From: Candidatus Gastranaerophilales bacterium
Lineage (GTDB): Bacteria; Cyanobacteriota; Vampirovibrionia; Gastranaerophilales; Gastranaerophilaceae
Direction of reading: 5' to 3'
Assembly: GCA_944324175.1 (NCBI GenBank)
Contig: CALUVH010000018.1
Coordinates: forward strand, 1-39,806
Length of the DNA: 39,806 nt
Position 1 is the first letter of the stretch. Each line of letters begins with the position of its first letter. A model generated the notes under the pieces. It was not told where the DNA came from. It saw only the letters and a program-made list of their open reading frames with translations, and did no database searches. The translations under genes were made by a program, and so were the position numbers. Shown piece after piece: positions 1 through 39,806 of the stretch.

Positions 1-918
1 ACTGCAAAAGACCTGTGGGACAAAAAACTTGTGGAAGCTACCCGTCAAATGAATATAGACGGCGTGATGACAGGAGTAGCAAGTACTACAGAAGATTACA
101 TGAACTATTTTAAGAAGTATGTAAAAGTAATCAAAACCTGCGAAAACGATAAACTAGAAAACTGCTACGCGACAAAATTTGTCCAAACAGGCGATAAAGA
201 AACCGAAGTAGAAGTAAGCAGCTTAACAACCGCAAGCAAACTCGGAAAAAAAGATTGGAATACAAATACAATGGGCTTTGTAATAGCGGATGGTACAACA
301 GTCGTGATGGCATACAACCCGAATTGCAGTAGCGTCGACCCATTCAGTAAAGAAGGTCAAAGCGGTCAGGTAGGCTGCATGAGTATGTTGATAGATGTAA
401 ACGGAAAGAAAGGTCCGAATAGAGTAGGAGATGATATCCAATTAAAGAATGCAACAATCTCCACTTGTGATATGAAATTCCAAGACAAATGCATAGCGGC
501 AAGTGATATCTATCCAATAACTCCAATAAACACTTGTGATGGAAGTCCAGATTTAGATTACGATGATCGAGGAAGTAAAAACGATTATTGTGCAACGAAT
601 TATTGGGCTGGAGCGAAGAAAACCTGCGTAAAGAATGATATGCACCTATCAACTTTGCAAGAATTAGCCGACGTAGCAACATATATATACAAACAAGACA
701 ACCCAATAGGCATAAGAGAAACTCGAAATAACATAACTCCAGATTTAAATCGAGCAGCGGAACTCAACTGGTCTATCGGCGGGGGGGCCTATTGGTCAAG
801 TGAGCCATACCTAGGAGGATCTACCACCGCAAATGTACGCGATTTCCAATCTTCTCGTAGTTTCCAAGGTTTCGCTAACATTGCAAGCTCTAGTTTCCGC
901 GCTAGGTGTTTTAAATAG
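1..918 (+). CDS. Prepilin-like protein with C-terminal lectin-like domain, 5' end missing
   Basis: The reading frame is open at base 1 and ends with TAG at 916-918; the first ten visible codons read TAKDLWDKKL. These residues align with residues just after the prepilin leader of the gene at 31775 (TAADVFQKKL), so the missing part should be a type IV prepilin/pseudopilin leader plus N-terminal helix. The body carries paired cysteines and a YWAGAKKTC stretch. The C-terminus (IGGGAYWSSEPY, then FRARCFK) resembles the DUF1566/FISUMP C-type-lectin-like fold. Likely role: surface or pilus-associated minor pilin with a ligand-binding tip domain. The last ~145 bases are about half G+C by hand count, clearly richer than neighbouring coding DNA. 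Family assignment is by pattern only. Confidence 0.75.
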   Translation, partial: TAKDLWDKKLVEATRQMNIDGVMTGVASTTEDYMNYFKKYVKVIKTCENDKLENCYATKFVQTGDKETEVEVSSLTTASKLGKKDWNTNTMGFVIADGTTVVMAYNPNCSSVDPFSKEGQSGQVGCMSMLIDVNGKKGPNRVGDDIQLKNATISTCDMKFQDKCIAASDIYPITPINTCDGSPDLDYDDRGSKNDYCATNYWAGAKKTCVKNDMHLSTLQELADVATYIYKQDNPIGIRETRNNITPDLNRAAELNWSIGGGAYWSSEPYLGGSTTANVRDFQSSRSFQGFANIASSSFRARCFK

Positions 919-978
919 ACGCAACGATGCCCTTGTATAATGTACATAATGCAAATAATATTTTGAAACAACAACACG

Positions 979-1003
979 CAGGTGCCTAATTGCTAGGCGC
1001 CTG
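979..1003. repeat. Palindrome family A, copy 1
   Basis: CAGGTGCC and GGCGCCTG flank a 9-base loop, forming an 8-bp stem with one wobble. It follows the prepilin-like gene by 60 bases and is followed by TTGATTATTTATTAAG, the same 16 bases as copy 3. It could act as a terminator, although the T-run is poor. Confidence 0.7.
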
Positions 1004-1028
1004 TTGATTATTTATTAAGTTACTGTAG

Positions 1029-1048
1029 GTCGGATTTACTAATCCGAC
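1029..1048. repeat. Palindrome family B, copy 1
   Basis: GTCGGATT-TACT-AATCCGAC is a perfect 8-bp inverted repeat with a 4-base loop, preceded by TGTAG. Confidence 0.8.
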
Positions 1049-1103
1049 AATAAAAAGAACTATAAAATCGCGTTACGCACAAGCAAAAAACAATCCCAAC
1101 ACG

Positions 1104-1124
1104 CAGGTGTCTAATTGGCACCTG
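1104..1124. repeat. Palindrome family A, copy 2
   Basis: CAGGTGTC and GGCACCTG surround TAATT. The stem has 8 pairs with one T-G wobble and is followed by TTTT, so this copy looks most like an intrinsic terminator. Confidence 0.65.
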
Positions 1125-1142
1125 TTTTGTATAATTACATAA

Positions 1143-1160
1143 TAGAGCCTATCGGCTCAG
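1143..1160. repeat. Palindrome family C, copy 1
   Basis: TAGAGCCTATCGGCTCAG contains GAGCC and GGCTC around a 4-base loop. The same 18 bases recur at 1264-1281. Confidence 0.75.
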
Positions 1161-1173
1161 ATAAAAAACGGTA

Positions 1174-1192
1174 ATAAACTCGATAAGTTTAT
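1174..1192. repeat. Single inverted repeat between family C and B copies
   Basis: ATAAACT-CGATA-AGTTTAT is a 7-bp perfect inverted repeat seen once, just upstream of family B copy 2. Confidence 0.45.
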
Positions 1193-1196
1193 GTAG

Positions 1197-1216
1197 GTCG
1201 GATTTACCAATCCGAC
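1197..1216. repeat. Palindrome family B, copy 2
   Basis: GTCGGATT-TACC-AATCCGAC is a perfect 8-bp stem, again preceded by TGTAG. One loop base differs from copy 1. Confidence 0.8.
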
Positions 1217-1263
1217 GATAAAAAAATGATAATAAATGAATAAAATCGGATAACGATAGCAGT

Positions 1264-1281
1264 TAGAGCCTATCGGCTCAG
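1264..1281. repeat. Palindrome family C, copy 2
   Basis: Exact copy of the 18-base element at 1143-1160, again followed shortly by a family B element. Confidence 0.75.
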
Positions 1282-1293
1282 CTGTTTATGTAG

Positions 1294-1310
1294 GTCGGAT
1301 TTACTAATCC
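1294..1310. repeat. Palindrome family B, truncated copy 3
   Basis: GTCGGATT-TACT-AATCC matches copy 1 and then breaks into an A-run, so the last three stem bases are lost. TGTAG precedes it as in the other copies. Confidence 0.7.
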
Positions 1311-1351
1311 AAAAAAAATACTGAAATAAATTCGGCCTGAAGATTTCCAAT

Positions 1352-1376
1352 CAGGTGCTTAATTGCAAGGCGTCTG
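1352..1376. repeat. Palindrome family A, copy 3
   Basis: CAGGTGCTT pairs with AAGGCGTCTG using G-U wobbles and one extra base. It is followed by TTGATTATTTATTAAG as in copy 1. Base changes between copies keep the pairing. Confidence 0.6.
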
Positions 1377-1474
1377 TTGATTATTTATTAAGCTTTTTTA
1401 ATTTTCTTGTCTTTGTTTTATCTTTGAGTTATCATTCTTTTAGCTTCAGTATTATGGAATGGGTGAGGTGTAGC

Positions 1475-2713
1475 ATGAATTTAGAGAATATAAAAAAAGT
1501 TGATCCGTTTGTGGCAGAGCAAATCGAGCTTGAATTAAGAAGACAACAAGAGACAATAGAGCTTATTGCCAGTGAAAATATTACCTCACTTGCGGTTATG
1601 GAGGCAAGTGGAAGCGTTTTGACAAACAAATACGCTGAAGGTAAGCCACACAAAAGATTTTACAACGGATGTGAGCATGTAGATATGATTGAAGAAATTG
1701 CTCAAAAACGTGCTTGTGAATTGTTTAACATGCCTCATGCGAACGTACAGCCTCACAGTGGTGCTCAGGCAAACATGGCTGTATTTATGTATTGTCTAAA
1801 ACCGGGTGATACAGTTCTTGGAATGGATTTATCTAATGGTGGGCACTTATCTCATGGGTCACCTGTTAATTTTTCAGGGTTATATTTCAATGTCAAAAGC
1901 TATGGGGTAGATGACGAAGGTAATATTGACTACGATAATGTCTTAGCTATGGCAAAGGAACACAGACCAAAATTGATTATATGTGGTGCTAGCAACTATT
2001 CTAAGATTATTGATTTTAAAAAGTTTAAAGAAATTGCGGATGAGGTGGGAGCATACTTACTTGCTGATATTGCTCATATTGCTGGGCTTGTTGCAACTGG
2101 ACTTCATCCTTCACCTGCCGGATATGCTGATTTTGTTACAACTACTACGCACAAATCTCTTCGTGGTCCTAGAGGTGGTATTATTATGTGTAACGAAGAG
2201 CATGCAGCCGGTATTGATAAGGCAGTATTCCCTGGAATGCAAGGCGGACCTTTGGAACATATTATTGCTGCAAAAGCTGTCGCACTGCTTGAGGCTTCAA
2301 AACCTGAGTTTAAGGCTTATGCACAACAAATTATAAAAAATGCGAAAGCTCTGGCTCAAGGGCTTATGGATGAAGGAATGGACATCGTTGGCGGTATGAC
2401 CGAAAATCACTTGATGACTCTTGACTTAAGAAGAACAGGTAAAACAGGTAAGGATATGGCCAACATCCTTGAGCGCGTCGGGATTACCGCTAATAAAAAT
2501 ACAGTACCAAACGACCCTCAAAGTCCTTTTGTTACAAGTGGTATTCGTCTGGGTACTCCTGCTGTTACTACTCGAGGTTTTAAGGAAGATGATATGATTG
2601 AAGTTGCAAAAATTATTGCATCTGCAATATTTTCATCAGATAATGAATTGGGATTGCAAAACTTAAAAGAACGTTCACTCAAACTTTGCAAAAAATACCC
2701 GCTTTATGAATAA
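1475..2713 (+). CDS. glyA: Serine hydroxymethyltransferase
   Basis: Interconverts serine plus tetrahydrofolate with glycine plus 5,10-methylene-tetrahydrofolate, a PLP enzyme supplying one-carbon units in the cytoplasm. The 412-residue product has the usual family length. [14 protein letters not shown] contains the PLP-binding lysine, and [11 protein letters not shown] near the N-terminus is the family signature. The start is placed at the ATG at 1475 because GAGGTG at 1465-1470 lies just upstream and the protein then begins at the usual point; an in-frame extension to 1355 would add an unrelated hydrophobic tail. The next gene follows after 19 bases, suggesting co-transcription. Confidence 0.97.
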
Positions 2714-2732
2714 GAGGTAAAAGGCTTACAAA

Positions 2733-3764
2733 ATGATTATTAAACTTACACATGCACATATTTTAGGAACGGTTATTGCTTATATTTTCGGTGTTTTTCT
2801 CGTGCCGCTTGTAATAAGTTTTTCTAAAAAAGAAGGTCTTGTTGATCTTCCTAACGAAAGAAAAATTCATACAAAACCGATTTCAAGAATAGGCGGTGTA
2901 GCAATTTGGCTTTCTGCCATGTTGTCTTTTTTAAGTTTGGTATTTTTAAGTTACTATCCTTATGGTAGCCTTCTTTCAGGAATTTTGCTTGGCAGTTCGT
3001 TGATGTTTTTGCTTGGACTTATTGATGATATTTATAACCTTGATGCTAAGTTTAAATTGTTTATTCAAATCGCAATTTCTACTTTGGTGTATTTACTTGG
3101 CGTACAAATCAGTCATATACCGTTTTTTGGGGGGCTTGATCTTGGAATGTGGTCTTATCCGATAACTATTTTATGGCTGGTTGGAATAAGTAATGCATTT
3201 AACTTTATTGACGGTGTAGATGGGTTGGCAGGATCAGTTGTAACCATTAACGCTGTAACACTTGCGATTATTGCTGTATCAATCACTCCTTCAAGTCCTA
3301 TTAGTGCTTTGATAGGATTCATTCTCGCAGGTTCTATGTTAGCATTTTTAACTTATAATTATAACCCTGCAAAAATATTTATGGGGGATTCCGGTGCGCT
3401 TTTTTCAGGATTTTTGCTCGCTGCAATTTCTATTACCGGTGTGATGAAAGCCGCTACGTTAGCAATTTTACTACCGTTTGTTGTGCTCGCCGTGCCTATT
3501 ATGGATATTACATATTCAAGTTTACGTAGAATTTGCAAAGGTAAATCACCTTTCGTCGCTGATGCTGAACATATTCACCATAAACTTCTACATGCAGGAT
3601 TTTCCCAGAAAAAAACAGTTGTTATATTAGCTTCATTTGCTATTATAGCAGGTGCTATGGCTACATTGTTTGTTGGTGTAATTAAATATTATTTCATTGC
3701 TATTGCCGTCTTAGTTATTATTATGTTGTTACTAAACTTTATAAAAGTCTTGACAAAAAAATAA
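2733..3764 (+). CDS. WecA/TagO-type undecaprenyl-phosphate N-acetylhexosaminyl-1-phosphate transferase
   Basis: Multi-pass membrane enzyme of the MraY/WecA superfamily, 343 residues with about ten hydrophobic segments. It should move a HexNAc-1-phosphate from a UDP-sugar to undecaprenyl phosphate, the first step of a surface polysaccharide. Visible signatures are LPNERKIHTKPISRIGG in the first cytoplasmic loop, LIDDIYNLD with the paired aspartates, NFIDGVDGLAG, FMGDSGALFSGF and HIHHKLLHAGF. These fit WecA/TagO/RgpG better than MraY. Candidate ribosome binding sites are GAGGT at 2714-2718 or AAGG at 2721-2724. dTDP-rhamnose genes at 13047-15405 may feed the same polysaccharide, which is inference. 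The exact donor sugar cannot be read from sequence. Confidence 0.88.
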   Translation: MIIKLTHAHILGTVIAYIFGVFLVPLVISFSKKEGLVDLPNERKIHTKPISRIGGVAIWLSAMLSFLSLVFLSYYPYGSLLSGILLGSSLMFLLGLIDDIYNLDAKFKLFIQIAISTLVYLLGVQISHIPFFGGLDLGMWSYPITILWLVGISNAFNFIDGVDGLAGSVVTINAVTLAIIAVSITPSSPISALIGFILAGSMLAFLTYNYNPAKIFMGDSGALFSGFLLAAISITGVMKAATLAILLPFVVLAVPIMDITYSSLRRICKGKSPFVADAEHIHHKLLHAGFSQKKTVVILASFAIIAGAMATLFVGVIKYYFIAIAVLVIIMLLLNFIKVLTKK

Positions 3765-3778
3765 TTATATGATAAAAT
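3750..3778 (+). promoter_or_regulatory. Strong sigma70-type promoter
   Basis: TTGACA at 3750-3755 and TAAAAT at 3773-3778 are separated by 17 bases. The -35 box lies inside the last codons of the WecA/TagO-type gene. The predicted start near 3785 gives a leader of about 175 bases before the gene at 3959. Confidence 0.75.
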
Positions 3779-3783
3779 CTACA

Positions 3784-3854
3784 CGGATTTAATTACTCAG
3801 TTTTAAAATTTGTTTTCTGCGACAAGAGTTTTAAAATATTTAAGTGTAAATCTG
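3784..3854 (+). other. Nested inverted repeats at the 5' end of a predicted transcript
   Basis: CGGATTTA (3784-3791) pairs with TAAATCTG (3847-3854). Inside it TTTTAAAA at 3801-3808 can pair with the second TTTTAAAA at 3829-3836, and inside that TTGT with ACAA. The element starts where the promoter at 3750-3778 would begin transcription. It may be a folded leader or a small RNA; no known family is recognised. Confidence 0.4.
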
Positions 3855-3873
3855 CTATATTATACGGTCATAT

Positions 3874-3905
3874 AAGTTTGATTTTTCTATTAAAAAATTA
3901 AACTT
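3874..3905 (+). other. AT-rich hairpin in leader
   Basis: AAGTTTGATTTTT (3874-3886) and AAAAATTAAACTT (3893-3905) form a 13-bp stem with a single G-U pair and a 6-base loop. There is no T-run after it, so it is more likely leader structure than an intrinsic terminator on this strand. Confidence 0.4.
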
Positions 3906-3958
3906 AGGGTGCGTATGGTATGTTACGAGGTGTTAGTTAAATAGTGAGGTGTTTAGCT

Positions 3959-4468
3959 ATGGCTAAAGTAAGTGCAGTACATCAAAAAGACAACTCTATG
4001 TTGAGTAACGTAGTCAAAGGCGTTGCAGTCGGCGCAGGTGCAGGGTACATTTCCAAGTATATGCTTCCGGTACAACCGGGTGAAAAAAGCACAAAAGAAT
4101 ATCAAAAAGCTATGGAAATTATCAAAAGAGAGACAGGTAATATTAAGGGAGTTATGATTGAAAGAATAAAAAATTTACCTAACAAAACTCTCGCCCAAGA
4201 CACATTTTTAAAAGTGGTAGAGACTCCGAAAGGTGCTATCAATGATAAAATGCGTATTATAAATAAGTTAAAACCGGATGATAAGTTAGAATTGAGAAAT
4301 ATTATTTCGACCGTAAATGATTATGCTTCAAAGATGCTGAAACATCATATCACAGCCTATGAGGTTGGTGTAACCAAGAGGATAAGACCTGCATTTGTTG
4401 GATTGGGTGCATTTTTAGGATTTGTAGGAGCTGTTGCTTACAATGTTGCAAAGACAAACAGAGCTTAG
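3959..4468 (+). CDS. Unknown 169-residue protein with hydrophobic ends
   Basis: Not recognised. The ATG at 3959 is chosen because GTGAGGTG at 3944-3951 is a good ribosome binding site seven bases upstream; the GTG at 3944 is part of that site. The product has a short N-terminal hydrophobic glycine-rich stretch (VVKGVAVGAGAGYI), a charged helical middle with many lysines, and a C-terminal hydrophobic segment (GLGAFLGFVGAVAY). This could be a small membrane-associated protein. It sits behind a strong promoter with a long folded leader and converges on tyrA with a 4-base stop overlap. Confidence 0.7.
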   Translation: MAKVSAVHQKDNSMLSNVVKGVAVGAGAGYISKYMLPVQPGEKSTKEYQKAMEIIKRETGNIKGVMIERIKNLPNKTLAQDTFLKVVETPKGAINDKMRIINKLKPDDKLELRNIISTVNDYASKMLKHHITAYEVGVTKRIRPAFVGLGAFLGFVGAVAYNVAKTNRA

Positions 4469-5229
4469 CTTTTCTTGAACATTTTAGAGCGTTTTGATTT
4501 AATCTTGGAGATTATTTTTGGATAATCTCCTGAGGTTAGATCGCCTATACTTTTGTATAGTTTGAGTATTGAATGTTGAATGTTTTTAGCGTTCATACTC
4601 ACCATATCGACTGCCATTTCTTCATTAGAAAGAGCAAGCCTTGTCATATCTCTGAAACCGCTTGATGCTATTTCAACAGCCAGCGGATTTTCTGAGGCTG
4701 CCAGAAAAAGCGCTTGAGATACCACCATTGGCATATGAGAAATCATTGCAACTGCCTCATCATGCTCTTTTGCTGTTGTGAATATTGGTGTAGCACCAAG
4801 TATTTTTATTATTTCAACAAGCTCACTGCTTTCGCCAAATTGAGGAGTGATTACCCACTTTGCTCCTTTAAACAGTCCTTCGAAAGAGTTTTCAAAGCCT
4901 TTATTTTCTGTACCTGCCATCGGATGTGATGGCACAAAACGGTAGTTACGTTTTTTTTTACATACAAAGCTTTTTAGGCTGCATACATCACTTACAATAG
5001 TTTCAGGTCTTAGTACTTGTTCCAATTCATCAAGTACCTCAAGGGTTTTGTTCATAGGTGTGCATACAAAAATTAAATCTCTGTCAGTTAAATCTTCATA
5101 AGATTTATAAATATTTTCTCCACTTTGAGAATTAGATACAGCTTTGACGTCATATTCTAAAGAAATCAAGTCCTTGAATATTGATCCGCCAATTAAGCCA
5201 AGTCCTATAATACCGATTTTTTTTACCAT
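4465..5229 (-). CDS. tyrA: Prephenate dehydrogenase
   Basis: Oxidative decarboxylation of prephenate to 4-hydroxyphenylpyruvate with NAD(P)+, for tyrosine synthesis. The 254-residue protein starts with the Rossmann motif IGLGLIGGS and has the catalytic-region motif PSHPMAGTENKGF. There is no fused chorismate mutase or ACT domain, so this is the short monofunctional type. It is the last gene of proB-proA-tyrA, three bases after proA, with AAGGA upstream. Arogenate dehydrogenase cannot be excluded because the two activities look alike in sequence. Placing tyrosine synthesis with the proline genes is unusual. Confidence 0.9.
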   Translation of the reverse strand: MVKKIGIIGLGLIGGSIFKDLISLEYDVKAVSNSQSGENIYKSYEDLTDRDLIFVCTPMNKTLEVLDELEQVLRPETIVSDVCSLKSFVCKKKRNYRFVPSHPMAGTENKGFENSFEGLFKGAKWVITPQFGESSELVEIIKILGATPIFTTAKEHDEAVAMISHMPMVVSQALFLAASENPLAVEIASSGFRDMTRLALSNEEMAVDMVSMNAKNIQHSILKLYKSIGDLTSGDYPKIISKIKSKRSKMFKKS

Positions 5230-5232
5230 TGT

Positions 5233-6480
5233 CTATAAATCCTTATGCGAAAAGTGCTTTTTACCTGAAACATAATCAGCTACGATTTGTCCATTACCTT
5301 TTAATTTATATTTATAGATGGTTAATCCCTCAAGTCCTACAGGTCCTCTTGCATGTGTTTTGTTTGTGGAAATACCAACCTCTGCTCCAAAACCGTATCT
5401 GAATCCGTCTGCAAATCTTGTTGATGTGTTAAAATATACTCCTGCTGAGTCAACTTTATTCATAAACTTTTCTGCGTTTTCAATATCTGAAGTAATAATA
5501 CTTTCGGTATGTCCTGAGCCGTATTTGTTTATGTGTTCAATAGCTTCATTTACATCGTCTACAAGTTTGTATGCAAGAATTTTATCGCCATATTCAAAAG
5601 ACCAACTCTCAGGTGTAGAGATAAGTTTTATACCGACATTTTCAAGTGCTTGTAACAATTCATCTTTAGCAGAGAAATCTTTATGAATAAGTAGAGTCTC
5701 AACTGCATTACATGCACTTGGATATTGAGTTTTAGCATCAATAATAATTTTTTTAGCCATTTCAATATCAGCAGTCTTATCTGTGAAAATATGACAAATT
5801 CCATCAGCATGTCCAAGTACAGGGATTTTGGTATTTTCTTTAATGTATTTCACTAATTTATTTCCGCCTCGTGGAATAATTAGATTGATATACTTATCAC
5901 ATTTAAGCATTTCAGCTACATCATCACGTGTAAATACTTGTTTTAGTAAATTCTTAGGGAATTTTTCAATTCCCTCAAGAGTTGAATTTATTATTCCTAA
6001 AATCGTTTTATTTGTGCAAATTGACTCTTTGCCACCTTTTAGAATGACCGCATTTGAAGATTTTATCGCTAAAGATGAAATTTGTGCTATTACATCAGGT
6101 CTTGCTTCAAATATAATTCCTAAAACTCCTATAGGACAAGAAACTTTGTACAAAACTAAATCTTTGTCCAATTCTCTTTTCAGTAAAATCTTATTGATAG
6201 GGTCATCTAATTTGACGATATCTCTTATGCCTGATATCATATCGCGCATTTTATTTTCATCAAGTTTTAAACGGTTATATGTTGCCTGATTTATTTCACC
6301 TGAATCTAGCAAACTCTTAGCATTTATCAAGTCTTGCTTGTTTGCTTCAAATATCTTTTCTTTATTGCTTTCCAAAGCATTTGCAATTAATGTAAGTGCA
6401 TTATCCTTAGCTTCAGTACTCAAATCGGCAATCTCAAGCGATGCCTGTTTGGCAAGTTTAGCAATTTCAATAAAATCCAT
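5233..6480 (-). CDS. proA: Gamma-glutamyl phosphate reductase
   Basis: Second step of proline synthesis: NADPH-dependent reduction of L-glutamyl-5-phosphate to glutamate-5-semialdehyde in the cytoplasm. The product is 415 residues, normal for the family. The aldehyde-dehydrogenase-fold active-site cysteine lies in QYPSACNAVETLL, and the C-terminal block GFGAEVGISTNKTHARGPVG is diagnostic. AGGAAA eight bases before the ATG supports the start. It lies 15 bases after proB and three bases before tyrA, so the three are almost certainly one operon. Confidence 0.97.
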   Translation of the reverse strand: MDFIEIAKLAKQASLEIADLSTEAKDNALTLIANALESNKEKIFEANKQDLINAKSLLDSGEINQATYNRLKLDENKMRDMISGIRDIVKLDDPINKILLKRELDKDLVLYKVSCPIGVLGIIFEARPDVIAQISSLAIKSSNAVILKGGKESICTNKTILGIINSTLEGIEKFPKNLLKQVFTRDDVAEMLKCDKYINLIIPRGGNKLVKYIKENTKIPVLGHADGICHIFTDKTADIEMAKKIIIDAKTQYPSACNAVETLLIHKDFSAKDELLQALENVGIKLISTPESWSFEYGDKILAYKLVDDVNEAIEHINKYGSGHTESIITSDIENAEKFMNKVDSAGVYFNTSTRFADGFRYGFGAEVGISTNKTHARGPVGLEGLTIYKYKLKGNGQIVADYVSGKKHFSHKDL

Positions 6481-6495
6481 TGTTATTTCCTTTTT

Positions 6496-7638
6496 TTACA
6501 AAATGGTTATGTTATCTCTTGTAATAATTGCATCATAATTCTTAAATCCTAATATTTCAAGAATGTTATCAGAATGGCATCCTATGACCTTTTTACAAGC
6601 ATCAGAATTATAATTTATAATACCACGAGCAAATTCTTTCATATCTTCATCAAGAATAGATATTACATCTCCCTTGTCAAATTTGTTTATGACTTTTAGT
6701 ACTCCTATAGGTAATAAGCTTTTGCGTTTTTCAATTAATGCTTTTTTAGCGCCGCTGTTTACAACTATTTTACCTATGATGTTTGTAGCGTATCCTATCC
6801 AGCGTTTTTTATCTGATAAAAATTCACCCTGAGGCAAAAACATTGTACCAATATCTTCACATTCGAAGATTTTTTTAATTACAAAAGGTATTTTACCATT
6901 AGCTATCAAGACTTTACCGCCAAAACGTGTAACAAGTCTCGCTGCTTCAAGTTTTGTAGACATACCGCCTCTACCCCCTGAGGATACTCCTTGCGCAAGA
7001 GCAAGAATGTCATCACTTACTTCGGGGACTTCTTTAATGAGCTTGGCATCAGGATTATCTTTTGGGTTAGAGTCAAAAAGTCCGTCAATGTCTGAAAGTA
7101 TAATTAATAAATCAGCATCTAACTCACTTGCAACAAGGGCTGAAAGTTTATCATTATCAGAAAAACATACAAGTTTATTTTCATATCTTTGAGATATCTC
7201 TAATGTGGATACTGTATCATTTTGATTGATGATAGGCACTGCTCCCAGTTCCAATAATTTATTTAAGGTGGTTCTAAGACTTAGATATCTGGTTCTTATT
7301 GAAAAATCATCTTCGGTCAAAAGAATTTGAGCTGCAACAAGTCCATAGCCATCAAAACCATTTTCATATATGGACATCAATTTCCCTTGCCCTATTGCTG
7401 CGCAAGCTTGTTTTAAAGCCATTCCCTCCGTGCTATCAAGTCCTAGTCGTTTTTTCCCCATTCCAACAGCACCTGAGGTAATTAAAATAACTTCTTTTCC
7501 TTGTTTTACGAGTGTTGCCATGTCTTCAATGAATGAAAAAACACGAGGTAAGGAGACATTACCATCGTCACTTCTTAAAACATTTGTACCCAGTTTAATT
7601 ACAATTCTTTTAGCATTTATAAATTCTTTTCTGTCCAT
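6496..7638 (-). CDS. proB: Glutamate 5-kinase with PUA domain
   Basis: First step of proline synthesis: ATP-dependent phosphorylation of glutamate. The 380-residue protein has the amino-acid-kinase domain (RIVIKLGTNVL near the N-terminus, ITSGAVGMGKKRLGL, INQNDTV, LSDIDGLFDSNP, SGGRGGMSTKL) followed by a C-terminal PUA domain of about 100 residues. It is usually feedback-inhibited by proline. It is the first gene of proB-proA-tyrA. No Shine-Dalgarno precedes the ATG; a -10 box sits exactly at -12 to -7, so the message is probably leaderless. Confidence 0.97.
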   Translation of the reverse strand: MDRKEFINAKRIVIKLGTNVLRSDDGNVSLPRVFSFIEDMATLVKQGKEVILITSGAVGMGKKRLGLDSTEGMALKQACAAIGQGKLMSIYENGFDGYGLVAAQILLTEDDFSIRTRYLSLRTTLNKLLELGAVPIINQNDTVSTLEISQRYENKLVCFSDNDKLSALVASELDADLLIILSDIDGLFDSNPKDNPDAKLIKEVPEVSDDILALAQGVSSGGRGGMSTKLEAARLVTRFGGKVLIANGKIPFVIKKIFECEDIGTMFLPQGEFLSDKKRWIGYATNIIGKIVVNSGAKKALIEKRKSLLPIGVLKVINKFDKGDVISILDEDMKEFARGIINYNSDACKKVIGCHSDNILEILGFKNYDAIITRDNITIL

Positions 7639-7644
7639 ACTGAT

Positions 7645-7653
7645 ATTTTAGCA
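7645..7653 (-). promoter_or_regulatory. Extended -10 promoter of leaderless proB
   Basis: On the minus strand TGC-TAAAAT occupies -15 to -7 relative to the proB ATG. The TGn extension compensates for the absence of a recognisable -35. Predicted +1 is the A of the ATG. Confidence 0.65.
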
Positions 7654-7664
7654 TAAAAAAGTTT

Positions 7665-7696
7665 AAAAAAGAGAATGTATTTCAATTCTCTTTTTT
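7665..7696 (-). terminator. Intrinsic terminator after rnpB
   Basis: A perfect 12-bp stem (AAAAAAGAGAAT / ATTCTCTTTTTT) with a 7-base loop lies 12 bases beyond the 3' end of rnpB in its direction. Its arms carry A and T runs, so it can work on either strand. It also separates rnpB from proB. Confidence 0.85.
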
Positions 7697-7707
7697 GAAA
7701 ATAAAAA

Positions 7708-8059
7708 TGAATAAAGTAGTTCATAAGCCGTGTTCTGTTTCTAGATAATCATCTGTCTGGAATTATGATTACTCATAACTACTAGCGATTTTTTCAGAAG
7801 TAGGCGGACACCTTTAACCTTCTATTAAATCTTGCATCCGATTGGGGTTTACCTAGCCGATATTTCTCAACATCGCTGGTGAAGCTCTTAACTCACCGTT
7901 GCACCATCGCCTGTGATTTAAAATCCATTGGCAGTCTTCATTTCTGTGGCACTATCCACCGACTCACGTCGTCCGGACTTTCTCCGGCAATCTGTCCTTG
8001 GATGCACGGACTTTCCTCACTTTTATTATAAAAGCGCGATTATCCGGCTACTTTATTCA
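7708..8059 (-). ncRNA. rnpB: RNase P RNA
   Basis: Catalytic RNA of ribonuclease P, which trims the 5' leader of pre-tRNAs. On the minus strand the 5' conserved block GTGAGGAAAGTCCG (8007-8020) and the 3' conserved block CAGAACACGGCTTATG (7722-7737) are unmistakable. The ends are set by the closing P1 helix: TGAATAAAGTAG at 7708-7719 is the exact reverse complement of CTACTTTATTCA at 8048-8059. About 350 nt is normal for a type A RNA. Its 5' end lies only four bases after the stop codon of the upstream prepilin-like gene, so its promoter is inside that gene or the RNA is processed from a longer transcript. Exact ends are inferred from pairing. Confidence 0.96.
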
Positions 8060-8063
8060 ATTT

Positions 8064-8705
8064 TTAATAAACTTTTGTATCCATCATCACATTTTTAATT
8101 GCAATTTCATCATCTTCATGAATATGGATACGGCCATTTGAATAGATTACTATTCTGAATTGATCAGGTTTTGAGCATCCGCTGTCTGTTTCAAGACAAT
8201 TCGGACCTTCTTCTCCGTTTAAATCAATGATAATATTTCGTGCATTATTTTTTGGAATCTCACCCTTAGTCCATTCTCTTTTTATAGGACTATTAGCATC
8301 TGTTGAAAAATCAAATACCATGCCATCTGAAGTTTGTATTTGGTATTTATTACTTTCTTCAACCGTATCTACAACGTTTAATTGTTCTGCAAAAAGCTTA
8401 GGAAATTTTGTTTTTCCGCTAAAAGTGTCACCATTGTATACTACACTTGAATTATCATCAAAACCATATGTACATTCTTCACCAGCAACAGAGCCTGTAG
8501 GACAGTACATTGAATTATCCGGATATAAAAGAGGATCATTTATCAAACTGCTGACTACTTGTTCTGTGACGTAGTAGGCCTTTTTAGTAAGCATTTTATA
8601 TTCATCAGGTCTTGTGTTTACTAATGTTGGTATTACTAATGCCAACAATATCCCAAGTACCGCCATGGATACCATTAATTCTGAAAGCGTAAAGCCTTTT
8701 TTCAT
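8064..8705 (-). CDS. Type IV prepilin-like / pseudopilin protein
   Basis: The 213-residue product begins MKKGFTLSELMVSMAVLGI, a class III (prepilin) signal: basic leader, cleavage between G4 and F5, E9 at mature position 5, then a hydrophobic helix. The rest is a globular domain with a few cysteines (MYCPTGS, EECTYGF) and a C-terminal strand pattern (QFRIVIYSNGRIHIH). Likely a minor pilin or pseudopilin exported by a type II secretion/type IV pilus machine that is not in this window. AGGAAGGA nine bases upstream supports the start. A perfect 12-bp inverted repeat (8738-8766) lies just upstream, and rnpB follows immediately. Confidence 0.88.
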   Translation of the reverse strand: MKKGFTLSELMVSMAVLGILLALVIPTLVNTRPDEYKMLTKKAYYVTEQVVSSLINDPLLYPDNSMYCPTGSVAGEECTYGFDDNSSVVYNGDTFSGKTKFPKLFAEQLNVVDTVEESNKYQIQTSDGMVFDFSTDANSPIKREWTKGEIPKNNARNIIIDLNGEEGPNCLETDSGCSKPDQFRIVIYSNGRIHIHEDDEIAIKNVMMDTKVY

Positions 8706-8737
8706 GTTATTCCTTCCTGACGTATCAATACAACCTC

Positions 8738-8766
8738 AATATCATGATAACATGTATCATGATATT
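8738..8766. promoter_or_regulatory. Perfect inverted repeat, operator candidate
   Basis: AATATCATGATA-ACATG-TATCATGATATT: two 12-base arms are exact reverse complements around 5 bases. Each arm also contains TATCATGATA, itself a 10-base palindrome, so the site looks like two adjacent dimer sites 15 bases apart. It lies 33-61 bases before the prepilin-like start at 8705. A hairpin is the alternative reading. Confidence 0.6.
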
Positions 8767-8984
8767 TTACAACTGTTTATTTACCATGAATTATCACTCT
8801 ATTCTGAATGATGTGCTATTTTTGATTTGTAAACTTTTGTTAATATTGTAGCAAAATAATTTATTTAGATGAGTTAAAATATCGTTCCATCATGTATTCT
8901 TTTAGTAATAAACAAGAGGAAAACTTTTTTAATTTAGGTTAAGAAAGTGGCTTGAGTGGAAACCATCAATAGAGGGTTAAAAAT

Positions 8985-9356
8985 ATGGTCGATAATAGGT
9001 CAGCGGGATTTTACGGCGTCGGCGGTGCTTTTAACTTCAAAAGCGGAGATATATCCGGTACGGCAGCCCGAACTCAGGATGATAAAATGGGACAGGGCGG
9101 AGAATACTTCGCACAGAAGAAAAAAGAAGCCGAAGAAGAAAATCAAGAAGATAACAAATACATGGATCGGAGTGCGGTACTAAGAGCTACACTTAACTCT
9201 TTGGCTATGATGAATGTTGCTAATGTTATCAACGCAAAAAAACGCTCTATTCTAGATGATAAAAATCAGCAACAAAAAAATAAGAAAAATGAACACGAAT
9301 TGAAAGCTTTACATGAGGAAATAGATATCGAAAATGAAGAAAATGAATATCTTTAA
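8985..9356 (+). CDS. Unknown 123-residue charged protein
   Basis: Not recognised. The ATG at 8985 has AGAGGG eight bases upstream; an overlapping frame from 8956 has no such site. The first 35 residues are glycine/serine-rich (GFYGVGGAFNF), followed by lysine/glutamate-rich helices, a short apolar helix (LNSLAMMNVANVINA) and a very charged, probably coiled-coil tail. No signal peptide. It converges with the next gene by a 4-base stop overlap (TTAA). Confidence 0.6.
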   Translation: MVDNRSAGFYGVGGAFNFKSGDISGTAARTQDDKMGQGGEYFAQKKKEAEEENQEDNKYMDRSAVLRATLNSLAMMNVANVINAKKRSILDDKNQQQKNKKNEHELKALHEEIDIENEENEYL

Positions 9357-9877
9357 AAAATTCTATTAAAGATGTTTTCTTGAGTTTCTTCTTGAGTTTT
9401 TTCGGATTTTTTCAACTGTAATAGTTCACCATGATAAGAAGGGTTTGAACCGTTTTTGTCTTTTGCAGTTGAAAAGCTAATAATGCTGTTAAATTTTGGA
9501 GCTTGGTTATTTGCTTTAATATCGGCAGGAGCTTCATTAACACTAATTGTCATTTTACCTTCAACACTTTTTTGTACATTTTGTGCAGCTTGAGTGTTAA
9601 GATATTTTATTGAATTGAGAACATTTTGATTTAATTGGATTTGTATACCGGAGTTATTCATAGCAATTTGGCGAGCAGTATTGTTATCTACACTACCATT
9701 GTATAAATCTAATCCAATATTACGTAAAGAAGAATTTTGAGATACTGAGTGTACATTATATTGCTGATTTTTTTCGGCAGCCCTTTTAAGTATTTCTTGA
9801 GAAACTTCTTTTAAAACACTTCTATCAATGCCGTTAGCAGCTAATAATTGTGAATTGTTATAAACACTTATTGCCAT
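9353..9877 (-). CDS. Unknown 174-residue Asn/Gln-rich protein
   Basis: Not recognised. It begins MAISVYNNSQLLAANGIDRS with AAGGGA upstream, has no signal peptide or membrane segment, and is rich in Asn, Gln and Ser with short predicted helices. Its style (short cytoplasmic, polar, lineage-restricted) matches the unknowns at 8985, 17466 and 34345. The 170 bases upstream, shared with the divergent gene at 10048, hold AT-rich DNA with no firm promoter call. Confidence 0.65.
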   Translation of the reverse strand: MAISVYNNSQLLAANGIDRSVLKEVSQEILKRAAEKNQQYNVHSVSQNSSLRNIGLDLYNGSVDNNTARQIAMNNSGIQIQLNQNVLNSIKYLNTQAAQNVQKSVEGKMTISVNEAPADIKANNQAPKFNSIISFSTAKDKNGSNPSYHGELLQLKKSEKTQEETQENIFNRIF

Positions 9878-10047
9878 TTTTGTATCCCTTTTTTCCTTAT
9901 ATTTTTCTATACGGCATATATTTAGGTTTGCTTTAGTATTTAGAGTGATGCTTGTAACATTCCTTAATATTTTCTAAAAATCATGGCAATTTTTGTGAGA
10001 AAAACATGTTTATATATATATCAAGTATATAAATATGAGATGATATT

Positions 10048-10539
10048 ATGAGTCTAGGAAAGCTTAATTATGTATTGAGTAACGTCAATGCCGTCTTGGG
10101 CAGTGGTGTTAATTATATTTATGACAAGCAACAGGGCGATAAAAGCGGTGCTGCTGAAGTCAATTTTGGTATGAATGTAGTTAACGGACTAGCTAGAAAT
10201 GCAATAGCTGAGGGTATTCGAAGGGATACTGGAAGTTATTTGGGATATACAGTAAATAATTTAGCTGGATATGGAGATGCAACGGCTAATGCTCAAGGTA
10301 TGGTCGGTTTAATGGGTGCATCTTTGGTGACAAATCCATTTATGTATGGTGGATTTTGTGGACCTTCTGTATTCAGTGGATATTGTGCACCTCCTATGGC
10401 AATGTATTCAATGCCTATGATGCCTATGTATGGCGGTTATTATGGCGGAGGATTCTGTGGCGGAAGCATGTTTGGTTCATATGGTGGTACGTTTTTTGAT
10501 GTAAACAGACCGTTTGGACCGTTTGGTTGTTGTTGTTAG
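10048..10539 (+). CDS. Unknown protein with Gly/Met/Tyr/Cys-rich low-complexity tail
   Basis: The 163-residue product has a polar N-terminal two-thirds with repeated small-residue helices (VVNGLARNAIAEGI, TANAQGMVGLMGASL) and a low-complexity tail from about residue 110: MAMYSMPMMPMYGGYYGGGF, then CGGSMFGSYGG, ending in three cysteines. No signal peptide is visible. Such Gly/Tyr/Met tails are seen in self-assembling or surface proteins, but no family is recognised. The start has only a weak GAGATG upstream. It ends with a TTAG overlap with the convergent sugar-binding gene. Confidence 0.65.
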   Translation: MSLGKLNYVLSNVNAVLGSGVNYIYDKQQGDKSGAAEVNFGMNVVNGLARNAIAEGIRRDTGSYLGYTVNNLAGYGDATANAQGMVGLMGASLVTNPFMYGGFCGPSVFSGYCAPPMAMYSMPMMPMYGGYYGGGFCGGSMFGSYGGTFFDVNRPFGPFGCCC

Positions 10540-11765
10540 TTTGAAAGTGCTTTCCAATTTTTTGCAGCACAATCTAGTATAGATTGTGTTGTTGAGTTTT
10601 GGAGCAGAACCTCTTGAACAGAAGTGTTAATAATCGTGTTTATGTCTTTTTGATTTTGATTTGTTTTATAGGCAGGTGTTATTTTATTTAGTTGCTTTGC
10701 GCTTATGACTCGTGCTTTTGCCATGAGATCGTTTGGGGGGTAATTTTTATAAAAATCATTTTGTAGAGCTTTTTCATTTGTTGCAAGAATATTGGTCAAT
10801 TTTGCGAGTTCAAGTTGATTTTTTTCATTAGTTATGAAAAGGGCAAATTTAAGGGCTTCATTTTTATGTGAAGCTTTTGCAGGAATTATGAAATTCATAA
10901 GTGAAAAATCATATTGTCCCAATTCTCCTACAATTTGTTGTGAGACATCTGTATTTTGGTATGTAGATGGTGCATTTTCTTTTATCATATTCAAAAAATT
11001 TGCTCCTGACTGGAAAAATACAATTTGTTCAGCCATGAATTTTTCCACAGCTTCTCTGTGGGTTTGGGTAATTGATTCTTTAGGAATTAAATCATTTATA
11101 TACAGACTTTGAAATAAGTTAAATACCTCCACAGATTTGGGAGAATTTATATTTTCATAAGAATTTATCCCGTATTTGTTGAGAATTCTGAGCATTGTAT
11201 CGTTTTCAGTGATGTTTGGTAAGGTTGAATATGTACCGGTTTTTCGAATTTGTGGTGAAATTTGGGCAAGTTCGGTGTAGTTTTTTGGAACTTTTACGTT
11301 TGCTTGTTGTAACAATTTTTTGTTATAAATTGTGATGGCAGACGTTGCATACCAAGGTATTAAATAGAGTTTGCCTTTGTATTTTACAGAATTTATTATC
11401 TCTTGATTAAAATCTTTCATGAGAGTTTCATCAATTTCATACAGTGCACCTTTTTGCGCCAAAAGAGAGGAAAAGTCGGGGTTAAGGTTAATCAAATCAG
11501 GTGGAGTATCACTTAATACACTGGCTAAAGTTCTTTTTTCTCCTTCTGAAAAAGGTACATCAACCCATTTTATTTTTATATCCGGATTTTCGGTTTCAAA
11601 TTCTTTAATTACTTTATTTATGTATGATGAAAAATCTCCCATTTGGAGAGTCCAAAAAGTTATTTCTTTTCTTGTGTCAGCTGTTTTTTCGGAATTAGTA
11701 AATATTTTAATGCCTGTCAATATTATGATTAAAGTTATTGTAAAAACCAGTAGAATTTTTTTCAT
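10536..11765 (-). CDS. Extracellular solute-binding protein, family 1 (sugar type)
   Basis: Periplasmic binding component of a carbohydrate ABC importer, MalE/UgpB-like, 409 residues. The N-terminus has a lysine pair and a hydrophobic signal/anchor (ILLVFTITLIIILTGI) with no lipobox cysteine. The mature part starts with the family pattern EITFWTLQ, then KVIKEFETENPDIKIKWVDV, DTPPDLINLNPD and the typical mid-protein YNKKLLQQANVKVPKNY. No permease or ATPase gene is adjacent, so it is an orphan here. AAGGTG precedes the ATG. Substrate unknown; the GH57 glycosidase elsewhere in the window hints at oligosaccharide use, which is weak inference. Confidence 0.85.
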   Translation of the reverse strand: MKKILLVFTITLIIILTGIKIFTNSEKTADTRKEITFWTLQMGDFSSYINKVIKEFETENPDIKIKWVDVPFSEGEKRTLASVLSDTPPDLINLNPDFSSLLAQKGALYEIDETLMKDFNQEIINSVKYKGKLYLIPWYATSAITIYNKKLLQQANVKVPKNYTELAQISPQIRKTGTYSTLPNITENDTMLRILNKYGINSYENINSPKSVEVFNLFQSLYINDLIPKESITQTHREAVEKFMAEQIVFFQSGANFLNMIKENAPSTYQNTDVSQQIVGELGQYDFSLMNFIIPAKASHKNEALKFALFITNEKNQLELAKLTNILATNEKALQNDFYKNYPPNDLMAKARVISAKQLNKITPAYKTNQNQKDINTIINTSVQEVLLQNSTTQSILDCAAKNWKALSN

Positions 11766-11794
11766 TAGACACCTTATTCTTTTGATGTTACAAT
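11766..11794 (+). promoter_or_regulatory. Promoter of leaderless rarA
   Basis: TAGACA (11766-11771), 17 bases, TACAAT (11789-11794), then six bases to the rarA ATG. It starts one base past the start codon of the divergent sugar-binding gene, within a 35-base intergenic gap. Confidence 0.7.
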
Positions 11795-11800
11795 TATACT

Positions 11801-13036
11801 ATGAAAAATTTATTTACAGAACTTGAAGAACAGAATAAACAAGTACCGCTAGCTGAGGTGTTACGTCCCAAGACTTTAGAGGAGTTTTTGGGACAAAGTA
11901 ATGTAATATCAGAGAATAGTCCGCTTTTAAATTTGATGAAAACTCAAAGATTGTTTTCAATAATTTTGTGGGGAACCCCTGGGTGTGGAAAAACAACACT
12001 TGCAAGGTTAATAGCTGCTAAAACAAATGCTGATTTTATCGAAATTTCTGCCGTAACTTCAGGTGTTAAAGATATTAAAGATGCTGTTGATACTGCGAAA
12101 ATGAATTTACGAAGTGGCATTAAAACAATTTTATTTATTGATGAAATTCACAGGTATTCTAAAACGCAGCAGGATGCACTTTTACCTCATCTTGAGAATG
12201 GTACTTTATTTTTAATAGGTTCTACTACTGAAAACCCTTCTTTCCAAGTTGTTCCGGCATTACTTTCAAGGGTTCAAGTTATACGATTGAATGCTATTGA
12301 TGATGCAAGTATGAATAGAATTATTAAAAGGGGATTTGCTTATCTTGCAAAGAATTACTTACCTATGGATTGTGAAAGCGGGGTTATAGATTTTATAATA
12401 AATCTGGCTCGGGGCGATGCTCGATATGCTCTCAATGTTGTTGAAAATGCTTATTTTGCAAGTGATTTAAAAGATAATAGAAGAAATTTAACTGTTGCAA
12501 TAATTGAAAGTATCTGTCAAAAAAGAAATACGAGATATTCGCAACAAGAACATTATGATTGTGCTTCAGCATTCCAAAAAAGTTTAAGAGGAAGTGATGC
12601 TGATGCGGCGATATATTATCTTGCAAAAATGATTGCGGCAGGTGAAGATCCAAGGTTTATTGCAAGACGTTTGATTACCTGTTCTGCTGAGGATGTAGGT
12701 AATGCTGACCCTAATGCTTTAAATGTCGCAATTAATGCATACAAAGCCGTTGAATTGCTTGGACTACCTGAGGGTAGAATACCTCTTGCTCAGGCGGTGA
12801 TATACGTCGCTCGTGCTCCAAAGTCAAATGAAACTATTTGCGCAATTGATGCTGCACTTGCAGATATTGAAAGTGGAAAAGATTTCCCTCCTCCTATGCA
12901 TTTGCGTGATGCGCACTACAAAGATGCTAAAAAATACGGTTTTGGTGAAGGTTACATTTATTCTCATTCAGCACCTGAAATAGAGCAACAATTCTTACCA
13001 GATGAGCTTGTTGGAAAGAAATATACATTCAAATAA
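11801..13036 (+). CDS. rarA: Replication-associated recombination protein A (AAA+ ATPase)
   Basis: RarA/MgsA clamp-loader-like AAA+ ATPase acting at stalled replication forks. The 411-residue protein has LRPKTLEEFLGQ at the start, Walker A GTPGCGKTT at about residues 58-66, Walker B ILFIDEIHR at about 109-117, sensor-type IGSTTENPS, and the C-terminal RarA tetramerisation region ending in FLPDELVGKKY. Length is normal. The ATG at 11801 matches the family start but has no Shine-Dalgarno; the promoter geometry predicts transcription starting at the ATG itself. Confidence 0.96.
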   Translation: MKNLFTELEEQNKQVPLAEVLRPKTLEEFLGQSNVISENSPLLNLMKTQRLFSIILWGTPGCGKTTLARLIAAKTNADFIEISAVTSGVKDIKDAVDTAKMNLRSGIKTILFIDEIHRYSKTQQDALLPHLENGTLFLIGSTTENPSFQVVPALLSRVQVIRLNAIDDASMNRIIKRGFAYLAKNYLPMDCESGVIDFIINLARGDARYALNVVENAYFASDLKDNRRNLTVAIIESICQKRNTRYSQQEHYDCASAFQKSLRGSDADAAIYYLAKMIAAGEDPRFIARRLITCSAEDVGNADPNALNVAINAYKAVELLGLPEGRIPLAQAVIYVARAPKSNETICAIDAALADIESGKDFPPPMHLRDAHYKDAKKYGFGEGYIYSHSAPEIEQQFLPDELVGKKYTFK

Positions 13037-13046
13037 TTTTAATAGT

Positions 13047-13868
13047 TTAAATTTCTCGTAGTTCCAAATAATCGTGAAGCGCAGCTTGCCAGTTTCTACA
13101 AAGTCCGTTATTTTCCATTACGCTATAGCTTGGACGTTTGGCAGGACGCGGGTAATCCTCAGTTTTACAAGGGATTACTTCTTTATTGATATTGCTTTGT
13201 TGGAAAATTTCTTTTGCAAAGCCATACCAGCTCGTTTCACCTGAACCACAAATATGATAAGTTCCATATGGTTTTGAAAAAAGTTTTAAAATTCCATTAG
13301 CAAGTTCGATTGTCCAAGTCGGACAACCGATTTGGTCATCAACAACTTTTAATTCTTTTTCCTGATTAGCTAAGTTAATCATAGTTTCTACAAAATTTTT
13401 GCCATGATGACCGTACAACCAACTTGTGCGTGCTATATAATATTTTTCACAGTACTTTTTGACCATTTCTTCTCCGCGTAATTTCGTGAGTCCATAATTG
13501 TTGAGCGGTTTTGGATTATCTTCAGGCGTATATGGGGAGTTTTTCTCTCCATCAAAAACGTAATCAGTTGAAATATATATCATTGGGATATCAATTTTAC
13601 CACAGGCTTTTGCTATATTTTCTGTACCATAAATGTTAATTCTTTCAGCAGTTTCCAGATTTTTTTCTGCTTCATCAACATTTGTATATGCTGCACAGTG
13701 TATCACCATATCTGGTCTTGTATTTGTTATAACAGAAGATACCATTTCATCATCTGTGATATCCAAGTTTTCGATATCTGTCTCTATTACAAATGCTCCG
13801 ACATCTTCAAGTACCGGACATAAATCTTTCCCTAACATTCCGTTAGCGCCTGTGACCAATATCTTCAT
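13047..13868 (-). CDS. rfbD: dTDP-4-dehydrorhamnose reductase
   Basis: Final step of dTDP-L-rhamnose synthesis: NAD(P)H reduction of dTDP-4-dehydro-L-rhamnose. The 273-residue extended SDR protein has the nucleotide motif GANGMLGKD at the N-terminus, CAAYTNVDEAE, ISTDYVFDGEK, and the catalytic YGLTK. It is the last gene of rfbC-rfbB-rfbD and overlaps rfbB by ATGA, with AAGGAG inside the rfbB end as ribosome binding site. The thymidylyltransferase rfbA is not in the window. Confidence 0.95.
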   Translation of the reverse strand: MKILVTGANGMLGKDLCPVLEDVGAFVIETDIENLDITDDEMVSSVITNTRPDMVIHCAAYTNVDEAEKNLETAERINIYGTENIAKACGKIDIPMIYISTDYVFDGEKNSPYTPEDNPKPLNNYGLTKLRGEEMVKKYCEKYYIARTSWLYGHHGKNFVETMINLANQEKELKVVDDQIGCPTWTIELANGILKLFSKPYGTYHICGSGETSWYGFAKEIFQQSNINKEVIPCKTEDYPRPAKRPSYSVMENNGLCRNWQAALHDYLELREI

Positions 13869-14848
13869 ACCTTACTCCTTAAGCTTTTATTTTCAATATT
13901 TTTTATCCAATCTTGATTATTTAGGTACCAATCAATAGTTAATCGAATTCCTTTTTCAAAGCTTACAGATGGTTGCCAATTTAATTCTTTTTGAATTTTG
14001 TCATTACAAATTGCGTATCGTCTGTCATGACCGAGCCTATCATCTACAAACTCAATATAGCTTTCATCTTTTCCCATAGCTTCAAGTAGAATTTTTGTTA
14101 TTTCAAGATTTGTTTTCTCATTATGCCCACCGATGTTATAGACTTCTCCCTCACGTCCTTTATGTAGGACAGCATCTATCGCTGAACAATGGTCATATAC
14201 GTATAACCAATCCCGAACATTCATCCCATCACCATATACAGGCACCCTTTCTCCTTTTAACAGTTTTGAAATAAACAAAGGAATGAGCTTTTCAGGGTAC
14301 TGATATGGTCCATAATTATTTGAGCAACGTGTAATAAGTGTAGGAATTTTGTAAGTTTCAAAAAAGGCTCTCACAAGCAGATCAGCACTTGCTTTTGAAG
14401 CTGAATAGGGACTGTTTGGAGCTATTGAAGTTGTTTCATAAAAATAACCGTCTTTACCGAGTGTTCCATACACTTCATCTGTAGAAATTTGCACATAGCG
14501 CGAAATTTTAAATTCTTTAGCGGACTGCAAAAGATTCAAAGTACCTTTAATGTTTGTATCAACAAACACCTCAGGTCCTGTAATTGAGCGGTCAACATGA
14601 CTTTCTGCAGCAAAATTTACTATCGCATCGACATCTTCTAACAGCTGAGGTACGAGCTTTTTGTCGCAAATATCACCATGTACAAATTCATAGTTAGGAT
14701 TATTTTTTACATCATCAAGATTTTCAATATTTCCCGCATAGGTCAATGCATCCAAGTTTATTATTTTATAATTGTTATACTTATTCAAAATATGTCTTAT
14801 AAAACAGTTTCCGATAAATCCCGCTCCACCTGTAACTAAAAGTTTCAT
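13865..14848 (-). CDS. rfbB: dTDP-glucose 4,6-dehydratase
   Basis: Converts dTDP-glucose to dTDP-4-dehydro-6-deoxyglucose, an extended SDR enzyme using bound NAD+. The 327-residue protein has GGAGFIGNCFIRH at the N-terminus, FAAESHVDRSI, the acid residues in STDEVYGTLG, and catalytic YSASKASAD. Its ATG overlaps the rfbC stop (TGATG) with GGAGGAG just before it, so translation is coupled. Fits the rhamnose operon. Confidence 0.96.
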   Translation of the reverse strand: MKLLVTGGAGFIGNCFIRHILNKYNNYKIINLDALTYAGNIENLDDVKNNPNYEFVHGDICDKKLVPQLLEDVDAIVNFAAESHVDRSITGPEVFVDTNIKGTLNLLQSAKEFKISRYVQISTDEVYGTLGKDGYFYETTSIAPNSPYSASKASADLLVRAFFETYKIPTLITRCSNNYGPYQYPEKLIPLFISKLLKGERVPVYGDGMNVRDWLYVYDHCSAIDAVLHKGREGEVYNIGGHNEKTNLEITKILLEAMGKDESYIEFVDDRLGHDRRYAICNDKIQKELNWQPSVSFEKGIRLTIDWYLNNQDWIKNIENKSLRSKV

Positions 14849-15405
14849 CAGATTAGCTCCTCCAAGTTAATATTTTCCAGACACGGTTGATTTTTGTCTT
14901 TTTCACTCAAAATAGGTTCAAAATTAATACCCCAGTCTATGTTAATCTTATCATCTGACCAAAGCAATCCTCTATCATGTTTAGGAGAATATTCACCTGA
15001 AGCTTTGTATAGTAATTCAGCTTCCTCTGAGAGTACAACAAAACCGTGTGCAAAACCTTCAGGGATATATAACATGTGTTTATTTTCTTCTGAAAGTTCA
15101 ACTTTCACATATTTTGTAAAAGTCTTAGAATTTGGTCTCAAATCAACAGCAACATCAAATATCTTACCTCTTGAACATCTTACAAGTTTTGCTTGAGAAT
15201 GAGGTTTTGCTTGATAGTGAAGTCCACGTAATACTCTCGCAGAAGATTTCGAATGATTATCTTGATTAAACTCTTGGGTAATCCCGTTTTTTACAAATTC
15301 TGATTTTTTATAACTTTCCATAAAAAATCCTCTGTCATCCCCAAAGATTTTAGGTTTTACAAGTATAACATCTTCAATATCCAGTCTTTCAAAAGTAAAA
15401 GGCAT
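14848..15405 (-). CDS. rfbC: dTDP-4-dehydrorhamnose 3,5-epimerase
   Basis: Cupin-fold epimerase making dTDP-4-dehydro-L-rhamnose. The start at 15405 gives MPFTFERLDIEDVILV and 185 residues, the family's usual length; GGGGAGAG lies about seven bases upstream. A longer frame to 15468 has no ribosome binding site and adds an unrelated tail. Motifs: GDDRGFFMESYKKSEF, the catalytic histidine in RVLRGLHYQ, and YIPEGFAHGFVVLSE. First gene of rfbC-rfbB-rfbD. A TATGAT hexamer shortly upstream is a possible -10. Confidence 0.95.
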   Translation of the reverse strand: MPFTFERLDIEDVILVKPKIFGDDRGFFMESYKKSEFVKNGITQEFNQDNHSKSSARVLRGLHYQAKPHSQAKLVRCSRGKIFDVAVDLRPNSKTFTKYVKVELSEENKHMLYIPEGFAHGFVVLSEEAELLYKASGEYSPKHDRGLLWSDDKINIDWGINFEPILSEKDKNQPCLENINLEELI

Positions 15406-15510
15406 AAGCTTACTCTCCCCAATTACATCATACCACAAAATATACTTTATTCGTTTATAATCCACCAAAAATATGATTAAAAATATCTTATTTATATGTA
15501 GTATTGACTT

Positions 15511-15834
15511 ATGTATGAGTATGAAACAGAAATTGAAGATTTAGAATTGAAAAAAGTCGGGCTTGAATTAATGTTTATGACGCCTGAAAAATGTTCATAT
15601 CCCGATGGAATTACGGCGGTAGAGCTTGCAAAGCTTGTCGAGTTGCCACTTGAAGTCGTTAAAAAAAAGCTTGTAATTTTAAAGGATGCCGGACTTGTCC
15701 GAGTTAAGGGGATTAATCCTAAATATTGGAAATTTGATGAATACAACTTCCAAAGAATAGATGAAGATGATGAAGTGTACCGCCTTTTGTGTAACTTTGA
15801 TGATGTAGACTTCGACAGGTTCTTTCAATATTAA
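15511..15834 (+). CDS. Small winged-helix DNA-binding protein
   Basis: The 107-residue protein has a helix-turn-helix-like core (GITAVELAKLVELPLEVVKK, then KLVILKDAGLVRVKG) typical of winged-helix repressors, where residues after LVRV form the wing. Flanking regions are acidic. It is divergent from the rfb operon with about 105 bases between starts, so it could regulate rfb, which is inference. There is no Shine-Dalgarno; TAGTAT at 15499-15504 sits at the leaderless -10 position but is a poor match. It ends with a TTAA overlap with convergent hydF. Confidence 0.6.
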   Translation: MYEYETEIEDLELKKVGLELMFMTPEKCSYPDGITAVELAKLVELPLEVVKKKLVILKDAGLVRVKGINPKYWKFDEYNFQRIDEDDEVYRLLCNFDDVDFDRFFQY

Positions 15835-17030
15835 TTGTTTTCAAAAATTTTTACTGCACGGGATAGAATATCCAGACAATAAGAAATAGCTACCCCATAA
15901 TTTGTTATAGGAATCCCTTTTTTGTTTGCTGTTAAAATCCTCGATAGCAACTCTCTTCGATTTGTCATACAAGCTCCGCAATGAATTATGAGTTTGTACC
16001 CCTCAATATTCGGAAAATCGTGTCCTGCATAATTTTCGATAATAAGATTTTTACCTGTTTTTTTCTTTAGTAGATTTGGTATTTTTACTCTACCTATATC
16101 ATCTTCTATTGCATGATGAGTGCAGCTTTCTAAGATTAATACTTTATCTCCATCTTGAAGTTTTTCTATTGCAGCTGCCCCACCTATAAATGCTGCCAAA
16201 TCGCCCTTTAATCTCGCAAATAATATTGAAAATGAAGTCAGCGGGATATTGTCTGGGACAATTTCAGATACTTGCTTAAATGCTTGAGAATCGGTGATGA
16301 TAAGTGACGGTGGATTTTTAAGGTTACTGATAGCATGAGCAAGACCCTCTACCTCTGTGACGTATGTTAGACAATGTGAATCAAGTAGATCTCTTATCGT
16401 TTGCACTTGAGGGAGTATGATACGTCCTTTAGGAGCTTCCTTATCTATTGGTATTACCAAAATTACAGTGCTTTTCTCCGGCACTAAATCTCCTGCTATT
16501 TTAGGTGAATTTACAAAATTATCAGGTAGAAATTCAACAAGTTTTGATTTGAATTTATTAACAAAATCACCATCATTCTTGGCAGAGGTTTGAATTATGT
16601 TTGAAGTGAATTGCCTTAGTTCTTCCAGCTTGTTTGGTGGAATGCTTTGAATATCATCTTTATTGACAACTATAAGGTATGGAATTTTTAGCTCAGTCAG
16701 CTGCAAAATAATATTTTTTTCGTATTCGGTGAAACCTTCATAATCTGTGACAATGATAGCGATGTCTGTACGATTGATTATTTTTTTCGTTTTTTCTACT
16801 CGTAAACTACCCAATTCACTATCGTCATCAATCCCTGCGGTATCAATAAAAGTTACAGGTCCGATAGGTAAAAGTTCCATTGATTTTTCAACTGCATCGG
16901 TTGTTGTACCTGCTACTTCAGACACAATCGAGACTTGTTGTGATGTTATTTTATTTACTATTGAAGATTTTCCGACATTAGTTCGCCCGAAAATTCCAAT
17001 ATGTAAGCGCATTGATTTTAAAGTTTTCAT
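15831..17030 (-). CDS. hydF: [FeFe]-hydrogenase maturation GTPase
   Basis: HydF is the scaffold GTPase that receives the 2Fe subcluster from HydE/HydG and delivers it to apo-hydrogenase. The 399-residue protein has P-loop GRTNVGKSS at about residues 15-23, GTTTD (G2), DTAGIDD (G3) and NKDD (G4). The C-terminal cluster-binding motif is complete: CTHH followed about 50 residues later by HCGACMTNRRELL. This separates it from plain Era/EngA-type GTPases. HydE, HydG and the hydrogenase are not in the window. TTGGAG eight bases before the ATG supports the start. It follows rpsO beyond a terminator. Confidence 0.93.
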   Translation of the reverse strand: MKTLKSMRLHIGIFGRTNVGKSSIVNKITSQQVSIVSEVAGTTTDAVEKSMELLPIGPVTFIDTAGIDDDSELGSLRVEKTKKIINRTDIAIIVTDYEGFTEYEKNIILQLTELKIPYLIVVNKDDIQSIPPNKLEELRQFTSNIIQTSAKNDGDFVNKFKSKLVEFLPDNFVNSPKIAGDLVPEKSTVILVIPIDKEAPKGRIILPQVQTIRDLLDSHCLTYVTEVEGLAHAISNLKNPPSLIITDSQAFKQVSEIVPDNIPLTSFSILFARLKGDLAAFIGGAAAIEKLQDGDKVLILESCTHHAIEDDIGRVKIPNLLKKKTGKNLIIENYAGHDFPNIEGYKLIIHCGACMTNRRELLSRILTANKKGIPITNYGVAISYCLDILSRAVKIFENN

Positions 17031-17048
17031 TAATCGGCTCCAAATACT

Positions 17049-17073
17049 AAAAAAGCTGCCCTCAGGGCAGCTT
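17049..17073 (-). terminator. Intrinsic terminator after rpsO
   Basis: On the minus strand AAGCTGCCC-TGA-GGGCAGCTT is a perfect 9-bp stem followed by a T-run. It lies 14 bases past the rpsO stop and before hydF. Confidence 0.93.
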
Positions 17074-17087
17074 GTGAAAATAAAAAA

Positions 17088-17357
17088 TTAACCTCTGATA
17101 CCAAGTTTTTTGATTAACTCTCTGTATTCATCAAGATTTCTTGATTTCAAATAAGAAAGTAATCTTTTTCTTTTACCTACCATCATTAAAAGACCTCTTT
17201 TTGTTGCAAAGTCTTTTTGGTTGTTTTTCAAATGTTCGGTAAGCTCGCTAATTTTTTTACTCATCATAGCAATTTGAACTGCTGTTGAACCGGTATCTTT
17301 TTCATTAGCACCGTATTCCTTTACGATGTCTTGTTTGTTTTTTAAGTTAATTGACAT
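17088..17357 (-). CDS. rpsO: 30S ribosomal protein S15
   Basis: Primary 16S rRNA-binding protein of the small subunit. The 89-residue protein has the standard length and motifs: TGSTAVQIAMMSKKISELTE, HLKNNQKDFATKRGL, and KRKRLLSYLK. AAAGGA precedes the ATG. Its own terminator follows directly. The leader contains a GAGTG/CACTC hairpin (17377-17400) just before the ribosome binding site, where S15 autoregulation acts in other bacteria; that role here is only a suggestion. Confidence 0.98.
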   Translation of the reverse strand: MSINLKNKQDIVKEYGANEKDTGSTAVQIAMMSKKISELTEHLKNNQKDFATKRGLLMMVGKRKRLLSYLKSRNLDEYRELIKKLGIRG

Positions 17358-17410
17358 ATCATTTTCCTTTTCTGTTGAGTGATTATTGGCGTAAGCACTC
17401 TACATGGGAA

Positions 17411-17438
17411 ATGATAATATATAAATAAAAAAAATCAA
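17411..17438 (-). promoter_or_regulatory. Candidate rpsO promoter
   Basis: On the minus strand TTGATT (17433-17438), 16 bases, TATCAT (17411-17416). This gives a leader of roughly 45 bases. Confidence 0.5.
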
Positions 17439-17465
17439 CACCTGATAAATTTATGTAACAAGAAT

Positions 17466-17936
17466 TTAGCCTTGAAGGTTTCTTGTTGTTAAATAAGACA
17501 TAAAAGCGTTTTTATTAGCACTGTTAAAGTGATCTCTTGCGCAAGACAATTCGATATTTGCATCAAATAAGGTGTTAGTTGAATTTTTATATGATTTCAT
17601 TGCGTCATTGAATTGCGTTGAGTTTTCACCATAATTAGAATATACAGTTCTCAAGTTTGACAATGCTTTATCTTCACCACTTTTCATAAGACTGTATTGT
17701 TGTAATGCTGCATAATATCTTTGTTCTGCTTCATCTTTTTTAGCTTCTTGTTCCAATGCCCAACCTTTGACACTGTTTTTTATGCTATCGCTAACGTTTT
17801 TGCCATAAGTTAGTATAGATTCTTTTTTTAATTCCAATGCTTTATATTCAAAATACTTTTCAAAGGAGCCAAATTTCTCTTGCAACTTTGGATCTTTTTC
17901 ATACTGCATTCTTGCATTAATTTCGCTTAATCCCAT
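17466..17936 (-). CDS. Unknown 156-residue helical protein
   Basis: Not recognised. It begins MGLSEINARMQYEKDPKLQ with AAAGGG upstream, has no signal peptide, and is almost entirely amphipathic helix rich in Lys, Glu, Gln and Ala (ALEQEAKKDEAEQRYYAALQ), so a coiled-coil or helical bundle is likely. Two cysteine-free thirds are followed by a single Cys near the end (ELSCARDHF). It resembles in style the other short cytoplasmic unknowns of this window. Confidence 0.65.
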   Translation of the reverse strand: MGLSEINARMQYEKDPKLQEKFGSFEKYFEYKALELKKESILTYGKNVSDSIKNSVKGWALEQEAKKDEAEQRYYAALQQYSLMKSGEDKALSNLRTVYSNYGENSTQFNDAMKSYKNSTNTLFDANIELSCARDHFNSANKNAFMSYLTTRNLQG

Positions 17937-18047
17937 AGCATACCCTTTTCTCTTAATACTCTTATATATATAAAGTATCTAATAGCGAAATAATTGCCTT
18001 TTTATTTTAATTGTTATTAAGAAATGTTAAGCATTCTGTTAGCAAAT

Positions 18048-18455
18048 TTACTGGACCCAAAACTGAGCCATGGTAAGTACTTTTGTCGGATTGTCTTTTG
18101 AGTAAATTTTCATAACATAAGTACCTTTTTCATTTATCACAATATAATCATCGTAATAGTACATTTCTTCATCTTTAAGTCTTACTGTATTGCCATAAAA
18201 CATTTTATATCCCAGTCTTTCATTTGCACCATCTTTTTTAATTATTTGAATGTAGACATACCTTGATTTTATTGGTTTTGGAATAATTACAAGATAATAA
18301 ATTCTCATTCCGGTGGCAAAAGTATTTGTTAAATTCATTACATTTTGTGTAGTGATTGGGGCGTTATTGAAAAGTATTGACGGTTTTACTCTGTCGCAAG
18401 CAGAGCTAAATAACATTAAAAAAACAAATCCTAAAATTATAAGATATTTTTTCAT
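18048..18455 (-). CDS. Small putative lipoprotein
   Basis: The 135-residue product begins MKKYLIILGFVFLMLFSSAC, a type II signal with cleavage before C20 (SSA|C; the -3 residue is Ser instead of the usual Leu). The rest is beta-rich with many tyrosines (RLKDEEMYYYDDYIVINE) and resembles a small immunoglobulin-like or accessory lipoprotein domain, family unknown. Its ATG follows the TPR gene's TAA without a gap (TAAATG), so translation is probably coupled and the two products may work together at the envelope. Confidence 0.75.
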   Translation of the reverse strand: MKKYLIILGFVFLMLFSSACDRVKPSILFNNAPITTQNVMNLTNTFATGMRIYYLVIIPKPIKSRYVYIQIIKKDGANERLGYKMFYGNTVRLKDEEMYYYDDYIVINEKGTYVMKIYSKDNPTKVLTMAQFWVQ

Positions 18456-20504
18456 TTATTTTTCCAATACTTTTAATTTTTCTTTTACAGCCTTTTTAGT
18501 AGTTTCATCGTTGCTGTGTTCCAAAAATAATTTGTAATTTTGAATAGCGTTTATATAGTCTTTTTCATTCTCATAGGCCAATGCAAGAGCATAGTATGCA
18601 TAACCGTAATTTGCGTCGATTGAGACAACTTTTTTGAATGCATCAATTGCACCTGCAAGGTTGTTTTCATCAGCATAAATCAGACCCAAATTGAACCAGC
18701 CGTCCTTGTAATCAGGGTTAACAAAAATGGCTTTTTTGTAAAAACTTATTGCGTTGGTGTTATCATTTTTGAGTTTGTATACGTAACCAAGCTTAAATAA
18801 TGTTTGTTCGTCACTGGGACGGATTTTTAGTGCTTCTTTATAGTTAACGATACATTCATCATATTTTTTGTTTTTCAGGTTTTCATCGCCAAGCTCAATA
18901 AGGTCTTTATGTTTTTCAGAATCCAACTCTGATACTTGATTGGTAATGGTATCACTTACATTTATAGCAGGTAGTTCACCACCGTTTTTGACAAGTTGCT
19001 CATTATCTTCCATTAGTATATTGTTTTCGTTGTTATATTTAGCAGCAATAAACTCAGCATATTCATTACTATATTGGGCATTTGCAGGATCTATCGCAAT
19101 CGCCTTTTCATACATTTCAGCGGCTTTGTCTGACATATTGCAATTACGATACGTTTTTGCAAGTAAATAATACCCAAAACTTTCTTCGCTGCCATTCGAT
19201 ACTGCTTGCTCAAGATATGTTGCTGCAGTTGTGTAATCCTGTGCATCATAACAAATTTGTCCTTGTGAAATTAATGCGACGACAAGATTTTTTTTCACTT
19301 CCGGATTTTGTTTGACCTGTAAAAGATCGTTATACAATGCTATAGCGTCAGGATAATCTTTGAGGGCATGAAGTGCGAGTGCCTTGTTTAATTTTACATC
19401 ATAGTTATCTTTTTTGACTAAAAGAATTTCATCGTAATATTTAATGGCATTTTTATAATCTTTTTTAAGGTGATAACATTGGGCAAGGTCTTCTTTTAAA
19501 TCAAAATCACGACAATGTTTTGCTATTGCAATTTCATAATTTTCAATTGCTTTGTCAATGTTATTAAGTCTTTTGTAAACAATTCCCAAATTTTTGTATG
19601 CAAGGGCATTATCAGGAAAATTTTTAATGTAAATATTATATTGTTCTACTGCTTCATTATTTTTACCCATATCTGCAAGTAAGTTTGCATAATCAAGTCT
19701 TACTGCATGTAATTCCGGTTTTTGTCTGAAAATTTCTTGATATTGAGCATAAGCCAAATCATTATCTTCCAATTCCTGATATGCAAGAGCAAGTATTGAA
19801 CGTGAGTTAAGATCTTCAGGATTTTTTTCAATATGCTTTGAAAGTACTGAGGATGATCTTTCATAATCCTTTACACAAAAAAGTGCGTAACCGTATTTAT
19901 CCAAGTCATTAAATCCATTCGGGTCGGCAGAATATAGTTTGTCATATTCTTCGACTGACTTTTGAGCATTTCCTGTAAGTAAATATGAAGCAGCAAGGCT
20001 TTCTCGTGCTTCTTTATGCTGTGAGTAAGTACTCAAAAATTTGTTATAAGTATCAGTTGCATTTTTGTAATCTTTCAATTGATATTGAGCGTTGGCAATA
20101 TTTAGGTAATTATATTTGTATTCAGGGAAAAGTATCATAGCTTTGTTATATGAGTCCAAGGCATTTTTATAATCACCTTTATGTTCGTATATACTTCCCA
20201 TGCTTATGTAAAGGAAGGCATCTGAGGGTTTTAATTCGACAACTTTTATATATGTCGCGAGAGCTTTGTCATATTCGCCGAGTTCAGTGTATGCACCTGC
20301 AAGTTTTATGTATAATTGCGGTTCATTCCCTGATAATACAATAGCTTTTTCCAGTGCTGCTGCTGCTGATTTGAAATCTTGTTTGTATTCATAAGTACAA
20401 GCTTGCTGGTATAGTGAATTCGCTTCAGGAGACATGTAAGCACTAGCAGGAATCCCACTTAGCATAATTGAAAGTATAGCTGATGTTAATAACTGTTTTT
20501 TAAT
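18456..20504 (-). CDS. Exported TPR-repeat protein, probable AUU start
   Basis: About 682 residues, almost entirely tetratricopeptide repeats (at least a dozen 34-residue units with the AYxxLGxxYxxxGDYxxA pattern, e.g. FLYISMGSIYEHKGDYKNAL). A linker of about 50 acidic residues precedes the last three repeats. From the first ATG (20465) there is no ribosome binding site, but the frame stays open upstream for 17 codons to a TAG. An ATT at 20504 has GAGGG (20513-20517) eight bases before it, and starting there gives (M)KKQLLTSAILSIMLSGIPASA, a textbook Sec signal peptide. The TPR part is certain; the AUU start is inference. Likely a periplasmic scaffold paired with the lipoprotein. Confidence 0.85.
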   Translation of the reverse strand: MKKQLLTSAILSIMLSGIPASAYMSPEANSLYQQACTYEYKQDFKSAAAALEKAIVLSGNEPQLYIKLAGAYTELGEYDKALATYIKVVELKPSDAFLYISMGSIYEHKGDYKNALDSYNKAMILFPEYKYNYLNIANAQYQLKDYKNATDTYNKFLSTYSQHKEARESLAASYLLTGNAQKSVEEYDKLYSADPNGFNDLDKYGYALFCVKDYERSSSVLSKHIEKNPEDLNSRSILALAYQELEDNDLAYAQYQEIFRQKPELHAVRLDYANLLADMGKNNEAVEQYNIYIKNFPDNALAYKNLGIVYKRLNNIDKAIENYEIAIAKHCRDFDLKEDLAQCYHLKKDYKNAIKYYDEILLVKKDNYDVKLNKALALHALKDYPDAIALYNDLLQVKQNPEVKKNLVVALISQGQICYDAQDYTTAATYLEQAVSNGSEESFGYYLLAKTYRNCNMSDKAAEMYEKAIAIDPANAQYSNEYAEFIAAKYNNENNILMEDNEQLVKNGGELPAINVSDTITNQVSELDSEKHKDLIELGDENLKNKKYDECIVNYKEALKIRPSDEQTLFKLGYVYKLKNDNTNAISFYKKAIFVNPDYKDGWFNLGLIYADENNLAGAIDAFKKVVSIDANYGYAYYALALAYENEKDYINAIQNYKLFLEHSNDETTKKAVKEKLKVLEK

Positions 20505-20552
20505 TGTCCTAACCCTCTAATTAAGTATACTTTATAACATATTAGCAAAAAA

Positions 20553-21473
20553 CTAGATTTGTGTAAAGCTGTTTGAATAAATTTTCTTATCTAACAGCAC
20601 TTCTACTGTTTTAATTACATTATATTGCTCAATGGAATTTTTATCAAATTCAATATCTTCCAACTCTCCAAACTCAGAAATCATTTTTGCTAAATTTAAG
20701 TACAAATTGTCAATTTCATTTTGAGGAGAATTACAATCAAGCATTTTAAAAATTCTGATGAGTTCAGTGTCTGATGCGTCGATAATTGCAGCATCAAGTC
20801 CGGCTCCATAGGCAAGTACTGCAAATATCCTGTTTATCAAAGGTCGTAATTCACTCGGTGAACCGTTTGAAATGTTTGAAAGACCAATGAGTGTTTTAAC
20901 AGGAGGGTCAAAGCTCTCCTTTATCATCTGTATTGTGTGTAATGCTTCTTTACTTTGTGATTGGTCAACTGTGATTGGTAAGATAAGAGGATCGAAGTAT
21001 AATTTGTCGTTATTAATACCTTTTTCTAAACAGTTTTCATAAATTTCAAAAGCTATTTCCAATCTGCCATCGGCAGTTTTTGGAATACCGGTCTCTTTTC
21101 CCATAGTGAGTGCAACAAGGTTACAATCATACTCTGCTGCCAGTGCAGTCATTGCCGAAAATCTTGGCTCATCTTTGCTGGTACTATTTATAATGGCATT
21201 ACTTGCATTTTTACAAATATTCAATCCACTACGCATTTCATCTGCGTTGGTTGTATCAAATGAAATTTTTAAGTCGGATTCTTTTTCGACTAAATTACAC
21301 AACCAAGGTAGTACTCCAGATAAATCACCTTTAGCTGGTCCGACATTTAAGTCGACATAATCCATTTGTTTTTGAAGTTTAATCAAATTGTTAACAAATG
21401 TTTCATCACGATTTATAAGTGCATTACGCAAAGAGTTAGATATAATGTGGATATTTTCGCCAATTAATTTCAT
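20553..21473 (-). CDS. Pterin-binding methyltransferase-like protein (AcsE/MtgA family)
   Basis: A DHPS-like TIM barrel of 306 residues. It starts MKLIGENIHIIS and shows DLNVGPAK, LKISFDTTN, NAIINSTSKDE and TLIGLSNISNGSP, the pattern of methyltetrahydrofolate:corrinoid/iron-sulfur protein methyltransferases (AcsE) and of the pterin domain of MetH. A role in methyl transfer from methyl-tetrahydrofolate is likely, but no corrinoid protein or acetyl-CoA synthase gene is nearby, so the partner is unknown. The start at 21473 replaces a longer frame to 21896 that has no family match. No Shine-Dalgarno; TGTTATAAT lies at -15 to -7, predicting a leaderless message. Confidence 0.82.
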   Translation of the reverse strand: MKLIGENIHIISNSLRNALINRDETFVNNLIKLQKQMDYVDLNVGPAKGDLSGVLPWLCNLVEKESDLKISFDTTNADEMRSGLNICKNASNAIINSTSKDEPRFSAMTALAAEYDCNLVALTMGKETGIPKTADGRLEIAFEIYENCLEKGINNDKLYFDPLILPITVDQSQSKEALHTIQMIKESFDPPVKTLIGLSNISNGSPSELRPLINRIFAVLAYGAGLDAAIIDASDTELIRIFKMLDCNSPQNEIDNLYLNLAKMISEFGELEDIEFDKNSIEQYNVIKTVEVLLDKKIYSNSFTQI

Positions 21474-21474
21474 A

Positions 21475-21516
21475 TGCAAATTATAACATAAAAAATTTGC
21501 ACATTTTCTAAAATGT
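21475..21516. promoter_or_regulatory. Inverted repeats in a divergent promoter region
   Basis: TGCAAATT (21475-21482) and AATTTGCA (21494-21501) are exact reverse complements, and ACATTTT-CT-AAAATGT (21501-21516) is a second perfect inverted repeat. Both overlap the promoters of the two divergent leaderless genes. They are operator candidates, though AT-richness makes chance repeats more likely. Confidence 0.4.
21480..21488 (-). promoter_or_regulatory. Extended -10 promoter of the leaderless methyltransferase-like gene
   Basis: On the minus strand TGT-TATAAT covers -15 to -7 from the ATG at 21473. There is no clear -35. Confidence 0.7.
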
Positions 21517-21524
21517 GTTAAAAT
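21496..21524 (+). promoter_or_regulatory. Promoter of the leaderless HEAGH gene
   Basis: TTTGCA (21496-21501), 17 bases, TAAAAT (21519-21524), then six bases to the ATG at 21531. Confidence 0.6.
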
Positions 21525-21530
21525 TGAGCT

Positions 21531-22199
21531 ATGGTTAGGGTGAATTCGATAAAATTTAGTGTGAATTTTAAAGGTAATAATCAGGGTAAACAAATTCAAG
21601 ATCCTGTTATTGCTGCTGCTTTGGAAGAGATGAAACAAATTAAATTCGCTAATGATGATGTTCGTTATGTAAAAAAAATGGGGGCAAGACCGCCCTTCAA
21701 AAATGGACGTCAGGCTTATGATTTTATAAAAGATAATGATATTAAAGTGAAATTTGCTAAACTTCCTTCTGACGATATCCATGCACAGTGGGATGTTGCA
21801 AATAAGACAATAAAAATTAATGAGCAGTATAGGGGAACAAAAAGCAAGGCAATAGTGCTTGCCATTGCAGAGTCTACATTGCATGAAGCAGGACATGCGA
21901 AAGATTTGGACGGTGCAAGCTCAATCCAAGAAGAAATAAACTGCCTGTCATTAAATTCAATGGCACATAGAACATTAAACGCTAAAGACCCGGGTATTTT
22001 TGAAACTAATGATGCTAAAATATTAAAAAATGGTGTAAATCTTTATTCTGACATATATTTCAACAAAGATCTTTCAGGACTTATGGACAAGGTCAAACGC
22101 TCTTATGGGCATTTGCCTGCAGGGGACTATAAGCATCCTGCGTCAAATTTTGCTAGTGCAATAAAAAATGATGAACCGAATTTTGTAATAAGTGCTTAA
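21531..22199 (+). CDS. Putative zinc metalloprotease-like protein (HEAGH)
   Basis: The 222-residue protein carries HEAGH at residues 118-122 after an apolar helix (KAIVLAIAESTL) and an acidic pair in IQEEINCL about 12 residues later. HExxH followed by E-E-x-N/A is the arrangement of gluzincin-like proteins such as ImmA/IrrE peptidases; two histidines and the downstream glutamate would bind zinc. A beta-hairpin-like stretch (KTIKINEQYRG) precedes it. There is no signal peptide, so it is probably cytoplasmic. The exact family is not recognised and activity is inferred from the motif only. Leaderless promoter geometry; divergent from the methyltransferase-like gene. Confidence 0.7.
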   Translation: MVRVNSIKFSVNFKGNNQGKQIQDPVIAAALEEMKQIKFANDDVRYVKKMGARPPFKNGRQAYDFIKDNDIKVKFAKLPSDDIHAQWDVANKTIKINEQYRGTKSKAIVLAIAESTLHEAGHAKDLDGASSIQEEINCLSLNSMAHRTLNAKDPGIFETNDAKILKNGVNLYSDIYFNKDLSGLMDKVKRSYGHLPAGDYKHPASNFASAIKNDEPNFVISA

Positions 22200-22239
22200 T
22201 AAAAATTTACAACGATTTTTTCTTATAATGACGCCATTT

Positions 22240-22267
22240 AGGAGGTATGGCAAAAAACATGGACTAG
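22240..22267 (+). other. Strong Shine-Dalgarno with a micro-ORF
   Basis: AGGAGGT at 22240-22246 is followed at once by ATG GCA AAA AAC ATG GAC TAG (22247-22267). A TATAAT at 22224-22229 would start transcription near 22236. Spacing to the first ATG is too short for efficient use, so whether MAKNMD is made is doubtful. It precedes the 53-residue gene by about 100 bases. Confidence 0.3.
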
Positions 22268-22284
22268 AAAAGTTTTGACAAGTA

Positions 22285-22293
22285 TGTTATAAT
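22285..22293 (+). promoter_or_regulatory. Extended -10 promoter before the 53-residue gene
   Basis: TGT-TATAAT at 22285-22293, about 70 bases before the ATG at 22364. A perfect TTGACA at 22275-22280 is too close to serve this -10 but could pair with TATATC at 22297-22302. Confidence 0.5.
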
Positions 22294-22363
22294 GTGTATA
22301 TCTATTCTCGCTAATTTTTATTTTATATATTATGCATCAAAAGGGAACAAAAGGAGAAGTCTA

Positions 22364-22525
22364 ATGTCAACTTTAGTGAATGAAACGGTAAAAATGCCGA
22401 AGGTTAAGTCAAAATTTAATGATGAATTTGAACATTACTTAAAAAATCAATGTTTGAAAACAACTTTTAATGGACTTGAGCTTGAAACTTTCAGCTGGTA
22501 CAAAAAGGTACTTGGTTTGATATAG
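22364..22525 (+). CDS. Unknown 53-residue protein
   Basis: A short gene with a strong ribosome binding site (AAGGAG at 22351-22356, eight bases before the ATG) and its own terminator at 22554-22584. The product is basic then mixed (MSTLVNETVKMPKVKSKFND), ending in an apolar-aromatic helix (LETFSWYKKVLGLI). No family recognised. Good initiation signals, a promoter and a terminator around it argue that it is a real monocistronic gene. Confidence 0.65.
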   Translation: MSTLVNETVKMPKVKSKFNDEFEHYLKNQCLKTTFNGLELETFSWYKKVLGLI

Positions 22526-22553
22526 GAGTAAAACAATTTAATATCTTACAAAT

Positions 22554-22584
22554 AAACCGACTTTATAAAATAAGCCGGTTTTTG
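22554..22584 (+). terminator. Intrinsic terminator after the 53-residue gene
   Basis: AAACCG pairs with CGGTTT, CTT with AAG across one A-C mismatch, around an 8-base loop, followed by a T-run. Confidence 0.75.
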
Positions 22585-22600
22585 TGATGTAAAATTATAG

Positions 22601-22628
22601 TTGTGCAATATATTTTTTATAATATAAT
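22601..22628 (+). promoter_or_regulatory. Promoter of leaderless dxr
   Basis: Perfect TATAAT at 22623-22628, six bases before the dxr ATG. A weak TTGTGC lies 16 bases upstream. Confidence 0.65.
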
Positions 22629-22634
22629 TGTCAT

Positions 22635-23765
22635 ATGGAAAAAGCGAAAAGAAAAATAAGTATAATAGGTTCTACAGGTTCTATTGGCACACAGGCTTTG
22701 GAAGTAATAGAAAAACTTCAAGATGAATTTGAAATAGTTGCACTTGCAGGTGGTTCAAATGTTGATTTACTAAAAATTCAAGTAGAAAAATTCAAGCCCA
22801 AATTTGTCTATGCCTCTAAGCCAATTTTTGTGGACGGAGTGGAATGCGTTTCTTCGCTTGAAGATATTTGTTCAAATAAAGCCAACGATATTATTTTAGT
22901 TGCTGTATCTGGAAAAATAGGGCTTCGACCAACATTAACAGCTATAGAAAATGGTATTGATATTGCACTTGCCAACAAAGAAACACTTGTAATGGCAGGT
23001 GATATAGTTATGAACAGAGCAAAAGCAAAAGGTGTAAATATAATACCTGTAGATAGTGAGCATTGTGCGATTCATCAATGTATAAAAGATATTTCACAGG
23101 TGGAAAAGTTAATTATTACAGCGTCAGGTGGACCATTTTTGCATAAAACTGTTGATGATATGAAAGCGGCAACTGTGGAACAAGCACTTGCCCATCCTCG
23201 TTGGCATATGGGGAAAAAGATTACTGTGGATAGTGCTACATTAATGAATAAAGGTCTTGAGATTATTGAAGCACACCATCTTTTTGGGTTTGACTATGAC
23301 AAAATTGATGTAGTGGTCCACCCTCAAAGTATTGTACATTCGGCTATTGAATATGTTGATGGCAGCGTGATAGCACAGTTGGGATTACCTAGTATGCATA
23401 TTCCTATTCAATATGCTATCACTTATCCTAAACGTTTTGAGGGAATAAAATCAAAAAGTTTTAGTTTTGCAGATATAGCAAGACTTGATTTTGAAAAACC
23501 TGATTTTGAAAAATTTCCTTGTGTAAAACTGGCCTATGAAGCAGGTAGGATAGGTGGAACTGCTACGGTTTGTTTGAATGCGGCAAATGAAGAGGCGGTA
23601 TTTGCATTTTTAGATGGAAAAATAAAATTATTCAATATATATGAAGTAACTCAAGAAATGCTTTCACGTCACAATGCTATAAAAAATCCTTCAATAGATG
23701 AAATTTTTGAAACGGATGAAAAAGTTCGTAATTTGACGAGAGATTATATTAGTAAACTTGCTTAA
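22635..23765 (+). CDS. dxr: 1-deoxy-D-xylulose 5-phosphate reductoisomerase
   Basis: Committed step of the MEP isoprenoid pathway: NADPH-dependent rearrangement and reduction of DXP to methylerythritol phosphate. The 376-residue protein has the NADPH motif IGSTGSIGTQALEVIE at the start, ALANKETLVMAGD, the metal-binding block PVDSEHCAIHQCI, TASGGPFL and HPRWHMGKKITVDSATLMNK. Length is normal. There is no Shine-Dalgarno; the -10 hexamer at -12 to -7 predicts a leaderless message. Lies upstream of alr with its own promoter. Confidence 0.97.
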   Translation: MEKAKRKISIIGSTGSIGTQALEVIEKLQDEFEIVALAGGSNVDLLKIQVEKFKPKFVYASKPIFVDGVECVSSLEDICSNKANDIILVAVSGKIGLRPTLTAIENGIDIALANKETLVMAGDIVMNRAKAKGVNIIPVDSEHCAIHQCIKDISQVEKLIITASGGPFLHKTVDDMKAATVEQALAHPRWHMGKKITVDSATLMNKGLEIIEAHHLFGFDYDKIDVVVHPQSIVHSAIEYVDGSVIAQLGLPSMHIPIQYAITYPKRFEGIKSKSFSFADIARLDFEKPDFEKFPCVKLAYEAGRIGGTATVCLNAANEEAVFAFLDGKIKLFNIYEVTQEMLSRHNAIKNPSIDEIFETDEKVRNLTRDYISKLA

Positions 23766-23807
23766 GTCTATTTAAAAAGTTTTGTTTTGTAATTATTTTT
23801 TTTGTCA

Positions 23808-23813
23808 TATAAT
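23808..23813 (+). promoter_or_regulatory. -10 box of leaderless alr
   Basis: Perfect TATAAT six bases before the ATG at 23820. No good -35 was found at 17 bases. Confidence 0.6.
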
Positions 23814-23819
23814 TTACCT

Positions 23820-24944
23820 ATGAGAAACACGAGACAGACAAATGTTAATACGCACAGAGATGCTTGGGTAGAAATTAATCTTGAAAATTTAACGAATAAC
23901 ATAAAAGAGATTAAAAAAAATGTACCTGAGGGGAATAAATTGCTTGCCGTAGTTAAAGCTGATGCATATGGTCATGGCGCGGTTATGTTGGCGCCAACGC
24001 TTTTAGCATCAGGAGCTGATATGCTGGGGGTAGCCTCTATTGATGAAGGGGTTGACCTTCGAGAAGCCAAAATAACTTCAGATATATTAGTTTTGGGAGC
24101 TGTACCGGTGTGGGCTGTTGAAAGTGCAGTTAAAGCTAATCTTTCAATTTCAATATTTTCCAGAGAACATTTAACCGCATGTAAGCAAGCTTATGAAAGG
24201 ACAGGAATAAAACCAAAAGTTCATATAAAACTTGATACTGGTATGAACAGAATTGGAGTATCAGTCGATGAAGCGGTTGATTTTATTAAGCAAGCACAGG
24301 AACTTGACTTTATAAATTTGCAAGGAATTTTCACTCACTTAGCTGCAGCCGAGGAACGCGATGAAACTCAAATTCAGATTGATAAATGGAATAGAGTTAT
24401 TTCTCAAGTGAATACAGATGGTTTACTTTTGCATATCTTGAATACAGCAGGCGGAATGAGTTATGATGTGCCAAATTCAAATATGCGTAGAGCAGGTATA
24501 GCGTTATATGGACTTTATCCTGACTTACCACCTGATGGTGAAGTGAAAAGACCTGATTTAAGGCAGATTATTTCGCTTAAGGGTAGAATAGTAAATATTC
24601 ATATAGCAAAGGACGGTGAAGGGGTAAGTTATAGTCACACATATAGGGCAAAAGGTGACAGGAAAATAGCAACTATTCCTATCGGTTATGCAGATGGTGT
24701 ACCTCGTATATTATCAAATAAAATATCAGGTGTATTAAATGGACATTCAGTAGCTCAAGTGGGTAACATTACCATGGATCAGATGATGTTTGATATTACA
24801 GGTGTAGATGCAAAATTAGGTGATGTAATTACTTTACTTGATGAGCAGCATTCTATTGATGATTGGGCAGTACTTGCTAACACAATTAGCTATGAATTGA
24901 CATGTGGTCTTAAGGTTAGATTACCTCGTATTTATACACGGTAG
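23820..24944 (+). CDS. alr: Alanine racemase
   Basis: PLP enzyme interconverting L- and D-alanine for peptidoglycan. The 374-residue product begins MRNTRQTNVNTHRDAWVEIN; the PLP lysine is in AVVKADAYGHG (about residue 46), with GIFTHLAAAEE, MRRAGIALYGL, TIPIGYADGVPR and GNITMDQMMFD along the barrel and C-terminal domain. The start at the ATG 23820 is preferred over an in-frame TTG at 23802 because that TTG lies upstream of the -10 box TATAAT, which the upstream reading would translate. The lpd-like gene follows after 29 bases. Confidence 0.96.
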   Translation: MRNTRQTNVNTHRDAWVEINLENLTNNIKEIKKNVPEGNKLLAVVKADAYGHGAVMLAPTLLASGADMLGVASIDEGVDLREAKITSDILVLGAVPVWAVESAVKANLSISIFSREHLTACKQAYERTGIKPKVHIKLDTGMNRIGVSVDEAVDFIKQAQELDFINLQGIFTHLAAAEERDETQIQIDKWNRVISQVNTDGLLLHILNTAGGMSYDVPNSNMRRAGIALYGLYPDLPPDGEVKRPDLRQIISLKGRIVNIHIAKDGEGVSYSHTYRAKGDRKIATIPIGYADGVPRILSNKISGVLNGHSVAQVGNITMDQMMFDITGVDAKLGDVITLLDEQHSIDDWAVLANTISYELTCGLKVRLPRIYTR

Positions 24945-24973
24945 TTACTTTTGTTTGTGGGAGCGATTTTGAC

Positions 24974-26212
24974 ATGGCGGAAATGTATGATTTAGGTATA
25001 ATTGGTGGCGGACCGGCAGGATATACAGCTGCTTTACATGCCAGAAGTGAAGGTTTAAGTGTTGTACTATTCGAAAAAGAAAAATTAGGTGGTGTATGCT
25101 TAAATCGTGGTTGCATTCCAACTAAAACTATATTGCACTGCGCTGAGGTGTATAACGAATTGAAAAATTGTACGGATTTAGGAATTGATGTTGAGAATTG
25201 TTCCTTGAATTTTGAAAAAATTATCGAACATAAAGAAAAAACAACAGAAAAACTTCGTAGGGGACTTGAACTTGCGATAAAAAATGCCGGTATTACTTTA
25301 GTTAATTCTGAAGCATTTTTATTAAATGATAAGCAAATTGAAGCGGAGGATAGTGTTTATAATTGTAAAAAAATAATTTCTGCAGTCGGTTCTGAGCCAA
25401 GAGATATCAAGGGATTAGAATTTGATCATGAATTTATTTTAAATTCAGATGATATTTTGAATTTACGAGAATTACCTAAAAGTATTTTAATTATAGGTTC
25501 AGGTGCTATAGGGGTTGAATGGGCAAGGATTTTATCTACTTTTGACGTCGATGTCACAGTGGTTGAGGCAGCGAATAATATTCTTCCAGTTGCAGATGTC
25601 GAAATTTCTAAAAGGCTTGAGCGCATTTTCAAACAAAAGAAAATAAAATTTTACACATCAACAACTGTTAAAAAAATTCAAGATAAAGTATTATATTTAT
25701 CCTCTGGTGATGAGATTTCTGTAGAGAAAATCTTACTTGCTGTCGGAAGAAAACCTTGTACAGATAAAAAGCTTGGAGGGGTTACATATATTGGTGATGA
25801 TTGTGGTGAAATACAACTTGCTCATTATGCAATAAAACAAGCTGTATCAGAGATAAAAGGAATAAAATTTGATAGAAATCTAATTCCTGCGGTTGTCTAT
25901 GGTTGTCCTGAAATTGCATGGGTCGGGAAACGCGAACAAGATTTAGATGGCGAAGATTATAAAAAATCCACAATGCTTATTTCTGCTTTAGGTAAATCAC
26001 ACTGTGATAACTGTAGTGAAGGAATAATTAAATTACTTTCCCAAAATGATAAAATTGTAGGTGCTCACATCATATCAAAAGAAGCATCTGCCTTAATCCA
26101 ACAAATTCTCATTGCAATGCAGAATAATATTTCTGTTGAAAAGTTAAAAGAGATTTGCTTTGCTCATCCAACATATTCAGAAGGTATATTCGAAAGTTTA
26201 TTCAAACTATAA
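24974..26212 (+). CDS. Dihydrolipoamide dehydrogenase-like flavoprotein, shortened
   Basis: Class I pyridine nucleotide-disulfide oxidoreductase with FAD motif GIIGGGPAGYTAALHA, redox-active pair GGVCLNRGCIPTK (Cys42, Cys47), NAD motif IIGSGAIGVEWARIL, and the C-terminal base HPTYSE. These fit lipoamide dehydrogenase (E3 of 2-oxoacid dehydrogenases or the glycine cleavage L protein). At 412 residues it is shorter than the usual ~460-470; the missing part lies between VGRKPCTDKKL and the YIGDD of the second FAD motif, where family members carry another strand/helix pair. GGGAG precedes the ATG. A lipoyl synthase gene nearby supports a lipoate role. Confidence 0.82.
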   Translation: MAEMYDLGIIGGGPAGYTAALHARSEGLSVVLFEKEKLGGVCLNRGCIPTKTILHCAEVYNELKNCTDLGIDVENCSLNFEKIIEHKEKTTEKLRRGLELAIKNAGITLVNSEAFLLNDKQIEAEDSVYNCKKIISAVGSEPRDIKGLEFDHEFILNSDDILNLRELPKSILIIGSGAIGVEWARILSTFDVDVTVVEAANNILPVADVEISKRLERIFKQKKIKFYTSTTVKKIQDKVLYLSSGDEISVEKILLAVGRKPCTDKKLGGVTYIGDDCGEIQLAHYAIKQAVSEIKGIKFDRNLIPAVVYGCPEIAWVGKREQDLDGEDYKKSTMLISALGKSHCDNCSEGIIKLLSQNDKIVGAHIISKEASALIQQILIAMQNNISVEKLKEICFAHPTYSEGIFESLFKL

Positions 26213-26248
26213 TTTTAAATTAATAATATAAAAAGATAGCTTTATACA

Positions 26249-26548
26249 CTACTGAACTTCTCCAGAATACCCGTAATTCGGATGTCCGAAGTCCCAATAA
26301 GTGTTAGCAGGATTTGCACCTTGTCCTGTAAAACGGCGTCTTTTTTTAGTTTTTTTAGTTGTTTGTTCTTCTTTTACTTCGCTTGTTTCTGATTTAACAG
26401 TGGTTGTAGTTGTGGTTACATCAGGTTTTGAGTCTTCTTGGTAGGTGCCTGATGGTGTTAAATCATACTCAAAGTAGTTTCTGTCACGAGCGGCGTAAGA
26501 CGCTTGAGCTAAACATAGCAGACAAATAATTACTAAAGCTTTCTTCAT
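26249..26548 (-). CDS. Small exported protein with basic patch
   Basis: The 99-residue product starts MKKALVIICLLCLAQASYAA, a Sec signal peptide with likely cleavage after SYA. The mature part is low-complexity: acidic/Thr-rich (VTTTTTTVKSETSEVKEEQ), then a basic cluster (TTKKTKKRRRF), then an aromatic-glycine end (YWDFGHPNYGYSGE). No family recognised. AAGGAG before the ATG supports the start. It lies convergent to the lpd-like gene and divergent from lipA. Confidence 0.65.
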   Translation of the reverse strand: MKKALVIICLLCLAQASYAARDRNYFEYDLTPSGTYQEDSKPDVTTTTTTVKSETSEVKEEQTTKKTKKRRRFTGQGANPANTYWDFGHPNYGYSGEVQ

Positions 26549-26644
26549 AAATTACTCCTTTTATTTACATTTTAAAACTTTTTTACAAAAAATGCAACAT
26601 TTTGCCTCTATTGGAGTATAATTTTCTTAAAAAAGAGGGATGTT

Positions 26645-27487
26645 ATGCATAAAAGGTTACCGGAATTTTTAAAACGACCGATAATAGATACTGAAACGAC
26701 AAGGAATGTTAGACAAATTTTGAGAGTGAATTGTCTTAGTACAGTATGTGAAAATGCGCGTTGTCCTAATAAAAATGAGTGTTATACAAAAAATACAGCG
26801 ACATTTTTAATTATGGGAAATGTTTGTACAAGAAATTGCAGGTATTGCAATATAGCTTGTGAAAAGCCTAAACCTTTAGATGAATTAGAGCCGTTCCATA
26901 TTGCTAAAGCTGTTAAAGAGCTTGGTCTAAAGTACTCAGTAATAACTTCTGTTACGAGGGATGATTTATTAGATGGTGGAGCTGAGCATTTTGCTAAGTG
27001 TGTTAAAGAAATTCGAAAACTTATACCAGAATGTAAAATTGAAATTTTAACGCCTGATTTTAAGGGGGATAGAAATTCTTTGGATACAATTATTTCTGCG
27101 CATCCTGATGTGTTTAACCATAATATTGAAACTGTTGAAGAATTGTTTAAAATTGCTCGTCCTCAGGCGGTTTATGAGCGTTCTTTAAAAGTTTTGGAAT
27201 ATGTCAAAAAAAATAGTAATATTTTAACCAAGTCGGGTATGATGATTGGATTGGGTGAATCTTTTGAACAAATTGAAAGAACTTTATGTGATTTGAGAAA
27301 TGTTGGGTGTGATATTTTAACCATAGGACAATATATTCAGCCTTCAAAACAGCATTTGCCTGTTGAAAAATATTATGAGCCTCGTGAGTATGAAAAACTT
27401 CAACATTTAGCTGAAAAGATAGGGTTTAAGCATCATCAAATAGGTCCTTTGGTCAGAAGCTCATACCGCGCGGCTGAGCTTGTGTAA
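26645..27487 (+). CDS. lipA: Lipoyl synthase
   Basis: Radical SAM enzyme inserting two sulfurs into protein-bound octanoate to make lipoate. The 280-residue protein has the auxiliary-cluster motif CENARCPNKNEC (Cys35, Cys40, Cys46) and the SAM-cluster motif CTRNCRYC (Cys61, Cys65, Cys68), plus TSVTRDDLLDGGA and TIGQYIQPSKQHLPV. The C-terminal RSSYRA serine is also present. Length is close to the family norm. GAGGG is upstream of the ATG; a TATAAT at 26617-26622 could be the -10, giving a short conventional leader. Confidence 0.97.
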   Translation: MHKRLPEFLKRPIIDTETTRNVRQILRVNCLSTVCENARCPNKNECYTKNTATFLIMGNVCTRNCRYCNIACEKPKPLDELEPFHIAKAVKELGLKYSVITSVTRDDLLDGGAEHFAKCVKEIRKLIPECKIEILTPDFKGDRNSLDTIISAHPDVFNHNIETVEELFKIARPQAVYERSLKVLEYVKKNSNILTKSGMMIGLGESFEQIERTLCDLRNVGCDILTIGQYIQPSKQHLPVEKYYEPREYEKLQHLAEKIGFKHHQIGPLVRSSYRAAELV

Positions 27488-27496
27488 TTTTGCTTA

Positions 27497-28081
27497 TTAT
27501 ATGTCTATTATAATTGCACCTTGACGAAAAATTTTTAACTCGTCATTGAATACTCCAACCACTGTTGATTCAAGTCCTTTACAGGTGTGGCCGTAATCTT
27601 CAATGATTAAATCAGCAAGTCCGCTCATATTTTCTAAAGCTTGAGCATAAGTTTTGGCAGATGGTTGATGAGATAAGTTTGCACTGGTCGTAGCCAGTAC
27701 ATGATTCGGGACTATTTCGCAAATCTCTTTGAAAATCTCATTATCTGGTACTCTGATACCTACGGTTTCCATATTTGATGTAACATAATACGGAGTTTTG
27801 TCGGATTTTTGGGTTACTACTGTCAAAGCACCAGGAAAATACTTTTTTATCAATTTTTGCCCGACTTTTGGAATAATTGTCACATAATCAAGTAGATGAT
27901 AAGTTTCATTTGACATTAAAATAAGAGGCTTTTGAGCTTCTCTTTTTTTTATTTCATAGATTTTTTTTACAGCTTTTTCAGACTGAGGCAAACATCCAAG
28001 TCCCCATACGGTATCTGTTACAAATGCTATCACTCCGTCATTTTCTAATATGTCTTTAATTTGTTCTTTATTTTTTATCAT
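27497..28081 (-). CDS. tsaC: Threonylcarbamoyl-AMP synthase
   Basis: Makes L-threonylcarbamoyladenylate from Thr, bicarbonate and ATP for t6A37 of ANN-decoding tRNAs. The 194-residue YrdC/Sua5-domain protein has FVTDTVWGLGC, the KKREAQKPLILM substrate loop, TTSANLSHQPS and GLESTVVGV. There is no C-terminal Sua5 domain, so it is the short TsaC type. AAAGGA precedes the ATG. It lies 11 bases after murJ in the same direction, so the two are probably co-transcribed. Confidence 0.93.
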   Translation of the reverse strand: MIKNKEQIKDILENDGVIAFVTDTVWGLGCLPQSEKAVKKIYEIKKREAQKPLILMSNETYHLLDYVTIIPKVGQKLIKKYFPGALTVVTQKSDKTPYYVTSNMETVGIRVPDNEIFKEICEIVPNHVLATTSANLSHQPSAKTYAQALENMSGLADLIIEDYGHTCKGLESTVVGVFNDELKIFRQGAIIIDI

Positions 28082-28092
28082 TTTTTGTCCTT

Positions 28093-29694
28093 TTATTTTT
28101 TAAATTTATTCATCAATCTGCCCGCAAGCTCTGTTGCATATTCCATTCCAAAAGAAATATTAAGTCCTGTGTAGGTTATTAAACACACCATACCTATAAC
28201 TAGTATTTTAGTTATTTCGAGTGCAGTTTTAGGTATATGTATGAAATGTACAATCAAATATGCGGTTGCAATACAGAGTATAAATGAAATTACACCCGCC
28301 AAAATCATTTTTATTAAATTAATAAAAAGTTCTTTGTAATTCATATCAAGTTTTTTTTGTATCAATACTCCAAGTGCTACCGCATTGAATAGAGTAACAA
28401 GTGATGTAGATAATGTAATTCCTCCTATCCCCATCCCCAAAACAGTTATGAAAATCACGTTCAAGAGATATTTAAGTATTATAGATGAAAATGCTATTAC
28501 AAATGGAGTCTTAGAATCATTAAAAGAATAATATACTCTTGTGATTGAATCTCTAAAAACATAAGGTAAAATAGATACAGATAAAAACCATAGAGCTTCT
28601 GTTACCATAAAGGTAGCCTTAGCATCAAATGCTCCGCGTTCAAATATAAGACTTACTCCATCGTAACCGACGACAAGTATTCCTATAATTATTGGTATTG
28701 CTCCAAAAAACAGTACTCCTACACCTTTATTAAAGTATTTTCTTATACCAATCATATCGTTTTCTGCGACTAGCCTTGAAAATATCGGGAATAGTGGTAC
28801 TAAAAATGCTGTAACCAAAATTCCTACAGGGAATTGAAAAATTCTGTTTGCATATCCTATTGCTGTCCAGGCACCTTCTTTTAATGAGGATGCGAAAAAC
28901 ATATCAACATATATGTGAATTTGTCCAACTGTAGAGCTTAATATTGCAGGGAATAAGAGTTCACAAATATTTTTAAATTCAGGGTTGTTTCGAAATTCAA
29001 AGTTTGGTCTGAAACGAAATCCCAATTGTCTTATTTTAGGGAATTGCAATAAAAACTGACAAATCGCACCAATTGTAGTTGCTATTGCAAGTACATAACC
29101 ATGGGGATCGTGTTTTACCAGCATTACCATTAGAATTATCACGATACTCATTACTATTGGAGAAAAATTCGGTAACATAAATTCTTTAAAGGTTATTAAT
29201 AGACCGTAGTATATTCCTACAATTCCTCCTACAATAAATACAGGTGTCATTATTTGCAAATGTTGTGATGCAAGTGTCAATAATTCAGGATTAGAGTCAG
29301 AAATGATTAATTGCATAATCTTATCTGAAAATATAAAAAATAAAACACCGAGTGTAGTAAAAAACATTACGCTCGCTGTCAAAAATGTATTGTATAACTT
29401 ATTAACAAACTCAGAGGGTTTCGACTTTAAGTCAGGTATTAATTTTGTAAATACCGCAACTGTTGCACTGTGGAAAGGACCACCAACCCCGCCCAGTAGT
29501 ATAATTGCCAGCGAAGGTATTTGATAAGCATAAAAGTATGCATCAGATACAGTTGTTGCACCATAATAGTTCGCAATAACAACATCTCGTATAAAACCGA
29601 TCAGCTTACTAAAAATTGTTACTACCGCAATCATCCATGCGGCTTTCAAAACACTCGTTGTTTTACCATCATCACCAGTTGTAGTTATTGTCAT
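28093..29694 (-). CDS. murJ: Lipid II flippase MurJ
   Basis: MOP-superfamily flippase moving lipid II across the cytoplasmic membrane. The 533-residue protein has about 14 hydrophobic segments and family motifs: FSKLIGFIRDVVIANYYG at the start, ILLGGVGGPFHSATVAVF, RIFQFPVGILVTAFLVPLFP and DSITRVYYSFND. The ATG at 29694 is 23 bases inside the end of the upstream SpoIID-like gene, and only a weak GGTG lies before it, so translation is probably coupled. Coupling of a peptidoglycan flippase with a SpoIID-like glycan enzyme suggests a cell-wall unit. Confidence 0.94.
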   Translation of the reverse strand: MTITTTGDDGKTTSVLKAAWMIAVVTIFSKLIGFIRDVVIANYYGATTVSDAYFYAYQIPSLAIILLGGVGGPFHSATVAVFTKLIPDLKSKPSEFVNKLYNTFLTASVMFFTTLGVLFFIFSDKIMQLIISDSNPELLTLASQHLQIMTPVFIVGGIVGIYYGLLITFKEFMLPNFSPIVMSIVIILMVMLVKHDPHGYVLAIATTIGAICQFLLQFPKIRQLGFRFRPNFEFRNNPEFKNICELLFPAILSSTVGQIHIYVDMFFASSLKEGAWTAIGYANRIFQFPVGILVTAFLVPLFPIFSRLVAENDMIGIRKYFNKGVGVLFFGAIPIIIGILVVGYDGVSLIFERGAFDAKATFMVTEALWFLSVSILPYVFRDSITRVYYSFNDSKTPFVIAFSSIILKYLLNVIFITVLGMGIGGITLSTSLVTLFNAVALGVLIQKKLDMNYKELFINLIKMILAGVISFILCIATAYLIVHFIHIPKTALEITKILVIGMVCLITYTGLNISFGMEYATELAGRLMNKFKK

Positions 29695-31405
29695 CTTTTT
29701 TCACCAATTCCACATATAATTTAATAAATTTATCTTTTCCTTGAATACCTTCCTGAGGAGCTTTAAAAGTAATTGTGTTTCGTCCTTTATTGATGTATTT
29801 AGAGATATCTATTTTCGTTATTTTATCGTTAAACAAAGCAGAAGGGATGTCAAATGTAATATCTTTACCATTTATATTACATTCAAAAGTTGAAGCATGA
29901 GAACGGTTATCAATAATTATATTTGTTTGTTTTTGTGTTGTATAAAAATTTTGAGTAATAGTCTGGTTAGGTTGATCAAGTTGAATAGGTTTTGTTCCAA
30001 GTACAATATGGGAATAATAATGCTGTAGAATTTTTTCATAAGGCATTTTTAATTCTGTACCCATAAATCCTGCACCAAATTGACTCAAGCCTACGCCATG
30101 ACCATAACCGCCTCCAAAAGCTTTTATGTTTGTGATGTTTCCATAATCATCTTGTGCATATTCAAATACAACATTTGCGCTTGGTAAAGCTTTTCCTTGA
30201 TTTACAAACAACCTTCTTATTACGAGTTCTTTTTGAACTGTATAACTTTGAGAATCTGTAATAATTTCAAGCTCAACTATTTTCCCTGATTCCCCTCTTT
30301 TTTTGACATTTATAGCAATTAAATTTCCGAGTCTATCTCCTTTATTAAATACGGGTTTTACAAATCCTGTAGTTGATTGTGCAACAAGTGTCGATTGTAA
30401 TGTATCGTGTAATTCTTGAGCTGTCCATTCTTTTTCCCAACGATAGTAAGGAGAGCGGATATCAAAAGAGTCAGGACGTGATTTGTAAAACTCAGCGGCA
30501 TCGTTTTCGTTGTTGAGCGGTTTTTGAGTTAACATATCGGCTTTCGCGACAAGGTAGGGTCTTTCTTTTGAAGGAAAAGCTTTTGTATTAGGATCTGAAA
30601 ATGCAAGTGAAAAGCTTTCAGTATAACCGCCTGCAGTAGAGCTATATTGTGCCAAAATAAGCTCCCAATCATAAAGTGCTACCACTCCTTCAGTTTCTTC
30701 AACTGCTTGGGTCGCAAGATCTTTTTCTGTATTCGCTCCAAAATATACTTGGCTTGCTACAGAGTCTACAACGTCGTAATTGGGTGAAGATTTTACTCGA
30801 GGCGAAAGCACATAGTTACGAGCTGCAACAGTTTGAGCTTTGAGAGCGTTTAGCCCGAATGCAACAGGCATTTCATTTGGCACAACTCCTTTTAGGTAAT
30901 CTTCAACTTCTATCAAATTTACAAGATTAAATTTATCACTGTTATATTTTGCAAGTTCAAACGCACCATGGTATAACGCAGGTTTTCCGGCACGTTTCAA
31001 ATTCTTTACGCCTAAAAGTCCATTATTACAAGTAAATCTCACAGGACCTTGTAAGCTTGCTATTTTTTCTCCATTGTCTTTGGCTAATTCATATTTTTGA
31101 GCATTGATTTTTATATTGACGTTACTGTATGCTGGAATTGATTTTACAAATTTGTTATTATCGTAAATTTGAACTTCCTCAGTACCGTATATCCCGATGT
31201 TTGAATAAACGTATGTTGAGAAACCTGAGTTACCAATGCCGACACGTACAACCTGTGAGCGTGGCACATTTGAAAGTGTTTGGTTATAACCGTAATCCTT
31301 TGCTATTTGCATAGTCGCAGCAGGAATTTCACCAAATGCAAAAGCACTCGATATAAAAGAAAATAAAACGGTCGTTGTAAGCAAACTTATAGCAATTTTT
31401 TTCAT
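29672..31405 (-). CDS. SpoIID/LytB-domain exported protein
   Basis: The 577-residue product has signal peptide MKKIAISLLTTTVLFSFISS (cleaved near AFA) and a SpoIID/LytB domain: GVVPNEMPVAFGLNALKAQ, TVAARNYVLSP, AQYSSTAGGYTES and GGGYGHGVGLSQFGA. In Bacillus, SpoIID is a lytic transglycosylase acting on stem-peptide-free peptidoglycan; here a wall-remodelling role is inferred. A C-terminal extension of about 120 residues after the domain has no recognised family. The start at 31405 is preferred over an in-frame TTG at 31423 because TATAAT lies exactly at -12 to -7, so the message is probably leaderless. Confidence 0.9.
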   Translation of the reverse strand: MKKIAISLLTTTVLFSFISSAFAFGEIPAATMQIAKDYGYNQTLSNVPRSQVVRVGIGNSGFSTYVYSNIGIYGTEEVQIYDNNKFVKSIPAYSNVNIKINAQKYELAKDNGEKIASLQGPVRFTCNNGLLGVKNLKRAGKPALYHGAFELAKYNSDKFNLVNLIEVEDYLKGVVPNEMPVAFGLNALKAQTVAARNYVLSPRVKSSPNYDVVDSVASQVYFGANTEKDLATQAVEETEGVVALYDWELILAQYSSTAGGYTESFSLAFSDPNTKAFPSKERPYLVAKADMLTQKPLNNENDAAEFYKSRPDSFDIRSPYYRWEKEWTAQELHDTLQSTLVAQSTTGFVKPVFNKGDRLGNLIAINVKKRGESGKIVELEIITDSQSYTVQKELVIRRLFVNQGKALPSANVVFEYAQDDYGNITNIKAFGGGYGHGVGLSQFGAGFMGTELKMPYEKILQHYYSHIVLGTKPIQLDQPNQTITQNFYTTQKQTNIIIDNRSHASTFECNINGKDITFDIPSALFNDKITKIDISKYINKGRNTITFKAPQEGIQGKDKFIKLYVELVKKDDNNYNW

Positions 31406-31411
31406 ACATTT

Positions 31412-31440
31412 ATTATATGACAAAAATTACTCTTCATTAA
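31412..31440 (-). promoter_or_regulatory. Promoter of the leaderless SpoIID-like gene
   Basis: On the minus strand TTAATG (31435-31440), 17 bases, TATAAT (31412-31417), six bases, ATG. The -35 lies within the 3' end of the XRE gene. Confidence 0.65.
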
Positions 31441-31687
31441 CAGAAAAATTTTTAGGTAACTCTTTTTCAATTTCTGCACAAAAATCCGATATTGTTAAAC
31501 TAAATGCACTTGCTAGTTTAAATAGTGTCGTAAGTTGAGGATCCTTCATCCCTCTTTCTAAATTGCTTAACACAGAAGAAGGAATATCATATTCGGCTCC
31601 TAACATAAATTGGCTTTTTTTACCTCGAAGTCTCTTTACGGTATTACCTACCGCTGTATATATTATTTTTTTCTTTACATCTTGCAT
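31427..31687 (-). CDS. XRE-family helix-turn-helix regulator
   Basis: An 86-residue protein with a Cro/CI-type HTH: VGNTVKRLRGKKSQFMLGAE followed by YDIPSSVLSNLERGMKDPQL, then TLFKLASAFSLTISDF, the normal XRE order. A short acidic tail follows. There is no Shine-Dalgarno before the ATG, and the AT-rich upstream DNA does not show the exact leaderless spacing. It is divergent from the prepilin-like gene at 31775, with a perfect palindrome (31722-31737) between them, so autoregulation and control of the prepilin-like gene are plausible. Confidence 0.85.
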   Translation of the reverse strand: MQDVKKKIIYTAVGNTVKRLRGKKSQFMLGAEYDIPSSVLSNLERGMKDPQLTTLFKLASAFSLTISDFCAEIEKELPKNFSVNEE

Positions 31688-31721
31688 AATTATAATTTTG
31701 TATGTAATATAAAAAATATCC

Positions 31722-31737
31722 TATCGCGAACGCGATA
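31722..31737. promoter_or_regulatory. Perfect palindromic operator candidate
   Basis: TATCGCG-AA-CGCGATA, a 16-base perfect inverted repeat, unusually GC-rich for this AT-rich intergenic DNA. It lies 35 bases before the XRE start and 38 bases before the prepilin-like start, as expected of a shared operator. Confidence 0.65.
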
Positions 31738-31774
31738 ATGCAATTCGTAGTATTTTTTGAAAGGAGAAATTTTT

Positions 31775-32806
31775 ATGAAAAAGGCTTTTACTTTAGCAGA
31801 AATTTTAATTACCTTGATGGTTATAGGTTTTGTTGCAGTTTTAACTTTACCCAATTTAATCCAGAATCATAAACAAAAAGCTTGGAATACAGCAGCAGAT
31901 GTATTTCAAAAGAAGCTTGAGGTCGCAGCACGTTCTATGAATACTCAGGAAGTGCTAGCTGGCTACACAACTACAAAAGATTTTGTAAATGAATTGAAAA
32001 AACATATAAAAATAACAAAAATTTGTGATAATACTGAGTTAACAAAATGTTTTCCATCAAGCGTACTTTGGGGAGATGAACAGGAAGAGATTAATATTTC
32101 AGAAGTCACTTCAGCGAAGTATTTTGGTCTGGATTGGGGCACGGAAGTTGTAGGTGTGGAATTTTCAAATGGTATAGATGCACTTATTGCTTATGATCCA
32201 AATTGTGTTCAAGATCCTTACAATAATCAAATACAGGCTTCCAACTGCATGGCTGTTTTATATGACACAAGTGCCAGAAAAAATCCAAACACCTACGGAA
32301 AAGATTTAAGAGCTATTAATATTGTGAAGCTTGGTGCAAGTAACTGTGCATTTGAGATTGAGGGGATATGTTTTTCAGCACCATTTTTCCCTACATCTGT
32401 AACTAAAGCAGAATGTGAAGTTGAAAAAAGCACTCTAGGCATAAAAGAATGCAATTATGATAATGACTATTGGGCTGGAGCTATAAAAGCCTGTGGAGGA
32501 ATCAATAAAATGCCAACAATGGGACATTTAGCTAAAATTGCTAACTATATTTACAATCGATCAGATATAGGACCTTATTCCAATATTGGTTCAGGTCTTG
32601 TAATGGATAAAGATAAAGTGAGCAAAATCGGTTTTGTCGTGGATAATTGGTTATATGGTGAAATTTTTAACGTATGGTCAAGTGAAGAATGTAACAGTAC
32701 ACATGCATACCGTAGAGATTACATGGGTACTTATACTTATGTTTATGGAACCATGAATGGTCAACGAAACCTATCAGGTATGCAGGCAATTTGTTTAGTT
32801 GACTAG
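31775..32806 (+). CDS. Prepilin-like protein with large C-terminal domain
   Basis: The 343-residue product begins MKKAFTLAEILITLMVIGFV: class III signal cleaved before F5 with E9 at mature position 5, then the hydrophobic pilin helix and LPNLIQNHKQKAW. It is a paralogue of the partial gene at 1-918: the N-terminal region, the AYDPNC stretch, YWAGAIKAC and the closing cysteine (QAICLVD) correspond, while the tip region after VWSSEEC differs strongly. AAGGAG eight bases before the ATG at 31775 sets the start. Likely a minor pilin/adhesin-type surface protein, probably regulated by the divergent XRE gene. Confidence 0.88.
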   Translation: MKKAFTLAEILITLMVIGFVAVLTLPNLIQNHKQKAWNTAADVFQKKLEVAARSMNTQEVLAGYTTTKDFVNELKKHIKITKICDNTELTKCFPSSVLWGDEQEEINISEVTSAKYFGLDWGTEVVGVEFSNGIDALIAYDPNCVQDPYNNQIQASNCMAVLYDTSARKNPNTYGKDLRAINIVKLGASNCAFEIEGICFSAPFFPTSVTKAECEVEKSTLGIKECNYDNDYWAGAIKACGGINKMPTMGHLAKIANYIYNRSDIGPYSNIGSGLVMDKDKVSKIGFVVDNWLYGEIFNVWSSEECNSTHAYRRDYMGTYTYVYGTMNGQRNLSGMQAICLVD

Positions 32807-32840
32807 TTTATGGCACAAATTAAAAAAATCTAAACATCTA

Positions 32841-32867
32841 AAAAGGTGGAAAACTATTCCACCTTTT
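32841..32867. terminator. Bidirectional terminator
   Basis: AAAAGGTGGAA-AACTA-TTCCACCTTTT, a perfect 11-bp stem with A and T runs on either side, between convergent prepilin-like and cysS genes. It can serve both. Confidence 0.9.
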
Positions 32868-32876
32868 ATTCTATCT

Positions 32877-34250
32877 TTATTTAACGTCAATCACTGTTCC
32901 ATCTTTTGAATCTTTGACGATAATTCCGCATTCATCTAAAGTTATACGGATTTTATCAGCGACTTCCCAGTTCTTTTCTTCACGGGCTTTTTTTCGGTAT
33001 GCAAGCAATTCATCCATTGATGAAAATTCAATTCCTAAGCCCTGTGATACTTTTTTTACCGCGTTTTGCAACTCTTCTTCTGACAAAGTTGGTTTTTCAA
33101 AGCTAAAACCAAGCACACTAGCCAACTTAAATAGCATTGTATAAGCATCTTTTTCATCTTTATTTGCTTTGTTTGTTAGATCAAACAAGACTGCTAATGC
33201 CTTTGACGTGTTCAAATCATCGTCCATAGCTTCAATGAATTTTGCATATTCTTCGGTTTTAGAAATATCCAAATCTTCATTAATCTTAGTGCGCTTTGCA
33301 TTAAGCATTCTTTTTACACCTGCCTGAGCCGAAGAAAGTGCTTCATCAGAAAACTCAACAGGCATTCTGTAATGGTTTGTCAAAATAAAGAAACGAATCG
33401 TATTTGCATCGTATTTTTTGAGTAATTCATCAATTGTAAGAAAGTTTCCGAGAGATTTTGACATCTTTTCTTTATTTATGGTCACAAAACCGTTATGTAA
33501 CCAGTAGTTAACAAATTTACACCCATTTGCACATTCAGATTGCGCAATTTCATTTTCATGGTGAGGGAAAATTAAATCAGCTCCCCCTGCATGAATATCA
33601 ATAGTTTTACCCAAATATTTTCTGCTCATAGCAGAGCATTCAATGTGCCACCCAGGACGACCTACTCCCCAAGGGGAATTATATCCGAATTTTTCGTCGC
33701 GTTTCCATAGTGCAAAATCAAGAGGATCTTCCTTTAACTCTCCAACCTCAATTCTTGCACCGCTTTCCAACTGATCAATAGGCTGCTTTGACAGATAGCC
33801 GTATTTTGGGAATTTTTTTACTCTGAAATAGACATCTCCATTTGCTTCATATGCGTATCCGTTTTTTATCAAATCTTTTATAATTGATATCATTTCACCT
33901 AATGTTTTTGTTGCAAATGGTTCAATATCAGGTTTCAAGTTGTTTAATGCATTCATTGAATTTGAAAATTGCTTGTACCAGTATTGTGAAATTTCTTCAG
34001 GTGTTTTCCCTTCTTTTTCCGCTTTTTTGAGAATTTTATCATCGACATCGGTCACATTTCTGCAATATGTAACATCATACCCTTTGAACTTTAAATATCT
34101 ATATAAAACATCCCAAGTGATATAGCATCTCGCATGTCCCAGATGAGCAAAATCATAAACTGTCGGACCACACACATACATTTTTACTTTATTTTCTTCT
34201 ATAGGTCTAAATTCTTCAATTGTGTTTGTGTAAGAGTTGTGCAATTTCAT
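32877..34250 (-). CDS. cysS: Cysteinyl-tRNA synthetase
   Basis: Class I aminoacyl-tRNA synthetase charging tRNA-Cys. The 457-residue protein has the zinc-site cysteine in YVCGPTVYD (Cys27), the HIGH motif as HLGH (residues 36-39), GRPGWHIECSAMS and HAGGADLIFPHHENE, and the KMSKS loop in KEKMSKSLGNF. Length is normal. AGGGGA about eight bases before the ATG fits the start. It shares a bidirectional terminator with the convergent prepilin-like gene. Confidence 0.98.
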   Translation of the reverse strand: MKLHNSYTNTIEEFRPIEENKVKMYVCGPTVYDFAHLGHARCYITWDVLYRYLKFKGYDVTYCRNVTDVDDKILKKAEKEGKTPEEISQYWYKQFSNSMNALNNLKPDIEPFATKTLGEMISIIKDLIKNGYAYEANGDVYFRVKKFPKYGYLSKQPIDQLESGARIEVGELKEDPLDFALWKRDEKFGYNSPWGVGRPGWHIECSAMSRKYLGKTIDIHAGGADLIFPHHENEIAQSECANGCKFVNYWLHNGFVTINKEKMSKSLGNFLTIDELLKKYDANTIRFFILTNHYRMPVEFSDEALSSAQAGVKRMLNAKRTKINEDLDISKTEEYAKFIEAMDDDLNTSKALAVLFDLTNKANKDEKDAYTMLFKLASVLGFSFEKPTLSEEELQNAVKKVSQGLGIEFSSMDELLAYRKKAREEKNWEVADKIRITLDECGIIVKDSKDGTVIDVK

Positions 34251-34310
34251 TTTTAAAATCCCCTTTTATTGTAATTATTTTACAACAAAAAAGAATTTAT
34301 GCATATACCA

Positions 34311-34333
34311 AAAGCTCCCCGAAATGGGGAGCT
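34311..34333 (-). terminator. Intrinsic terminator after the LysM-like unknown
   Basis: On the minus strand AGCTCCCC-ATTTC-GGGGAGCT is a perfect 8-bp GC-rich stem followed by TTT, 12 bases past the stop at 34345. Confidence 0.85.
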
Positions 34334-34344
34334 AAAAACTTTTA

Positions 34345-34839
34345 TTATTTAAGATAATTTTTTATGTCATTATTATTAACAGCTCTGTCATATCCTGCAT
34401 AGTGGTTTCCATAACTCCTTTGAGCTCGGATATCTTGAGCTTCTATGTCACTTTGTGGTGTGACAGGATACCAGCCTATATCATCTAAATTTATTCGTGT
34501 TTTATCTACAATTTGGTCATCTGTAAGCTTTTTACCATTTGTTTCACTTAAGACCTTTGGTGGAATGCCCAGTTTTTCTCTTAATTGTCCATAGGTTGTT
34601 TTACCATCGCCTGTATAAATTACGTAATCAGTTCCTATCCAAGGAATTTTAAGTTCATAATCCTTTTTATTTGATTGGAGAGTATTTTGAACGCTTTCTT
34701 TTGTATTCTCTCGCTGAATTCTATCTTCAATATCTCCACTGTTACTAAAGTTAATTTCCACATTTCCTGAATCGGTTGCACCAACTGATGATGTAGGTGT
34801 GCTAAATTCTACATTTTGCATAGGACCAATTTTTGTCAT
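34345..34839 (-). CDS. Unknown 164-residue protein, LysM-like stretch
   Basis: No signal peptide. The N-terminal 60 residues are polar and probably disordered. The middle (YVIYTGDGKTTYGQLREKLG, then PPKVLSETNGKKL and DKTRINL) follows the order of a LysM domain: a strand with GDxxT, helix, helix with N, and a closing strand with I-x-L. The match is degenerate. TGGAG lies before the ATG. Its terminator follows directly, and the operon nusB-ftsY-mpaA-like lies upstream on the same strand. Function unknown. Confidence 0.6.
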   Translation of the reverse strand: MTKIGPMQNVEFSTPTSSVGATDSGNVEINFSNSGDIEDRIQRENTKESVQNTLQSNKKDYELKIPWIGTDYVIYTGDGKTTYGQLREKLGIPPKVLSETNGKKLTDDQIVDKTRINLDDIGWYPVTPQSDIEAQDIRAQRSYGNHYAGYDRAVNNNDIKNYLK

Positions 34840-34927
34840 AATAAGATATCTCCATTTTAGCTATACACTTCATATATACTTATTAAGTAAATTTGATATA
34901 CTAAAATGCGGTTATATTAAGAAATTG

Positions 34928-35533
34928 TTACAAAATGCTGTCAAAAATTTTATGAACGGGTCCTAATAAATCTTCTACAGGGCAGTTTTCATCGAGTTCT
35001 AAGGTTATTGTTTTAATATTTTTTTCAACACCTGCGAATGTTCCGAAACTTCCTGGGGTAGGATAACCGATGTTTGCTTCAACAGGATAGTTAATAATTT
35101 TAGAGATTTTTTCAGCGATATCCTGAGCCGGACCATCATAGTTGACGACTTTGAAAGGTGCATGAAGGGTCAAAATGGTATCTGGAGAATATTCTTCAAT
35201 AATTTCAATCAAGAATTTTGTTTCAATTTCACTACTTGGTTGAGGTCCCCCATAGAATTCATTTTTTTCAGTATGCTCCCAATTCTTTGTTGGAAAATTC
35301 CTATTTAAGTCAACACCATTAGCGTTAGTTCTTTGACCGAGTTGCAAGCCATCGGGGTTGAGGCAAGGGATAAAAAGCAGAGGTGAGTTTTTGTGGAGGT
35401 ATTTTTCAATCAGAAATTTCCCTTGAGGCTCATCACCGTGAAATACGCCAATAACAAGTGTTTTAGCATACTTATCTCCGGTAAGATATACTTCATTTCC
35501 CAATTTTGTTTTTGTTGATTTTAACTTATTCAA
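34928..35533 (-). CDS. M14-type peptidase, MpaA-like murein peptide amidase
   Basis: A 201-residue M14 carboxypeptidase-fold enzyme. Zinc-ligand region GVFHGDEPQG, substrate residues in NPDGLQLGQRTNANGVDLNRN, the third zinc histidine in LTLHAP, GYPTPGSFGTF and the catalytic glutamate in TLELDE all fit. The layout matches MpaA, which removes meso-DAP from gamma-D-Glu-mDAP murein peptides in the cytoplasm during wall recycling; that substrate is inference. The start is a TTG at 35533, 8 bases inside the ftsY end, with GAGG before it. Confidence 0.8.
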   Translation of the reverse strand: MNKLKSTKTKLGNEVYLTGDKYAKTLVIGVFHGDEPQGKFLIEKYLHKNSPLLFIPCLNPDGLQLGQRTNANGVDLNRNFPTKNWEHTEKNEFYGGPQPSSEIETKFLIEIIEEYSPDTILTLHAPFKVVNYDGPAQDIAEKISKIINYPVEANIGYPTPGSFGTFAGVEKNIKTITLELDENCPVEDLLGPVHKIFDSIL

Positions 35534-36440
35534 ATAAAGCCTCTATAAATTCATTTGCATCAAAGGTTTTTAAATCTTCCATCTTTTCACCGACACCGAT
35601 TAGTTTGACAGGTAGTTTTAATTCTTTAGCAACAGCTATGACGATTGCACCTTTAGCGGAGCCATCAAGCTTCGTGAGGGCAACAGATGTGAGGTTAACG
35701 GCCTCTGTGAAGACTTTTGCTTGTTGAAGCCCATTTTGTCCTGTGTTTGCATCAAGTACAAGCATACATTCGCGTAGACTTTCAGGGGCTTTTTTATCAA
35801 TCACGGATTTGATTTTTTTAAGCTCTTCCATAAGATTAAACTTATTTTGTAACCTTCCGGCAGTGTCGACTAATATAACGTCAAAACCTTGATTTTGAGC
35901 TTTCTCAATACTTTCATACACTACAGAAGCCGGATCTGCTTTATCGCGACGAACTATTTCAGCGCCTGCGCGCTTTGACCATATATCTAATTGCTCCTCT
36001 GCTGCAGCACGAAAAGTATCAGCAGCAGCGATAAGCACTTTTTTACCCTGATTTTTAAATTTGTAAGCCAACTTACCAATAAGAGTTGTTTTTCCGACAC
36101 CGTTAACTCCTGTGATAAAATAAATGTTTAACTTACCTTCTGAATAATGTATGGTATTATCACCTGCATTATTGAGAGTTTTTAAAAATTCATTTTTCAA
36201 ATAATTTTTGACTTCGCTTGGTTTAACTTTTGATTGATTTCGAAGGTTATCTACAAGCTCAGCGGCGTATCCCACACCAAGATCGGCACTTATCAAAAGA
36301 TCTTCCATGTCTTCTAAGACAAATTCAGAAAATTCTTCTTCTTTTTCGACAGCAGATACTACATTCCCAACCAGCGCCTGCGCTGTGTTAGAAACGGCTT
36401 GTCTAAGGTTGTTGAATTTATCTGAAAAAAATTTGAACAT
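35526..36440 (-). CDS. ftsY: Signal recognition particle receptor FtsY
   Basis: SRP GTPase docking ribosome-nascent chains at the membrane. The 304-residue protein has the NG domain: G1 GVNGVGKTTLIGKLA, DTFRAAAEEQLD, G3 DTAGRLQNK, and TKLDGSAKGA. The acidic A domain of the E. coli protein is absent and the N-terminus (MFKFFSDKFNNLRQAVSNTA) is a short amphipathic membrane-targeting helix. Its ATG overlaps the nusB stop (TAATG). Part of nusB-ftsY-mpaA-like. Confidence 0.95.
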   Translation of the reverse strand: MFKFFSDKFNNLRQAVSNTAQALVGNVVSAVEKEEEFSEFVLEDMEDLLISADLGVGYAAELVDNLRNQSKVKPSEVKNYLKNEFLKTLNNAGDNTIHYSEGKLNIYFITGVNGVGKTTLIGKLAYKFKNQGKKVLIAAADTFRAAAEEQLDIWSKRAGAEIVRRDKADPASVVYESIEKAQNQGFDVILVDTAGRLQNKFNLMEELKKIKSVIDKKAPESLRECMLVLDANTGQNGLQQAKVFTEAVNLTSVALTKLDGSAKGAIVIAVAKELKLPVKLIGVGEKMEDLKTFDANEFIEALFE

Positions 36441-37099
36441 TATTTTATACCATAATCTACAATAACTTTAGCCAAAATACCGTTAATAAAAGCAGAACTG
36501 TCATCGGTAGAGTATTTTTTAGCTAATTCTAATGCTTCATCGACAACAACTTTCATAGGAGCATCTTTGATGTATAGCAACTCAACGATAGCTATACGCA
36601 AGATGTCTTTATCCATTTTGACGAGTCTTTGGAAGTCCCAATTTTTAGAATATTTTTTGATGATATCATCAACTTCTTCGTGATGTTTTTGGAAAAACTC
36701 AGCAATAGTTATTGCATAATCTTTTACATCACTTTGAGAATCAAGTGTTGTAAATTCAGCGATTTCAAGAGCGAGCAGTGCTTTTTCCGCAATATCAATC
36801 ATTTCATTAATTCTACCTGACATATCGGAAGTCATCGGAAGCGGTACAGGAATATTTGAAACACCTAGCGGGCGTTGTAGATTTTCCTCGTGGTTTGCTT
36901 CATAGTCATCAATTTGTGCTTTCATCTCGACAAGCGCACCGACTGCGATTTTTAATTCATCACCTGCATTACTTGTCAAAATTCTGACAGATTTAAGTAT
37001 TATATCTTCTAAATCTTGCTTAGAATAGTTTGTAATTTTTTTATCGAACTGTGAAAATAGAATAAAAGCTAATTCACGAGCGGCTCTTCGGGCTTGCAT
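36440..37099 (-). CDS. nusB: Transcription antitermination factor NusB
   Basis: RNA-binding protein that with NusE promotes rRNA antitermination. It opens with QARRAARELAFILFSQFDKK, the conserved arginine-rich first helix, and closes with VDEALELAKKYSTDDSSAFINGILAK split over the usual C-terminal helices (KMDKDILRIAIVELLYI). At 219 residues it is longer than the E. coli protein (139); the extra residues form an insertion of roughly 70 in the middle. GAGGTAA lies before the ATG. First gene of the nusB-ftsY-mpaA-like unit. Confidence 0.9.
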   Translation of the reverse strand: MQARRAARELAFILFSQFDKKITNYSKQDLEDIILKSVRILTSNAGDELKIAVGALVEMKAQIDDYEANHEENLQRPLGVSNIPVPLPMTSDMSGRINEMIDIAEKALLALEIAEFTTLDSQSDVKDYAITIAEFFQKHHEEVDDIIKKYSKNWDFQRLVKMDKDILRIAIVELLYIKDAPMKVVVDEALELAKKYSTDDSSAFINGILAKVIVDYGIK

Positions 37100-37175
37100 A
37101 TATTTACCTCATATTATGTAATTTACAAAGCTTATGGTAGCATGAAAAATTTTTATTTTCAATAATAAAAGGTGA

Positions 37176-39416
37176 CTACTTACGAGTAACGCTGAGCAAC
37201 ATATCATTAGGGATAAACAGGTCTTTAATCCCCAAGTTAGCGTTAACAAAGACAAACTCGAGAGTTTCACCCATTTTGATATCGACGTTATCGAAAGGTA
37301 TTTTCAGATCCAAAAATTTATCATAAGCAGCAGTAAAGTCTTTTGAGGATTGCAAAGCCCAAATATTGTTAGGCAAAGCTTTAATCAATCTTGTAAGTTG
37401 AAGTTCGTTATTATGTATTGAAAGCTGGAGTTCATTATGAAATTTTTCTTTTGATAGGGACAAGACATTTTCGGTTTTGTTAATCAACCTGATTGGAGAT
37501 AGTGAATGTTTTTTATTACCGTTTCGCATATATATGTACATTTGGTAAGTTTGTCTGAATTTGGAAGGGTTTTCTCTGATGTATTCATTAAGATAAAATC
37601 TCAGGTAGAAATTATCTTTGTCGTATCCGAAGCAAATTTTATCAAACAGTTTTGTTTCTTTTAGTACAGGGCCGTCAGGAATTTCGATACATCCGACGTT
37701 AAGCCATTCATCATTGTGTTCGATTGTTCCATCAATAGTAGGGGAGCATTCGCCTTTTGGATACCTTGAGGGTTTAGCTATTGCGGCATACAGTGCGGTA
37801 TCAAGATGTTGAGGTGGTTCGAGTCCTAAATACAGATAGATGTTTTTTAAGTGTTCTCTAAACAGGTAATCGAAAATATTATCGCGTCCTGAATCGTTAG
37901 GTTCGCCATACCACCAAAACCAGTCACTGCCTTCGCAAATAAATAATTCTCTCATAGCAAGCGGAATATTCGGATCAAGCGGGTTTTGCTTGACGTATGC
38001 CGAAAAATCATCTCTAGCGTGCTTAACATAAGTCCAAGCAAGATTTTTCAATGGCTCATCAATCCATAATTTGAAATTTTGGTTAATCCAAGAACCCGAT
38101 GTAATCTTGTTTAGGGGTTTGTGGTATTGTTCTTTTTCTATGTAATCACTTATCAAGACGGTCTCAATGGTGTTGTCTTTTTCTAGTAGAGAATACAGTG
38201 TCATAAGGAAATCAAGTCCGTCATTTTCATAATTTTCCCAACAGTTTTCTCCATCCATGGCTATTGTAATCAGGTGATTATCGTCTGGTGACGACAATAG
38301 TTTACTTTGGATACTTTTCAAACGGTCGTACAGGTCATTTGCTGCATTAACAGAATTGTGATTTGGGTATTCAAACCCGATTAAATTAGGCAAGACTGAA
38401 TCTCTAAAAATCATCTTTATTTCTGAATTTTTAGTTTTGTAGTTGTAAGATTTCAAAAGGCTGTAAGGGTCCTCGAGATATCCCTTGAAATCTCTTACGA
38501 AGTCTTGATTAATGGAACTGGCAAGAATATTTTCATCAGAAATACTCCATTCTATTCCAAGATCAGCAAACATTCGAAGTTCTTTTGAGCTTACGCACTG
38601 CTCAGAAGGCCAAACCCCTCGCGGGCGTTTACCAAACAGTTGTTCAATTCTATCAAGTGCATATTCTGTTTGTAATTTTGCATCAAGCTCCATTTTTAAG
38701 TTTGCAGGTAAATCGTCTCCGCTTGATTTTTTAATCCCTTTAATATCGAGTAAAATTGGTAAAATCGGATGATAATACGGGCTTGTCGTAATCTCAATTC
38801 TACCTTTATCTAAGAATTTTTTGTACGTAGGGATAATTTTTTTTATTATTTCACGTTGAATGTCGATAATTTTAATTCTATCTTGAAGTGAATAATTTTT
38901 ACCTTTTTTAATGAGTTTTTTTATTTCGGGATATTTTTTGACATGTACAGGGTCAAACCAAGCGAGATTGAATAATGTCATTAAATCTGCGTATTCCTGA
39001 TTAGAAAATGCATTAATTCCTTTTGAATATTCCAGCTGAGCTTTTTGAAAAAGCCTATTATATTCGGGAAAAGGCAAAATCATGGACTGATAGTTAGCGT
39101 CAAAAAAGTTATTTAGGATGAATTCTTTATCATCATCAGTAAGTCGTTCGGCTTCTTTTATGGTAAGTCTTGAATGAATGTCATGTAAACCTTTTTCGCC
39201 ATAATCTATCAAACAATCGAGTAATACCGGTACTAGGTTAAAATTTAGCTTAATTCTTTTGAATTTTTCAAGAATTGTTACCATATCGAGATAATCTTTA
39301 ATTGCGTGTAACCGCACCCAAGGCATTAAATAATCGCCATTTGGTGTGAGCTGATATACCGGTTGATGCATATGCCAGTAGAATGCGACAGATAACTTTT
39401 TTGTTTGGCTCATCAT
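37176..39416 (-). CDS. Glycoside hydrolase family 57 protein (alpha-amylase/glucanotransferase type)
   Basis: The 746-residue protein has the GH57 conserved regions: FYWHMHQPVY at residues 12-21, GVWPSEQCVS holding the catalytic nucleophile glutamate, and TIAMDGENCWENY holding the catalytic aspartate. The C-terminal ~200 residues are beta-rich (KETKLFDKICFGYDKDNFYL) as in DOMON/CBM-like domains found after GH57 catalytic units. There is no signal peptide, so it is probably a cytoplasmic alpha-glucan enzyme for glycogen or maltodextrin. Exact reaction is not decidable. The first of two adjacent ATG codons is used; the AGG site is weak. Confidence 0.88.
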   Translation of the reverse strand: MMSQTKKLSVAFYWHMHQPVYQLTPNGDYLMPWVRLHAIKDYLDMVTILEKFKRIKLNFNLVPVLLDCLIDYGEKGLHDIHSRLTIKEAERLTDDDKEFILNNFFDANYQSMILPFPEYNRLFQKAQLEYSKGINAFSNQEYADLMTLFNLAWFDPVHVKKYPEIKKLIKKGKNYSLQDRIKIIDIQREIIKKIIPTYKKFLDKGRIEITTSPYYHPILPILLDIKGIKKSSGDDLPANLKMELDAKLQTEYALDRIEQLFGKRPRGVWPSEQCVSSKELRMFADLGIEWSISDENILASSINQDFVRDFKGYLEDPYSLLKSYNYKTKNSEIKMIFRDSVLPNLIGFEYPNHNSVNAANDLYDRLKSIQSKLLSSPDDNHLITIAMDGENCWENYENDGLDFLMTLYSLLEKDNTIETVLISDYIEKEQYHKPLNKITSGSWINQNFKLWIDEPLKNLAWTYVKHARDDFSAYVKQNPLDPNIPLAMRELFICEGSDWFWWYGEPNDSGRDNIFDYLFREHLKNIYLYLGLEPPQHLDTALYAAIAKPSRYPKGECSPTIDGTIEHNDEWLNVGCIEIPDGPVLKETKLFDKICFGYDKDNFYLRFYLNEYIRENPSKFRQTYQMYIYMRNGNKKHSLSPIRLINKTENVLSLSKEKFHNELQLSIHNNELQLTRLIKALPNNIWALQSSKDFTAAYDKFLDLKIPFDNVDIKMGETLEFVFVNANLGIKDLFIPNDMLLSVTRK

Positions 39417-39540
39417 ATAAATAATTACCTAATTCCGTTTACATGATAATAATAACATTTAAACGACATTTGTCTAGTGTATAAAAAATTTTATAGATAT
39501 TTTTGATTTTAGTAGTTTTATAACATTGTAGCGAAAATTA

Positions 39541-39573
39541 AAGCCTTGCAGTGTTGAGAATTGAGGCTTTTTC
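39541..39573 (+). other. Hairpin with T-run in the divergent region
   Basis: AAAGCCTT pairs with GAGGCTTT around a 15-base loop and is followed by T-rich DNA. On the plus strand it resembles a terminator, but no plus-strand gene ends here. The rest of 39417-39640 is AT-rich without a visible gene. Confidence 0.35.
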
Positions 39574-39605
39574 TCATGTGAACGGATGAAATTTTCATTT
39601 CCCTC

Positions 39606-39634
39606 TTGCGGAGCTTCAAAAAATACGATATAAT
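39606..39634 (+). promoter_or_regulatory. Promoter of the leaderless terminal gene
   Basis: TTGCGG (39606-39611), 17 bases, TATAAT (39629-39634), six bases, ATG at 39641. Confidence 0.65.
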
Positions 39635-39640
39635 CAAAAT

Positions 39641-39806
39641 ATGAACTTGAACAAGCAGACAAATATAGAATATATAAGGGAGTCGTATTTAATGAACGGC
39701 TCAAAACCTTCGTACCACGTGGTTTCCACGGGGGGGGGGGTAACCTCTAGGGGCTTGATATACGGGCGTTTGCGCCATATTGGAATAAACACAAGTAGTA
39801 ATACTT
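39641..39806 (+). CDS. Partial gene at the window edge, possible MiaB/RimO-type methylthiotransferase
   Basis: Fifty-five codons are open from the ATG at 39641 to the window end. The N-terminal part (GSKPSYHVVST) followed by GRLRHIGI about 16 residues on matches the opening of radical-SAM methylthiotransferases, where YHxxTxGCQMN is followed by GxLxxxGF. However, the expected first cluster cysteine is missing: an 11-G tract (39730-39740) encodes glycines at exactly that place and the segment is about two codons short. Either the tract is an assembly or sequencing artefact or a real change. Leaderless promoter geometry supports the start. The family call is tentative. Confidence 0.4.
   Translation, partial: MNLNKQTNIEYIRESYLMNGSKPSYHVVSTGGGVTSRGLIYGRLRHIGINTSSNT

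Follow-up and report, generated by a model that had tools for sequence, protein, structure and literature searches.

An AUU start codon, supported by orthologue comparison, for a secreted TPR protein gene of Candidatus Gastranaerophilales

Introduction

AUU is very rare as a start codon, and conserved AUU-type starts are, to our knowledge, described for very few bacterial genes. A non-AUG start is normal for infC in many bacteria. In Staphylococcus aureus, output from the starts of cvfC1 (AUU) and ccpN (AUA) in poor medium is about 10% of that from AUG (PMC13009471), and in Streptomyces the GTC start of sigR is repressed by IF3 (PMC5472188). For Escherichia coli pcnB, the account of Binns and Masters (2002) as cited in PMC13009471 is that an AUU start limits expression. 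A literature search returned no paper on rare starts in Gastranaerophilales.

Here we describe a gene for a secreted TPR protein from this order whose start resembles those of the genes above. The window, by which we mean the whole 39,806-nt stretch of DNA analyzed, is contig C18 of a 1.68-Mb MAG assembly.

Results

Start region of the TPR gene

The longest ORF of the TPR frame that begins with ATG, GTG or TTG starts at position 20465, which is 13 codons downstream of an ATT and midway through a hydrophobic signal peptide. The codons after the ATT (20504-20502) are AAA AAA CAG TTA TTA ACA TCA GCT ATA CTT TCA ATT, followed by the ATG. Read from the ATT, the frame gives (M)KKQLLTSAILSIMLSGIPASA and then YMSPEAN..., with the signal peptide whole; read from the ATG, it keeps just MLSGIPASA of that peptide. 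No Shine-Dalgarno (SD) match precedes the ATG at 20465 (sd score 0), and no ATG, GTG or TTG lies ahead of the signal peptide in the window's TPR frame. A sequence-only reading of the window had proposed that the first ATG splits a signal peptide and has no ribosome binding site, and that the only plausible upstream start is the ATT, in frame after a TAG and with GAGGG 8 nt before it. Both proposals stood up to inspection, down to the coordinates, the spacing and the TAG.

The SD of the window matches the consensus over 4 nt (GAGG) and is weaker than in most relatives. RNA structure over the TPR start did not exceed chance (z 0.23). Profile searches with the TPR protein and a PDB search returned generic TPR matches only, and a search against an anti-phage library gave no match. 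The features of the locus are collected in Table 1.

Table 1. Features of the TPR locus in the window.
Feature	Position	Strand	Details and basis
Secreted TPR protein gene	18456..20504	minus	682 aa plus stop; Pfam TPR families, whole open frame
Proposed AUU start codon, read as fMet	20502..20504	minus	Orthologue comparison
Shine-Dalgarno GAGGG, 8 nt before ATT	20513..20517	minus	Window sequence; SD at 7-9 nt in most class-A orthologues
In-frame TAG, closing the frame 5 codons upstream of ATT	20517..20519	minus	TTG at this position in congeners
Predicted signal peptide IKKQLLTSAILSIMLSGIPASA, first residue read as Met	20439..20504	minus	Cut site inferred from A-x-A pattern
-35-like hexamer TTTACA	20562..20567	minus	Within last codons of upstream gene; same bases in most orthologous loci
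-10-like hexamer TAATAT, 17-nt spacer	20539..20544	minus	TAAAAT/TAATAT in relatives
Pterin-binding methyltransferase-like gene, upstream neighbor	20553..21473	minus	Same gene upstream in 59/80 loci
Lipoprotein gene	18048..18455	minus	ATG directly after TPR TAA, no SD

Start codon across orthologues

A scan of public genomes placed the relatives of the window in Candidatus Gastranaerophilales. The comparison was made on genome sequences, those of the relatives being nearly all MAGs. We scored 139 distinct orthologues from the order, each anchored where the conserved mature protein begins. Class A comprises orthologues with no in-frame ATG, GTG or TTG that would give a whole signal peptide, and was defined without reference to the SD; class B has a canonical codon without an SD together with a near-cognate codon with one; and class C has a canonical start. 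Sixty-one orthologues fell into class A, 55 into class C and 23 into the ambiguous class B.

In class A, which consists of the window and 60 further distinct orthologues, the aligned codon was ATT in 51, ATA in 4, ATC in 2 and ACG in 4, all one base away from AUG; these counts include 12 loci reassigned by hand where the automatic choice had taken a neighboring codon or none, namely six to ATT (L055, L164, L120, L125, L126 and L135), four to ACG (L186, L187, L285 and L076) and two from ATC to ATT (L124 and L128), the last two being a judgement call from the alignment to their sisters. The full conserved protein is thus present without a possible ATG, GTG or TTG start, and relatives hold a near-cognate codon at a fixed SD distance, mostly 7-9 nt. 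All five same-genus orthologues (80-84% identity) read ATT AAA AA(A/G) CAG TTA TTA from the aligned codon onward and have GAGGG or GAGGA ahead of it; in other lineages the aligned position or its vicinity holds ATG, GTG or TTG. Dozens of genomes share the ATT at this position, which is more than chance would give. ATT accounts for 51 of the 57 forced Ile-type start codons, whereas elsewhere in these genes its share of Ile codons is 53% (1141 ATT, 672 ATA and 327 ATC); since the sequences are related and not independent, the higher share at the start is only suggestive.

Aligning orthologues was the check that the sequence-only reading had proposed, and the result favors AUU: the 61 without a canonical signal-peptide start all carry AUU, AUA, AUC or ACG. 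Neither of the outcomes that it had set against itself appeared. A start at the internal Met, with the signal peptide missing, is not what the orthologues show, and since many MAGs have the same codon, the ATT cannot be put down to a consensus error in one genome. On this comparison, AUU at 20504 is strongly supported as the translation start of the TPR gene.

In one clade (g10 and allies), ACG directly after AGGAGG is the apparent TPR start (L186, L187, L285, L076 and L286; also L069, L071 and L074). A class-A orthologue from a different family of the order (L293, genome G128) has ATT with a 6-nt SD match, through either shared ancestry or independent origin.

Gene neighborhood and the downstream lipoprotein gene

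The promoter-like hexamers of Table 1 would place the transcript start at about 20532 and leave a 5′ UTR of about 28 nt. A second promoter-like element, TTGATA-17-TATAAT (11/12, near-perfect), lies at 20619-20647 on the minus strand, inside the 3′ end of the methyltransferase-like gene.

Downstream, the lipoprotein gene was found in all 80 TPR loci (80/80). It matched no named family in Pfam or NCBIfam. Its start lies at most 5 nt from the TPR stop, or overlaps it, in 74 of 79 loci, and an SD of at least 4 nt precedes it in 1 of 79. The junction takes the forms ATGA, TAATG and TAAATG, a fixed two-gene unit. This is the layout of translational coupling between two genes, in which the second start abuts or overlaps the first stop and has no SD of its own. 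Coupling to the TPR gene is the probable route of lipoprotein translation, and the AUU would then probably limit both proteins, although a lipoprotein start without an SD does not in itself imply coupling.

Proposed mechanism and selection on the start

We propose that translation of the TPR protein starts at the AUU (20504), guided by the GAGGG 8 nt upstream and with fMet as the first residue. Poor initiation at AUU would keep output low and the SD would compensate in part, as the known behavior of AUU and the SD trend described below suggest. That the gene has an AUU start with reduced output is, in our view, highly probable. Ribosomes finishing the TPR gene probably restart at the lipoprotein gene, so that one AUU would set the amounts of both envelope proteins, a step that draws on the gene layout conserved in relatives. 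The TPR gene does not encode IF3, and so is not infC itself, and its start codon, not being ATG, GTG or TTG, belongs to the class that IF3 rejects (IF3 preference from PMC5472188). Because IF3 rejects AUU, AUA, AUC and ACG, output would be expected to go down when there is much IF3 for each free 30S subunit and up when IF3 is scarce.

A regulatory meaning of the AUU start, which the sequence-only reading had called usual for such starts, is plausible and has indirect support. Analogy with infC and sigR makes IF3 control of the TPR start the likeliest mechanism, and we give it roughly even chances. The fuller picture is one in which a two-gene envelope unit, made up of a secreted TPR protein and a lipoprotein, is under IF3 discrimination, its near-cognate start being kept, with drift among AUU, AUA, AUC and ACG, across most of the family and at least once outside it, and in which the status of IF3 and the ribosomes sets the amount of a cell-envelope system. 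We advance this picture tentatively, as falling slightly short of an even chance.

The main alternative is that the AUU is a start codon without regulatory meaning, a weak start being tolerated because little of the protein is needed. The drift of the codon among ATT, ATA, ATC and ACG fits this view, as does the presence of ATG, GTG or TTG in several lineages, which implies that regulation, if any, is dispensable in some of them and that the weak start is not essential everywhere. Yet AUG is one substitution away and the non-AUG start is kept across most of the family, at about 50% protein identity, which argues for selection. The ATT excess among forced Ile-type codons, in sequences that are related, also speaks against tolerance of a weak start as the whole account, and so does SD strength. 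An SD of at least 5 nt is found in 51/61 non-AUG and 6/55 canonical orthologues, a comparison to be read with the caveat that the non-AUG classes were recognized partly by their SD, although class A itself was not. When pairs that are phylogenetically independent are compared, the stronger SD goes with the non-AUG start in about 8 of the 9 informative pairs (sign test, p ~0.04). A stronger SD where the codon is weak is expected from selection on output, and the trend suggests such selection, though part of it may be a recognition effect. On a maximum-likelihood tree built from 120 of the orthologues, switches between a canonical and a non-canonical start are strongly clustered; they number 10 with ambiguous rows omitted or taken as non-canonical, and 20 if these are taken as canonical. 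Taken over the order, the weak start looks to have been retained by selection, probably as a brake on the TPR protein and its lipoprotein partner, and we consider an AUU without regulatory meaning unlikely, though still the most serious competitor.

Alternative start sites and initiation in the rest of the genome

Were the real start a canonical codon further upstream, the ATT would be an internal Ile codon. The five congeners do carry an in-frame TTG five codons upstream, at the position of the window's TAG, and some genera have an ATG 2-7 codons upstream (L043, L114, L118 and L160). The TTG has no SD of its own, however, and in the window the TAG refutes this reading unless the stop is read through; the loss of TTG there shows that it is not needed. 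In addition, the 61 class-A orthologues have no canonical codon to offer, many of them having an in-frame stop 4-5 codons upstream, and the -10-like element in several orthologues allows a leader of only ~15-20 nt. We rejected the upstream TTG as a start given the TAG in the window and the absence of a canonical codon in many relatives, and regard an upstream start in general as very improbable.

We also considered whether AUU starts might be general in these bacteria through an altered IF3 or initiator tRNA. In favor of this, infC in the same genomes is also non-AUG: its start codon is AUA, AUU or AUC, preceded by an AAGGAG-like motif at a distance of mostly 7-8 nt, and 31 of 36 infC loci have no canonical codon upstream. 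The infC loci examined were L106, L327 (G000, contig C6, about 84187), L102-L107 and L238-L267. In these genomes infC shows the arrangement SD, 8 nt and AUA; in the window's genome it lies on a contig other than that of the TPR gene. This shared geometry shows that near-cognate starts are usable here. Specificity was screened in 754 ORFs over 0.82 Mb, about half of the window's genome. A relaxed screen for near-cognate starts gave 146 matches, mostly chance-like, and a strict screen gave 15 candidates, of which only infC (AUA) and the TPR gene were convincing, so initiation is not generally relaxed. IF3 is present in the genome with a good score, and the sole tRNA-Met found in the sampled half has a normal CAT anticodon. 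We regard general use of AUU as very improbable.

Leaderless initiation at the 20465 ATG had been named in the sequence-only reading as a competitor, on account of a TATACT ending 7 nt before it. The hexamer is indeed present (20478-20473), but it lies within signal-peptide codons and is absent from congeners. Such a start would destroy the signal peptide, and in many orthologues the stretch ahead of the mature domain contains no Met. Differences upstream of 20465 number 42, 18 and 44 at codon positions 1, 2 and 3, which fits coding sequence, and we find leaderless initiation hardly credible. Finally, a sequencing or consensus error or a decayed gene has a negligible probability, even though the window comes from a MAG in 38 contigs: many MAGs from several hosts, assembled independently, have the same codon, and the 682-codon frame is intact and shares 80-84% identity with congeners.

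Discussion

With its AUU start, the TPR gene is, judged from the orthologues, a new and deeply conserved addition to the small known class of near-cognate-start genes. Gene callers limited to ATG, GTG and TTG would cut the TPR protein inside or after its signal peptide and hide its export, and such callers would likewise misplace the infC start throughout the family. Across the family, this one gene starts with AUU, AUA, AUC, ACG, GUG, UUG or AUG, with SD strength changing alongside, and the series forms a natural data set that could be used to ask how selection keeps a weak start and what that start controls.

Among the known systems, infC, the IF3 gene, starts at AUU, AUA or AUC under autocontrol and shares with the TPR gene a rare near-cognate codon, a properly spaced SD and deep conservation. 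It differs in its product, since a secreted TPR protein in place of IF3 would give no direct feedback loop, and the SD in the window is weaker. The pcnB gene, as far as the secondary account of it goes, is like the TPR gene an ordinary gene whose AUU limits expression; we know of no signal peptide or coupled gene for pcnB, in which it differs. The conserved non-canonical starts of cvfC1 and ccpN, which combine a strong SD with low output (PMC13009471), are likewise comparable, but these genes encode small or regulatory proteins of Bacillota, whereas the TPR gene encodes an envelope protein and its codon varies among AUU, AUA, AUC and ACG. The sigR gene differs in codon, protein and phylum, IF3 control has been shown for it and is proposed here for the TPR gene, and its partner rsrA can be translated independently (PMC5472188), which sets that pair apart from the TPR gene and its lipoprotein. 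Like the TPR gene, sigR has a rare start conserved within its group, is the first of two genes (sigR-rsrA, coupled) and is misread by gene callers (PMC5472188).
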